Shown one piece after another: positions 1 through 64,000 of a stretch of DNA of 64,000 bases; position 1 is the stretch's first letter; every line of letters starts with the position of its first letter. This DNA comes from Dicyema japonicum (Eukaryota > Dicyemida > Rhombozoa > Dicyemidae): positions 910,181 through 974,180 of the forward strand of contig RDEW01000013.1 in the NCBI GenBank assembly GCA_011109175.1. Reading direction: 5' to 3'. The position numbers and the translations under genes were made by a program. The notes beneath the pieces were generated by a model, which searched no databases, was not told the origin of the DNA, and saw only the letters and a program-made list of their open reading frames with translations.

Positions 1-151
1 CATGAGGGGTGTCCAACGGCGTCTAAAGCTAGCTTAACAACTTCGTTCAAGGCCTGTATTTGGGAATCAACCTGCACTCTTCCAGAAGGAAAGAAGATGT
101 GAGCCAAAACAGTCGATCTGGTCTGCTTCTGCAATAATTTAAACATAATAC
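1..151 (-). CDS. possible partial gene at left edge, unidentified
   Basis: On the minus strand the window edge carries an uninterrupted reading frame (positions 128 to 1) containing the peptide STVLAHIFFPSGRVQ followed by ALNEVVKLALDAVGHP. It is preceded at 129-151 by a 23-nt GT...CAG segment of the size and composition of the introns proven by frame in the annexin gene. Upstream, only about six codons stay open before a stop, so the first exon is unclear. I do not recognise the product. The ALN..V..AL...G pattern faintly recalls the H..ALN motif of the RPDG-type LINEs in this window, so a transposon origin is possible. Confidence 0.25.
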
Positions 152-429
152 ATCGTAAGAAGCCAGCGGTTATGGAAAGAAAAATTGATCACTTCAAGAG
201 ATACTCTCATTTAAATCAGATTATCTATTTGAGAAAGTAACTGAATCATTGGAACTCGTCAGTACGCAATCCTTCAACCCCCTAAGCACTATCTGTTCAT
301 TCAAAATGTCATTAATCAAGAAAATACGATAGTAATTCCGATATTTCAAAAATTTAAAAAAAAGTTTTTTTTATAATTATAATTTTAGAAAATAAAATTT
401 GATGAAAACTACCTCTCATATGGGTTTTC

Positions 430-839
430 TCAAAACGGATCTAACATCAATTGAATATATGAACATCTTATTGGTTTGAGATCAGATATATAAAATGAAT
501 CCTTTTTTAATTTTTGGAGAGCATACATTTCAAAATATCCTGATATCTCAGAAAAGGCTATACGTACACTATTACTTTTCCAACGACTGAATACATCTAC
601 CAAAACAAAATATAAACTCAATGCTTCCGCTGATATGAGGACACAGTTGGCAACAATAACTCCTAACGTTACACAACTATGCTATGATAGAGTTATCTCA
701 ATGTTACATTAAATTGTCTTTGGTTATTGCGATTATAATTTAAGTAAAAATTGTAATAATTGAATTAGAAGGTTCTGCAAAAAAATTAGCCCAAAAGAGT
801 TCCGCGAGCACTTTAAGGTTGGGAACCATTGGTCTAGAC
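430..839 (+). mobile_element. hAT transposon remnant, 3' end with transposase C-terminus
   Basis: A reading frame at about 514-712 encodes a hAT-type C-terminal dimerisation region: FWRAYISKYPDISEKAIRTL, then TKTKYKL, then MRTQLATITPNVTQLC, as in ZBED5/Buster-like transposases. The conserved YLCE...F segment between them is deleted. The element ends at 831 with a terminal inverted repeat matching CAGTGGTTCCCAACC in reverse, followed by GTCTAGAC (832-839). It is closely related to the hAT copy at 28168-28829, with near-identical stretches such as the ATTTCAAAATATCCTGATAT block. The 5' terminus was not found, so the start is approximate. Confidence 0.75.
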
Positions 840-849
840 GTTAGAATAT

Positions 850-2380
850 ACAGTTTAAGAGATCCACGGCAGTGTCTCATGATTTGAGGTAAATGAGTAA
901 TCCTACAAAACTCGAAACTTTTGGATTATAAATTGGCCCCATGGAAGGTCTAATATGCGCATGATGAAATCGCTAAAGGGTGGCGTAATCTTAGTTTAAT
1001 TCATATGGTTGAGATCTCAAGACTTGCAGATATTCGGGAGATGTGATGGACATTGAAATTATAGAATAACACACCTTAACGTTTTAGATCCTACAAGAAC
1101 AGCATAAATTACTCAGATTTATAAAATCGGCAAGGGGTTAATATCGATGGAAGTTGAAATTTAATAAACACCTCTACCATGACTGGTTCAGGTTACTGCA
1201 CAAAACCATAACCGACGCGGGGATCCCTTCAAGCTATCTAATTTAACAGCTTTCACATGTTAACAAATGGGGGGTCACTTTCCACATTTAGTCATTTAAC
1301 TAGTGACGTTAATGGTTGATTTGTTGGAAAGTTGAGCTGGAGATGTAGTCCCAGTGAACCATGAAGTAGTCCTAATACAATTCTTTCATATCAAAGTGGA
1401 CATAAACATCTTGTCCGATTCTTGATTGCCTCAGAAACATCGCAAATCATGAAACATGAGATACCTCAATGTCTGGTTTCCTAAATTGGGGAAACATGGA
1501 TAATTCTACTTTGAGAGGAAAAAGATTTCCTCTTAGAAAATCAACTTTAACGGAGTGTAGTTAACTCCATCGATGATTATAGTTTTTAAGTTTTCTAAAT
1601 TTCTTGCGAATATTTTTTTCAGTCGTTTTGTGCATACTACATACAGATTCAAATTCATCTGTGACCTTAAAGTTGATAAGCCAATACTCGTGATGTCAAT
1701 GACTCATCATAACAATTGAAAGGAATAGCTCTTTCCAGGACCAGAATAGTACATTTATCTCACGTTCTTTTGGAGTAGCAGAACTCTCGATATACGAATC
1801 CTTAAAGACTGGTCTGTGCGGGGCATTTTATTTGCTGCTTCCAAAATACGGCCTTTCAAAAATTCACAAGTTAGCTTCTATTAATAACATGAACGTTTGA
1901 GAATAACTGATAATTTCCTTATTACTTCCAAGGTAGGCTGATTCAAGTTTCTCCAATTTGGGACAGCTGGGATTAAAACCCAGGCGTTTCATTATGTTAA
2001 AAAATTTGTGTTTCTAATGTCTTCTGTGACCATTGAAAATGAGACGAGAGGTTCTATCCACCATGAGGAGATTAGGAAGTTGTACAGGGGCTATTCTATA
2101 GTGGACCAGAATGGATGAGTATCCCTTGAATTAAGGAGTAGGACGTGATGGTGAAAATCGAGTTCCCCTCATTAAAGTAATTTCCACGTCTTGGGATGAT
2201 AAAAAATCCATCAGCAGTGAGAACAGCCAAAAGGATCTCGTTGAAGAGAAGATCCCATCGGGAGAGAGATATGATCTTTTAGTTGCCATGTAGAACATAA
2301 CATCCCAATCTGATCCACATATGTCGTCATGGAACGACTCCAGATTGCCGTAAAACATTCTTTACAAGAGAACAAGGAGC
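850..2380. other. stretch without supported gene
   Basis: No convincing coding frame, mini-intron series, RNA gene or recognisable transposon was found on either strand. The short open frames present lack motifs and look like chance. Confidence 0.4.
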
Positions 2381-2660
2381 ATAGAGATTACGATCGAGAT
2401 CCTGGAAGCAAGATGGAAGCTGGTTGGCCATATACTTCGTCTGGACCTAGAAACCCCCTGCAATCAGAACCATGAGCGCTACTTTATGGAAATCGTGTTT
2501 CCGTGGTCGAACAAGGACAACCGTACTAACCGTCTTAAATGAAAAACTTAGAGAAACCGGGAGGCCCTTTACAGACTACGGAATATGCCACAACAGAAAA
2601 AAATGGAAGAAGTTAATTAGTGACTTGATTTTTCGTGTGCACGTGATTTTGACATGACCT
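2380..2660 (+). mobile_element. RTE-like LINE C-terminal fragment
   Basis: Conceptual translation gives ILEARWKLVGHILRLDLETP followed by a degraded glycine/arginine-rich segment. This matches the RWRLFGHILRLDPTTP signature downstream of the reverse transcriptase in the better copies at 36.7-38.0 and 38.4-39.5 kb. Frameshifts and stops show it is dead. Confidence 0.7.
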
Positions 2661-2694
2661 ATAACATACTACACTGTACAATACTGTACCCTAC

Positions 2695-2980
2695 TGGCCT
2701 GGACAAGGAAGACGGAAAGCCATCAGACGGAGTAACTATCTTTCCGATAGAGGAGGGGAAACGATTAGTTCGGGGTGCAAAATGTGTGGACTCTCTGTCT
2801 TCACCAACATCATCGGGATCACGATAAGGCACTTTCCGTCGCAGAGAAAGCAGAGAGAGATAAAGAAAAGAAATATAGAGGACTCCTTAGCCGATATACC
2901 TTCCACACGATTGCTGTCGAGACAAAAGGAGCGATAAACAACAAGTCCCTGATATTCCTCAAAAACTGACGTATTGCATG
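2695..2980 (+). mobile_element. LINE C-terminal module (RPDG type) fragment
   Basis: The frame reads DGKPSDGVTIFPIEEGKRL, then across a shift KEKKYRGLLSRYTFHTIAVETKGAINNKSLIFL. This reproduces the 'RPDGVTVFP...K.KKY....F.PIAVET.G.......FL..LG' module found at the C-terminus of many invertebrate LINE-type polyproteins and at 18.5-19.2 kb here. RPDG followed by the later conserved residues suggests a nuclease-like fold, but that is inference. Confidence 0.6.
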
Positions 2981-3244
2981 ATCAGAAGCCACAATGACCG
3001 CGAAACGCGATCGATAGCTGTCTGTTTAGTATCTTCAGGAAATTTCTCAGTTTTTTATAATCTCTTTTTACTGAGGAAATCAAGTTATCCAAATTAAAAA
3101 AAATAAATTTCGATGTACAGCAATAGAATAAGTGTACACGTGGAACATATCTGAACCCCTTTATTTTAGAATACCAGTTTTCTCCATACAACTTTCTTTT
3201 CGTTCATCGCGGTCGTCCGCTGTTTTCATTTTCAACCAACTTAT

Positions 3245-3310
3245 TATTATTTATTTATTTAACCCCGGATACACCGAGAAAGAAGTTAAAGTAAACAACT
3301 AATTAAGTGT
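3245..3310 (-). mobile_element. Jockey/CR1-like LINE 3' end
   Basis: The TTATTTATTTAACCCCGG...ACACCGAGAAAGAA signature is the reverse complement of the 3' end of the nearly full-length element at 43.1-46.0 kb. Only the last few dozen bases are preserved. Confidence 0.5.
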
Positions 3311-3319
3311 AACCAGTTT

Positions 3320-3525
3320 CCACTTCTACAGAAACAGAGTCCATCCGGAATCAGCATAAAAGGTAAGACGTCCATTACATGCAGTTGTGGAAACCCCTCC
3401 AGTGGATTGGGGGAGAGCAAATGATCTTTTTTTGTGCCGGCCAGGCACTAGGCACCATCTAGACAGGTGGATCACATGATGCCACTCTATTAGGAAAAGA
3501 GAGAAGAAATAAACAAGGAATTTTC
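3320..3525. repeat. dispersed repeat, also at 13385-13560
   Basis: The segment contains CATCCGGAATCAGCAT, ACATGCAGTTGTGGA, GGGGGAGAGCAAA and TAGACAGGTGGATCACATG in the same order as 13385-13560. Pieces also occur near 36290 (CCCCTCCACTGTAATAGGGG) and 58535 (CATCCGGAATCAGCATTG). It could be a SINE-like family or part of a larger element; no coding frame is shared. Confidence 0.55.
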
Positions 3526-3639
3526 AACCAACTTGACCATAACATTGAGATGTCGTTCGTTTTCTTCTAAAAAAGTCCCAGTTTTATTTTAGTAGTAAAA
3601 ATTTTCCATCATGAGATTACATGGTGTCACCATTTGAAA

Positions 3640-3815
3640 GAGGGAGAGCAAAGGAATGCTTTTTAACTCATTTTTGTTGGGTGTGAGTCCTTTTAGGCGA
3701 TCCGGTTCAGCAGTGGAGTATTCATTGACAAAAAATCACTCGTCAAAGGCAGGAACTTTCAGCTAGATGTACAGCAGCGAGATTCGAACACAAAACCATT
3801 AGGATTTTCCGTAAC
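3640..3815 (-). mobile_element. tRNA-derived SINE, degraded copy
   Basis: Minus strand: a box-B-like GTGTTCGAATCTC lies near 3780, followed by the family body (ACGAGTG...CACTGCTGAACCGGATCGCC) ending at the TTGGGTGTGAG...TTTTAG region. The order matches the copies at 6121, 29448 and 60370. It abuts an RTE-like LINE fragment. Confidence 0.65.
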
Positions 3816-4080
3816 TATGACACTGCCTCGTCCCTACAAAGAATACTCCCCAAAAGTATCCAGCGAAGTAATATCACATTCTCACCTAGATGACTACTAA
3901 TATCGGCTCTCGTTCCTGAGCTGTATAGAAGGATCGGTTGCACGAACGCATAAATAGACTTATCCTGAGATAATTTGGGGAACATAATTATCATTGCAAG
4001 GGACATCAGCATTTTTCGATTAGCCATGTCCTTGTGATCTCCAGAAGCGAGCCGAGAATTTTGACGAACCTCCACTTTTC
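3816..4080 (-). mobile_element. RTE-like LINE C-terminal fragment
   Basis: An 86-codon frame includes GDHKDMANRKMLMSLAM, then YAFVQPILLYSSGT, then RWILLGSILCRDE. These correspond to the GDAEDI.RRK, FVKPILLYN.GTW and RWRLFGHILR signatures of the RTE-like family here, with internal deletions between them. Confidence 0.7.
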
Positions 4081-4547
4081 ATCAACCCGCTTAGGTATCC
4101 GTTCAATCGACGTCAGCTCAGTTTTTTTTAATTGATTTCAATGACAATCCATCACAAATATCTATGACTTTATCCTCAGCTGAATTAGGTAACTCCAAAG
4201 GCACTTGTTAGGTAACCCAATTCTTTACGAATGTCCCTCAAAGACCCGTCTTGAATGCTTCTCTTCATCCAAAATCAATAATCTTATTCAGTCTTAGTCA
4301 ATAACCTGAGAACAAGCAGTGGTTATTTCTACAAGTAAACTCCCAGAATGTACATCATTTTTTCAACTCCCAACTCCCAGAATGACTAAAAAATAGTTAT
4401 TCAATACACGAACCATTGATGGTTCCAAACGATATCACCGGTTGACCTTCCTTGGTTAAGTCCACTTTGACGGAGCGATAAATAGTTATAATAGATAAGG
4501 ATTTTTGTAGACACGTTTGTAGAATTACGGCCTCAGATAAATGTGTG

Positions 4548-5662
4548 TGCCTCACTTTTGGGAGTAGGAAAAAAGTCAAACGGAAAATGGTCAAATTTTA
4601 ATTTGGAAAAAAAGTCAAATTATTATTTCTTGGTCATTTTCAAATAAAATAAGATTTTAAAGACTTTATTTGTTTACAAAAAAATTTTCAAGAAAAATTT
4701 GCATTTGATTTTTTTCCGTTTTTCCTATTTTCTTCTGCTAATTTTACGAAAGATGGAAAAAAGTAAAAAAATTTAAGTCATGTTTATATTTTTGTAAAAG
4801 TCAATTTTTTTTAATTTCCAAAATTAAAATCACTCAAACCGCAACCTTGGTAAAATTGATTCTACTTTGAACTTTAAAATTTGACCTGCTAGTTGCGTAG
4901 CGTGCTTAAAAATAAAACTATTTTTACGTTGAATATTTATTTTTCTATGAAACTTATAAAATCGAATAAACGTGGATCAAAAAATTTTTTTCAATGGATA
5001 TATACTAGAAATTCCGGAACTAAATAGAAAATATACTGAAAATGTATTTTAAAAATTTCTAAAAAGAAGAAGTTTAATAACAGATCTTGAGTTTCAAAAT
5101 GCTACTGAAAGTCAACCTCATAATTATCCTTTTGACTTTCATGGAATCAGATTGAGCAAATTGACAAATGAATTTAAACTTCCGGCATATCATTACAATG
5201 AAACACCATCCCAAATTTTCTCTGAATATTTAGCACAATGCGATCCGAACTTAAACAATTATGTCCTTCTGATTCGTTTAGAAAAACAATCCGTAAGCAA
5301 CGCTCGTCTAATTGCGGTTAAAATTACATCATGGGGTTTAATTTTTGATTTTATATCGTGGTTAAACCAAATTCATTTTTTTAAAGTTTTGGGTGAAATT
5401 AAAATTGACTTTTTTCCAAAAAATATAAACATGGCTTAAAATTTTTGACTTTCCCCCATTTTTCGTACAATTAGCAGAAGAAAATGGGAAAACGAAAAAA
5501 AAGTGAACGGAAAAAAAGTCAAATGCAATTTTTTTTGAATTTTTTTGTTAAAAATAAAGTCTTTAAAGTCTTATTTTACTTGAAAATAATTAAGAAATGA
5601 TGATTTGATTTTTTTTCCTTTTGACTTTTTTCTACTTCCCTCACTTTTACCAGGTTTTTGTA
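4548..5662. mobile_element. foldback-type element with ~290-bp imperfect inverted ends
   Basis: The left arm (about 4548-4850) and right arm (about 5380-5662) are imperfect inverted repeats of each other. Matching blocks in order include CTCACTTTT...AAAAAGTC, AAATAAAATAAGATTTTAAAG, TTTTCTTCTGCTAATT and TGTTTATATTTTTG. The unique centre carries an open frame at about 5060-5300, plus strand, with NATESQPHNYPFDFHGIRLS and later AYHYNETPSQIFSEYLAQCD. It matches no family I know. GTTTTTGTAGACA-like motifs lie outside both ends but not at equal distance, so a target duplication is not established. Confidence 0.65.
5058..5439 (+). CDS. unidentified ORF inside the foldback element
   Basis: After an in-frame TAA the frame stays open from about 5058 to a stop at 5437-5439, running into the right inverted arm. 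No start codon is evident near the beginning and no catalytic motif is visible. Its part lying in unique sequence (about 80 codons) has ordinary protein composition, unlike the AT-rich arms, so it may be a captured exon or a remnant of an element-encoded protein. Confidence 0.3.
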
Positions 5663-6120
5663 GACAGTAATATATATTTCCCGTTGAGATTTCAAATAGA
5701 CAGTGAATCTTAAATATTTCGGTAAACATAATTTTTTGGCATTCTTCACAAATATTGTAAAGCCAGCCACTCGATTATTATTCGAACTCCAAAAATTTAT
5801 GAATCCGCGAACAGTTTATTAAGTAAGCAGGGCTCTTATCAACTGTGAAAGGGGAAGATGTCATTCCGATTAAAATGTTGCTGATTAATTTAATTAATTT
5901 CATTATTAAAAATTATAACCAAAATTTTAATTTATTATAATTTAAAAAATTAACAAAAATGAATTGATAGAGTATGTCTTGGACCGTCATGGGGTTTTCC
6001 CTTCCATTATTTTATAAATCTCTGATTTCCCCAAACAATTCATTGACTTCTCCAAGTTGATGGACATTTTAGAAGCATTGGCAATAGACTTTTATGAAAA
6101 ATTTAAAATAAATAAATTCT

Positions 6121-6400
6121 GGGTGGCATAGTGGTTAGTTGTCGGGCTAAAGTGACTTAGGTTACGGGTTCGATGTCGCTGGTTTCAACGCAAATGCAGC
6201 AAGGGTTTGACGAGTGGCGTCATCAGGATACTCACTGCGGAACTGATTGTCTAGAAAGGACCACACACAAAAAAAAAGAAGTGAAGATTATTCCTTAATT
6301 TTACGATTAGTTAAAATTAACTGTTCTTTACTTAAATGAAGAGTGTATCCTGCCTATGCGGAGCTATATATGGCTCTCGTGAAAACCGAAAAAATTAATA
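6121..6400 (+). mobile_element. tRNA-derived SINE with LINE-like tail
   Basis: The head has a box A-like TGGCATAGTGGTTAG and a box B-like GGGTTCGATG at tRNA spacing. The body follows (GACGAGTGGCGTCATCAGGA, then TCACTGCGGAACTGATTGTC). The 3' part (CTGTTCTTTACTTAAATGAA...GCGGAGCTATATATGGCTCTCGTGAAAA) resembles the 3' end of the RTE-like LINE at 39420-39465 (GGGGCTATAATCATTATGGC TTTCGTGAAAG). This is the usual arrangement of a SINE mobilised by a partner LINE. Confidence 0.8.
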
Positions 6401-6599
6401 TTATGGCTCTCGTGAAAAACCGAAAAAAATTTTTTCTAATATTCACTTAAAATTTCACTTTCAAACATCATTTACTTTTTTGCCAAATAAAATATTTTAA
6501 TGTCATTTATTACTTTATAATCTTTAATCGAATTATGAAACGAATTAATGCGTTTAGTGTGACATAATTAATATTTCAAAATTTTATTAGGAAATGAGA

Positions 6600-6720
6600 G
6601 TAAACGTTATATATCTTCCCTGACTGCGTGCTACTTCCTCTCAGGATGCGAGCGAGATTCGCTCAAATAACCCAGCAGCGCAGAGGTTTCCTGTTCGTTA
6701 GCGATCCGATTGCTGATACA
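6600..6720 (+). repeat. dispersed repeat shared with 32450-32540
   Basis: CCCTGACTGCGTG, CCTCTCAGGATG and GACATTCACTCAAATAACC-like blocks occur here and at 32452-32540 in the same order. Function unknown; probably a piece of a decayed element. Confidence 0.5.
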
Positions 6721-7219
6721 TTATCCACAATGTCGTTTACAAGTCTTTAATTGGCTATTATGAAGTTCCACCCACATCAATTGCAAGGACGATGCTGTCA
6801 CTTGTCTAACCTTCAAGCTTCGGAATAGGCAGACTGGAAGTAAGGATGGGCATTTTAGCGGACTACACAAACAAATAATCCGATTCAAAAAATTGTTTTT
6901 TTAAACATTAATAATTAATTTTTGTATATATTAACTAAGGGAAGATTCTAAGAACACGGTAACAACAAACTAACTAATCACGTGGTCAACCACGCTCTAA
7001 GAGACTCATTTTGGGCCGACGTTCCTCCTCAACTCCATACAAACACGTATCGGCCGTATAACCGGATCTCCTAGTGAACAGGAACAGCCTCGGTTTCTCC
7101 TGATTAGGGATTCCAGAAACACTAAAGAGGAGATTTTAACAGAAGTTCATCACTCCGTAATTTTAAAAGCCCCATTTTCTGGCTAACTTAGATGTTCAAA
7201 GAGTTTCCAGGAAATAAAT

Positions 7220-7320
7220 GAGATAAATGCATATTAATCATATTCTCATGAATGGAGATAATGCATATTAATCATATTCTCATGAATGGAGATAAATGCA
7301 TATTGATCTTATTCTCATTA
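7220..7320. repeat. three-copy ~35-bp tandem repeat
   Basis: The unit with core GATAAATGCATATTAATCAT and TATTCTCATGAATGG is repeated nearly perfectly about three times. It lies 0.6 kb upstream of the first repeat-protein gene. Confidence 0.85.
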
Positions 7321-7952
7321 TGAGGTTGTGATTTATTTTAGGCATGCTATTGGAGCATTTGCTGAATATAAATTGATAAAACGTTCAGGAATTATTGACT
7401 AAATATCTACAGGAGGTGGGGTATGTCTCACACGAATCAAGAGCTATATTTGACCCGCATGTGCAGCAAAAAAATAAGAGAGTCAGCTTCTTCATGCTTT
7501 TAGGTTTAGAAATTAAAGTTAGGCAGCTTGAATGGCATGCTGTTTCCTGACGATAGCTATCGAGACACGCTCTCGAAGGCATCCAGTCCTCACGTGAATC
7601 CTTAGTGACTCTATGGATCAATAGTCGATCCAACGGACTAGAGGTTAGTTTGTGGGCCAACTCTAATTAGAAATAATGACTGATCCGAGGGATTAAATTT
7701 ATTTTAATAAGTTTTACTATTGGAAGTAAGAAAAAATCAGTGCTCCTCAGTTAACACAAAATCCAGTGAAACCTACACTGCTTATTTATGATTTACGACT
7801 CCTGGAAGATCTATTAAGGCTAAGGTGAACCTGAATGATTAAAATAGAGTTATTCAGCATTTCTAAATGATATTATGGGATTAGAGTAATACACGGATTT
7901 TATAATGCGCGAATGAAGTAGTATTTAAATTAATCGAGAAATTATCGTTAGA

Positions 7953-9631
7953 ATGGCAATGGCTTGTTTCCTTTTGTTTTTTATAATAAACTTCGGTAAT
8001 TTTTTTTGTAACTAGATATTGGATTTGGATTTTCAATGGGGGTATCCACATGAAATAATAAAATTTTAGTTTCCTAACCCAAATTCTGCTCAAAGTAAAT
8101 TTTGTTAAATACCTTTAGATCAAAATGGAGGAATCGGCGGTATTTCAATGAATATTAAATTTTAAAGGTCCTAACATCCATAATGGCCCACGTAAACTTA
8201 ATTATTTTATTTTTAGAATCCAGCGGAGGATCCAGTGGTATTTCAATGAATTTTAAATTTTAAAGGTCCTAACATCCATAATGGCCCACGTAAACTTTAT
8301 TATTTTATTTTTAGAATCCAGCGGAGGATCCAGTGGTATTTCAATGAATTTTACATTTTAAAGGTCCTAACATCCATAATGGCCCACGTAAACTTAATTA
8401 TTTTATTTTTAGAATCCAGCGGAGGATCCAGTGGTATTTCATTGAATTTTAAATTTTAAAGGTGCTAACATCCATAATGGCCCACGTAAACTTAATTATT
8501 TTATTTTTAGAATCCAGCGGAGGATCCAGTGGTATTTCAATGAATTTTAAATTTTAAAGGTCCTAACATCCATAATGGCCCACGTAAACTTAATTATTTT
8601 ATTTTTAGAATCCAACGGAGGATCCAGTGGTATTTCAATGAATTTTAAATTTTAAAGGTGCTAACATCCAAAATGGCCCACGTAAACTTAATTATTTTAT
8701 TTTTAGAATCCAGCGGAGGATCCAGTGGTATTTCAGTGAATATTAAATTTTAAAGGTGCTAACATCCAAAATAACCCACGTAAACTTAATTATATTATTT
8801 TTAGATTCCAGCGAAGGATCCATTGGTACTTCAATAAATATAAATTTTTAGGAGGATTTACGGTATTTCCGCATCAAACAATAAATATTTAGACTACTGG
8901 AACTACCCAGGCTAGAAGCAGCCGAACCACCCAACGTAAATTAATTAAATAATCTTTTTAGGAACCAGCAGAACATCCGGTTGTATTCTATGAATATTAA
9001 ATTTTAGGACAATATACGGTATTAAAGCATCAAAAAATAAATATTTAGACTGCAATTACCCAAGGTACTACCAACCAAGCCACCCAATGTAAACTTAATT
9101 AAATAATTTTTAGCTGCAGAATACAGTGGTATTTCTATGCATATTACATTTCAAAGGTAGTACTTACATACCTCCCCCGCGTAAGCATAATTAAATAATT
9201 TTTAGCTCCAGGATACGGTGGTATTTCCATGCATATTAAATTTTAAAGGTGGTCATGGGTCAGGTCCTTCAAGTAAGCCTAATTCAATAATTTTTAGATT
9301 ATGGTGTAACAGCAAGTAGTTTTTTATGAATTTTATTTTTTAGAATCTAAAAATCCATTTTCATTTATGCGTTCTGATTTATCAGGTTTTATTATTATTT
9401 TTTTAATTCCACTAAATTATAAGCCTGTAATCATTAGATCCTGATAATGATGAAAAAAATCCAAAAAATTGGAAATCTCTGATTTTTAGTAATTTTGTGT
9501 CCAAATTAGATAATTTTAATTATGGTTTAGTATCTTGTATCATCGGTGTGGTGGTTCTACCAGTCTACTTGAATTACAGAAAATTTAATAAAGAAACAAA
9601 AAAATCAGAATCGAAACCTGGAAATAAGTAA
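7953..9631 (+). CDS. gene 1: mini-intron repeat protein with signal peptide and C-terminal membrane anchor
   Basis: Thirty exons and 29 GT-AG introns are inferred, nearly all 20-31 nt. Exon sizes are 43, 26, 25; then eight 21-nt exons alternating with seven 24-nt exons (first 8119-8139 and 8168-8191); then 11, 43, 18, 11, 40, 15, 24, 15, 24, 18, 42, 194. They sum to 885 nt, a single 294-aa frame. The protein starts MAMACFLLFFIINF (signal peptide), has a GFP/NPNSAQ linker and near-identical 15-residue repeats SSGGSSGPNIHNGPQ, then a Thr/Gln/Ser-rich stretch and GYG/GHG segments. It ends in NPKNWKSL, one membrane segment (GLVSCIIGVVVLPVYL) and a lysine-rich tail. The last intron is 52 nt (9386-9437). 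AATAAA lies at 9637, just after the stop. A surface, mucin-like role is inference. I know no named family. Confidence 0.8.
8119..8825 (+). repeat. 98-bp tandem array of exon-intron-exon-intron units
   Basis: The period is exactly 98 bp: unit starts at 8119, 8217, 8315, 8413, 8511, 8609, 8707 and 8805. Each unit is a 21-nt exon, 28-nt intron beginning GTATTT and ending TTAAAG, 24-nt exon, and 25-nt intron beginning GTAAAC and ending TTTTTAG. The exons total 45 nt, so every duplication adds 15 in-frame residues. The intron sequences are as conserved as the exons, implying recent copy-number change or homogenisation of the whole genomic unit. Confidence 0.85.
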
Positions 9632-9649
9632 TTTATAATAAATGTTTAA

Positions 9650-11430
9650 AGAGATTCATTTTATGAGTATGGCAACTATTACAACAATTCCTAACAGTAG
9701 AATTATGCAGTCTAGTAATTAGTTTAACTTTCTTTTTTGGTAATTAACAATTTCTTTATTTTTTTATTATAATTATAAGAAATTTAAAATTCTGATTTAT
9801 TTAATTTTTTAGTAATTTACGTATTCTCGCTTTGGTGTTGTTGGTCGAACTTTCCTCTGCGAGAGTTCACGCTATTTATTCGTTTGGTTTAAGATTTCCT
9901 CTGTAGAACATTTATATCGCAGAAGAAAAAAATTATATCCCCCTCGAGAAGACGAGAAGAGTAGCATTATGGATAACACTTAACAAAAGCCTTAGAAATG
10001 AATTGGACAACAAGCGGGAGAAACTTTTTATGCCCATTCGCTGGATAGTGGAGGACGGATCGATTTTTCAAAAGAATTCAAAGATTCAGGACTTTGAAAG
10101 ATTCTGAGAAAATAATGAGGAGAGAGTCCGTTTCTAGTGTCCAAGACAGTTCTCTCAAAAAATTAAGAAGACATTTTCTAGATACGATAAGATAGTTACG
10201 GACCACTCAAAGAGACTGGAAATTACTAAAAGCTGGGATCACCTGTTTAGTTGGTAATGACTCTAAGAGATTTATGACCTCTCTGCACTCTCGGCTGTAC
10301 ATTTGATAGCAATCGGCCTTCTATATGTTAGTGAAGTCGAGTTAACTAACTAGACTTGATAATATGCATGTGCATAACACGCGCTTTTTAAGAGCAAATA
10401 ACAGTCACTTTAACTAACTGAAAACCTAATCTTAATTTATGAGTTTGGAAAATTAGTCTACGAGGCCATAGATACCTAGAAGCGCATGGTCTTTGGTAGA
10501 TCTACTAAGTTTGAGGATTCTCTTCCATGTTCTCACCTGGATGAGACTGTTTTTCTCCAGCCACTGTGAAAACCTAAACTGATTTATAACCCCCAATGTC
10601 ATTTGGAAGGCTAATTGAGAACATTTTCATACTAATTGTAAAAAAGGAATTCGCTCTCATCGCTAGATCCTTATTATTATTAATAGTAATGTCCGCGGAA
10701 CCAAAAAAATAAATTAATTTGAGGTTCCACCTTTGCCATGCATCTCAGGATACGCGGTGTAAGTCGTTTCCATCCTCCTCTGTTTCTCGCAACCGCCCTC
10801 GTATTGCTGGAGCCTGACAAATGGAAATATATTTCTAATAAATCATGTTAGTAATTTAAAAAAATACATTAGTCATTTTTCTAAGGACCTTTGAATATTA
10901 TAATTTTCCTTTACAGAAATATAACTGATCTTTTCAGAATCTTCAAAATTGTTCACTATGTTTTTTATTCGATTAGATTTTGGAATAAAAAAAGTGACGC
11001 AGTAAGAAACTCCCCCATCGTGTGAGAATTACAACTGGAGGAAGTTTAATCTCATCCAACATAGCTCTGTGTCAAAAATCAATCAAAATGATCATTGCGA
11101 GCATAATCTACGTTGAGTTAACTCTCTTGATGGCAACAGAGATCAACTGGAGGAGCCACTGAGTCTCGTCGTTGATAATTAAATAGAATTGTTTGTTTAA
11201 AAATTTGAGAGGTCTCAATATTTTTTGGCATTCTGTCTGATGTTTTTTTCCATTAAAAAATTGATCGATGTAATGTTGTTTAGATGATTTTACTATCTTA
11301 TAGCATTTTGGAAAAATAATCCTCCTTTAGGTGTTCGTGTAAATATGTATGAGTTTCTAGAAAATACTTTTGAAATTCGTTCCTTTTTTTGCCTCTGAGA
11401 TCTAATCGTTTTAATAAATGAGAAAATACA
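9650..11430. other. stretch without supported gene
   Basis: AT-rich sequence without a clear frame or recognised element. The part at 9900-10140 has slightly higher GC but is broken by stops in all frames. Confidence 0.4.
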
Positions 11431-11443
11431 AGCCTGGTATTAA

Positions 11444-11668
11444 ATGAAGACTGCTAATTTAAAAAAATTAAAATTAATTCCAAAGACCACTGTTAAACCG
11501 AAAAAACTAAGTGATCGAATTGAATCATGGCTCTCATCTTTGCTCGATGTTGATTCCTTGAGCCTAAAAATTCGCAATTCCTTTTTGGCATTGGTGTCCT
11601 TTTTTGTTTTTGTTTTTTTACACAACAAAATCAATTTAAAACGTGTATTTAAAAAAAAAGACAAATAA
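11444..11668 (+). CDS. small membrane-anchored ORF, possible relative of the repeat-protein C-termini
   Basis: The 74-codon frame begins MKTANLKKLKLIPKTTVKPK, has a polar stretch (LSDRIESWLSSLLD), one hydrophobic segment (SFLALVSFFVFVFLH) and a basic end (NLKRVFKKKDK). The layout of proline-lysine-x, amphipathic stretch, single membrane segment and short basic tail resembles the C-terminal exons of the genes at 7953 and 13996, but residue identity is weak. No mini-exon series was recognised upstream. It may be a decayed third paralogue, an independent tail-anchored protein or chance. Confidence 0.35.
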   Translation: MKTANLKKLKLIPKTTVKPKKLSDRIESWLSSLLDVDSLSLKIRNSFLALVSFFVFVFLHNKINLKRVFKKKDK

Positions 11669-11774
11669 AAAATTGTAAATAAATTAAAAAAATAATTAAA
11701 ATAATTATATCCCAAATAGGACAATTCCCGCCCTAATAATAACTAAATAATATTGTCCCTGATTTTCCCTCATA

Positions 11775-11850
11775 TATCTGTTCTTTACATAAATAAAGCG
11801 TGTCTCTGCTGAGCGGACTTCTAGCAAATATGTATCTGCGTATAAGTGCA
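11775..11850 (+). mobile_element. SINE tail fragment
   Basis: CTGTTCTTTACATAAATAAA-GCGTGT followed by CTGAGCGGA resembles the 3' half of the SINE at 6310-6360. The tRNA-like head is absent. Confidence 0.45.
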
Positions 11851-12429
11851 GAGAATTAATTATATCAGGTCATAATGAAATATCTAAAAATAAACTGACG
11901 TTGTTAATTCAAATATAATTTTAATGGATAAAGAAGTCTTTGACAAAATCCAAAATGCGATTACGCCGTGATTCAGAGACCCTCGCAAATGGAGATGTTT
12001 TTAGCGCAACGGGATAACTGTCTTGTGGCATCTGGGGCAAAATCAGTCAAAATTGAAACAACACTAGGTTTCTAGAATAGGATGGTTGCCGATCTTCGAT
12101 TTTCCTAGGAGGCTTTTTGTTAGATTTGTCCTCACATTTTGTTAGTACATTTTCAAAATGCAGCAAAAACACGGTTACCCCCATAATATTTGGAATTTGC
12201 TGATTGAAATCGAGTTTTCACCTTCCCAACCTTTTCTCTGATGTGATAGACTTTTCTAGATGCTATTTTGTCGCAGATAAGAGAACAAAATAACCATCAA
12301 AATTCATTTTGAACGATGGAATTTAGGTTTTTTGTTTTTATTATTTAGAGACTGAAATTCCATATTTTGGATTAAAACACACGTGTTTCGAAAATGTATC
12401 TATCCAAATTTGCAATCCTCTTCTTTTAC

Positions 12430-13030
12430 TTAGTCCACCAAGTTCTTTCAGCATTCCTCAGTCTAGGGTTGACTGCTAAGCATGTCGTTGCACGTGTGAG
12501 TCACGAATAGCTAACAGGATTCCATCACGTCTTCTGGGCCGATTCGACGCTAGTGCGCTTCAGTGATGCCCAGCGATAAGGCTGCTTAGTTAATATTCAG
12601 CTGTAGCCCAGGTCTCTCTGCTGTATAAAAGGATTGATCTTCATCTTTGGTTGTCTTTTCGTCCAGAGTTCGTTAGCGCTACATATTACACGAGCGATGT
12701 CTTTTTGTCAAGTTTTATTTCAAATCTCACAGTGTCGCTTCGTAATAAACAATAAATAGCAGAGGACATTGAATCGCCTTGAGGAGTCCAATAGTTGTTG
12801 GATTCAGTCTTCACAGCCAACTCTGTCTACAAGCAGTACACAAAAATCCTAATAGAATCGTCGCCCAAAATAGTCTTGAATATTTGTATTAAGTTGTCCC
12901 TTCGGATCGTGTCAAATGACAACTCACCAATAGTCACGTGGTCGTTTCTATTTTGCATTTCAGAGATACGACATAGAGCAACCATTGACTCAATGGTATC
13001 GTTTATGTAATCACCATTTTCTGACTTCAG
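12430..13030 (-). mobile_element. RTE-like LINE reverse-transcriptase remnant
   Basis: On the minus strand GLLKAIQCPLLFIVYYEATL aligns to the GTPQGDSLSPLLFTIYLEAAL block of the family (near 12790-12730). A degraded LLYSRETWATAEY, corresponding to ILLYN.GTW, lies closer to 12600. Stops and shifts throughout. Confidence 0.65.
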
Positions 13031-13384
13031 TCCTGTGTTTTAATGATGTACTGCATCAGCAAAGATTATAATGAAAAAAGTTAACAGCAAAGTTTGAATT
13101 TAAGTTCACAACACGTCATTAAGTGTGTTTTCTTGCCTAATCTATGATTTGCCATGCAGAGCAGACTTCGGCATTCGTGTGGGAGTTTTTAAATAGAAAA
13201 AATGTGACAGAAAAACTCTGTTCACTTTTAATGCTTAAACTTGGTGGGTCATAGATATTCATTATGTTGATTAATCAGTCCAGATGAGTCATCCCCGAAT
13301 CTCTTGAAGTTGAAGCATGATTCGATATAATCAAAAGGATGAAGATGAGAATATGTTTGATAGTGCAGCTATCAATTTCTTAGT

Positions 13385-13560
13385 CAAGAAATTTCATCCG
13401 GAATCAGCATCAAAAGGTAAAAGAAATCCATTACATGCAGTTGTGGATACCTTCCAGTGGAGTGGGGGAGAGCAAAGGATCCTTTTTCGTGCCAGTCTGA
13501 CCTTAGGCGTCACCTAGACAGGTGGATCACATGAGCCGTTCTAAGAGGAAGGGAAAGTAA
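13385..13560. repeat. dispersed repeat, second copy
   Basis: Same ordered blocks as 3320-3525 (CATCCGGAATCAGCAT, ACATGCAGTTGTGGA, GGGGGAGAGCAAAGGATC, TAGACAGGTGGATCACATGA). The sequence between blocks differs by small indels. Confidence 0.6.
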
Positions 13561-13995
13561 AAACAGACAAAAACAGAAAACTTTAAAAAATTAGCCACGA
13601 AGAAAAAGGGAAGAAGAGAAAAATCAAAAAGTGGATAAAAATCACAACGTTATGTCATAATATCGACAATCAGCCAATTACAAGTGGGTAACTAGAATGT
13701 ACAAAAATGTAATGAGATTAATATAATTCAAATAAGCCATACGTAATAGAATTAAAAAAGGTGCAAAAAAAAACGAGTGGAATTACAAAAATGAGTTAAG
13801 ATAAATGATTCTTAGGAACAACAATCAAGAAAATAGAATGATAAAAAATCGAAAAATAGGATAGTAAGGTAATGGTAAAAAGAAAAAAAATCAGCACATA
13901 GTATTTATAGAATTAATGTAAGATGCGGATATTATAATGCGAAATAGCATATAAGTATGAAACAAAAACGAAAAAATAAAAAAAGATAAATTATA

Positions 13996-16900
13996 ATGAA
14001 AGTGGGCATCTACATAATTATATTCTTGATAAACATGGGTAATGTTGAGATAAGACTTAGAAATCGGATATGGATTTCCTTCAAATGTATTTAGAGAAAT
14101 AATAAATGTATAGATTAATGGAATGGGTGGTCATGGAATGCTACAGAATGCACAAAGTATAACTTAAAGATAATCTTTAGATGGATTTGGAAATGGTAGA
14201 ATTTTGAGAGAATTATTTTTTAGGAGGATCAACGGTAATTTAAAAAATAAAAACATAGACGAGTACACATGTCCAAACTACTCCACCTAACGCTGGACAA
14301 AGTAAATCTTAAACATAATTTATAGATGGGGGAGGAAATGGTAGAATTATTAGAGAATTATTTTTAGGAGGATCAACGGTAATTTAAAAAATAAAAACAT
14401 AGACGAGTACACATGGCCAAACTACTCCAACTAACGCTGGACAAAGTAAATCTTAAACATAATTTATAGATGGGGGAGGGAATGGTAGAATTTTTAGAGA
14501 ATTATTTTTTAGGAGGATCAACGGTAATTTAAAAAATAAAACATAGACGAGTACACATGGCCAAACTACTCCAACTAACGCTGGACAAAGTATATCTTAA
14601 ACATAATTTATAGATGGGGGAGGAAATGGTAGAATTATTAAAAAATTATTTTTTAGGAGGATCAACGGTAATTTAAAAAATAAAAACATAGACGAGTACA
14701 CATGGCCAAACTACTCCCCCTAACTCTGGACAAAGTATATCTTAAAACATAATTCTTAGATGGGAGGAAATGGTAGAATTTTAGAGAATTATTTTTTAGG
14801 AGGATCAACGGTAATTTAAAAATAAAAACATAGACGAGTACACATGCCAAACTACTCCTTAACGCTGGACAAAGTATATTTTAAAATAATTTATAGATGG
14901 AGGAAATGGTAGAATTTGAAGAATTATTTTTTAGGAGGATCAACGGTAATTTAAAAATAAAAAACATAGACGAGTACATGGCCAAACTACTCCCTAACTC
15001 TGGACAAAGTAATATCTTAAAATAATTCTTAGATGGATTTGGAAATGGTAGAATTTTAGAAATTATTTTTTAGAGGATCAACGGTAATTTTAAAAAAAAA
15101 ACATAGACGAGTACGCATGGCCAAAAACTACTCCCTTTAACTCTGGACAAGTATATCTTAAAAATAATTTTAGATGGATTTGGAAATGGTAGAATTTTGA
15201 AGAATTATTTTTTAGGAGGATCAACGGTAATTTAAAAAATAAAAATATAGACGAGTACTCAGGGCCAATCTACTTCCTTTAACTCTGGACAAAGTATATC
15301 TTAAAATTAATTCTTAGATGGGGACATGGTAGAATTTTGAAAAATTATTTTTTAGGAGGATCAACGGTAATTTAAAAAAATAAACATAGACGAGTACGCA
15401 TGGCCAAACTACTCCTTTAACTCTGGACAAAGTATATTTAAAAATAATTTTTAGATGGAGGAAATGGTAGAATTTTGAGAATTATCTTTTAGGAGGATCA
15501 ACGGTAATTTAAAATAAAAACATAGACGAGTACGCAGGCCAAACTACTCCCTTTAACTCTGGACAAAGTATATTAAAAATAATTCTTAGATGGATTTGGA
15601 AATGGTAGAATTTTGGAGAATTATTTTTTAGGAGGATCAACGGTAATTTAAAAAAAAAACATAGACGAGTACGCAGGGCCAAACTACTCCCTTTAACTCT
15701 GGACAAAGTATATTTAAAAATAATTCTTAGATGGATTTGGAAATGGTAGAATTTTGAAAATTAATTTTTTAGGAGGATCAACGGTAATTTAAAAAATAAA
15801 ACATAGACGAGTACGCAGGGCCAAACTACTCCCTTTAACTCTGGACAAAGTATATTTAAAAATAATTCTTAGATGGATTTGGAAATGGTAGAATTTTGAA
15901 AAATTATTTTTTAGGAGGATCAACGGTAATTTAAAAATAAAAAACGAGTACGAGCAGGCCAAACTACTCCCTTTAACTCTGGACAAAGTATATTTAAAAA
16001 AATTCTTAGATGGATTTGGAAATGGTAGAATTTTGAAAAATTATTTTTTAGGAGGATCAACGGTAATTTAAAAATAAAAACATAGACGAGTACTCAGGGC
16101 CAATCTACTCCCTTTAACACTGGACAAAGTATATCTTAAAAATAAATCTTAGATCCATTTGTACATGGTAGAATTTTGAAAGAATTATTTTTTAGGAGGA
16201 TCAACGGTAATTTAAAAAATAAAACATAGACGAGTACTCAGGGCCAATCTACTTCGTTTAACTCTGGACAAAGTATATCTTAAAAATAATTTTAGATGAA
16301 TTTGGAAATGGTAGAATTTTGAAAGAATTATTTTTTAGAAGGATCAACGGTAATTTAAAAAATAAAAATAGACGAGTACGCAGGGCCAAACTACTCCTTT
16401 AACTCTGCACAAAGTATATTTTAAAAATAATTCTTAGATCAATTTGGACATGGTAGAATTTTGATAAAATTATCTTTTAGTAGAATCAACGGTAATTTAA
16501 AATAAACACATAGACGAGTACGCAAGGCCAAACTACTCCCTTTAACTCTGCACACAGTATATTTAAAAAATTCTTAGATCCATTTGGACATGGTAGAATT
16601 TTGAAAAATTATTTTTTAGGAGATCAACGGTAATTTAAAAAATAAAAAATAGACGAGTACGCAGGCCAAACTACTCCCTTTAACTCTGCACAGTATATTT
16701 AAAAATAATTTTTAGATCCATTTGGACATGGTAGAATTTTGAAAATTATTTTTAGGAGGATCAACGGTAATTTAAAAAATAAAAATAGACGAGTACGCAG
16801 GCCAAACTACTCCCTTTAACTCTGCAAAAGTATATTTAAAAATAATTCTTAGATCCATTCGGACTGGTAGAATTTTGAAAAATTATCTTTTAGGAGAATC

Positions 16901-18303
16901 AACGGTAATTTAAAAAATAAATAGACGAGTACGCATGGCCAAACTACTCCCTTTAACTCTGGACAAAGTATATTTAAAAATATTCTTAGATGGATTTGAA
17001 TGGTAGAATTTTAAAAATTATTTTTTAGGAGGATCAACGGTAATTTAAAAAATAAAACATAGACGAGTACTCAGGGCCAAACTACTCCCTTTAACACTGG
17101 ACAAAGTATATCTTAAAAATAATTTTAGATATTTGGAATGGTAGAATTTTGAGAAATTATTTTTTAGGAGGATCAACGGTAATTTAAAAAATAAAAACAT
17201 AGACGAGTACTCAGGGCCAAACAACTCCTTTAACTCTGGACAAAGTATACTTAAAATAATTTTAGATCCATTTGGACAATGGTAGAATTTTTGAGAAAAT
17301 TATTTTTAGAAGGATCAACGGTAATTTAAAAAATAAAAACATAGACGAGTACTCAGGGCCAAACTCTTCTCTTTAACTCTGCACAAAGTATATCTTAAAA
17401 ATAATTTTTAGATGGATTTGGACTTGGTAGAATTTTTGAGATAATTATTTTTTAGGAGGATCAACGGTAATTTAAAAAATAAAAAAATAGACAAGTACTC
17501 ATGACCAAACTACTCTTTTTTACTCTGGACAAAGTATAATTTAAAAATTATTTTTAGATGGATTTGGAAATGGTACTTTTTTGAAATAATTATTTTTAGG
17601 TGGAACAACGGTTATTTAAAAAATAAAAACATAGACGAGTAAACATGGCCAAACTCCTCCGCCAAACGCTGCATCAAGTATTCATTAGATTTTATTTTTA
17701 GATGAAGGAGGACATGGTATAATTTTTTCAACAATTAATTTTAGATAGTATCACTGTATTTCCTTCTTATAATTATAATAAATATTTAGACTGTCTTATA
17801 TTCATCAACTGGAACTCATCATACGACCAAAGTTTTTATTTTATAACATAAATTAGATTCTGTTTCAACATCATGTAATATTTTAAATTTTAAATTCTTT
17901 TTTTAGACGGATCTTCTGTATTTTTTTATTTTTCATTTATTTAGACTAATGGAAAATTTTCAGATTTTTATAACCCTTTTGCCCAAAGTAGATTTTTTCA
18001 AATTATTTATTAGATTCAGCTAAGGGATCATCTAGTATTCTGAATTAAAATTTTTTAGGTCCATCGATTAATCTAGATTCTACTCTTTCTGGTTTATTTA
18101 TTATTTTTTAATTTTTCTAAATTCAATGTTGTTTATCAATAGTTACTCCATATAATGGATTCATTCCACAAAATTGGAAAGAATATTTTTATAGTAATCT
18201 TTATCAACTAAACATAGATCACTTCAATTCTGTTTTGGTTCTTTTTATTTTATGTACCCTGGTTTTGACTATCTATCGAAACAATACCCGAAGTAAACGA
18301 TAG
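13996..18303 (+). CDS. gene 2: giant mini-intron repeat protein, paralogue of gene 1
   Basis: Exon 1 (13996-14038, 43 nt) encodes MKVGIYIIIFLINM, a signal peptide; exon 2 (14061-14086) is 26 nt; both sizes equal those of gene 1. From 14181 about 27 units follow, each with three exons of 15, 11 and 43 nt and three introns of about 28, 24 and 24 nt. The exons sum to 69 nt and give the repeat GGSTTSTHGQTTPTNAGQNG plus GGN. Late units drift to TQGQTTPFNSGQ. The end has a 33-nt exon, a 51-nt intron (18092-18142) and a 161-nt exon encoding IPQNWKEYFYSNL, one membrane segment (VLVLFILCTLVLTIY) and TRSKR. Units from about 14760 on contain 1-4-nt exon indels, and one 3' exon (17791-17832) is 42 instead of 43 nt. 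This sequence therefore does not give one open frame: pseudogene or consensus errors. Confidence 0.65.
14181..17920 (+). repeat. ~140-bp tandem array of three-exon, three-intron units (about 27 copies)
   Basis: The landmark 11-nt exon GAGGATCAACG or a close variant recurs at 14224, 14368, 14513, 14657, 14800, 14935 and onward to 17456, with diverged forms at 17600, 17745 and 17907. Each is preceded by TTTTTTAG and followed by GTAATTTAAAAAATAA...ATAG. Unit length is about 144 bp early and 118-140 bp later, where deletions accumulate. Early units have Thr-His-Gly / Asn-Ala-Gly exons and later ones Thr-Gln-Gly / Asn-Ser-Gly exons, so the array expanded in at least two waves. Confidence 0.85.
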
Positions 18304-18479
18304 ACTTAAATTAACCCTTAATGTTTAACTAAATTTCTTTTTCAGAGGTTATTAACTTTTCTTTAACTTTTGATGCGATCATCATGATTTAAAATAATTT
18401 AAATTTTCCTGTTATTAAGCAAAATAATTAAATCAACATAATAAAAATATTTTAAATCTAATCTGTTTTAATAGCCACG

Positions 18480-19190
18480 CTATTTCTTCAGCGATGGCTA
18501 TAGAGATACACTCTCGAAGTCACCTCGGTGTTTTGTTGAACGTGTTCCCATCATCGTTAATTGGTTCCCTTCTGGAATGGGATATCAATCAGTCTCGATC
18601 TACCTATGCCAGCCTCATTCATGCTTTTGTAGATCTGTTGTAAACTGCGGAGAACTTCACCAGCTTTCTTGCCGTCTCAGCACAAGCCGGTTCACGAGTC
18701 ATGCAGCCATCAACGGGGTTGTCAAACGCTCTCATGAGGCAACTGGATTCCCGTCGTCTCTGGTACCGGTGGGCCTAAAACGTAGAGATTGAAGGCGCCC
18801 AGACGGGGTAACTGTCTTTCCCTTTTATCGGAGGAGATGCTTGATTTGAGATGGAGCCTGTACCGACACCTTTTCCCAGTCGAGACTTACTGGTTCCGCG
18901 TTGAAAGCTGGGGAAGTTGCTCTGACTTTCGAGCATTCTAAGATAAAAAATACGACATCCTCTTTACAAGATTCTATTTACAGCCCGTTGTCGTCAAGAT
19001 GAGCGGAGTCTCCGGGCCCAAAACGGTCTCTTTTCTAAGACTGCTTGGATCAATTATTTCGAAAGTTAGCAATAGCGTCGGGAAACCGAATGCTTGCCTC
19101 AAAGGATTTCTCTGGCAGTTATCAGGGGTAATAGCCATTTCATCTTATCAGCTGGATTACTTTGATCGTCTTATTCGCAATTTACTACAA
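18480..19190 (+). mobile_element. LINE C-terminal module (RPDG type), larger fragment
   Basis: Successive frames give GYRDTLSKSPRCFVERVPII, then HAAINGVVKRSHEATGFPSS, then RRPDGVTVFPFYRR, then AGEVALTFEHSKIKKYDI and VSGPKTVSFLRLLGSIIS. This is the ordered C-terminal module (H..ALN.V..RAL..TGFPS...P.GL, RPDG.TVFP, KIKKY, G..VSFL..LG) of invertebrate LINE-type polyproteins. At least two frameshifts and two stops show it is dead, but it is the best preserved copy here. Confidence 0.7.
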
Positions 19191-19749
19191 ATATCGATTA
19201 TTCAAAGTTTTTACATACTTTTTAGATAAGATTTAGAGGTCTGATTTAATGGTGTTGTATGTCACTACTTGAAATCTTAAATTTTAATGATTACATTAAA
19301 ATTTTATCACGCTAGAGATTTTACGTCCCAGAGGCTTCCCTGTTTCAAGCTGAAGGACGGTCATCCAATCTGGACGATTTCTATCTTCCTACATAAGCCG
19401 ATGGGTTATCCCTGGGAGACCTTTCACCACTCCTTTACCAGCGCTTATGGATTACAAATCAATTTTTAACTGTGATGTTTGAAACTTATGATTTCAAAAT
19501 TGGCGAATCCTTGATTGAACTCAAAATTTCACAGGAGCCACTAATATTAGTTAAAAGAAAACGATGGAGTAATATTAGTGAAAGTGCGATGTCGTATCTC
19601 GCATATTTGAAAACCCGGTAAAGGACTCGCCTTCGGGTTGAAGACGATATGCGCGTTGCTTTGAGTGAGACACAAGACCAATCATTTCAAATCTTATTAC
19701 AAATATGCAGGATCAGAAGTCACATTAATTTTGTAATTTAAAAATCAAG

Positions 19750-19813
19750 TTATTGTCATTATTAAAAATTAGGGGTCCCCAAAGAAAAAAAGTTGGGAAA
19801 CGCTGGTCTAGGG
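19750..19813 (+). mobile_element. hAT-like terminal sequence
   Basis: GGGGTCCCCAAAG...GTTGGGAAACGCTG followed by GTCTAGGG resembles a hAT 3' terminal repeat and its target, as at 831 and 28829. Only the end is recognisable. Confidence 0.4.
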
Positions 19814-19829
19814 ACTCTCTTTGCTGCAC

Positions 19830-21060
19830 CTCAGAGGTCGATGGGACAGAATACTATCTTTCTTTAGAATGTTGAAAGGATTCCCGATGTCTCGGAATCT
19901 TCCATCACTTATTCAGACTCATACATGAGGAATCCGTAAGAATTTCGTTATAAAAGGAATTAAAGATCGGGAAGTAAACTTGGCAGTTAGCCTCCTAAAG
20001 ACAAATCAAATCGCAATTGACTGCACTCCGACTCGTTTTACAAAGGTTGTCCATGAACAGAGGTGGTGGACCAGTTCAAAGTTCTTAGAGAAAATCTGGT
20101 TCATGAGTGATGTAATTGAATTTGTAAGACAGATGTCTATATCTCCGACGGACAGAAAAATCAAGTCTTTCAAAGACCATGTCAGATTCCGCATTGCACG
20201 AAGTACTTCATAATTGATGTGGTCAGGTGATTAACCTTGCCGGGAAGGTGACAAGTCGCAGATCGTGAGACGGTGGTGAATGCTTATCCAAGATTGTTGT
20301 AGATGTCGATAGTTTTTGCGCGGTCCGTTTGAAAAAAGGGACGTGAAATCCTCACACGAATAATACATGAAAAACGTTGCTGCGAGAATATACGTAGATT
20401 GATACAAATTCCATGTCTGTTGAATGACCGGGAGACGAGTTAACATTGGTACGAATACGGAGAATCTTTCTGCGTAGACCAGGGAGGAAGGCATTGCCAT
20501 TCCTCGAGTGTGTATGTAGAGAGGTAGTTTGAGTCACCTGAGGTGGAAGAAATGACCACATGCAGAACAGGGGATCACGTTTTCAAGTATTGATTGAACA
20601 CAAAGAGCATTTATTGGATGAACTCACTGTTGTGACTGTACTAGAATCCATGACTTCTTTTTTCCATCGAAACATTTTTTTGCAAAAAACCACAATAGAA
20701 ACTTTTTAAAATTGTTTAAATTAAATTATTCCAAAGACCAAGGGTGACCAAACTAACTATGTCCTTGATCCTGACTCGTTCCAGCATTCCAGAACTTGTC
20801 TCCAGGTAACGACATTGTCTCCGGGAAGTAATAATTGGACCCTCTTGATGCCGGCAAGGCATTGAGCGTCTTCTCAGTAAGCTGGATCCAACGACGCCAT
20901 CGGACGAAATAATTTATGAGCAACTATCCATATAGCACCAGATGGGCCACGCGGTCAATAAAATCTAAAAAAACTGTTGTTTTTATTTAAAAATTAATAT
21001 GTCAAAAAGTTTAAAATTTAAATTCTTTGTCAAGACTGTCAAAATTTTAATTTATTTTTT
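19830..21060. other. mostly unassigned; shared repeat block at 20735-20830
   Basis: A block with GACTCGTTCCA, CAGAACTTGTCTCCAGGTAAC and GACATTGT recurs at 53930-53995 and is probably part of a decayed retroelement read on the minus strand. Frames at 19980-20215 and 20231-20560 are open but carry no motif I recognise. Confidence 0.4.
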
Positions 21061-21067
21061 ATTTCTT

Positions 21068-22110
21068 ATAGTTTTTGACGATACCCAGAAATCAGCTGAG
21101 AAAAATAGTAAGAATCGAGGGAGAACTACTAATACTTTCCATATGGAAAGATTATGCTTATATTGGTAGGAAAATAATAATTGCCGACGACAGAGCTGAC
21201 AACTTTGATGAGGAAGGAATCTATTTCTGGAAGAGCATTGGCGAAAGGTTTAAAAGCTGGATCCCTGCTTGGAGATAAAGAAGACATTATTGCACGGAAA
21301 ATTAAAAGCAAATACGGCCTTATACAACTTGAGAAGAAATTGGTTTCTAAGAAAGAAGGGCTTGAATCGAGAGATCAGAACTCGACTATACAATTCGTTA
21401 GTCAACCAATACTCCTATATAATGCAAGTTCTTGGTCATTAACCCTAAATGACATTGAAAAACTTAAACTCCTTCCATCGGGACAACTGCGGAAGATTCA
21501 TTCGTGCTGGGACCGTATGAGAACAAGAAGTCAAGTACTTATACTCTGTTACGTCTTCTAAACCGATTTCACTAAACATCATGGAATTTCGTTGGAGCCT
21601 ATTTGGGACACATCCTACGGGGAAATATCGAAACTCCAGCTAATGTTGCCATGGAGGAATACTTCCAAACTGAGGAGGTGAAGTTCCGAGGACGTCCGAG
21701 AGCATCACTGGCCACGACACTGAATGAAGACCTGAAGAGAATAGGATTATCTTTAACTACGGGAGATGACCTGGACTACTTGAGGGATTTGGCTCAGGAT
21801 CGTGGAAAGTGGAGAAAATTAACTAAAAGATTAATGTTTGGTACTGCACTGGTTTTGTCATTTCCAATGGCAAGACGTTGTGCTTTATAATAATATAATA
21901 ATAATATAATATAGTTTTTGACGGATATCCAGAAATCAGCTGAGAAAAATAGTAAGAATCGAGGGAGAAACTACTAATACTTTCCATATGGAAAGATTAT
22001 GCTTATATTGGTAGGAAAATAATAATTGCCGACGACTTCGATGGACTACGGAACCTTGCGAGAGGGAGGTTGCAAGGAGAAAACTGTGAAACGCAAAACA
22101 AAGAGTCTGT
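21068..22110 (+). mobile_element. RTE-like LINE tail nested in another LINE tail, flanked by ~125-bp direct repeats
   Basis: The inner fragment (21192-21910) has GSLLGDKEDIIARK, VSQPILLYNASSWSL, YLGHILRGNIETPANVAMEE, FRGRPRASLATTLNEDLKR and DDLDYLRDLAQDRGKWRKLT, ending AL-stop and TAATAATATAATAATA. The sequence 21068-21191 before it is repeated at 21911-22036 after it, nearly identically. The second copy then runs into DDFDGLRNLARGR, itself a C-terminal LINE motif. The outer sequence is thus a LINE tail split by insertion of another tail. Confidence 0.75.
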
Positions 22111-24020
22111 CTGACCCTATATGTTCAACATAAGTTGTGCTCTAAAAGCCTACAAGACTTGTTTGATAGTATTGGAAATCATATTGCCGAAAAATGTAGA
22201 AAATATATGACAAAATTATGATATTTTTAAGTTATACTTCGATTTGCAGTGGCGCGGACAAATTATTTCAATGAACTGCCTCCTTGCTCCTCGAGGATGC
22301 GATTTTATGGAGATCATCTTGGTCTTCTGCGTCATCTAGCATCATTTTTGAATTCTTTCGTTCTCTTGGATTGCAACTCGATATCTTTGTGAACACTCTA
22401 AGTATTTATTATTATATAGACCCCTGATCTCTCTTTGAGGAATCTGTAACAGCGAACGTAGATATCTTCTATGATGTGATTCCAATTTCTTCCCACTTTC
22501 CATAATTGTGGTTACCACATAGTACTTGTTTACAGTAACAAAGTTCTTAATTTTTAGATTTTGTAGGAAATCGATATCAGAAAAGTTTATTTTTAATGAT
22601 TTTTATTAAAGATATCCCGGGGAGTAGTTGAATTAGGAAACTACATACAAAATGAATATTTTATGTGGTGAGATCGATTTATTTTTAGGTGTCAAGTGGT
22701 TTTCATATTTTGGCGTTCAAATTGGCAAAATTTGATGAGGATGCTGACCACCAGGTAAATGTCCGGGTCTAAATTGTGTTTTAAAAGTATCTTGATGTTG
22801 CTGACAAATCCTTCTGCATTAAATTTCCTGAGGGTACAAACATGAGTAGAGGTAGAATGGTTGCCTCGAAAGTCGTTTCGAAGTCTTGACATTGGACTAA
22901 TTTTTTCAATTTCTGGAATGACATTAATCAAGTACCAGATCTTAGAGAGTTCTCATTGAGAACTTTAGATAGCTTTCTCTACGTTTTACGCCTTGGTTTT
23001 TTATTTATAGGCAAACCTCTTTGTTGAAATATCAATTCTGGAAATACAGCGGATACGTTGCAAACTCAATCGTATGGCCAATTGACCCTTCTCAGTGCCA
23101 CTTATTATTAGCAACAATAGCTTACTTATAAAGTCTCGAGTAGATCATTCATGTCAACGATCCCAATATTGTATTGAAACTCGAAACTTTCCGTTATCCG
23201 ATGACTTTATTTTTCATTCCGTTACCCCATTTTAAGGGAACCAAGTTGATTATAATGATCTTCATAAGGCAACGAACAACATATAGTACCGTCGTGGATT
23301 TACTAAACTCGAATAATCGGATGCAAAGCCTCCTTAACTTCTCTGAATCCGCCTTTTAGTTCTTATTAGTCCAGGGCGTTAGAAAAGAACAGACGAGTGG
23401 ATAGACTTAGTAAGGAGCTACAGGGTCCACTATATTTGACCAGCTTGACAGATTAGCAAACCGCTAATCGGCAAGACTAACAGAGATTGTCAGGTACCTC
23501 AGATTCATATTCGAATTTTAGAAAATAGATGATTCACTATACAACCATTCGGGACACGTGTATAAAAACCACTGAAGAAGTGATCCATACTTATTTTAAA
23601 ATTTCTAGTTTCCGATATCCGACATGTTTTCATCAAGAAAGGAGGGGGTCATAAGGTAATAAGGAAATCGTGCTAGAGTATTCTATAGTGCAGCAGAGCT
23701 ACTTCACCACCACATCAATGAACCAATAATGGTCACTAATTTATGATCGGAAAATAACGTGGTGTGTATAACTTCTCCGTAAATAGTAAATTGTGGTGAC
23801 TATGTTTGTTCGGCCTCTCCACATCAGAGTCAGTCGACAAATAATAAATTCTTTAATTAAACCGCGGAAATGCCACAAATGTTCTTTTATTGCCATACCA
23901 ACTAAAACGCAATTCTATGCCATTAAATCGGAAATTAACAGTTACTTGCGTATATTGGCAATTTTAATATATTTTATTGATTAAAAATTAGCGCTGTAAT
24001 AAATAGCCCGCAGTTTTTGA
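22110..24020. other. stretch without confident gene upstream of annexin
   Basis: Open frames occur at 22248-22392 plus (ARTNYFNELPPCSS start) and 22692-22931 minus, but neither has a recognisable motif or mini-intron partners that I could extend. No promoter element could be assigned to the annexin gene. Confidence 0.35.
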
Positions 24021-25227
24021 ATGTCGCATATGAAACTGGAAATTAAAGACTCAATTGGAACTTTGAAATCCTCGGTAAACTTTGATGCCAAAAATGAGGC
24101 AAATAGGCTCAACAAGGCCATGAAAGGAATGGGTTTGCGATTTCAATAATTCTTAGGGACCGACGAGGATGTCGTGATACAATTTCTAGGGCTCCCTTCA
24201 AGGCAGAAAAGATTAGTTTCAGAACTTTATCTTCAAATGTTCGGAAAAGTAAGAATATACAGCATTTTAGAATTTACACGATCAAATAAAGAGCGAATTG
24301 AGCGGGGACTTTAAAAATCTGGCACTTTCCCTACTGAAGAGTCCCGTCGACTTGGCCTGCGAGGCTATTCAGGCAGCCACGAAGGCATATCTGGTTTCAT
24401 AACTACTAGAAATCCGGTACTTCTGGACTAATACTCCTAATTACTGTACTATTAAGCAGAAGTAACGAGGAGAGATCCGAAATTTTAAAATTGTACGATT
24501 CACGTAAGCAATGTCGCCATTTCCGTAGAAAACAAGAAAACGCTGCTAAAATACGTCGAAACGAAGACCAGCGGAATTGCGAGAACTTTCATCTCCGAAT
24601 TACTGGAGGTCAGTAATATTTATATCTCCCAGAAAGGCGTGGTGGAACTGTCGGATTATGAGAAAGACAATTATTTGTATAATAATAAAATTGATCCTCT
24701 GATAAACCGAGATTCTTCGAAAAGGCGAGTTCAGCGAATGAGAGAGCTTTTAAGCACAAATCAGCCGATTATAGACACAAGTCTGTTCAACGAACTATTT
24801 CTCCAGCAAAACAGGTTTCAGGCGGCTGATTGCATCATGGCATATCAAAAAGTTGGGTTTTTTGTAAATTCAGCTAACTGGGAAAACAGTGCTCAATTCA
24901 ACTACTTCCAAGATAAACGAGACTGACAAACTTCTAATAGGACACCTCAGTTAGGTGAATGTAATTTTAGTCGATTGGATTGTTCATCCCGTCGGGTACT
25001 TCACCAATTGTCTCCAAGTTGCTTTCAAGGGGATTGGAACCGATGAGAATCTGCTCAACTTCATTATAGCCGACAGATGCGAGGTAAGTCCTGCAAGGTT
25101 ATACTAGAAAGATTTAGCGAATATTAGTGGTAATTACAAAACCGCAACAGGGAAATCACTCCAGTCTTTGATCAAAAGCGAAACATCTGGTGATTATCGC
25201 AAATTGTTGTTGAGTATTCTTCCATAA
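24021..25227 (+). CDS. annexin with eight mini-introns
   Basis: Nine exons: 24021-24132, 24157-24248, 24271-24384, 24410-24503, 24529-24608, 24633-24851, 24874-24949, 24971-25083, 25108-25227. They total 1020 nt and encode 339 aa, normal for a four-repeat annexin. Repeat 1 has the type-2 calcium site KAMKGMGTDEDVVIQFL and ends in LHDQIKSELSGDF. Repeat 2 has KKSGTSG and SRSNEERSEILKLYDSQNKK. Repeat 3 is the usual degenerate one. Repeat 4 has QVAFKGIGTDENLLNFIIAD and ends GKSLQSLIKSETSGDYRKLLL. Introns are 21-25 nt; seven are GT-AG, while the third (24385-24409) fits best as GC-AG. The first ATG in frame is used; a second lies three codons on. Annexins bind acidic membranes in a calcium-dependent way; the subtype is not determinable here. 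Confidence 0.95.
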
Positions 25228-25263
25228 TGATAATTCTAATGACTAATATGCTAACGATTTCTT

Positions 25264-26400
25264 GTGATTTTAACACAACAAATGACTTTAATTTACTCAA
25301 AGAATAATATTAGGATTGACTCGGAGACTCTGATGAAAGTAGCTGTGGAAGACTACTGTTGGTTCGGAGGGAATCACGGTTGTCGTGGGCAAAGACTTGT
25401 GAAAAGCGTAGATAACTTGCGTGTACGAGCAGAGGGAGCGACCTGGTTTGGTCTTGTAGTGACCTTCCGGTCTATTTCAGTTAAGAGTGTCTCGGGGAGA
25501 TTGTGAGTTTACACTCTACGTAATATTGAGTAGGTCCGGCCCTTAGCTGGAATTCAGGATGGAGTTCTAGTTCTTTAATGCTTTGATCTCGTGTTATTCC
25601 TGCGTTAAAATCAGGAGACACCCTTCAAACGGTTAAAGAAATATTTGAAGATGGCCATAAAAGGCTGTAGAAACTAGGCTCTTCCGTCTTAAAAAAGGGC
25701 CCGAGATTTTATCTTAACTGTGATGACTGTTCATTTCACTTTAACTTCCAAGTGACAAATGCGAGAAATATCAGTAGTCACAGGAATACGAGGCCCTACT
25801 ACTCCAACTATCCCGTATCGGGGCACCACCGACTTTGATAAAATGGAAAATGAATCTTCTGCACAAGCAATACTCGATATCAGATATGGATCCGAATTGT
25901 CGGAGAGAATCGAGCTGAAAAAAGGAGACCCATCCGGGATCGATCGTAAGTCCCCTTCTGTTCAACGTTGTCATGGTAAACCTTCAAATTCCGAAATGTC
26001 AAAGCACTAGAACATTGATTTATGCTGACGACATTCTTTTTATAAGAAATCTGATATAGAAGCAATCAAGAGTTTATGAATCATGGTTGGAACTCTCTGA
26101 GGCCACGTGCCAGTACGTGTGAATAGTTCTATGATGGAAGCAGACATTGATGTTCAAGTTACGGTAGGACTCGTGTACCATTATCTATTATTTATTCCCT
26201 ATTAACGTTTCCCTTTGAGAATTAATGACGTTAAAGTCAAGATACATGAAGCATTCTCAAATTCTAAGCCACACAACCATTGTTGGACAACTCAAGAAGG
26301 TTCCAAAATGTGAGGTCATGTGGTTTACCAGTAGTGGTGACCTTCAGTGTCAAATATGAAAAAGAATCATTCTGGCACCAGTTACTTCAATGGGGTATTT
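25264..26400 (+). mobile_element. LINE reverse-transcriptase remnant (YADDILF)
   Basis: At 25950-26060 the frame reads SPLLFNVVMVNLQIPKCQST then RTLIYADDILFIRN, the palm motif of a non-LTR reverse transcriptase. Further down, near 26300, KCEVMWFTSSGD corresponds to the thumb-side KCEVM.F motif. The 80-codon frame at 25264-25506 may be an upstream part but is not diagnostic. Confidence 0.7.
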
Positions 26401-26579
26401 TTTAACCATTTTTACAGTGATTAACCAATTTAATTTAATTTGGTTATTGGAAAATTAATCGGCCAGAAATTGTTTTATTTTAATTATTTTTTTTAATTTT
26501 GTTACTATTTTTTATTTATTTTAAATACATGTTATAAATTGATTTTGTGGTGTTGTAGTGTTCATTTAATGACAGGTTT

Positions 26580-28159
26580 GTATTATTTTCCAATTATTAA
26601 AACCATTAGAACTCAGAGGCAAAAATAAGGAATGAATTTCAAAAGAAATTCTCAGAAACTTGTACATATTTACAAGAACGCCTTAAGGAGATTTATTTTT
26701 CGAAAAATGTTTTAAGATGGTAAGATCATCTAAGCAATATTACAAGTTCAAAATGACATTCCTGAATGAGCTATACTATGTGAAGCAGACAGAACACTCT
26801 ATACGACAGAGAACAAGAAAACAGCTTACTACCAAGTAAATCGAGATATTCCAATTCTCTGTAAGGAAAATATTTCAACTTTGATTTACGCAGGATAATC
26901 AGCAAGACTAACGGATAAAATACGGAGAAGTGTGATGTTAAAGAAAATTGAGGAATGGAAATCTCATTCAGCTATTATTGAAAAATTCTTACTGAAAACT
27001 AAACCTTATCTGTGATCGGATATAGAAAGAAACAATCAGGAGAAAGATCAAGGATATCAATTATTAATGATATTAAAATAATCGGAAAGAAACTTTATAC
27101 AAGTGAATCCCAGTTTCGATAACCCAAATTTTGAATTGAATCGGAGGTTTTTATAGAAGCCTTTAACTAAATGGAAATAATGAAATTCTAATTATGAAAA
27201 TGTGAATCATTTTGGAGATATGGAAAGGAGTTGACTAATGAGAGTTTCAATGTTGAGAGACGACTGACTGGAGAAGAAAATGTATCCTCCAATATATCAA
27301 AAGGATTATTTGAAGTTATAAATTCCCTTCCCTAACTGGAATGCGCCTGGATGTGATGGCGTCTATAATTTCTCCGTTCATATTTTTAATTCTCTCCATG
27401 GTGGAATGAAGTGGTGAAAGTTTTAAACGGGAATCTAGTCCGGGGGATTGTTTATACCAGGGCTACCTACTTGGTCCGAACTGTAGAAATCCGAATTTTC
27501 AAAAAGATCTTTTCCCGATAACATGAATGCCATCGCTCTACAAGCTTATGTACTAATCGGGGAATATGTGAACGCATTCAATCTCCTCAATGAATGGCCA
27601 AAGGAAGAGATCAGGGAGCTAAGTAACAGCCCTCATTAATAAATCACTATAAAGTAAATAAGTATTGATTGTTTACTACATGGGTGAATGTCAAGAAAGT
27701 TTTGACTCTGTGGACAATATTTTTTTATTGGAAGTCCTCGTTATCTCGGAATAGATTGTTGATAATTTTTTAATATGGAGTGAGCCTTGAACTCAATAAT
27801 GATATTTGTGATATACCGATGAAGGAGGAATTTTACGAGGCGACAAACTTCTCCTATGCTATTTGTGTTAGTCTCCGACCCACTTAGCAGACCTCTATCT
27901 AGAAGTGTCCAAAATGGCTTCCAAAAGGAACAATCCACACACTCAGAAGCTTTGTTCTGTCTTATTCAGGACAAATCTATTCTTTTCAGAGCCGAATGGA
28001 CTTTGTGGATATGGCAAGAAATGGAAGAAGACTGTTGTTCTTTGTGTACTAAATGTGGAGATGTTTCATAGAGAATATGTTAGAAGACATAATGAAATTA
28101 TAAGGTGTTATTCTGATATTAATGTTCCCTGTTCTACTGATCCCTTCCTTCGAACGTTG
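26580..28159 (+). mobile_element. decayed LINE with W.APG.DG / RRHNEI signatures
   Basis: Near 27320 the translation gives LPNWNAPGCDGVYNF; near 27680 a broken YYMGECQESFDSVDNIFLLEV (the .D..KAFD... motif); near 28030-28100 CVLNVEMFHREYVRRHNEIIRC. Order and motifs are those of LINEs with a C-terminal zinc-binding C..C/YVRRHNE region and restriction-like nuclease. All frames are interrupted. The hAT copy at 28168 is inserted at its end. Confidence 0.65.
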
Positions 28160-28837
28160 GTCTAGACTAGTTGTTCCCAACCTGGGTTCCGCGAAATTTA
28201 TTATATAATATTTAATTATTAAAATATATTAAACATCCATGCTTATATCTTGTTTCTGTTTGGGTTTGTACTCAATTTTATAAGATTTTAACGAGAAGCA
28301 ATAACAGGTTGGAAATGTCCTATTTTGCCAAGGATGACAACTTAATAGACCAGAATATTTTATGAAGTATAGAATTATTTTAATTAAACAGTGAGTTATC
28401 TTGTAGCATGTTGTGGAGAGGAAAATACAATTGCGAAAATCTTATAGAGCCATGTTCAAAAAAGATCATCCGTACAGAAGTAAGATGGTTGTCACGTGGA
28501 AAGGTATTGGAACGTTTGTTCGAATTACGAAACGAATTTGATGACGGTTGGGTTCAAAATCCATTCAAAGCCAAAGTAATACCAGCAAATCTAACATCAA
28601 TTGAATATGAACATCTTATTGATTTGAGATCAGAATCAACGTTAAATCAGATATATAAAATGAATCCCTTTTAATTTTTTGAGAGCTTATATTTCAAAAT
28701 ATCCTGATATCTCAGAAAAGGCATGATTACAATTTAATTAAAAATTGTAATCATTGAATTGGAAGGGTTCCGCAAAAAATAAATTAGCCTAACAGGGTTC
28801 CGCGAGCACCTTAAGGTTGGGAACCACTGGTCTAGAC
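28160..28837 (+). mobile_element. internally deleted hAT transposon with 8-bp target duplication
   Basis: The element 28168-28829 is bounded by inverted ends TAGTTGTTCCCAACC and the reverse of CAGTGGTTCCCAACC, flanked by GTCTAGAC at 28160-28167 and 28830-28837. Inside, an 88-codon frame (28408-28674) reads MLWRGKYNCENLIEPC then IRTEVRWLSRGKVLERLFEL, the conserved VRWLSRGKVL motif of hAT transposases related to ZBED5/Buster. At 662 bp it lacks most of the transposase, so it is non-autonomous. Confidence 0.9.
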
Positions 28838-28926
28838 TAGAGCATGAAAATACCACGACTTATTTGGGTTCTGTCACGGATGATTTTAATGAGAAAACTG
28901 GTCAAGTGACGTACAGAAGGCCTTAA

Positions 28927-29893
28927 GTTTGTTTCGAGGTCATTTTGACTGAGGATTTTCATGTCAAGTGTACATCCGAACATAAAGCTGTGGCTGGAGA
29001 ATTATCTGGCGATCTTTTTTCTGTCTCCGATTCTATTTGTTTCTACACGATGTCCAATAATTAAAGACTATGATGCCATACTTCTATCCTATGGACGATC
29101 TTATTATTGCCACTGTGAATAGTTCTTCCTGAGTGGCTGCCGCGGTGGTCCAGTCTCACCTTAGCCAGTTGACGCAATGCTATCGGCATATAGATCAAAG
29201 TTCATTCCTTTTACTACGGATAGGATAATTGGTGAACATGAATTATTAATCGGTGACGACCCACGTGAGACTCTGGCGTATCCAGTTGATCTCCATGCAA
29301 TAATAAGAGGCAGCGCAACATCGATTAAATCAACTGGGACTATTTTTATGGTAGGCTTTATTTACATTAAATAGCAGTTTATTTTTGAAAGATTATAGCC
29401 GAATTACTTACTAAATGTATTTTTTTTCAATTTCCAAAATTTTGTATAATGATGTTCGCACTTTCCGAAGTGCTATATCAGTTATAGCTCCCCACAGGTA
29501 GAACACACACTTTATTTTAAGCAAAGAACAGTTATTATAACTAATCGTAGATGGAGAACCAAGGAATGCTCCTCACTTATTGTTTTCTTTTTCTTGGGTG
29601 TGTCCTTTTTAGACAATCCAGTTCCGCAGAGAATCTCCACTGATGATGACGTCACTCGTCAAACCCTTTTAGCAGCGAGAATCGAACCCGTGACCTGAGC
29701 CACTTCAACCCGACACCTAACCACTGTGCCCCCAAAATTTTGTATATTTTATTAAATAGCATTTTGTCTACTTGACTAAGATTTCTTTTCCTTCTAGTGG
29801 CGTCATCGAATCCGCTTTAGTCTGAAGACGCCCAATGACTGGCCGGAATTAAAGGATTTCATCTCTTCATTCCAATTCTGGAATCTACCATAG
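28927..29893 (+). CDS. unidentified mini-intron gene, 5' end not found
   Basis: Inferred exons are 28927?-29038, 29067-29114, 29134-29167, 29194-29350 and 29798-29893, with introns of 28, 19 and 26 nt and a final intron of 447 nt containing a SINE. The spliced frame is continuous from FEVILTEDFHVKCTSEHKAV through DAILLSYG, SKFIPFTTDRIIGEHELLIG and DDPRETLAYPVDLHA to WRHRIRFSLKTPNDWPELKD and a stop. I do not recognise the family. The tract GTAGGC...AATAG just after 29350 also fits a 24-nt intron but leads to an early stop. Upstream lies decayed LINE and the hAT, so the gene may be truncated. The 19-nt intron is the weakest join. Confidence 0.45.
29448..29731 (-). mobile_element. tRNA-derived SINE with 14-bp target duplication
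   Basis: The SINE is flanked by CCAAAATTTTGTAT at 29434-29447 and 29732-29745. Minus strand: box A-like CAGTGGTTAGGTGTCGGG, box B-like ACGGGTTCGATTCTCG, body with GACGAGTGACGTCATCATCA and TCTGCGGAACTGGATTGTC, tail with CTGTTCTTTGCTTAAAATAA and GGGGAGCTATAACTGATATA. It sits in the last intron of the unidentified gene ending at 29893. Confidence 0.85.
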
Positions 29894-30169
29894 ATTCCCG
29901 GATAACTCCCTCTGGATCACTGTACCTACACGAGCTCAACCATTTTTGACTTTATTATATGAACATATATCGAATACATCGATTTCTGTAAGGCGAAATA
30001 ATTACAGCCTGCGCTATCCAGCATAATTGTCCACGTGAGATAAAACCTCGTCCAAGGTCACTTAGGAAATTTCTTTCTTTTTAACTCGGTGATCCTGAGG
30101 GTGATAATAATAAATAATTACAGCCTAAAAATCAGAATACAACACAAATGTGACGTTAAAATATAAAAA

Positions 30170-31320
30170 ACGAATTGCACTGGAAGTTATCCCTCAAGCT
30201 TGTAATCGACTATTGGAGGATGGATTTTATTATATATGATAATTTTTCTCTATTTTTTGCGATCTCTGGCTGGACATTTAATTTTTATATCATTGTCGGA
30301 CTATGCCGTTGCATTTTCGAAAAGATATTGGGATTCAACGTGCATGGAATAGGATTTGCTCATTAAAATTGGAAACCCTTTTGTTGCGATTTGAGATTAT
30401 TGGACAATTCTATAATAATTTCAGTCTCCTCATTTTGAATTATTTACTTGAATCACAATCATTTTGTGACTCAATCTGTCATTCAGATATTCTCTAACAC
30501 GATAAACACAAGCATTAATGTATTCGTTTAACGCAGGTCTTTGTATTATTATTGTCTCATGGGTTAAAGGAAAAGAGAATACAGTTGAGTTGGGATCCGA
30601 TTGTTCGGTCTTGGACTACCCCACATTCTGCAATAATTTTAATGAGATTAGAAAATTTCATAATTTTTACTGAGAAAAATGATTCTTTGATAAATTTCCT
30701 CTGTCGGCTTTTCAAAGAATATTTGATACATCAATTTTCTGAGACGTTTCTTTGTATAATGTTCATTAATGATTATAAAATGTGTGGATTTAATCTGACG
30801 ATACTTTTCATGACGATTTGTACAACCAACGTCTTTCGACATCTTCTAAAATATTCATCAGCATACTGATTAATGTTTTTACGTACAAACGACACAACGT
30901 GCAATACAAGATTTTATTTGAGTATTTTTTAATATATTTAGAAACCCTAGATCACCACCGTTATTATAGGAAATATGCGTAAAACCATAATAGTTATCGT
31001 TTCACACGTGTAGCAATCACACAGGCCTTTAATTTAACTCTTTCTTCGCGATTTTTAAAGCGATTTTTCGGATCAATCTCGTCCTCTTTCCTGGTTTTTA
31101 GTATTGGCCGTATTATTGCCTGTTTCCATAATAATGATATCACATTCTGGTTAATTGAATAGTTGAAAACCGACGTAGAAAAGTGACTCCCCGTGTCTTT
31201 TTTGCGGAATTTTTGATCACAATATATTCAATAATAATAAATTTTTTTAATTTTTAAATTTATTGAACCACAAATAATTTAAATATATATAATTTCAAAT
31301 AAATTGTAAATACGCGTTGA
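30170..31320. other. unassigned region with a block repeated inverted at 46375-46445
   Basis: ATATTCATCAG...TGTTTTTACGTAC...AACGTGCAATACAAGATT at about 30850-30915 recurs in reverse orientation at 46375-46445. Several short open frames (30175-30497, 30552-30869) surround it but carry no motif I can name. Probably a decayed transposon. Confidence 0.35.
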
Positions 31321-31321
31321 T

Positions 31322-32180
31322 ATGGTTTGCACGTTTATAGTTTATTCTTTAAGGGTGTTAAAGGAATAAAGAGACATTTGAAACGAGTAAATGCTCCCAA
31401 AAAGTGGATGCTCAGTAAGTTTGCCTAAATCTCACAAACAGAGAGAGTGTATTCCGATGGCATTGATATTTCGAGAGTACTTCAAATTTGCCCTAAACTA
31501 CCAGGAGACAAAGAAAATAGCCGAAAGAAGGATCGTAATGGTCGACAGGGAAATCATAACGCATCATCGCTTTCCGATCGGCCTAATGAGTAAGCTTAGT
31601 TCTCTATGGAAGACGTGATCTTCCTCTCCAAGGTGAACAAGCACTACAGGATGCTCCACGATGCCAAGGGAAGATTCAAGCCGACTCCTATGGAGAAGCC
31701 GTGGCTGAGGTATACAAAGATCTCATGTCCCCAGGTGAAGCTCTGCAAGGTTAAGAAAACTGTACACACGTGACAGTCGGACAATCCGCTTTCCAAATCT
31801 CGCAGTAAAGGCTAACGACAATATAATGTTCCATTTGTCCACTGGGTAAATTAGGGACCACATAACCGTGGACAAAGGCTGGAGTTATTCCTCATCTCTA
31901 GGGAATCTGTGCATCATAACCGGGGGACGTAACTTTGGTATAGTTGGGGTGGTCAACAAGATTGAAAGACACCCTGGTGTGTATGACATTGTGTACGTGG
32001 AAGATCAGGCTCACAACAAGTTTTGTACTCGGTTTGGTGTTTGAATGAATTTAGGATGCAAAATATATTTATTGGACGGGGGAATACTTCATGGATTTCG
32101 TTTACCACTGATAAGGACATTAACCTATGGCTGACAGAGACTGAATCAAAATGCCAAGATAAAGGAACTGTTATGGATTG
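31322..32180 (+). pseudogene. ribosomal protein S4 (eS4) pseudogene retaining mini-introns
   Basis: After ATG (31322) a 29-nt GT-AG segment (31325-31353) precedes GVKGIKRHLKRVNAPKKWML. After a +1 shift with loss of about eight residues comes SHKQRECIPMALIFREYFKF, then HHRFPIGLM. A 23-nt intron at 31590-31612 is followed by NVIFLSKVNKHYRMLHDAKG and VKLCKVKK. Another shift and deletion leads to RDSRTIRF, LSTG, then TAA at 31847-31849 where the family has lysine, then RDHITV, NLCIITGGRNFGIVGVV and RHPGVYDIVYVED. These are the eS4 signatures in order. The stop, two frameshifts and degraded C-terminus mark it non-functional; retained introns mean a DNA-level duplicate rather than a retrocopy. The functional gene should be elsewhere in the genome. 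Confidence 0.85.
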
Positions 32181-32451
32181 AATAGTCTAACTCGTTTTTT
32201 ATTTATTGATACATTCTTTTTGTTGATTGCTGTGCTTTGAGAGGCCAGCGCAAGGGAACCTTAAGTTTCCCTAATTATTAGTGAATCCGTTTTACTTCTT
32301 TATGGATATTATCGATTTTTAAAGAGGCAAATTACGATTGTAGAAGACCTGAAGTAGCTCACTGAAAATGTACTTGTCCACACCTTATCTTTGACGTTAC
32401 TTGATTTAAACCTGAATGGATACTACAGTGAACAAATGGTCAAACAGCGTC

Positions 32452-32540
32452 TCCCTGACTGCGTGGCTATTCCCTCTCAGGATGGAGAGCGACATTCACT
32501 CAAATAACCAACAGAGCTCACGGGGATCGCCTATTTGTGC
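32452..32540 (+). repeat. dispersed repeat shared with 6600-6720
   Basis: See 6600-6720. Here it lies inside a 106-codon open frame (32416-32736) with no recognisable motif. The frame may be part of the same unknown element. Confidence 0.45.
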
Positions 32541-33539
32541 AGAAATCAAATTCCCTAGACGACTCAAGAATTCCAGCGTCGCAGACTTAAGGGAACCATA
32601 CGCAGATTATTTGGAGAACATTGGAGTTACAGTCAATGATAACACATGCATACTGAAAGTACCATTACTAAATTCGGAAAGCCAGGATATTCAGGGATTT
32701 AATTGGAGAATTCATCAAAAATATATTGGGCGATAGACTTTAAATGAGCGATCAAAGGTATAACTGGGAGATAGTCATATTATTAGCAACATACAATTAA
32801 CCTAAGATATTATATTTCATCTTCGGACAGATTATCTTCCACGTTCTCTCTCAAAATGTCTTTATACTCCATAATCCCCGGTGTTATAATGAACATTGAC
32901 TAAATGGAAAACTCAGAGATATTTCATGCATGAATTACCGGAAATTAATAAACGCCTGATTTCGATTGAGTCAACTCATCCTCACCAAAGTCAATGGAGC
33001 TTCGAGGGAGACTATTATCGTCTACCGTCAGGGGCAACATTATTAATACCTGAAGGAGTCAATAATAAACACAAATAACTTAAATAATAAAATAACCTCT
33101 CAAGACCACTTTGAACCTTCAACCTTGACTTCCTGAAGGCCAAATAAATAGACCCAGGCTTTGTGATCAACGATGAAGGTCTTTGAGCTATTTTTTCAGA
33201 TGATGAATCATAGGATGATAACCACGTGTACTTTGAGTATATTTTAGTAGCCAAAGGGATCACGTTTTTACAGAGTTCCTCGATGTTCTGCTCCTTTGGG
33301 GACAAGTCGAGACGAGTCTGAGTAATGGAAACGAGGCGAGTTGAGTTTGCTAACTTTCAGACCACAGGATGAGGGGAGGGAAACAAAAACTAAATTTTTG
33401 AATTACTAAGTTTGTTGTGATTTGGCGGATCTCAGTTGAACGATGTGAAGTTTATCGATGTTTTTTCCCGCTAATTTTGTTCGCCAGGTAGACTGAGTGC
33501 TGACCGTCAAAGTTACCACAAGAATTTTGACTGTGCTCT

Positions 33540-34460
33540 TGCATGAGATTTCTTTTACAATCAGGACCAGTCCAATAGTTAGCCAATCAAAAACAATGTA
33601 GATGAGTTGTCTGTACTCGTGGTCATTGAATTATTGTTTAGTCATTCATTCTGGTGGTCGAGCATGCTACAATTTTTCGGTAGCTCTCAGCACGCTTTTC
33701 CTTTGTATGCTGAGATGACATCGTCCGTAAGAGAGAGATAATGTATTCGAGTCGGAATTGATTGGTAGATCATACAGAAAGATTAAACAGTGACGGTGAC
33801 AAGGGGATATTGCTATGCTTCTGTTACCACTCTTCGTCCTGTTAGAAAATTTGCGAGCCATCGTTTAAATTCCTTGGGGATTAGAGACCATAGATCTTTC
33901 GAATCAAGATTTTTCTGGGTATTGAGTCAAAAGCCTTGTGAATATCAATAGAGCAAATCAGAGTTTTGTGTCACTAGGCTTTGAGAAAGTGATTAGATGT
34001 CGACAACATCTTGGCTTGGGTACATTGGTCTGTGCCAAGGAGGAAACTCTTTTGGCTTCCCATGGAAGTGTGTTAATTTTCATGTTGTGGAAGTTGCTTC
34101 GATTGATCGAGAGATTATATAACTGAGTTAGAGCTATGAGGGCACAATTTCTTTACGAGAGTTGCTAGTATTCCATCTGGTCTAGTAAAGTAAATTTTTT
34201 CTGTGTTTTAATGGCATTTTAATCTTGTGGGTGAGAAAGTGATTAGGTTGAGACATCATCTTGGTTTCAGGCAAGACGGTCGAATGAGTTAGTAGAGGAC
34301 TGGGATGTCTTTTTGTGGATGTATTGTTTAATGGCCACATATGGTTTTACTAAAAGGTTTCACTGCATTATGTGAACTTTCTGCGCCTAAGACCGTGGGG
34401 ATGCTAAAGTAAGTCTGGTGAGGTAACATTGTCATTAGCTCTGTAAGGTGTTCTTGTATT
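33540..34460 (-). mobile_element. Jockey/CR1-like LINE reverse-transcriptase remnant
   Basis: Minus strand near 33950-33850 encodes ICSIDIHKAFDSIPRKILIR then, past a shift, IPKEFKRWLANFLTGR. These match SIDINKAFDTVSRKILVGKI and KLWLANFLSGR of the copy at 44.4-45.4 kb. Confidence 0.7.
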
Positions 34461-34874
34461 TCTTCGGTAGTCAGTAATGATCATAGGTTTTCCTGTGATC
34501 AGAGTATAGACAGGTGCCGTAGTTTTTTTTAAACTAGTTTTTTTACTCCATTCTTCATTATTAAAATTCCAAGTATTCTAATGGGGATGAGAACTCGTTA
34601 TGGCAAGGGGTCGTCATGTGAAAAATTAAGACTCAATTACTTATCCTTCCACTCCGTTGACATTCAGTTAAATAATAGAGATAGATTTTGGTAGTCGGAT
34701 TAGGTTTGACCTCACAAGATATGATCAGTAATGTTTTCACCAGGTTAGGTTAATAGCAGCAACAAAAGAGTATTACTGTGAAGTTGTCCACTGTTGACTT
34801 TAGCAGAAACAGTGAACCACATGACCCCGCTAAATTACAATTAGTAAATTATTGTGATTTATTTATTTATTTTA

Positions 34875-35035
34875 ATAACCCCGGAACACCGAGAAAGAAA
34901 GACAAAAGACTCAGACAGTTAGGTGATCCCAGTCCTCGCAATCAATTGAGCCATTCGACGTCTGTGATCTTCCATCGTCCCCACTACTTTCCGGAAGAGC
35001 CTTCTCTCGGTCTTGCAGAGGAATCCGATCTGGTG
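34875..35035 (-). mobile_element. Jockey/CR1-like LINE 3' end
   Basis: Reverse complement closely matches 45850-45980: GGATTCCTCTGCAAGACCGA, GAGAAGGCTCTTCCGGAAAG, CAGACGTCGAATGG, GGGATCACCTAACTG, then TCTTTCTTTCTCGGTGTTCC. It is bounded by TTTATTTATTTTAATAACC, the tail in reverse. The high identity marks a young copy. Confidence 0.85.
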
Positions 35036-35130
35036 ATAAATAATGAGAATTATAATTCATTAATTATTTATAAAATTATATTAAATATTTATTTATTTGA
35101 TTAAATTAATAAATTATTTTCAAAATAAAG

Positions 35131-35535
35131 TATAATTCTTTTGTGGTCACTACTTATGTTACAATTAACCACTTTTGATGTGTTCCAAGCAATCTGTTCT
35201 ACAAATCCAAACACCTGCCAACTCAAACCCCTTATAATAAAGATTGAGGAAATGATAAAAGAACGTTTACCTTATCTTTCCCTGGTAAACCGTGGTGTAG
35301 ACTTTCTGGGTGTTCCATTCCATAAAAATTGGAATTGATACTCGAAAATGTTGAGTCTGAGCATTTGAATTCAGTCAATGGTCGTCTGCTTATGCTTATG
35401 GTGTTCAGTCGGTCACTGGCTAGTGCTCATCCTAATAATGTTAATGATATTGTGAATGTGTTTGCATCTCATTTGATTGCAATGAGGAATATGTTAATAA
35501 TGTTGAGGTCAAAGGGGGTTGGCTTAGATTTCTAA
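35131..35535 (+). pseudogene. unidentified frameshifted ORF pair
   Basis: Two frames join across one shift near 35330: the first ends ...LVNRGVDFLGVPFHKNW, the second continues LILENVESEHLNSVNGRLLM through ASAHPNNVNDIVNVFASHL to ...SKGVGLDF. Composition looks like genuine protein, but no family is recognised and no mini-intron with GT-AG ends repairs the shift. Confidence 0.35.
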
Positions 35536-35769
35536 AAAAGGTGCAGGACCTTGTACTGAAAATAAATCAATGTTCTCATATTATATGAGGTGGCTTGGTC
35601 TGTATTTAGAATTTAATTTTATTTTAATAAAATTTTTATTATGTTTTGATTTTGTTAAAGGATTTTATTAAGTTTGCTATTTTTAATTAAGTGTCTTTGT
35701 GACGTCATAGATTGCGGTTTTACCGTAACTCCGGTTTTATCGATTTTTACAATTCATGATATGAATCTA

Positions 35770-35945
35770 GAATACAAGCCAAGTCCTAAAAATAATGATT
35801 TCTGGTTTATCATGCATTTAGGAAGGTGATCTGAGCTTGCTTTGATATGATGCCAAAAAGTCTCACTTCAGTGAGGTTGAAAAAGAAGTTTTCTATCCGT
35901 TTTTGAAGAGCACTATTTTGAAAACGTATTTATTCGAGATGTAAG
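35770..35945 (+). CDS. possible short exon(s), unidentified
   Basis: A frame MNLEYKPSPKNNDFWFIMHL at about 35761-35826 is followed by KKSHFSEVEKEVFYPFLKST and KTYLFE, then a GTAAGT...AAG tract of 28 nt at 35941. A TGA separates the two pieces and no splice choice removes it cleanly. May be a decayed gene. Confidence 0.2.
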
Positions 35946-36693
35946 TAATCATTTTCAATAATTCAAAGACCCACATAAAAAACTCGAGACCCTTGCCTTA
36001 GACGACCCAGGAATTCCAGGTTCGAAGACACAAGGGAACGCCGGATGTTTGCACCCCCGATTTTTATCTTACTATATAGTCGACAAGATTGTTATCAGAT
36101 TGTTTGTTGAGAAGGTGAACTTATCAACCTTACAGTATCAACGACTCGGGTTCTGACGACATTACTACTAACCTCGAATATATAAAAGTTGAGAATTTAT
36201 TGGTGGCTAATTAAGGCATATTCAGTTTCCAAGTTGGACGTGAAAACCCATTTAATCCAAGCATCACGTCCCTTTATACCGGCATTGTGTGAACCCCTCC
36301 ACTGTAATAGGGGAGGAAAAGATATTTATAACTTCTGTGACAACCGCAACTGACGCCTCTTAGGATTTGATTAAGGCATGAGTATGTTTTCGTCTCAAAC
36401 AAAATAGATCCACTGGATTTCTAGTGGTCAATATATTTCAAGAATATGGTGGATCCAATAACGCCTCTGTGAATTGAAGATGGCAAAGAGCAGAAATTCA
36501 TCAATCAAGTAGGCAGCGGTAGGAGAATCAAACCCACTGCTAAAGATAACCTGTAAATTACGAGCGATGAAATTACCTGAACCATTGCTAAATGCAACGA
36601 GAGCAATGCACTCAGCAGATCAATCTAACCAAAAAACAGCAAGCAGAGTACGCATGAGCCGATTGAGTTTTTTTGCCTACCCATACTAACAAG

Positions 36694-37990
36694 TTAGTTA
36701 AGAGCTCTTTCGCGTGGCCCTAAAAGGGGTTCGCTTGAGCCATGTTTTGCAGCCATCCTCCTCGCCCACGCCATCTTGTTCCTGACCCTCATTCGAACAT
36801 CATCCAGATCGTCCGGTGTCATCAATTTACGACTGTTTTGTTTGTAGTCATCTTTTAAGCAGGTTGGAAGTGTGTTTCTTGGTCTGCCTCGAAATCCGCG
36901 ACTTCTGGCGTAGTAGAAATATTCTTCCATTATTCTGTTACTTGGCGTAGTCGGGTCCAGTCTGAGGATATGTCCAAATAGTCGCCATCTCGATAAAATA
37001 ACATCGGTGCTGAGTGGTCTGGATTTACATCGTGAATATAGATTTTCATTTGAGATTTTTCTCGGCCAAAAAATTCCAATCAACATGCGGAGTTGGCTCC
37101 TGTGAAAAGTATCTAGCTTCTCTAAATCAATTTTAGAACATGCCCATGTTCCAGTATTGTATAGCAAAATTGGTTTAACAAACGTGTCGTATAGTCTGAC
37201 ACGAAGTTTCTGTGATACATCTTTTTTCCTTATCCAAATTAGGTACATTTTTTGAAATATATGGTAGCCAGCATTTTCCTTCGACAAATATCCTCAGCAT
37301 CACCTAGCAGTGAGCCGAGTTTTTTGGTATGTCTCCAGCACTCATCGTTCTTTGATTCTGCTCGTTCGACTCGTGTATATTCAGTTTTTTTAATGTTTAT
37401 GCGCAAATCCCAATTCTTAAAAATACGTTCGGCTTGAAGTAAAATTTGGTCAAGTATTTCTTGGTCGGTAGACACAAAGTCTACATCATCCGGATAAATT
37501 AACTCTGTTATGTCCCAGTATTTAGGACCCATGACATTTCTCAATTCCTTGAGCGCAGCTTCGAGGTAAACAATAAATATAATTGGGGACAAAGAATCTC
37601 CTTGTGGAGTGCCCATGTTGGTACTGAAACACTTCGAATGCTTTGTTCCTATTCTCACGGATAGGTCAGTTTCGGAAAGTAATAAACTTATTAGTCTCAG
37701 GCAGTCCTCGTCAAGCAGTTCCTTTAGAACAATCATGAGTTTTTCTCTATTGATGCTGTTAAAAGCCTTCGTTAGATCAATTCCTAGGATGTAGATTACT
37801 TTCGTGTATTTTTGACATATTGATGTGAGCCATCGATGACTCCATACAATATCTGAGGTTGATCTTCCACTTCTAGACCCACTTTGACTTAGGGAAAGGT
37901 ATTTTTCCACTGGCTCTCGTATACGGTTAAGCACTATGATCGATAAGGTTTTCCTGCATCCTTTGATATTGGAACGGACAAACAAATCGA
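36694..37990 (-). mobile_element. RTE-like LINE, reverse transcriptase to 3' domain
   Basis: Two overlapping frames (37985-37239 and 37287-36694) encode YILGIDLTKAFNSINREKLM, NMGTPQGDSLSPIIFIVYLE, LIYPDDVDFVS (YADD changed to YPDD), KKLGSLLGDAEDICRRK, FVKPILLYNTGTW, SRWRLFGHILRLDPTTPSNR and FRGRPRNTLPTCLKDD. One frameshift near 37260 and loss of the canonical alanine in the catalytic box make it inactive. The endonuclease is missing (5' truncation). Confidence 0.9.
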
Positions 37991-38419
37991 TGTCCTCCTG
38001 TAAGAGGTCCTCTAAATATCATTTTAACGACATTGATACAAGAAAGCGGGGATAATTACTGCTATCGCTATTTATGACCACGTGGCCCACTTCAAGAACG
38101 GTGAAAATTTAATGTATCCTGCAAAGTATCACAAATATAAACACTTGTGAGTTGCAAGCAAGAGTTAATGTTGCATACATCAGATTGTCCACTACATATG
38201 TAACGAACATGCCATATATGCATGAATGTAGACTAATATAATCAGATTTGAAAACCTTGATTAATTACATCAACAATCAAAGCGGATAGAACATCAACTC
38301 AGAAAATTCTTATAGCCCACTAAAACACCCACGTTTAATACCATTAATTATTTAAATATTTAAATATTTTTTATCAAAAACAACTAACAATTTTTATTAA
38401 TGGTTTTATTAATGAAAAT

Positions 38420-39470
38420 GGTCAATAATGGAAGTTGGATGAATTGTCGGTTAGGATAATCAGACTACTACTTGCGAATACAAGACTATCTTTGAGGACA
38501 GAAGGAGCAACTTCCCACAATTTCAAAACAACGATTGGGACACCCCAGGGTGATTCCCTCTCCCCTTTACTATTCACCATATACCTTGAATCTGCACTCC
38601 GCGACCTCCGTAAATTCTATATAGGAGACATAGAAGAGACATCTTATGCGGATGATGTGGATTTCGTATCACGGGACGTGACCGCACTCTAACACCTACT
38701 AGAAAATGCACCTGCGGAGCTTGAGAAATGGTTTCTCAGCGTAAATGTAAACAAAACTGAAATTACGGAAATCAAAAGAGAAGACGATATTACTCATGAA
38801 AGATGGAGACGTACTAATAAGCTCGGCTCTCTACTAGGAGACGCTGAAGATGTACTAAGGAGGAAAACACTGGCAAATGCGGCAATGGCTAAACTGAAGA
38901 AAGGATGGCTAAGAGCCAAAGGACTTGGAATTGACATCAGATGCAGGCTTTACAACGCGTTTGTGAAACCGATCCTACTGTACAACGCTGGGACATGGGG
39001 AAGTTCCTTCAACGAACTATTGAAACTGGATTCGTTCCATAGAAGGCAACTAAGAAGCTTACTCGGAATGGAGTGGCCACGTAGAATATCAACCACTGGT
39101 ATCTACAACAAGTGTATGTGTTCGTACATCAGCAAGGATGTGATAGATGCCCGGTGGAGGCTATTTGGGCATGTACTAAGAATGAACCCGGACGCACCCG
39201 CTAACAAAGCGATGGAAGATTACTTTGACAGTTGCGACAAACCCTTCCGCGGACGACCTAGATCGACACTTCCGACTGCCTTAAACAAAGACTTAAATCG
39301 TGTGAGAAAAAATCTAAAGACGGGGGACGACCTGGACGAATTGAGATCACTCGCATTCGACAGAGGAAGATGGAAAAGACTAACTATAAATATTGTTTCT
39401 TTGAGTGTTGCACATGCGGGGCTATAATCATTATGGCTTTCGTGAAAGTGCCTTAATAATAATAATGGAA
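38420..39470 (+). mobile_element. RTE-like LINE, 5'-truncated, nearly open copy with intact YADD
   Basis: The frame runs from VRIIRLLLANTRLSLRTEG through TIGTPQGDSLSPLLFTIYLE and ETSYADDVDFVSRD to a single TAA (38690-38692). It then continues open through LGSLLGDAEDVLRRK, FVKPILLYNAGTWGSS, ARWRLFGHVLRMNPDAPANK, FRGRPRSTLPTALNKDLNR and DDLDELRSLAFDRGRWKRLT to a stop at 39425. The 3' end has GGGGCTATAATCATTATGGC TTTCGTGAAAG and TTAATAATAATAAT. It is the least decayed RTE-like copy and provides the reference 3' tail. Confidence 0.9.
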
Positions 39471-39989
39471 GTAGGTCTGCCCTCTTCTATTTTCGCCGCA
39501 CGTCTTACCGTCGCGGAAATCACTTCATTCTTCTGCGGAATATTTTTCATAATGTAATTTTCACTAGATGATTTGGTCAGGGAGATAGAAGCGGAACCCT
39601 GTAATGTACTATTGGAAGATGGATTTTGTCAGCACAAGCAGATGTTCTCCCTTGGGTTCCTTTCTTGGATTAATTAGTTATGACTGTTTGTTCTAGGTTT
39701 ACTAAAGATTGTATGCCTGGGCTGTTACTTTCAAAAGATTGAGAGTTGTCTCAGAGAGAAACAAGAGAGAAATAAGACTTAGAGCACCTTGCTCGTCTCA
39801 GAGAGAGATAAGACTTAGAGTGACCTTGCTCTTGAAGTATAAGAGGATGACGTTGTTATTAGTCTCGGGTTGCACATGCCTTTTCATAGCGAAAGTCCAT
39901 TAATAATAAGTCAAGCCATATTTTATGGTCTGGCACTTCCCACACCGGTTCCACGCACACGTGTAATCCAATTCCTATATTCAAATTTA

Positions 39990-40165
39990 TTTATTTAACT
40001 CCAAGACCACCAAGAAAGATAGGTCAAAACTAACTGATTAGGTGATCCCAGCCTCCAACAACATCCGAACTTTTCTTCGCCTGGTCTTCTAATGACCCAA
40101 CTGCATTCCGGAAGCGCCTTCTCTTCCACGTGCAAATGAATTCAATCGGCGTGCACTTTTTTTAT
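39990..40165 (-). mobile_element. Jockey/CR1-like LINE 3' end joined to an RTE-like copy
   Basis: TTTATTTATTTAACTCCAAG...ACCAAGAAAGATAGG...GGTGATCCCAG matches in reverse the 3' end at 45930-45980, and GCATTCCGGAAGCGCCTTCT matches the region near 45865. It directly abuts the RWRLFGYVLRLDPRV end of the RTE-like element on the same strand. Confidence 0.65.
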
Positions 40166-41990
40166 AACCGACCGAAATTACTCTCGGGTCCAACCTCAGG
40201 ACGTATCCAAAAAGTCTCCAACGAGAGCTAATGATCTCGTGACTTAATGGTGTACAGTCACACTTATTGTACAGTCCATTCCAGTTATGCTTCTTAGATG
40301 ATTCCTGTGAAACGAGTCTAGCTTCTCCAATTCCTCTTTTAAGGTGACCCAGGTCCCAGAGTTGTATAGTAGGATTGGTTTGATAAAGGTGTCGTATAAC
40401 ATTATCCTTTGTTTTACGTTATTCCTTTTCCGTTTTAGCCATAGGTCTTTCAGCCCGTGTAATGCCGCGTTTACCATAGTTTTTCTCCGTATGATATCTT
40501 CAATATCTCCTAATTGGGAGCCAAATTTCTTTGTATGTCTACATTTCTCTTCGAGTAGGTTATTCATTCGTCCTATTTCTGTCCGTTCTGTTTTTTTCTG
40601 TTCACGGTGAGAAACCCTTTCCCAATTATATCTGGTGCTTTTTCTAGTATATGTTCCAGGAGTTTTTTGTCTTCAGAGATTAGGTCGACATCATCAGCAT
40701 AAATCACTTCTTCTATTTTTTCATTGGTATAATGGTCTCAGTTCCCTCATAGCGGCCTCCAAGTATATTGTGAATAGTAACGGAGAGAGGGAGTCTCCTT
40801 GAGGAGTGCCTGTGTTTGTTTCAAATTTTCTTGAGTAGGTTTTTCCAACTCTCACAAGGAGTTCTGTTTTAAATATAAGAATTTGGAACATTCTTAGACT
40901 CGATTCGTCAATAAACCCTTCCAGCACTGTCATCAATTTGTTCCTGTTAACTTTTGATAGATCTATTCCCCAGAATTTGGGTGACATTGCAATATCTTTG
41001 ATGTGTTGCACATCTTCATCTGTGACTCCAGACTGCATCAGCTGTTGATTTCCCTTCTCTGAACCCACTTTGACTTCGGGTAGTCATAGGCGGGTCCTTT
41101 TATTCGTTCCAATACAATGTTAGCTAAGACTTTTTGCAGAGAATTTGTTTCCGTTGCGTGTCCATTTCGTGTATTCTCATTATTATTGTTTGTAGTGTTG
41201 TTATGTTTCTTATGTTTGATACCATGTTTCAATAGCCATTCTGTGATCGCTGACAGTTGTTGAACCTTCGTATGAGCGTGCGTTTTTAAGAGAGCGTTTG
41301 TCATTGATCCGGCATATAATGTAATCAATTTGGTTGTATATAGGGACTAGTTTTCCATCTGGGTTTCTTCGTTCGCCCTTCCAAGTGGTTATGTGGCATG
41401 CACGATGAGAGAATGCGGTGTTGCACAAGAACAGTTTGTTTGCCGTGCAGAAATGGCCAAGTATGGTCCCAGGCAAGTTTCTTTTCCCACGTCCGTGTCT
41501 TCCCATGAAGGTATCTTTTGAGTTTTTTTTGTTCCGATTTTCGCATTCAGATCGCAGCAATGAATATAAGTGAGGACGACTCGTATTCATTATACGTTTT
41601 TGATAATGCTGAGTAAAATTCATCCAGCTCAGCCGGGTTTTTTGCAACTCTTCCACAGTGTGGCGCATATACATTTATAATTGTTAGTGTATTTTTAGGG
41701 GAACACTGGTTGTTCAGATAGATCTGTATTACGCAGATCCTGTCATTCACCCGCCAAGTGCGACTGATGTCGGCTGATAGTTTTCTGTTAATGGCGAATC
41801 CGAGACCATAGTGTTTTGAGTCACTGGGTAGACATATTAGTCGATATTTTCCATGGTTTTCATCGAGATAGTACGTAATTTTCGTCTCTTGTATACAGCC
41901 AATGGTAACGTTATATCTTTCTAGGTCATCACAGAGTATTTCTTGACTGAGGCTTAGATATTCCTCTAGCATTGAAGGTAAGAAGCTTTA
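40166..41990 (-). mobile_element. RTE-like LINE with endonuclease and reverse transcriptase
   Basis: Endonuclease (41972-41210, two frames): IGCIQETKI, YGLGFAINRKLSADI, VNDRICVIQIYL, TLTIINVYAPHCGRV, DEFYSALSKTYNEY and a terminal VSDHRM, i.e. APE-type motifs. Reverse transcriptase (41068-40244): FWGIDLSKVNRNKLMTVLEG, TNTGTPQGDSLSPLLFTIYL, VIYADDVDLIS, KKFGSQLGDIEDIIRRK and FIKPILLYNSGTW, then RWRLFGYVLRLDPRV. YADD is intact. Several shifts and a replaced segment around 41050-41330 make it inactive. Confidence 0.88.
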
Positions 41991-42317
41991 GGGCATGCAT
42001 ATTCTTTTTATCTTCTGCTTTCTAGACATTTTCCTTAAAGTTAATGCATGAAAATTTACTTTGAAAATAAACCAGCACAAGGTGACACAATTAAATATTT
42101 ATTAAATATTAAATTTATAATGTATTTTTTTCTAAAATATTTAATAATAAAATTTCCGATAATCACATAATAATAATTATTATTATTAATACTATTATTA
42201 TTATTATTATTATAATCACAGTAAATATTATTTTTGTAATGAGAAGTACAATATTCGCATAAAATCTATCTTCTGAATAATTCATTTCAATTCGATTATC
42301 TGTTAAATGCGTATTTT

Positions 42318-42985
42318 CTAAAGCTGGCTTACGAACTGCTCCAAAAATAGACTTTCCACATTCTTTCGCTGAAAATTATTATAATAATTACCATTCCCAA
42401 CAAAATCCCTGACTGTATCAGTTCTGAAAAACTGAGCTCTAAAATACGATATTTCCACAAAGACATCTTCCGGGAAGTAAACGAACAGTTTGTCACATTT
42501 ATAGTAGTCATCGATTTCTGATGTCATGCTTACTTCCACACAAGTTTGTATTTTGTCAGACTAAATATGCATTTATAGTACATATTGTTATCTAAAGCTG
42601 ATAAATTTCAAACTTTCTTCCATCGGATCTGGCGGTGACCCCAAAATCGACTAGTCCGCTATCCATGATGATTTGAAGGGGATTCGAATTAATATACTCT
42701 TTTTTAATTCTCACGTTTTTGAATAAATTCGATTGGAGCTGATTTTATAAATTATTTACTTTATCATCCTCCTTCCAGAAAACAGTGATATTCCCACTGA
42801 TAGCCACGTGAGTTGTTTCTTGGTGATAGATGATCCAGGTTGGTGCTGGTTTAGTATGGTATTTAAATGAAAAGTAATAACGAGGAATTTGAGTATTTAT
42901 AGTAATTATGTTGATAACTAAGATGAATTATTGAAAATACAAATTATGTGTATCATGTATGTTGAAATTGTTTATGCAAATTATT
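42318..42985 (-). CDS. cadherin-like (dystroglycan-type) domain gene, partial
   Basis: Minus strand. After a 23-nt intron (42918-42940) an exon (42917-42760) reads INIITINTQIPRYYFSFKYH then TKPAPTWIIY and THVAISGNITVFWKEDDK. A 21-nt intron (42739-42759) follows, then an exon with LFKNVRIKKEYINSNPLQII, SGLVDFGVTARSDGRKFEIY and QL. The pattern of F.F.....APTW+.+......+.G followed by V.F.V.A.D..G...Y is that of CADG/dystroglycan-type cadherin-like folds. A TAG at 42594-42592 interrupts. The downstream frame 42560-42318 (SDKIQTCVEVSMTSE start, LFLEQFVSQL end) is preceded by a possible 21-nt intron (42561-42581), but phases do not join cleanly. Domain assignment is from pattern only. Confidence 0.5.
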
Positions 42986-43029
42986 TTATTTAATAAAGAT
43001 TTTTTATATTTAATACAATATTATTTAAA

Positions 43030-45985
43030 AATTTATTTAAATAAATAAAAAACCCTTTCAATCTTTTTGGTTCTCCCCACCGTCCGGTGTCCTTTCATCT
43101 CCTGTGTCTTCGACCCTGTCTGGTGTCCCCATTTATCCAGACTTTTGATTCTTCTATGTGGAGACGTCGAAACCAATCCTGGTCCATGGATAGGTTTTAC
43201 AATTATACAACTGAATACGAATGGGGTCAGGAAGTAAATCTTTGAACTCCGGGCACTTCTCCGCGAAAATGAGGCTGACCTCGCTTTAATACAGGAGTCC
43301 AAGCTATCTCCCTCCATACCAACACCCTCTTTTCCCGGATACACAGTGATCCGTAAAGATCGTCAGGGAAAACGCGGAGGAGGACTACTTACTATTATAA
43401 AGAACGATTTTCTTTTATGGATACAACTCAACAAACCTCAGAGCTTCTTGGCTCCGACAAGACTTTGGAGCAGATTACTGTCAAAATGGAGTTATTCCCG
43501 TTCTTTTGGATCCATTTAGCTAATTTATATATTCCTCCACAAGGATCGTGTCCGTCATCTTACACCCCTGATTTATCACGCATTTCAACGTTGAAAAATC
43601 TACTGTTATGTGGGGATCTTAATGCACGACATCCAGTTTGGCTCACTTCCCAATTATTTGATAACCGAGGAGAACTCATTGCAAATTATCTTCCTGACCT
43701 GATTATACTGAACAACCCTAACTCACATACGAGAACCCCATTAAGGATGACTGATAGCTGCACATCCCCCGACTTAACACTATGCTCACCTTCTCTGGCT
43801 GGACTCATTTCCTGGAACGTCTTTTACGGCTTCTCCAGTGACCACAATCCAATCCTTCTAAAATTGAGAGGTCTTCGACGATACAGGAGACGGCGGCGAA
43901 ATCAAAAAGATTCAAGGATTATACGAAGGTTGACTGGTCTGGTTTCAGTAACCTTGTGGATAAATTCTTGGCCGGAGATTATCCTCCCAATACGCTCTAT
44001 TGACGAGGCCGCAGAAATTATCAGCGCTGCCATTCAGAAAGCTGACCATATTTTTATTCCTATATCGTCATACAAGAAGTTTATTCCTACCCTCAGCTCT
44101 TATACAATAAGTCTTATAAAACAAAGAGACCGGCTGAAGAGATGCCATCTGTTGGACATGAAGTCTTTGACAGCCCTCAGACAACTGAATAAAAGATCTG
44201 TCAGAGCATAAAAGAACACAAGGACAAGAGATGGCAGCATCTAGTTAACCACCTCGACAGGAAAAGTACATCCCGACATCTTCTGGAAAACTCTTAAACA
44301 AGTCAAGTCGGAGCTGGATGATGCAGACGGAACCGGAAAGTCTTCTCCTGAACACTTATGCCACCTACATCCTAACATCCTTATGAAACATTACGCTGGA
44401 ATTAGCTTCAAACCATTCTCGAAACACCTGGACATTAAGGTGCGTGCCCATAAACCGAAGAAGGAACCTTATCACGAACTATTCACAGATGACCAAGTCT
44501 TGGATGTGATCACCAGATTAAAGAGCTCACGGGCGTGCGGGCCTGACAAAGTATCTTCTATTCACCTAAAACACCTAAGCCACTACGCAATTGGCTACCT
44601 CACGCATATATACAATCTGTCCATTAACTATAATATTATTCCTAAGATTTGGAAGAATTCTATCATCAGACCGATATTGAAGGCTGGGAAACCAGAGACA
44701 GAACCTGCATCCTACAGGCCTATTTCCGTTACCAGCACACTGTCAAAAATTATGGAGAAACTTGTATTATCAGTCATTATTCCGTATCTTCCGCGTCCTA
44801 TATTTCAACATGGTTTCCTCCGCGGTAGGTCCACCGCTACATACTTGGCAACTTTATCGCAGTTCATTGCCGACGGTTTTAACACCCATCCTCCGCCTCA
44901 CAAACGCACAATCTTGGTTTCTATTGACATCAACAAAGCCTTTGACACTGTTTCGAGGAAAATCTTGGTTGGAAAAATATTTTCTACTAATATTCGTCCG
45001 AATGTGAAATTATGGCTGGCCAACTTTTTGTCTGGAAGACGTGGAAGAGTAGTCAGTGGTGATCTCAGATCTAGATCACGATTACTACCGAACGGGGTAC
45101 CCCAGGGGTCTCCACTTTCACCAATTCTATTCAACCTTTTCCTACACGACCTACCTAATGATGGAGACGAAGATTCCCTGTTATTATCCTACGCAGACGA
45201 CGTAGTCATTGCAATACGGAACCGCTCGACGCAAGTCGCATCCCTTAAAACTCAGACAAAATTGAACATTCTCCACGATTGGATTGTGGCAATCGACTTA
45301 ACGATTTCTGCAACCAAGTCTATCTGTTCCACATTCACGTCGGACCGTCGTTCCAAGGATGAACCGAGTCTTTATTGGTCCCACTAGGATTCCAGTGACA
45401 AAGTCCCCCATTGTCCTTGGAGTCAAGTACGACAGCCTTCTCAAATTCAACTCCCACGCAACAGACATGATCACCAGGGGCCTCCAGAAAGTTAACGTTA
45501 TACGCGCCCTTGTTCGGAGGACCACGAGGAACATGGACTTTTCCGTTTCTACACCTACCAACAAACAATCGCGCCTGCCATTGAGTATGCCTCCGTTGCA
45601 TGGAGATTCGGGCTATCGGAGTCTTTGGTCCAAAGAATCAACTCGATATACCGGAAAACAATCAGTATGCTTTCCCACGTAATGGATCAACAGTCGACTC
45701 ACTACTCATGGAAGCTAAGATCCGTAGTCGTGGCTCCGGATTTTTTGGCGTCTGTGAGGAAGATGGAAATCCGCTTCGCCTGATCCTTTCCATGGCAAGA
45801 GAAAACCGATTGGATAAGAAATTCCCCTCCCCGATCGGATTCCTCTGCAAGACCGAGAGAAGGCTCTTCCGGAAAGTAATGGGGACGATGGAGATCACAG
45901 ACGTCGAATGGCACAATGATTGCAAGGACTGGGATCACCTAACTGTATGACTCTTTTGTCTTTCTTTCTCGGTGTTCCAAAAAAA
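43030..45985 (+). mobile_element. Jockey/CR1-like LINE, nearly full length, with 5' 2A-like motif
   Basis: Order: an open leader; RLLILLCGDVETNPGP at 43139-43186 (2A-like D-V-E-x-N-P-G-P); endonuclease starting QLNTNGVRK and RENEADLALIQESKL, with LLCGDLNARHPVW and ISWNVFYGFSSDHNPILLKL (43417-44211); reverse transcriptase at 44383-45387 with SSRACGPDKVSS, ASYRPISVTSTLSKIMEKL, SIDINKAFDTVSRKILVGKI, NGVPQGSPLSPILFNLFLHD and LLSYADDVVIAIRN; a C-terminal part to WDHLTV; 3' end TTTCTTTCTCGGTGTTCC. A stop after NGVRK and shifts near 44215 and 45390 inactivate it. Length about 2.9 kb. Jockey versus CR1 is not settled by eye. Confidence 0.88.
43139..43186 (+). promoter_or_regulatory. 2A-like ribosome-skipping motif in the LINE
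   Basis: CGDVETNPG followed by P fits the 2A consensus D(V/I)ExNPG|P, with the usual leucine-rich run upstream. In viruses and some APE-type non-LTR retrotransposons this peptide makes the ribosome skip the Gly-Pro bond, releasing the upstream peptide from the endonuclease-RT protein. Activity of this copy is inferred. Confidence 0.8.
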
Positions 45986-45999
45986 TCTTTTTTGTGTGA

Positions 46000-46740
46000 C
46001 TGTCTCTATCATGCAATTTCAGACTTTCCAAATGAGCGATTTCAAACTGATCTCATAGATCTAAAAGGTATTTTTCATTTTACTTTTTAAATTTAAAATT
46101 TTTAATAATTCATACTCTTGGTTACTCACAGTAATTTTCGTTCGGCGCATGGGTGAGCTCTTGCATTTCCTTGCGTGTCACATAATAAAAAGGAAATCAT
46201 TCGACAGAGGTTACATAAAATGTTCAGAAGAACATCGAATAATCGAACACATCATTAAAGACCAGGCATTTCCGATTCCCAACAAGCATAACAAATTTCG
46301 ACTCATTGAAAGATTAAAAAAATTTCCATATCACACAATACAGCTGAAGATAATATACTGTACTCAAATGTAATCTTGTATTGCACGTTCTACATGTCGT
46401 CTTGGTACGTAAAAACATGGTATGATGCCCTGATGAATATTTAAGCAAAAACATAACCAATTGTGATTCTTCTAGACAAAAACATATCGATATGATAATT
46501 TCCAAAAAATATATGCGTGGGAATATTAACAAAATAATGAGTATTTAAAGACACATGTAAAAATGGAGAATATTTTTCTTGATGGAAATTTTTGATCGCA
46601 AAAGAAAGCACTATTCCAAAGAGATATAGACGATTTGGAAGTTAACTCAACACTTGTAACAGACTCTTGGATATTGAATAAAAAAATCTTCAAAAAATCG
46701 ATATATCCGCTATTGTGGAAGACGTAGAGCAACACTGCCA
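46000..46740. other. unassigned; contains inverted partner of the 30850 block
   Basis: The 46375-46445 block is repeated inverted at 30850-30915. Frames on both strands (46149-46373 plus; 46532-46314 minus) are open but without nameable motifs. Probably the same unknown element family. Confidence 0.35.
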
Positions 46741-46910
46741 ATAGTTTTACAAAAAGACCTTGTTAATGTTAAAGAAAAAAAAACTGACGACGACCTTGAC
46801 ACTATGAGAGCCATTGCTAAGAACAGGGGGTAGCATGGAAAAGGATGACATCTAACATTGTTTCTTTTGCTACACATGCTCTCGTGAAGTGATAATAATA
46901 ATAAAATTGA
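46740..46910 (+). mobile_element. RTE-like LINE 3' end
   Basis: VKEKKTDDDLDTMRAIAKNR, then a shifted W.RM.SNI and TTTCTTTTGCTACACATGCT CTCGTGAAGTGATAATAATAATAA match the last ~170 bp of the element ending at 39465. Severe 5' truncation. Confidence 0.75.
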
Positions 46911-47104
46911 TAAAAATCTTAAAAATATCAATATATTGAAAAAATCAAATTTTCATTAAAATAAATATTTTACAAAAAAGCTGAAAAATTGATAAATTTG
47001 TTTAACTAAATACGAAAAAAATCAAATAGTAAAGAAATATCCAAATTTATTGGTTACCAAAACATATATATTAAACATCTTGATTACTAATCTTTTGTGA
47101 AAAG

Positions 47105-47965
47105 CGATATTATTATTATTAACCCAAGAACACCAATAATTAATTTAATTACTAAATTAATTAAGTGATCTCGAAGGCCTCTATCAGATACTCATTTTCT
47201 CCTCGTGTGCTTTTTGGGATCCAACACAACTTCTCTGTAAGTGGGTGGTTTCGGGAATAGGAATTGGAGAGGGATGATGTATACCCTTCTCATAATACAC
47301 TTCTTGGTTGTGTATTGTTTAGAGTTGCACTGCCTGCACAGGGTAGCAAATCCTTGTCCATTTTGTCGGATAAGGTCTGTCGAAGGTGATCCCCTAGATT
47401 TTCAGATTCTTCGTGATATGTATTATTGTCCGGTTGATAAATACATCAACCGTCATTTATCCAATCGTTTGTCTGAAGTAAAGACGAATAAGATTTTTCA
47501 GTAGAGATATCAAGCCTGTTATAATTTAGCTCAAATTGAATTTTGTGAAGGTTTCTTGAAGTCTTTCTGATCCCTTGGAGATATATTGATCGTGGGATCC
47601 GACTAATTGGCCATCAGCATATAATAGGATGAAATCGTCTTTATTATGGGTTGTGGTAAATCGGACATATATAAGTTAAATAAGGCGGGTGATAAAGAGA
47701 AACTTTGTGGGACACAATTGGGTAGTATTCTTGAAACTGATTTGGTTTCATACGTGTATAAACGGGCCCTTCTTCCAATGACGAAGTGAGCAATCCAGAC
47801 AGTAATATATTGGGGTTGACAGTGAGAACAAACAATTTCTGGTTAGGATTTTCCTTGAGACAAAGTCGAAGGCCTTTTGTAAATCGATCGAGCAAATGAC
47901 TGTTTTGAGGTGACGAGGATTTGTTTTGAAGCCTTCAATGATAAATTGTTCATCCTCTTCAAGCC
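47105..47965 (-). mobile_element. Jockey/CR1-like LINE remnant
   Basis: Minus strand from about 47910: ICSIDLQKAFD-like start (broken), NPNILLSGLLTSSLEEGPVY then TRMKPNQFQEYYPIVSH and, after a shift, LTYICPIY; degraded C-terminal region follows. The 3' end at 47105-47170 carries TTATTATTATTAACCCAAGA-ACACC...GTGATCTCGAAGGCC, the family terminus in reverse. Confidence 0.6.
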
Positions 47966-47999
47966 CTCACTGACATCTGAATGTGAGATTAAATTAATC

Positions 48000-49020
48000 G
48001 GCTGTGTTCTCTTCGGTCTTATAAATTTTCCTGAAAGGTTTGTTGCTTATAATGGCTAATGTTTAATGAGCTTGTTAAGATGTGTTGATCCGTCTGTTCT
48101 CTTTTAAAATTCCTATTGGAAATTTTATGTTTTCTCGAGAGTGCTTTAATAACAATAATATCGTACGAACTGAAGTTAAATATGATAGCTTTCAGATTAC
48201 AAATGAAAAGTGATGGTAACCAGTCCGACATGTCACAGTAGTATCGTGGTAGAGTGTATGGATAGATTCCCTAATATTTTTGAAATTGTAAATAAGTTAC
48301 TATAGTCTATATTCATCCCTACTCATGAGAAATACTAATCCAGAATGCAACAAAGAAATCCCATCGACTCCTGAAAAAATTAAAATACACTCAAAAATGT
48401 CAATTTTTTAATTTGCCACAATTTTAATTTTTTATATCAAATTGTTTGTTAAATCAGTGGAATTTTTTCATTCTGGATATGACAATGTTTTTTGGTTCAA
48501 TAATTTTAAAATTGAAGAAGCTTGCACATTTGAAAAACAAATATATAAATATTTCGTTCTAATTTTCCACATTTGGTGTTTTCTTATTAAAAATTCATTA
48601 TTACTTTTAAGATGATAAAATCTCGACAAAAAAGGTTTTCAGAGAGTTTGGGTTTTGCCGAAACGAGGCGGAATGTGTGAATATAATGCAGTCTATACTC
48701 CAGGAATAGTACTCTTCAGGTCTGTGGGATAATTATGTCAATGATAAAATACATTAAGTAGATAATCAAATATTAGTAGAATAAAAGAACAAATAGATCC
48801 GAGAAGTGATTTATATTATGATTAGCTAATAAGACATCCATCCTGTACAATGGAATTATCACGGTTTATTATTACTTTTTGTTTATGTTTCATAACTTAT
48901 ATTCTTCCAACACTTAAATTTTCCACTAAAAGTGATATAATGTCAATATTTTGTTTAGAAGTAATAAAACAACTGGCGAATACTAATCTATAATTAATAC
49001 TCTAATTACTAGTCAGCTGT
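48000..49020. other. stretch without supported gene
   Basis: AT-rich; no frame, RNA gene or repeat recognised. Confidence 0.4.
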
Positions 49021-49028
49021 TCTTATAG

Positions 49029-49172
49029 CTAATTCAGAGTATCCTCAATAGCCTGAGTGTCCACCATTTTGGCTATTAAAGAGAATTCTTTACCGGTAAT
49101 AGCACGAAAATATTCATCTGAACTTGTAAGAGATAACTTTAAATTAAGAAGTCTTGAGGAGTGAACATCCAT
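49029..49172 (-). CDS. short ORF, unidentified
   Basis: A 47-codon frame, MDVHSSRLLNLKLSLTSSDE then FRAITGKEFSLIAKMVDTQA and a stop. A short GTATTTG...TTTTAAAG tract precedes the ATG, so it could instead be a last exon whose 5' part I could not find. No family recognised. Confidence 0.25.
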   Translation of the reverse strand: MDVHSSRLLNLKLSLTSSDEYFRAITGKEFSLIAKMVDTQAIEDTLN

Positions 49173-49529
49173 TTTTTTGCTTTAAAATACAAATACAGTG
49201 TGATTAGATTAATAAATAAGGTATTTTGGAATCCGATGTGTAAATAATAATTTAAGTTGAAAAAATAATTTTTTCGAATAAAAATCCCAATTTTTTCAAA
49301 TCTAATTTTTTTGACAACTGTACATGTAAATGTCCTAAAAAATTAATCAGGGAGGGAATATTAAGGAAACTACTTTTGGGGGTTAGATCTCAGAATCACT
49401 GTTGAATCACCGGATATTGAGGAGAGTTTATTGAGTGCACAAATTTAAGATGAGGTAGTGATTCAGTATTAAATATGTCGTGGATTATTTCTAATAATGA
49501 TAATTATAGAAAACTCATAATTTCCTGTT

Positions 49530-49924
49530 CTTAATAACAGATCCAATTCTGTTATGGCGAATATGGATGTTATTAATCTACAACTGGGAGATTATATTGG
49601 AAGTACCTGTGAAATTACTCTCGTGGAACTGTGGATATCAAACTGAGAATATCAATGGAACCTATAATAATTAGTAATAATCAAGGCAATTTCCACCTAT
49701 CTAACATATATATTTGGTTTCCAATCAAATTCAATAAAACAGGCAAGAATGCGAGAATTTACAACTCAGATGATTTTACAACTCCATATAATTTAGAGGT
49801 TCAAGGATCTTACTCTTTATTCCAATTACATTTAGTTGAACTATCTAGTTGGTGCATGGTTAGGTTCAGTATCTCCAATTTCATTTCAAAAAAACACGAT
49901 GAGGGGGTGAATCGAATTTGTTAG
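49530..49924 (+). pseudogene. unidentified ORF pair, possible exons
   Basis: One frame reads NSVMANMDVINLQLGDYIGS then CEITLVELWISN and stops near 49647; an overlapping frame 49631-49924 continues with IIISNNQGNFHLSNIYIWFP, NARIYNSDDFTTPYNLEVQG and LHLVELSSWCMVRFSISNF. The repeated phrase 'LVEL.' suggests related segments. A 17-nt GT-AG removal would join them but is shorter than any confident intron here. Confidence 0.3.
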
Positions 49925-50479
49925 ATGTAATTAAAGAACAGACAGTTTTCCTCAGATTTTTGCTGAATGACATAATCATTATCACAATTCATCATATAGA
50001 ACTTAAACCTTAAGCTATGCGCACACACGCACAAGAGGAATATGTTCAAACAGTTGAGATCGCATGAAGTAGAGATCGCATATTTATTCTATAAGGAACA
50101 TCTTTATTTCACCGCGAATACTACAACATAAACCAAAATGTACACACATAATAAGATGCTTGATTAAATCAGCCACAACTGATGTCAGCATTGGATGATC
50201 ATCTGGCTGAACAGAGGGGCTTGTAATTCCAGATATAAACGAAATAATACTAAAAAACACGTTTTAAATTAAATCAAAAATTATAGTTGGTAGTTTGGTC
50301 ACTGGTGGAATCCTCCGATAGATTTTGTAAGATATTGATCCTTGAGCACACAATTAGTTTATTAACCTTTTTGATGATGGTCTTGAGGTTTTATAAATAA
50401 CTATATCTTGTAACAATGACACGTGGTTCATCTACGTAGAGGAATTTTTCACTTGAATTGACAGAATAGAGTTTCAACT

Positions 50480-51020
50480 TCTATCCAGCATCATGGAGGC
50501 GGATATTGTTGTATCCTGCTTTTTTACTGGAGGGACGTCGACGAAAATCCTTGACAAGATCTCATTATAATGCAAGTTAACTATAAAAAAATCAGGACGA
50601 ATATTACGAATTATAACGCTTTAACTTCAGACATTCTGTAGATATCGCTATTTTCCGTGAGCCAAACTCATATTGCCCCGCAGCTATTGAATCACCGATA
50701 GAGAGGTAATCTAATTTTTGATGTGGAGATCTCAACGCCATATGTCTTCAATGACAGACTACCCAATTAACCGACAAGAGAGGTAATCTAATTTTGACTC
50801 TTTATAAAGCCAATGATTCTAAATCTCCCGAACATACAACATTGCAAGAAATCATAATCAACTTCACAAGGCTTGTCCATTTCTTCCTCAAAGATTGCCC
50901 ACTAATTTCCTGGAACGTCTCCCACGACTTCCAAAGTGATCATAATCCAATTATACTAAGTTACGCATTTCAAAACCTCAGAGCAACATTGAAGAATTAC
51001 AAGAAAACAGAGTAGCGAAA
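50480..51020 (+). mobile_element. Jockey/CR1-like LINE endonuclease remnant
   Basis: The frame 50794-51015 contains PLISWNVSHDFQSDHNPIIL followed by YAFQNLRATLKNYKKTE, matching LISWNVFYGFSSDHNPILLK and LRGLRRYRRRRRNQK of the copy at 43.8 kb. The C-terminal SDHNP catalytic motif is preserved while upstream parts are scrambled. Confidence 0.7.
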
Positions 51021-51793
51021 TTTCAAGATATTCACTGACCGTAACGTGATTAAATTTTCATATTTAATTCTCTCGACATATGAGTGAACCATCTAAATAG
51101 TTTTATTCCAGACCAAAAAAAATATTATCTTTCGAGTAGTGCATAAATGCTATAATAATACGGAGGACGTGAGATCAAAATCAAGTCTACTCTAAATTGT
51201 TTCCGTCAAGGATCGCTTTACAATTTATTCTTAATCGGAGTATCTTGCCCAAGAGGGCTTGATTCAACGCTTCTAAAATATGTTGACAATTTAATTATTA
51301 CAAGCCGAGACAGTTATGCGGATCTACAAAATCAAAACATCATTCACACCAAAACGCTATGTGGTATGCTGAATTCGATTCATATTGTGATTCTTACGAC
51401 TACTATCCATAATTGCTCATATAAATGTTAGTTAAGCCATGTCTCAATTTTAAATAATTTTTTGGATAAATTATACACACGTTGTCATTGTAATTGTTGT
51501 TTTATGAAACGTAACTATACACGATTAAAAAACAAACAAAAAATTGCCATTTTAAAGTTTATTGAATTACCAATAAAATATCAGAAATTTATTTCCAAAA
51601 AATATAATGATTTCTCGTAGATCTATTGATGATCTGAGAAGTAGAAGAGGAACTGAATATATGCTGAAAAACTTACGATCCTACATTTCTCGCAAAGAAT
51701 ATTTAAAGTTTAGTTTCAGTCATGTTATGTACAAATGTGGACAGATAAACGAACACTTTTACTAATTGGGATTTTACTAATTGGGCATGAAAA

Positions 51794-52201
51794 ATGTGTA
51801 TAGAAAGGCATGAAACCTTCCAGTTCTCTACTATATCTACGAATAGTACGTCGAACCCTGCATCTCATAGGCATGTGACTTTTGGGGATGTTTATCTCTT
51901 CGAGACATTCACGAAGTTCGAAGATAACAAAAAATGGCTTCTAAAATTACGAGCGTTTTTACTTATCGAAAGTCCCAGTTTAATATTTCTGTAATCATTA
52001 GACATAAAAACCGAAAATGTGCAGTTGCGGCTACGACGAACGATTTATACGCCGTTACGTGCTTGGTTGCCTCGTGGAGGAAGATCATCCCAGTCAAAAG
52101 TCTCAATTCGAGCTTGTCACGATTACTTGAGAAGTTATTTTGAGTCATCGTGGTATTTTGAATTTTTCATATATTTATTTGGACGAATTGAGGAGGATTG
52201 A
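51794..52201 (+). CDS. small two-exon gene with a 30-nt intron, unidentified
   Basis: Exon 1 (51794-51971) begins MCIERHETFQFSTISTNSTS and includes RHVTFGDVYLFETFTKFED and WLLKLRAFLLIE. The intron is 51972-52001 (GTCCCA...ATTAG, 30 nt). Exon 2 (52002-52201) reads NIKTENVQLRLRRTIYTPLR, AWLPRGGRSSQSKVSIRACH and ESSWYFEFFIYLFGRIEED. Total 125 aa, phase 1 join, no internal stop. The middle is strongly basic (RLRRTIYTPLRAWLPRGGR) and the C-terminus aromatic. I do not recognise the family. The frame could start further upstream (51608 also has an ATG-initiated 53-codon frame). Confidence 0.5.
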
Positions 52202-53058
52202 GGAAATGTCAAGAGGAAGTTCAGATTTTATGGAGTGCTGAGAATGTATTGAATATCGGTCCGGATAGTAGACAGGATGAAGATAAGGACTCTGATGGAA
52301 CCCATCTGTAGCACGTGTTTTATGTCAAATTGAATGAAATATTGAATATATGTAATAAATTCCCATATAGAAATACTCAATATTGAACACATTGATAAAT
52401 CTTGAATATATTGATTAATCATAATAGTGTAGTAGATAAGCTGTCGCGAGCCAAATCAATTACCGAGCCACAGACGTTACCTTTGACAGAAGAAACCAAT
52501 GTCAATCATTGTCAGAAAATAAAATAATCAATTATTTCAAAGCATACATTAACTAATTATTGATAATTATCTTTTTAAGGCGTTTAGAATGCACCTTCTT
52601 CGCAATTCCTCATATCTTTAACGTTGACAAAATTGTTAGACAATTTTTTCCAACAAGTTTTCAATTTTACGAAATATTATTTTCGTCTTTTTTGTTCTTA
52701 ATAAAAATCAGATTCGCCGCCACATTTTTTCTCGGCGAACCTCCAGAATAAATAAATGAAATAAATAATAATAGAAATTAGCGAGAATCATTAGGTTCGC
52801 CGTTCCTGGCGCCGCCAACTGTGGAATTAGTCACTCAGTAAAAAGTATCATTTGCTCACCATATTCCAAGAAAAATTTGTTTCTTGGACGGCTCTTTGCA
52901 TTATTCGTCTGACCTGTTAAGAACGCTCTGACCTGAATTTTTATACCGAGTTATAGTGCTGGATAGATAAATAAACAGACAGATCAAGCTGAATCATTTC
53001 ATTAATAGCTCGGGAAATTTGGACGTTCCTAATTCTGGATCTCGTAGAACGCTAAAAA

Positions 53059-53509
53059 CTCGTAGAACGCTTGTATTTCAACATACATGATTCACATAAT
53101 TTGTATTTTCAATAATTCATCTTAGTTATCAACATAATTACTATAAATACTCAAATTCCTCGTTATTACTTTTCATTTAAATACCGTACTAAGCCAGCAC
53201 CAACCTGGATCATCTATAACCAAGAAACAACACACGTGGCTATCAGTGGGAATATCACTGTTTTCTGGAAGGAGGATGATAAAGTAAATAATTTATAAAA
53301 TCAGCTCCAATCGCATTTATTCAAAAACGTGAGAATTAAAACAGAATATATTAATTCGAATCCCCTTCAAATCATCATGGATAGCGGACTAGTCGATTTT
53401 GGGGTCACCGCCAGATCCGATGGAAGAAAGTTTGAAATTTATCAGCTTGAGATAACAATAAGTACTATAAATGCATATTTAGTCTGACAAAATACAAGCG
53501 TTCTACGAG
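53059..53509 (+). pseudogene. inverted partial copy of the cadherin-like gene, bounded by 18-bp inverted repeats
   Basis: 53077-53491 is an inverted copy of about 42545-42985, more than 95% identical by eye, including the 23-nt (53103-53125) and 21-nt (53284-53304) introns. The frame runs IPRYYFSFKYRTKPAPTWII, VAISGNITVFWKEDDK, LFKNVRIKTEYINSNPLQII, GLVDFGVTARSDGRKFEIYQ and LEITI, with CTTGAG where the other copy has CTTTAG. It is flanked by CTCGTAGAACGCTTGTAT (53059-53076) and its exact reverse complement (53492-53509). It lacks the downstream exons of the 42-kb locus, so it is a fragment. Confidence 0.65.
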
Positions 53510-53899
53510 ATCAAACAATTTATTCAGAACTATCACGTGTATTGGCAATGTTTTATTGCTTGTCTGGAATACAGGAAATGTGTTGTTATTATTAGGCAAT
53601 AGGGACTGTTTGTACCCTTAATGGAGGCTATTCTTAGAAAGAACTGTTAAAACGAATGAAGGAATAAGTTATAAGATCTCGAGAGTTCTTGATGATAATA
53701 TAATTAAGCCCTTTGTGGAGGATTAGAATGTTTCCATAACTCATCTCAGTTTAGGCAGAACTCACTTTATTTGAGAAGTAAATCATCATGCTAATTAATC
53801 AAAGACATCGAAGGTAGTTTTAGCTTCTTGTTCTTTGCAGTTTGTTTTTTTGAGTCTTTGAGACAATCCGGATTCGCGGTGATTAAAAATTAAAATTAT

Positions 53900-54010
53900 A
53901 CCAAAGACCAAAGGTAACAAAACTAAATAACTTCTTGACCATGACTCGTTCCAATATTTCAGAACTTGTCTCCAGGTAACGACATTGTACCCGGGAAAAA
54001 TAGTTCGCAG
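53900..54010 (-). repeat. dispersed repeat block shared with 20735-20830
   Basis: GACTCGTTCCA, CAGAACTTGTCTCCAGGTAA and CGACATTGTACCCGGGA occur in the same order at both sites; minus-strand frame VVTWRQVLKYWNESWSRS. Probably a decayed retroelement. Confidence 0.5.
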
Positions 54011-54349
54011 TAATGAAATCATTAATGACGACGTTACTCATCAATCCATATTTAATTATGAAATTAATAGTAAATATCAAATTTTATATCAATTAATTAA
54101 AAAAGTAAATTTTATTCAATTAATTAAAAAAAGTAAAATTTCAAAATTGTACGTGATGTAATGTTGTCAATAAACTTAATCATTAAAACAAGGTTAAATA
54201 ATGAATATAATCAATTTAGTATATTAAATAATACATAAAGACACTATATTAGAGATATCTGGTGATCTCTAACAAAAAAATTTTAGTTCTTGAAGAAGTT
54301 GCAAAAGATCGACATCCAGTAAATCGAGCCATGTTTCTCATTTGCATGA

Positions 54350-54615
54350 GCCTCATGGGATGATATGTTGGACAACTATGAGGAAAATCTAGGAAATGGA
54401 AGAGGGCTTTCAGAGTTACGGAGCGGTGGATGTGTGGGAACGTCAAACCGTGTCAACCCCGGTCCCGTAAATTCAGTCAGTCGTCCTGTACGATCATGCT
54501 CTCCCACACGGAAGGAACACCTGTCGAAAATGAGGTCACTGTTGGAATGCATCACGATTACGGAATTTACTGTCATGAATTTTCCTACAACATCTCACAA
54601 TAGTGGATGTGAATA
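54350..54615 (+). mobile_element. Jockey/CR1-like LINE 5' fragment with decayed 2A motif
   Basis: Plus strand: ...LRSGGCVG then NRVNPGP at about 54446-54466; read in the neighbouring frame the bases before it give CGNVKP, so the original was close to CGDVE.NPGP. Downstream, MRSLLECITITEFTVMNFPT is a degraded start of the endonuclease (LLRE...LI.E.....PTP.FPG). Confidence 0.6.
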
Positions 54616-55072
54616 AACATGATGTTTGGAAGGATTAGTCCCAATTTGACGGTAACTAGATTTTTTAATTCAGTGGTAACTAGATATCCCCTGTAACAAA
54701 TTTCCCTATATAACTATTATATTGGACTAATTAATATTGAACCTTATAAATTTGATGATCTTGAGCGTCAAATACGGCAACTGCTTACGACTTTCAAACC
54801 TGCAAATTAAAAGAGATTATTTTCATGCCGGAAGACTTTTAGGAGAAAACTTGCCTCAGTCACTTTCAATAGTGAACTGATGTTCTTCTAATTCCATAAA
54901 AATTTGGAAAGGCAGTCGGCTAAATATATTCCAAGGTAGGGGATTCTACGAGCAATTAAATCAAGGATATGGCATTTGGCTACAATCCCAGGATTTCTCG
55001 TCTCAAATATGCAATAACCGACAAGGACACATAGATATTCAGTTTCTCAGACCACTCTGACTCAATAATTGC

Positions 55073-55354
55073 TTGATAAAATTAATTGTAAAAAATGCAT
55101 GGAGGAACCCAATGTTGACTCTCAAAACCATGCTATTTGAACACAAATACGGGATGAAGGGTTCTGATGAAGACTGCACCTCTGCTACCTCTCAACTTGT
55201 GGAACTGGTATGCCGTGAGGACATCCAATTGGACTCTAACGGAGATATTTCAGCTGCTGTGGAGATGGGGAATAACAAGGAGTTGACGGCACAATTTTCT
55301 TTTAAGAGAAAGAGAGGGATTACCAGCAATCTGGATCAAAATCTGCTTAATTAG
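55073..55354 (+). CDS. unidentified ORF
   Basis: A 93-codon frame: KNAWRNPMLTLKTMLFEHKY, GMKGSDEDCTSATSQLVELV, REDIQLDSNGDISAAVEMGN, KELTAQFSFKRKRG. Composition (acidic middle, basic end) looks like real protein. No intron partner was found upstream or downstream and I cannot name a family; it may be one exon of a gene or a transposon piece. Confidence 0.35.
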   Translation: MIKLIVKNAWRNPMLTLKTMLFEHKYGMKGSDEDCTSATSQLVELVCREDIQLDSNGDISAAVEMGNNKELTAQFSFKRKRGITSNLDQNLLN

Positions 55355-56009
55355 ACAATTTACTCGTTTACTTTGTTAATCTTCATTATTGAGTTTATTA
55401 GTTTTTTAATTTAATGATGTGGTAGTTTATAAAGATATATTTTTAATTTATATTTTCTAAACAATTGAAATCTATACTTTAATACTTTTTGTTTTTTTAT
55501 AAATTAATTAAAAAGAAATTCATTTTTTAAATTATAAATAACTATGACGACAGAATGGCGAAGGCGTCTGATAATTGTCAATTCGAGTTTCTGCCTCAAC
55601 CAGAGCCTTTCCTGTGGCGAGATGCTTCCAATCCTGGAGAGATGTGGTCAAATGGTGTTGGCATTGCTGACAGCAGTGTGTCTCCACAGCAATGAGGGTG
55701 AAATGGGATTGGCATAGATGACAGATGGCTCAACGAATTGTTTGAGGAGATAAGGATTAAACAATAAAAAACATATTTTACTTTAATATTCTGAACTTCG
55801 CTGAAATCTTTATTTCATAGATTTGTTGTCCCAATCTGTTCAGCTATACTATACAATTTGTTTTGTATATTGATTAATTTATGATTTTTACTGATAGGAT
55901 AAGATGTATTACAAGAATTATTCAGACAGGAGGGCGCTTTCGATAAGTGTGGGTGATGATATATAGTGTTTGATAACACATGGACAGTTGAAATAAGAGC
56001 TATGGATAC

Positions 56010-56150
56010 GTTTGATTTATTATTTATTTAACACCCAAGACCACGGTAAAACCAAAACTAATTATTACGTGATCCCGATGCGTTCCGCTAAAATCTCCAT
56101 TCTTTCCCGCTGCTCTTCCATCGTACTCACACAAGCTCGTACTGGGCGGC
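56010..56150 (-). mobile_element. Jockey/CR1-like LINE 3' end
   Basis: TTTATTATTTATTTAACACC...AAGACCACGG...GTGATCCCGATGCG matches in reverse the 3' end of the element at 43-46 kb. Confidence 0.5.
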
Positions 56151-56649
56151 TGACTGTATTTGCAGGGCCACCTTCCCTCATGCCGGAGTTTTGTTTAATA
56201 GGAGATTTTATGTTAATTAGTATTATTAACTCTGACCTCCCTCCATTGTAGCGGGCCAGTCATACTCAGGAGTTCAGAAGCTAGTGCAGAACGCTTCTAT
56301 GTTCACCTGAGGCCCCTATAGGGGAAAGCTTCTTGTTGAATTAATTATAATTTCTCCGGACGTGGAAACCAAAAGCCCAACTTGGCTCCGAGTAGAAAGT
56401 GTCAAGAACGTAGTTGTGTAAGGGTCCTCCTTGTTTCTCTGTCAAGGGTATCCTCAGAGCCATTTATCAATGGGGAGAGCCATCCAACAGATCGTTCCAA
56501 AACAATCTTGGATTGGCTTTGGTGCGAGATGTGGTCATGTATTATCTTTAACTTGGTTTTATCAGGTGGAGACTGAAGAATTTTACCCAGTTCACGTAAT
56601 CGGATATTTTCAGAGATCGAATAGACAAATTAAAAAATAATGAAAACTT

Positions 56650-58400
56650 TGATTGAATAAGCCATATTGAAGAAAACTCTTGAGAGTGTTGTAATAGGGA
56701 TAAAATATTAGATAAGGTCATAATCGAACATAAACAGTTACACAATTATAGAGATAACGTGGATGAAGTCAATATTTTGAAAACAATTAAGAAAGTGGGT
56801 ACAAATTACATCAACAGCCTTGATTTTATTTTAACAAAATTTCAAATTTCGAGGAGGTGAGTATAAAAAAATACAGGAAAGTAAATGCTTGTTAGTAAGT
56901 TACAGAATGTGAAGATTCTGACGTGGATTCCAAAACATTGAGGAGCGATATCTCAAAATTTTGGCAATCTTATAGAAATTTCAGATGCGCGAAAAAAGAA
57001 GAGATAAAAATAATTTCATAAAGTAAAAAATCAATGAGCAACAAAGGAACTAATGCAATAATTTTATTTGAACTCCACGTAGAAACTGTGTGGGAAACTA
57101 TGATACTCACATAGGTTTTGAGATGAACGCTGCTTTATTAGAAATTTCTAATAATTCAGAAATTTTACTAATAAAATTGATGGAATGCTAACATACTTAC
57201 AATATCCTTGGAACAGAATAGAAATATCGATAACCCTGCAAACTTACTCCTATGGAGAAGAACGACAATTTCAGGATACCACTTTGCCATAACAACAAGG
57301 GACATGGTGGATAAACTTTATAGATTAGATTATGATAGAAACATGAAGACTACTGCAGTTTTACTTAGTCTTTGAGATGTTCATCAGAGAGGAAAATGCG
57401 CTTCCGTCTGACGAGATTAAATGGGTAAAAGTCATCACTATAATCTCTTGTAGGAGGAGATCGCAAAATTGATCAGATTTGAATCTTCCAAACTACAAAC
57501 AGGCAAAAGAAACGAGCCTCAAAAGTAAAGAAATCGAATGACTTGGGGATCTCGGTAAATTTATACTTTTTGGTTCTAAAGTGAATCCACGTGTAAAATT
57601 TAGTCAGATTGTAGCAGAATTCTAGACCATGAGAAGAAGAGATTCTGAAGTTTTATTTAAAAACTCGTTTTAATGAATTTGGCTCAGTTCGACATGTGCA
57701 CACTGAAATCAATTGATTGAGATGATTACTATTTCGACCGTAAACATGTGAAGACTGTTGGATGGGATTCGAATCATCCATGAATGGGAGTAGATGACGA
57801 ATGAGGAGTTAATTCCTTTATCACGTGGATGAAAAAGTTGTAGCTGTCATGACTACCAATATTTTGAATAGCATCCAGCGGTTTTTTTGTTTCGGATTTG
57901 AAAGCTATCAGAGATTTTTTGAAGACCAGATTTGAATAGAAGGACACTAATAAAGCAACAGCTCACTCAAGGAGTGTTAGGGATAAATCGAAGTAATTGC
58001 TTGAAGATTGACTCCAAGACAACCCAAAATGATGTGGACGCGTAGATTGAGGGACATGGATCAGACATTGTCGGTGATGTTGTTGAATCATTAGATCACT
58101 GGGTTAATGGAAAGGAAGAAAGTTTCCAACTGATCCCGCACCGAAAATAATGTCATCGAGTCCAACTGGGAAGGTCGTCCATTGTAGCCTGCCTCATTGG
58201 ATACGGTTGACGCTCGTAGTTGTATGATAATGTTGTGGTCAATGCTAGAGTGTGTGATAACCCAAAATGATGGTTTCGCAGATTAATGAATTATTGGATA
58301 GGTTATTAGAGAATTATTAAATTTTGTAATATTTTGTGTCACCGTCACTGCAGTCGGCATATAAGTGGACAGCATCAAAATGTTATTTATATTAATGACG
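56650..58400. other. decayed sequence, probably retroelement, no gene supported
   Basis: All six frames are densely interrupted. Some short stretches read like degraded reverse transcriptase, but none carries a diagnostic box. Confidence 0.35.
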
Positions 58401-58689
58401 TCCATATAAAATGTATCTTATTTTTTTCTAAGTCCCATTTTAAACCTATTTTTAATGGTTTAATGACTTCTGGAAAACTAAGATAGACAACAAAACAACC
58501 TAACGTCATAAGTGTATCCACTTAACACTACAGAAAGAATCCATCCGGAATCAGCATTGTTTATTACATTTAGAAGTTTTCCATTTTAAAATATTCATTT
58601 TTAATTCTAAAAGCTATTCCTTGCCCAAACCTAGGGACTATTTTGGACGACGATTTTTTTGAAGATGGAATCGGACAAAGGCTAGGACT

Positions 58690-58885
58690 ATACGTTTGCC
58701 AGGATCACCGATGCCGATGCGGGAAAATAGTAGATGCGAAGGGATTGCACCCGCTGTCATGCAGAAGAAACGTCGGAAGAGGACCACTCACGCTGCTCTG
58801 AACGATGTGATCGTCAGAGCTCTGAAGGCTACAGGCTTTCCATCTCAGCTTGAACCAATGGGTCTCGATACAAGTAATGGAAAAT
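58690..58885 (+). mobile_element. LINE C-terminal module (RPDG type) fragment
   Basis: KRTTHAALNDVIVRALKATG then FPSQLEPMGLDTSNGK reproduces the H..ALN.VI.RAL..TGFPS.LEP.GL motif that precedes RPDG in the 18.5-kb copy. Sequence degenerates right after, so RPDG itself is lost. Confidence 0.7.
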
Positions 58886-59469
58886 TAAAAGGATACGACT
58901 GTAGTTTTTTTTCGATTTTTAAAAAGCCAAGAATCTTACTTGTGTGAATTTATCTGGATATTTTATAAAGGAAAGTAGTGATAAAGTTAACAGAGTTTTG
59001 AATGTAATAATTCTACACGAATCTGAAAAAAGGAATTTAAGAAATTTATCATAAGAAAATTTACATTTCAGTAAAAATATAAGCGATTCTGTATATTTTA
59101 TAAAAGAATATAGAATGATCGTCAATCAATTATAAATAAACTTGTCTTGTCTTTGCAACATTTTGATAATAAAAAAATATTTATCTATGTTATTCGAAGG
59201 ATAAATTATGTTGATTTTAAAATTAAAAATAAATAATTAAAACAATTCATTAAATTATTATATAATTTAAATTTAGTTTATTTGTCGATACCGGTATTAT
59301 GATGTATATTTCAGTGAAACTCTATACAAAATGGTCAGAAACCGTAACGAATTCAAATTGTACATTTAGCATCATATATCTCATACATAGCATTATTTTT
59401 GAAATTTTTTTTACCTGAAGCACACCATCTAATTTCTGACTACCATTAGGGAAGCCATGGAATGTGTCA

Positions 59470-59780
59470 ACGCGTGAAGAACCAGGCATTACTTAACTAT
59501 TGCATTAATAAGCAAAATTGAAATAATTTGGCATCTATGTGGATTGATTAGAAGAAGGCTTTTGATCGGTCATGAAATTCTGAATCAAGTTCTCGAAAAC
59601 TCTGGACTTCCTACCTTAATTTTGACCTTTGTAAAGAACTTGGTCACAAAATAGAAAATGGACTTGAATTTCAACTGGATTCTACTGTATTGCTTTCTAT
59701 GATTCATTCTTTTTGTCCTTCAGCTCTTAGTGTTTATTCCTACCTTTTAATTAGTTCCCAGAATAGGATCAATTCCAATT
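59470..59780 (+). mobile_element. LINE reverse-transcriptase remnant
   Basis: LASMWID-stop-KKAFDRS followed in a second frame by HEILNQVLENSGLPTLILTF matches the AFD..H..+..+L...G+P..+..++ block of LINE reverse transcriptases. Confidence 0.55.
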
Positions 59781-60369
59781 CCATAATAACTTCACATCTG
59801 ACTTCTTGTTCTCAGATCTAAATATTCCCTGAAGTGACAGGAAACAAGCTTGAGTAGGTACAACCTCCGAAAGGTACAATCTCCTGAAAAGAATAGGACC
59901 AAAACTCATCGAAGGGTTAACAATTAAATCAATTGCTTCCTATTGGACCTAACCTTGACAACCATCGCTATACATAATCCATGATGCGAATAATCAACAT
60001 TGATGAGGTCTTAACCAGCAGTCTTGTTATTTCAGAGAATATAATTGTTAATAAAATTCTAACTGGGGTGAGATTGAAGATCTACGACTGGAGCTTGTAA
60101 AGACCTCAGTCCTGGAAGCATTGCCAAGCCAAAATTATTCAAAATTTTTATTGTATATTGAAGTTTTTCTATATTAGTTTCTATTAATACTGAATTTTAT
60201 TTTTTTCCATCTGATCCGATGAGAGTTTATCTTACAGCAGCTTTACATACGATTAATCTATCACTAGCGTCTGAGGGAAATTCATTTCACGGCATTCTTC
60301 GATTAATGTAATTAAACCCACTTCATTGTTAATATTTCTTTGTGATAATTCAATATTCGAGAGAGGATC

Positions 60370-60590
60370 AAAAAATGCACTTCACTTCTTTGTTTTCATT
60401 TCTTGGGTGTATGTTTTTTTATAGACGATCCGGTTCCGCAGTGAAGTTCACTGATGACGGCACCACTCGTCAAGTCAAAGCATATTGATGCGTGGAACCT
60501 TCAACCGAAATGTGCAGTATCGTGATTCGAACTAGCGACCTTCAGGCCTCTTGCCCAGCGACCGTCACACTGCGCTACCCGCCCTGGAAA
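60370..60590 (-). mobile_element. tRNA-derived SINE
   Basis: Minus strand: GGTAGCGCAGTGTGACGGTC (box A-like), GGTCGCTAGTTCGAATCACG (box B-like), then GACGAGTGGTGCCGTCATCA and CACTGCGGAACCGGATCGTC and an AAAA-rich end. It matches the family at 6121 and 29448, but the LINE-like 3' tail is missing here. Confidence 0.8.
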
Positions 60591-61019
60591 AGCAAGGCAT
60601 CATATTCTTATGTGGTAGCTGCTGACCACTACATCTAAATTCAAAGATAACTCTAATGAGATATCTCAAAAAAATACTTTCCGAGGTAGTGAAGCTCTTG
60701 AGAGATGAGGATCACAAAGTCTTGAGAGATGAAGATCACTTGTGTTTATTGTCTTAGTGTAACAGATAATCCAAGCGTGTCTTAGTAGCTTACTCGTCTT
60801 TCCCAGTGTTTTTTTTGATCTGACGCACTTTCTGTACGTTTGTGCTACATGTAGATCAATAGAATATGTCATTCAAGATTCCTTCCAATGAGGAACCTCA
60901 GGTTTTAACAAGACTATCATTGACACTTATTGAATCAGACAACCTAGTCACGAACAGGTAAAGATTCTTCAGTTACCTCTGATAAATCCAATCCAAATAC
61001 ATTGCAGACCACATCCTCA

Positions 61020-61330
61020 TCAAAGAATCCAAAGACTCGTTTGGGACGTCCTACTGGTTTGCCCTCCTCTTATCGTGGATGACTGATAGACTAGTCTCGA
61101 CAGAAAAACAAGGATTACCATAGCACAATTACGTTCTGGAAAATTTCCTCTAAAAAACGAATCGAGCTCATGGCATCCTCCACCGGACCAGTTATCATTG
61201 ATTCTTCAAGAAGTATTCTCCTGTCCGGAACCTCCGGTGAACATCAGAGACATGATGAAACGTCCAGCATTAGCTGCTGAACGCCTTAGGACAGTTGGGT
61301 TTTTCAAGGTAGCGAGGTCGAGGTTAATTG
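61020..61330 (+). mobile_element. R1/Jockey-type LINE C-terminal fragment
   Basis: TRITIAQLRSGKFPLKNESS, then EVFSCPEPP and MMKRPALAAERLRTVGFF. The 'TL.QLRSG.....N.Y......P.C....CP......LW..P..AA..L' pattern is that of Jockey/R1-type C-terminal regions, with the cysteine knot degraded. Confidence 0.6.
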
Positions 61331-62020
61331 GTACCTGAATAATAATGTGGATGTCTCAATGATTGTGACTTCCATCACATCAGAGTAATTTTAATGAAGA
61401 CTTTAGCAGACTTTCTAGTGTTTTATGAAAGCCTTCAAAAAGTTTAGTTTTCATTGGGAGAGATGGTGTTGTTAAATTGTTTAGAAACACTGCATCATCG
61501 CTGCTAAATGTAGGAATATCGTTCAGGAAGAGGTTCTACACGATAAGAGACAGAGGAGATCTTACTGGACGAAGTTTAGCAGACACTTACGGATTTTGTA
61601 GAAATGCTAATACACCTCCGCTCAGTTCATTTAGGAAGTTTACGATCCATATTTAAAATTTTTCTGAATGTCAGAAACAAAGGGGTTCCTTGTAATTAAC
61701 TTTCCTGTGACAGAGTCAATAGAATTTGTAAGGACTTTTGATGCCTCTAAGCGGATCATCTAAGATAGATTGTACAAATTTCCCCAATGGTCCAACGTAG
61801 GACACCCAATTTTAAAGAATGAGTTCAATTAACTTTCAATTTGTTTTGAAACCACGTGCTGTTCGATGGCCAACTTTGATATCTGTCCTTCTGAAGGTTT
61901 TTCATAACGATTTCTAGTTAATTCTGATTTATTAAACAATCTATTGATTTTTAATGTGCTGTTGGATAAACTGTTGCTTTTATTTACAAAAAGCTTTTTT
62001 ACAGTTTCAAAGAATTGACT

Positions 62021-63120
62021 TTAATAATAAAACTTGTAATTTGTTCAATTATTTCCTGGATATTTTTTTCTTAGGGCTTTTAGGCCGGTATATAATCTTA
62101 GAAATCAAAATTTTCATCGGAATTTTATAAAATTTTATATATTGCAGAAAGTGATATATCAACTATTTCGGATATTTTTTTAACAGGAATATTGTTTTAA
62201 TCTTAGAATTTGATTAAATAAATCAAATGTGAGTTTTTCTTATTTTTCGAATTTTTACATTATAAACATTGTCTTCCATATGTTATTTATCGTTAATTTA
62301 TGTATTTTGCATTTTTATTATAATATTGGGATCGTTATTTATCTTTTTATTATTATATAGCACAATGTCTTGCCATTGGAAATGACAAAACCAGTGCAGT
62401 ACCAAACATTAAGCTTTTAGTTAATTTTCTCCAATTTCCACGATCCTGAGCCAAATCCCTCAAGTAATCCATATCACCAGCTATAAATAGGTGTGCGGAG
62501 TCGGCCAATTCTAAATATGAATCTGATAAATCTTGAGTAGAAGTCATCAAATAGAGCCGGATCTTTGTTAATTTCCAACCACTGTGATGGTGCGTATACA
62601 TTGATAATGGAGACAATGTCAGTGCTTGCTTTGGCATTCATAAACTTCATTTGTAGAAACTCCGATGCGGTCATTCTGCCCATATTCTGTAGATATGGGG
62701 GGAGAAATTCCATTTTTGATGGCAAAACCCAGTCCATTAGTGCCTGTTGACAGTCGGGAGAAAGATCACTTTGAATTTACCACATGTTCTTCGTGGTTAT
62801 CTTGGATTTTGGTTTCCTGTAGGCAACCGATTGCGACATCGTATTATGTAGGTCTTGACAGGAGGGACTCCTTTCCAAGAAGAGGTTAGGCCTCGGACGT
62901 TGAATGAGAGCAGCGAGAATTTCTCCAAAAGATAAGGTTCGTACTTTTCAGACATGTTAATACTTTATTAGAGCCACGTCACCAGCTCAACCAAAACTTT
63001 TGGATTTTTATCTTTATCTTTTTTGGGAATTGTATTTAAAATAATAGGATCATTATTTATCTTTCTTGGATGCACTGTAATAATATTAAAAACACATATT
63101 TTCGTCTCTTTCCTTTGTAC
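62021..63120 (-). mobile_element. tandem duplication unit 1 with internally deleted RTE-like LINE
   Basis: The unit starts TAATAATAAAACTTGTAATT at 62022 and again at 63122, 1100 bp later; both units also contain CCTCGGACGT (62891 and 63991). Minus strand from about 62940 to 62350: endonuclease motifs (LQMKFMNAKASTDIVSIINVYAP, DPALFDDFYS) run directly into DMDYLRDLAQDRGNWRKLTK and the 3' end ...SFPMARHCAI, so the whole reverse transcriptase is missing. Homopolymer indels split the frame. Confidence 0.8.
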
Positions 63121-64000
63121 GTAATAATAAAACTTGTAATTTGTTCAAATATTTCCTGGATATTTTTTTTTAGGGCTTTTAGCCCGTACATAATCATAGA
63201 AATCCAAATTTTCATCGGAATTTTATAAATTTTATATTTTGCAGAAGGTGATATATCAACTATTTCGGATATTTTTTTTCACAGGAATATTGTTACTTAA
63301 TCTTGGAATTTGATTAAATAAATCAAATGTGAGTTTTTTTTATTTTTCGAATTTTTACATTATAAACATTGTCTTTCTCATGTTATTTATCGTTAATTTT
63401 ATATATTTTTGCATTTTTATTTATAATATTGGGATCGTTATTTATCTTTTTATTATTATAAAGCACAATGTCTTGCCATTGGAAATGACAAAACCAGTGC
63501 AGTACCAAACATTAATCTTTTAGTTAATTTTCTCCACTTTCCACGATCCTGAGCCAAATCCCTCAAGTAATCCATATCACCAGCTATAAATAGGTGTGCG
63601 AGTCGGCCAATTCTAAATATGAATCTGATAAATCTGAGTAGAAGTCATCAAATAGAGCCGGATCTTTGTTAATCCAACCACTGTGAGGTGCGTATACATT
63701 GATAATGGAGACAATGTCAGTGCTTGCTTTGGCATTCATAAACTTCATTTGTAGAACTCCGATGCGGTCATTAACTGCCCATACTTCTGTAGATATGGGG
63801 AGAAATTCCATTTTGATGGCAAAAAACCCAGTCCATAGTGCCTGTTGACAGTCGGGAGAAAGATCACTTTGAATTTACCACATGTTTCTTCGTAGTTATC
63901 TTGCATTTTGGTTTCCTGTAGGCAACCGATTGCGACATCGTATTATGTAGGTCTTGAGAGAGGGAGGTCCTTTTCCAAAAATAGGTTAGGCCTCGGACGT
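63121..64000 (-). mobile_element. tandem duplication unit 2, truncated by window end
   Basis: Same content and same endonuclease-to-3'-end deletion junction as unit 1. The frame 63811-63584 reads MEFLPISTEVWAVNDRIGVL then MKFMNAKASTDIVSIINVYA and PHSGWINKDPALFDDFYSDL without a break, so here the endonuclease is better preserved than in unit 1. Differences from unit 1 are mostly single-base indels in short runs. Confidence 0.8.

Follow-up and report, generated by a model that had tools for sequence, protein, structure and literature searches.

The window analysed here, a stretch of 64,000 nt from the genome of the dicyemid Dicyema japonicum, contains a satellite-like tandem array with a unit of 98 bp. 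TRF finds 7.3 copies of this unit at 8139–8848 with 95% matches and 0 indels, which bears out the array reported in a preliminary description of this DNA. Searched against the 64.67-Mb assembly, the 98-bp unit gave 7 matches among the best-scored candidates, every one of them inside this array. The array lies within a putative gene on the plus strand at 7953–9631, gene 1. A 34-bp repeat of 2.9 copies is situated about 630 bp upstream of gene 1 (7220–7318). Unspliced, the locus 7953–9631 contains 34–56 stops per frame in all six frames. The preliminary description had proposed a chain of 30 exons, and this chain was reproduced: it is joined across 29 introns, comprises 885 nt including the stop codon and encodes 294 aa, but it is possibly one intron short. 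All 29 introns are of the GT-AG type; 28 are 20–30 nt long and one has 52 nt. Retaining any single intron breaks the frame or adds a stop (29 of 29). With 29 introns in 882 coding nucleotides the intron density is about 33 per kb. A permissive model of 861 nt was replaced by the phase-consistent 885-nt model, with some introns dropped.

Gene 1 starts with a 43-nt exon (7953–7995) coding for a hydrophobic, signal-like N terminus; this exon also has 43 nt in gene 2 and 43 or 46 nt in gene 3, two paralogs described below. Exon 2 (8016–8041) has 26 nt in each of the three paralogs and carries the motif IGFGF, IGYGF, or IGFG. It is followed by seven 98-bp units (8140–8825), each consisting of a 28-nt intron, a 24-nt exon, a 25-nt intron, and a 21-nt exon, with both exons in phase 1-1. 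The division of the unit into these four segments had been described before and was confirmed by our sequence parse. Each unit accounts for 15 residues (QSSGGSSGPNIHNGP and variants). Downstream of the array there are two units of the kind that makes up gene 2 (8826–9113), with exons of 11 + 43 and 11 + 40 nt, an 18-nt exon in between, and introns of 25–30 nt, and then two diverged 92-bp units (9114–9297) composed of a 15-nt exon, a 28-nt intron, a 24-nt exon, and a 25-nt intron. The C-terminal coding end (9438–9631), comprising a membrane segment and a basic tail, is homologous across the three paralogs. All these features are on the plus strand. Within the exon classes of gene 1 lengths differ by multiples of 3 (21/18/15 nt; 24 nt in 9 of 9 copies; 11 nt in 2 of 2; 43/40/25 nt) and the introns do not, a regularity that is partly built in because the reading frame guided some of the splice-site choices. 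Of the 28 internal exons in the 30-exon model, 22 are of phase 1-1, and their skipping would preserve the frame.

The segment 9489–9509 is a probable 30th intron on the plus strand. It is 21 nt long, has GT-AG borders scoring 8.0 bits, and leaves the frame open whether spliced or retained; the decoder described below called it at all four penalties. The counterpart in gene 2 (18194–18217) has 24 nt and 3.0 bits, and there the frame is also open either way. The counterpart in gene 3 (L012 5828-5849, minus strand) has 22 nt and 10.5 bits, and its removal is required for an open frame. Because this homologous segment must be spliced for gene 3 to stay open, 9489–9509 is probably an intron in gene 1 as well. 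Genes 1 and 2 can be aligned around this segment without a gap if it is spliced and with one gap if it is not; the mean column identity there hardly differs (55% and 54% in the spliced and unspliced alignments). The better count for gene 1 is therefore probably 31 exons, 864 nt, and 287 aa.

In the 294-aa form residues 1–25 are hydrophobic and signal-like, and residues ~254–279 form a membrane segment that is followed by a basic tail. Both hydrophobic segments were located with 19-residue hydropathy windows; the layout that had been proposed for the product, with a signal-like start, a membrane segment, and a basic end, is supported. The stretch between the two segments is rich in Gly, Ser, Asn, Pro, Thr, and Gln (42, 38, 23, 20, 17, and 16 residues, respectively, in positions 24–226). 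The product may be a surface or secreted stalk-like protein, possibly with a mucin-like or glycocalyx-like role. A Pfam scan of gene 1 gave no family at E <= 1, and a protein search with the C-terminal 80 residues of the 294-aa product gave 6 candidates, none of them at E <= 1. As a control, an innexin of this genome was searched in the same protein database and had no match at E <= 0.001 among 1766 candidates. The database thus appears to be poor in such animal proteins, and the null result for gene 1 is mute on its novelty.

The preliminary description treated a single gene, and a larger paralog in the same window had gone unnoticed. This gene 2 (13996–18303, plus strand) begins with first exons of 43 and 26 nt as gene 1 does and has a homologous C-terminal end. 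Its array (14181–17716, plus strand) is made up of some 25 units, roughly 144 bp in length. A typical unit has three introns (18–29 nt as parsed) and exons of 15, 11, and 43 nt. The exonic total of a unit is typically 69 nt, that is, 23 residues. By pattern match 25 units were counted, by an alignment parse 20, and by a regular-expression parse 8. The third paralog, gene 3 (C34:645700-646169, L012 5700-6169, minus strand), has no array. One candidate exon of gene 3, read by hand, runs into a stop, and our models skip this exon. Near gene 3, 21-bp tandem arrays (L012 8126-8300 and 9422-9985) flank a long transposase-like open frame that looks mariner-like by eye.

With gene 1 included there are three paralogs in total, all on one contig, and they contain 0 (gene 3), 7 (gene 1), and about 25 (gene 2) array units. 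The C-terminal segment of gene 1 matches itself, gene 3 (E 1e-4), and, weakly, gene 2 (E 0.01). A fourth match, C53, covers 28 residues at E 0.7 and was not taken as a family member. A pattern derived from the three exon-2 motifs matched those three places only and had 0 control matches; more diverged members could escape it. At either end of the gene the paralogs agree in how long the exons are and in where, and in which phase, the introns lie. At the N terminus the exons are hardly more identical among the paralogs than the introns are, and in one case less so (between genes 2 and 3, 22/43 for exon 1 and 14/22 for intron 1). The N-terminal exon cuts of the paralogs were set by hand; for gene 3 the search had preferred 46 + 19 over 43 + 22 nt, and the second intron of gene 2, 60 nt in an earlier model, was replaced by a hand-set cut.

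The paralogs also have in common an upstream element, GATWTTATAATKCG, which is a candidate promoter. In gene 1 it reads GATTTTATAATGCG and is situated 43 bp 5' of the start codon (7896–7909, plus strand); before gene 2 it reads GATATTATAATGCG (13928–13941, plus strand), and the copy before gene 3 is at C34:646225-646238. A pattern built from these three sequences has 8 matches in the genome and 4 in the control. Three of the 8 precede the paralogs and five are found away from them. With 8 matches against 4 in the control, the element is suggestive only.

Elsewhere in the window, a LINE-like element is located at 43357–45387, with open frames for an endonuclease (PF14529) and a reverse transcriptase (PF00078). 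The long open frames at 36694–38018, 38693–39427, and 40244–41987 look like retroelement remnants by eye; those that were scanned had no Pfam match.

The splice signals of gene 1 were assessed against introns of unrelated genes. Tubulin, innexin, and kinase loci were aligned to open-frame paralogs in the same genome, which was successful for 21 of 28 loci (innexin 12/13, tubulin 8/8, kinase 1/7). From the 56 introns called, 34 were supported on both sides and needed for an open frame. Of these supported introns 26 are 16–30 nt long; the remainder span 44–225 nt, and some of these longer calls may be artefacts. Splice-site weights were trained on 22 introns of 20–30 nt from these unrelated genes. 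The 29 introns of gene 1 score 9.9 bits on average, the training introns 10.4 bits, and 1614 GT-AG pairs elsewhere in the window 5.6 bits. In length as well as in signals the gene 1 introns thus match the usual GT-AG introns of this genome.

These weights were used in a decoder that searches for open exon chains. With a minimum exon length of 9 nt and penalties of 4 and 6, the decoder recovered 26 of the 29 gene 1 introns and called 5 others; under the higher penalties of 7 and 8 it recovered 23 and called 6 others. The 9-nt minimum was chosen after the decoder with zero minimum had skipped the 24-nt exon. At penalty 6 and with the 9-nt minimum an open path was found in 0 of 300 whole-locus shuffles and in 3 of 300 shuffles that keep the tandem structure; the best shuffle scored -2.3 against 115.5 for the real locus, and 0 of the 600 shuffles matched it. 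When the settings were relaxed, an open path was present in 10 of 200 tandem-keeping shuffles, the best of them at 178 against 215 for the real locus.

Without an exon minimum the decoder has only 16–17 of the 29 gene 1 introns in common with the model, and the low overlap arises because the 24-nt exon is skipped. The splice signals by themselves do not impose this exon: skipping it stays in frame and scores higher if zero-length exons are allowed. We considered an alternative in which only the 21-nt exons of the array are coding. The 77 nt in between (28 + 24 + 25) would then be one intron, or would be removed stepwise by way of an AAAG/GT site where the 24-nt segment begins. About half of the repeat exons would be left, or both forms could be made by alternative splicing. 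The 24-nt exon is in phase 1-1, so skipping it leaves the frame intact, and in 9 of 9 copies a GT follows the AG at its start, a possible dual-specific site. In human tandem repeats, for which 792 introns in 262 repeats are reported, such AG/GT dual-specific splicing is 8.4-fold enriched among the introns (PMC10809524), which favours this reading.

On the other hand, the 24-nt segment has kept its length in all nine copies, even in two that match at no more than 10 of 24 positions, and both its ends coincide, or nearly so, with the limits of conserved intron blocks. This is seen in the two diverged units (9114–9205 and 9206–9297), whose introns are identical at 48 of 53 positions, whereas the 24-nt exon is identical at 10/24 and the 15-nt exon at 12/15 (introns versus 24-nt exon, Fisher P = 1.2e-5; introns versus both exons, P = 1.9e-4). 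The conservation breaks off at the right splice site and within ~5 nt of the left one. Compared with the array consensus the same two units have 43/53 and 44/53 identical positions in the introns and 10/24 and 7/24 in the 24-nt exon. In this one pair of diverged units the introns are thus more conserved than the exons, as would be expected of a gene with tandemly duplicated exon–intron units. Finally, the decoder requiring exons of at least 9 nt includes the 24-nt exon in the seven array units, and it skips the copy at 9157–9180 at penalties 7 and 8. We consider this alternative unlikely; that the 24-nt exon is included has support but falls short of proof.

Another alternative is that gene 1 is a decayed gene, formerly spliced and now a satellite-like array without a product. 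The paralogs give some reason to consider this: gene 3 may be damaged and gene 2 is damaged as assembled. In 10 of the 20 parsed units of gene 2 the exons sum to 69 nt, and in the other 10 the exonic sum is not divisible by 3, so that the array is frame-broken and indels block translation through it. The indels are mostly deletions and affect exons and introns alike. Units 1 to 4 are clean, as is the final parsed unit. Predominant deletions that do not discriminate between exons and introns and spare the first four units would, however, also fit an unpolished long-read consensus. The deletions fall into homopolymers in 47 of 79 cases, and 62% of the unit is homopolymer, so there is no enrichment and the unpolished-consensus view of gene 2 is not helped by this comparison; both an unpolished consensus and real decay fit its indels. 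In gene 1 itself the exon chain contains no frame-breaking change and the array is without indels, which speaks against this alternative. Decay of gene 1 is in our opinion improbable, and somewhat more so than coding by the 21-nt exons alone.

The last alternative takes the locus for a non-coding satellite in AT-rich DNA that yields a gene model by chance. It can draw on the abundance of GT and AG pairs in such DNA and on the 10 of 200 tandem-keeping shuffles opened by the permissive decoder, but it is strongly disfavoured since with the 9-nt minimum only 0/300 and 3/300 shuffles open and none comes near the real score, since paralogs exist with homologous ends and matching exon lengths, and since the 98-bp unit occurs at one place only (7 matches among the best-scored candidates).

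We conclude, with a probability of roughly 0.82, that the array forms the main part of a protein-coding gene whose transcript is interrupted by 29 or 30 very short introns of the spliceosomal type and whose product is secreted or spans the membrane once, and that this gene has grown by in-frame duplication of a block. That gene 1 is transcribed and actually spliced is what the sequence leads us to expect. The 98-bp unit is repeated head to tail and in frame, contains whole introns and exons, and runs from phase 1 to phase 1. The duplicated block would consist of two whole introns and two phase-1 exons with 45 exonic nucleotides. Each tandem duplication, by unequal crossing-over or slippage, would then add 15 residues and two introns and keep the frame. 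In gene 2 a three-intron block with 69 exonic nucleotides would have been expanded to about 25 copies, and the third paralog would have remained without an array. Because the block starts and ends in phase 1, unequal crossing-over could add or remove introns two at a time in gene 1 and three at a time in gene 2 with the frame preserved. The proposal that intron number rises here by in-frame tandem duplication had been made for gene 1, and it is supported by the unit counts of the three paralogs (0, 7, and about 25). Two units of the gene 2 kind are present inside gene 1 (8826–9113), which suggests that the three-exon block is the older one.

More tentatively, and at slightly less than even odds, we propose a general view of this three-gene family in which the miniature introns act as satellite DNA. 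The number of unit copies would set the number of introns (29 or 30 in gene 1 and, by extrapolation, some 80 in gene 2), which may vary between individuals. The intron density would be among the highest of any gene, and dozens of introns of 20–30 nt would have to be removed between exons of mostly 11–43 nt. If the number of units does differ among individuals, intron number would be a copy-number polymorphism. Gene 1, in which 11-nt exons lie between introns of 26–30 nt, would be a natural experiment on the tightest packing of introns and exons that the spliceosome can cope with. The family offers a small-scale example of how in-frame tandem duplication multiplies introns, and its paralogs allow comparison. 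It also calls for caution, since in a compact genome an array that is masked as satellite DNA can turn out to be a gene.

The size of the introns is not the surprising part. In the preliminary description spliceosomal introns this short had been called rare, which does not hold here: tiny introns are usual in this genome, as stated above for 26 of the 34 supported reference introns (16–30 nt), and in dicyemids. In published reports dicyemid introns measure 26.2 +/- 1.9 nt (n = 16; PMC2222250), their median is 27 nt compared with 57 nt in the orthonectid Intoshia (PMC6543705), and a mean intron length of 38.2 bp was given for a 67.5-Mb assembly of a genome estimated at ~65 Mb with a GC content of 36.7% (PMC6736024). 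The averages in these sources are about 5–6 introns per gene, whereas gene 1 has 29 or 30 (PMC2222250, PMC6543705, PMC6736024). The present assembly (64.67 Mb in 191 contigs) agrees with published dicyemids in its size and in introns of about 25 nt; innexin genes are present in it (28 matches, and none in 14 control genomes), which points to an animal.

Two further kinds of genes are comparable in some respects. Aphid bicycle genes contain many micro-exons. They are a divergent family of putative effectors and were found via their gene structure, which is a likeness to the present family (PMC9168663). The schistosome MEGs are secreted parasite proteins with mostly very short exons, mostly of lengths that are multiples of 3, but their introns span 0.1–5 kb and the sections of the source that we cite describe no tandem block duplication (PMC10526429). 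In gene 1 the introns have 20–52 nt, outside the range of 0.1–5 kb that goes with the short exons of MEGs, and are as short as the exons.

Tandem amplification of coding units that contain introns, which the preliminary description took to be undescribed, has been described already, for the SmPoMuc mucins and for the MaSp2 silk of Argiope. As duplication of exon–intron units is published, the claim of novelty was too strong. In the open-licence literature we found no example from dicyemids of tandem exon–intron unit duplication, and none with this miniature scale, with a density of about 33 introns per kb, or with a three-intron cycle. A repetitive surface protein has here seemingly been built from copied miniature exon–intron blocks, and silk and fluke mucin genes do likewise at a larger scale. 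Silk genes are far longer than gene 1.

SmPoMuc of Schistosoma mansoni is a parasite repeat protein as well, and in its genes a 27-bp exon is duplicated in tandem together with the flanking intron. The intronic parts are highly alike (>94%) and the exons differ between clusters. The likeness is one of architecture: the SmPoMuc units are about 1 kb long, have one exon each and number at most 20 per gene, whereas the units described here have 98 or 144 bp and contain two or three exons with their introns (PMC2576457). MaSp2 of Argiope and flagelliform silk resemble gene 1 in an alternating core unit of two exons and two introns and in homogenized introns; the authors of the Argiope study state that they know of no other gene in eukaryotes in which two homogenized types of intron alternate (PMC9779670). 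Gene 1 would be an independent alternating case, and gene 2 has a three-intron cycle. Against this background it is only the miniature scale and the density of the gene 1 case that look unusual.
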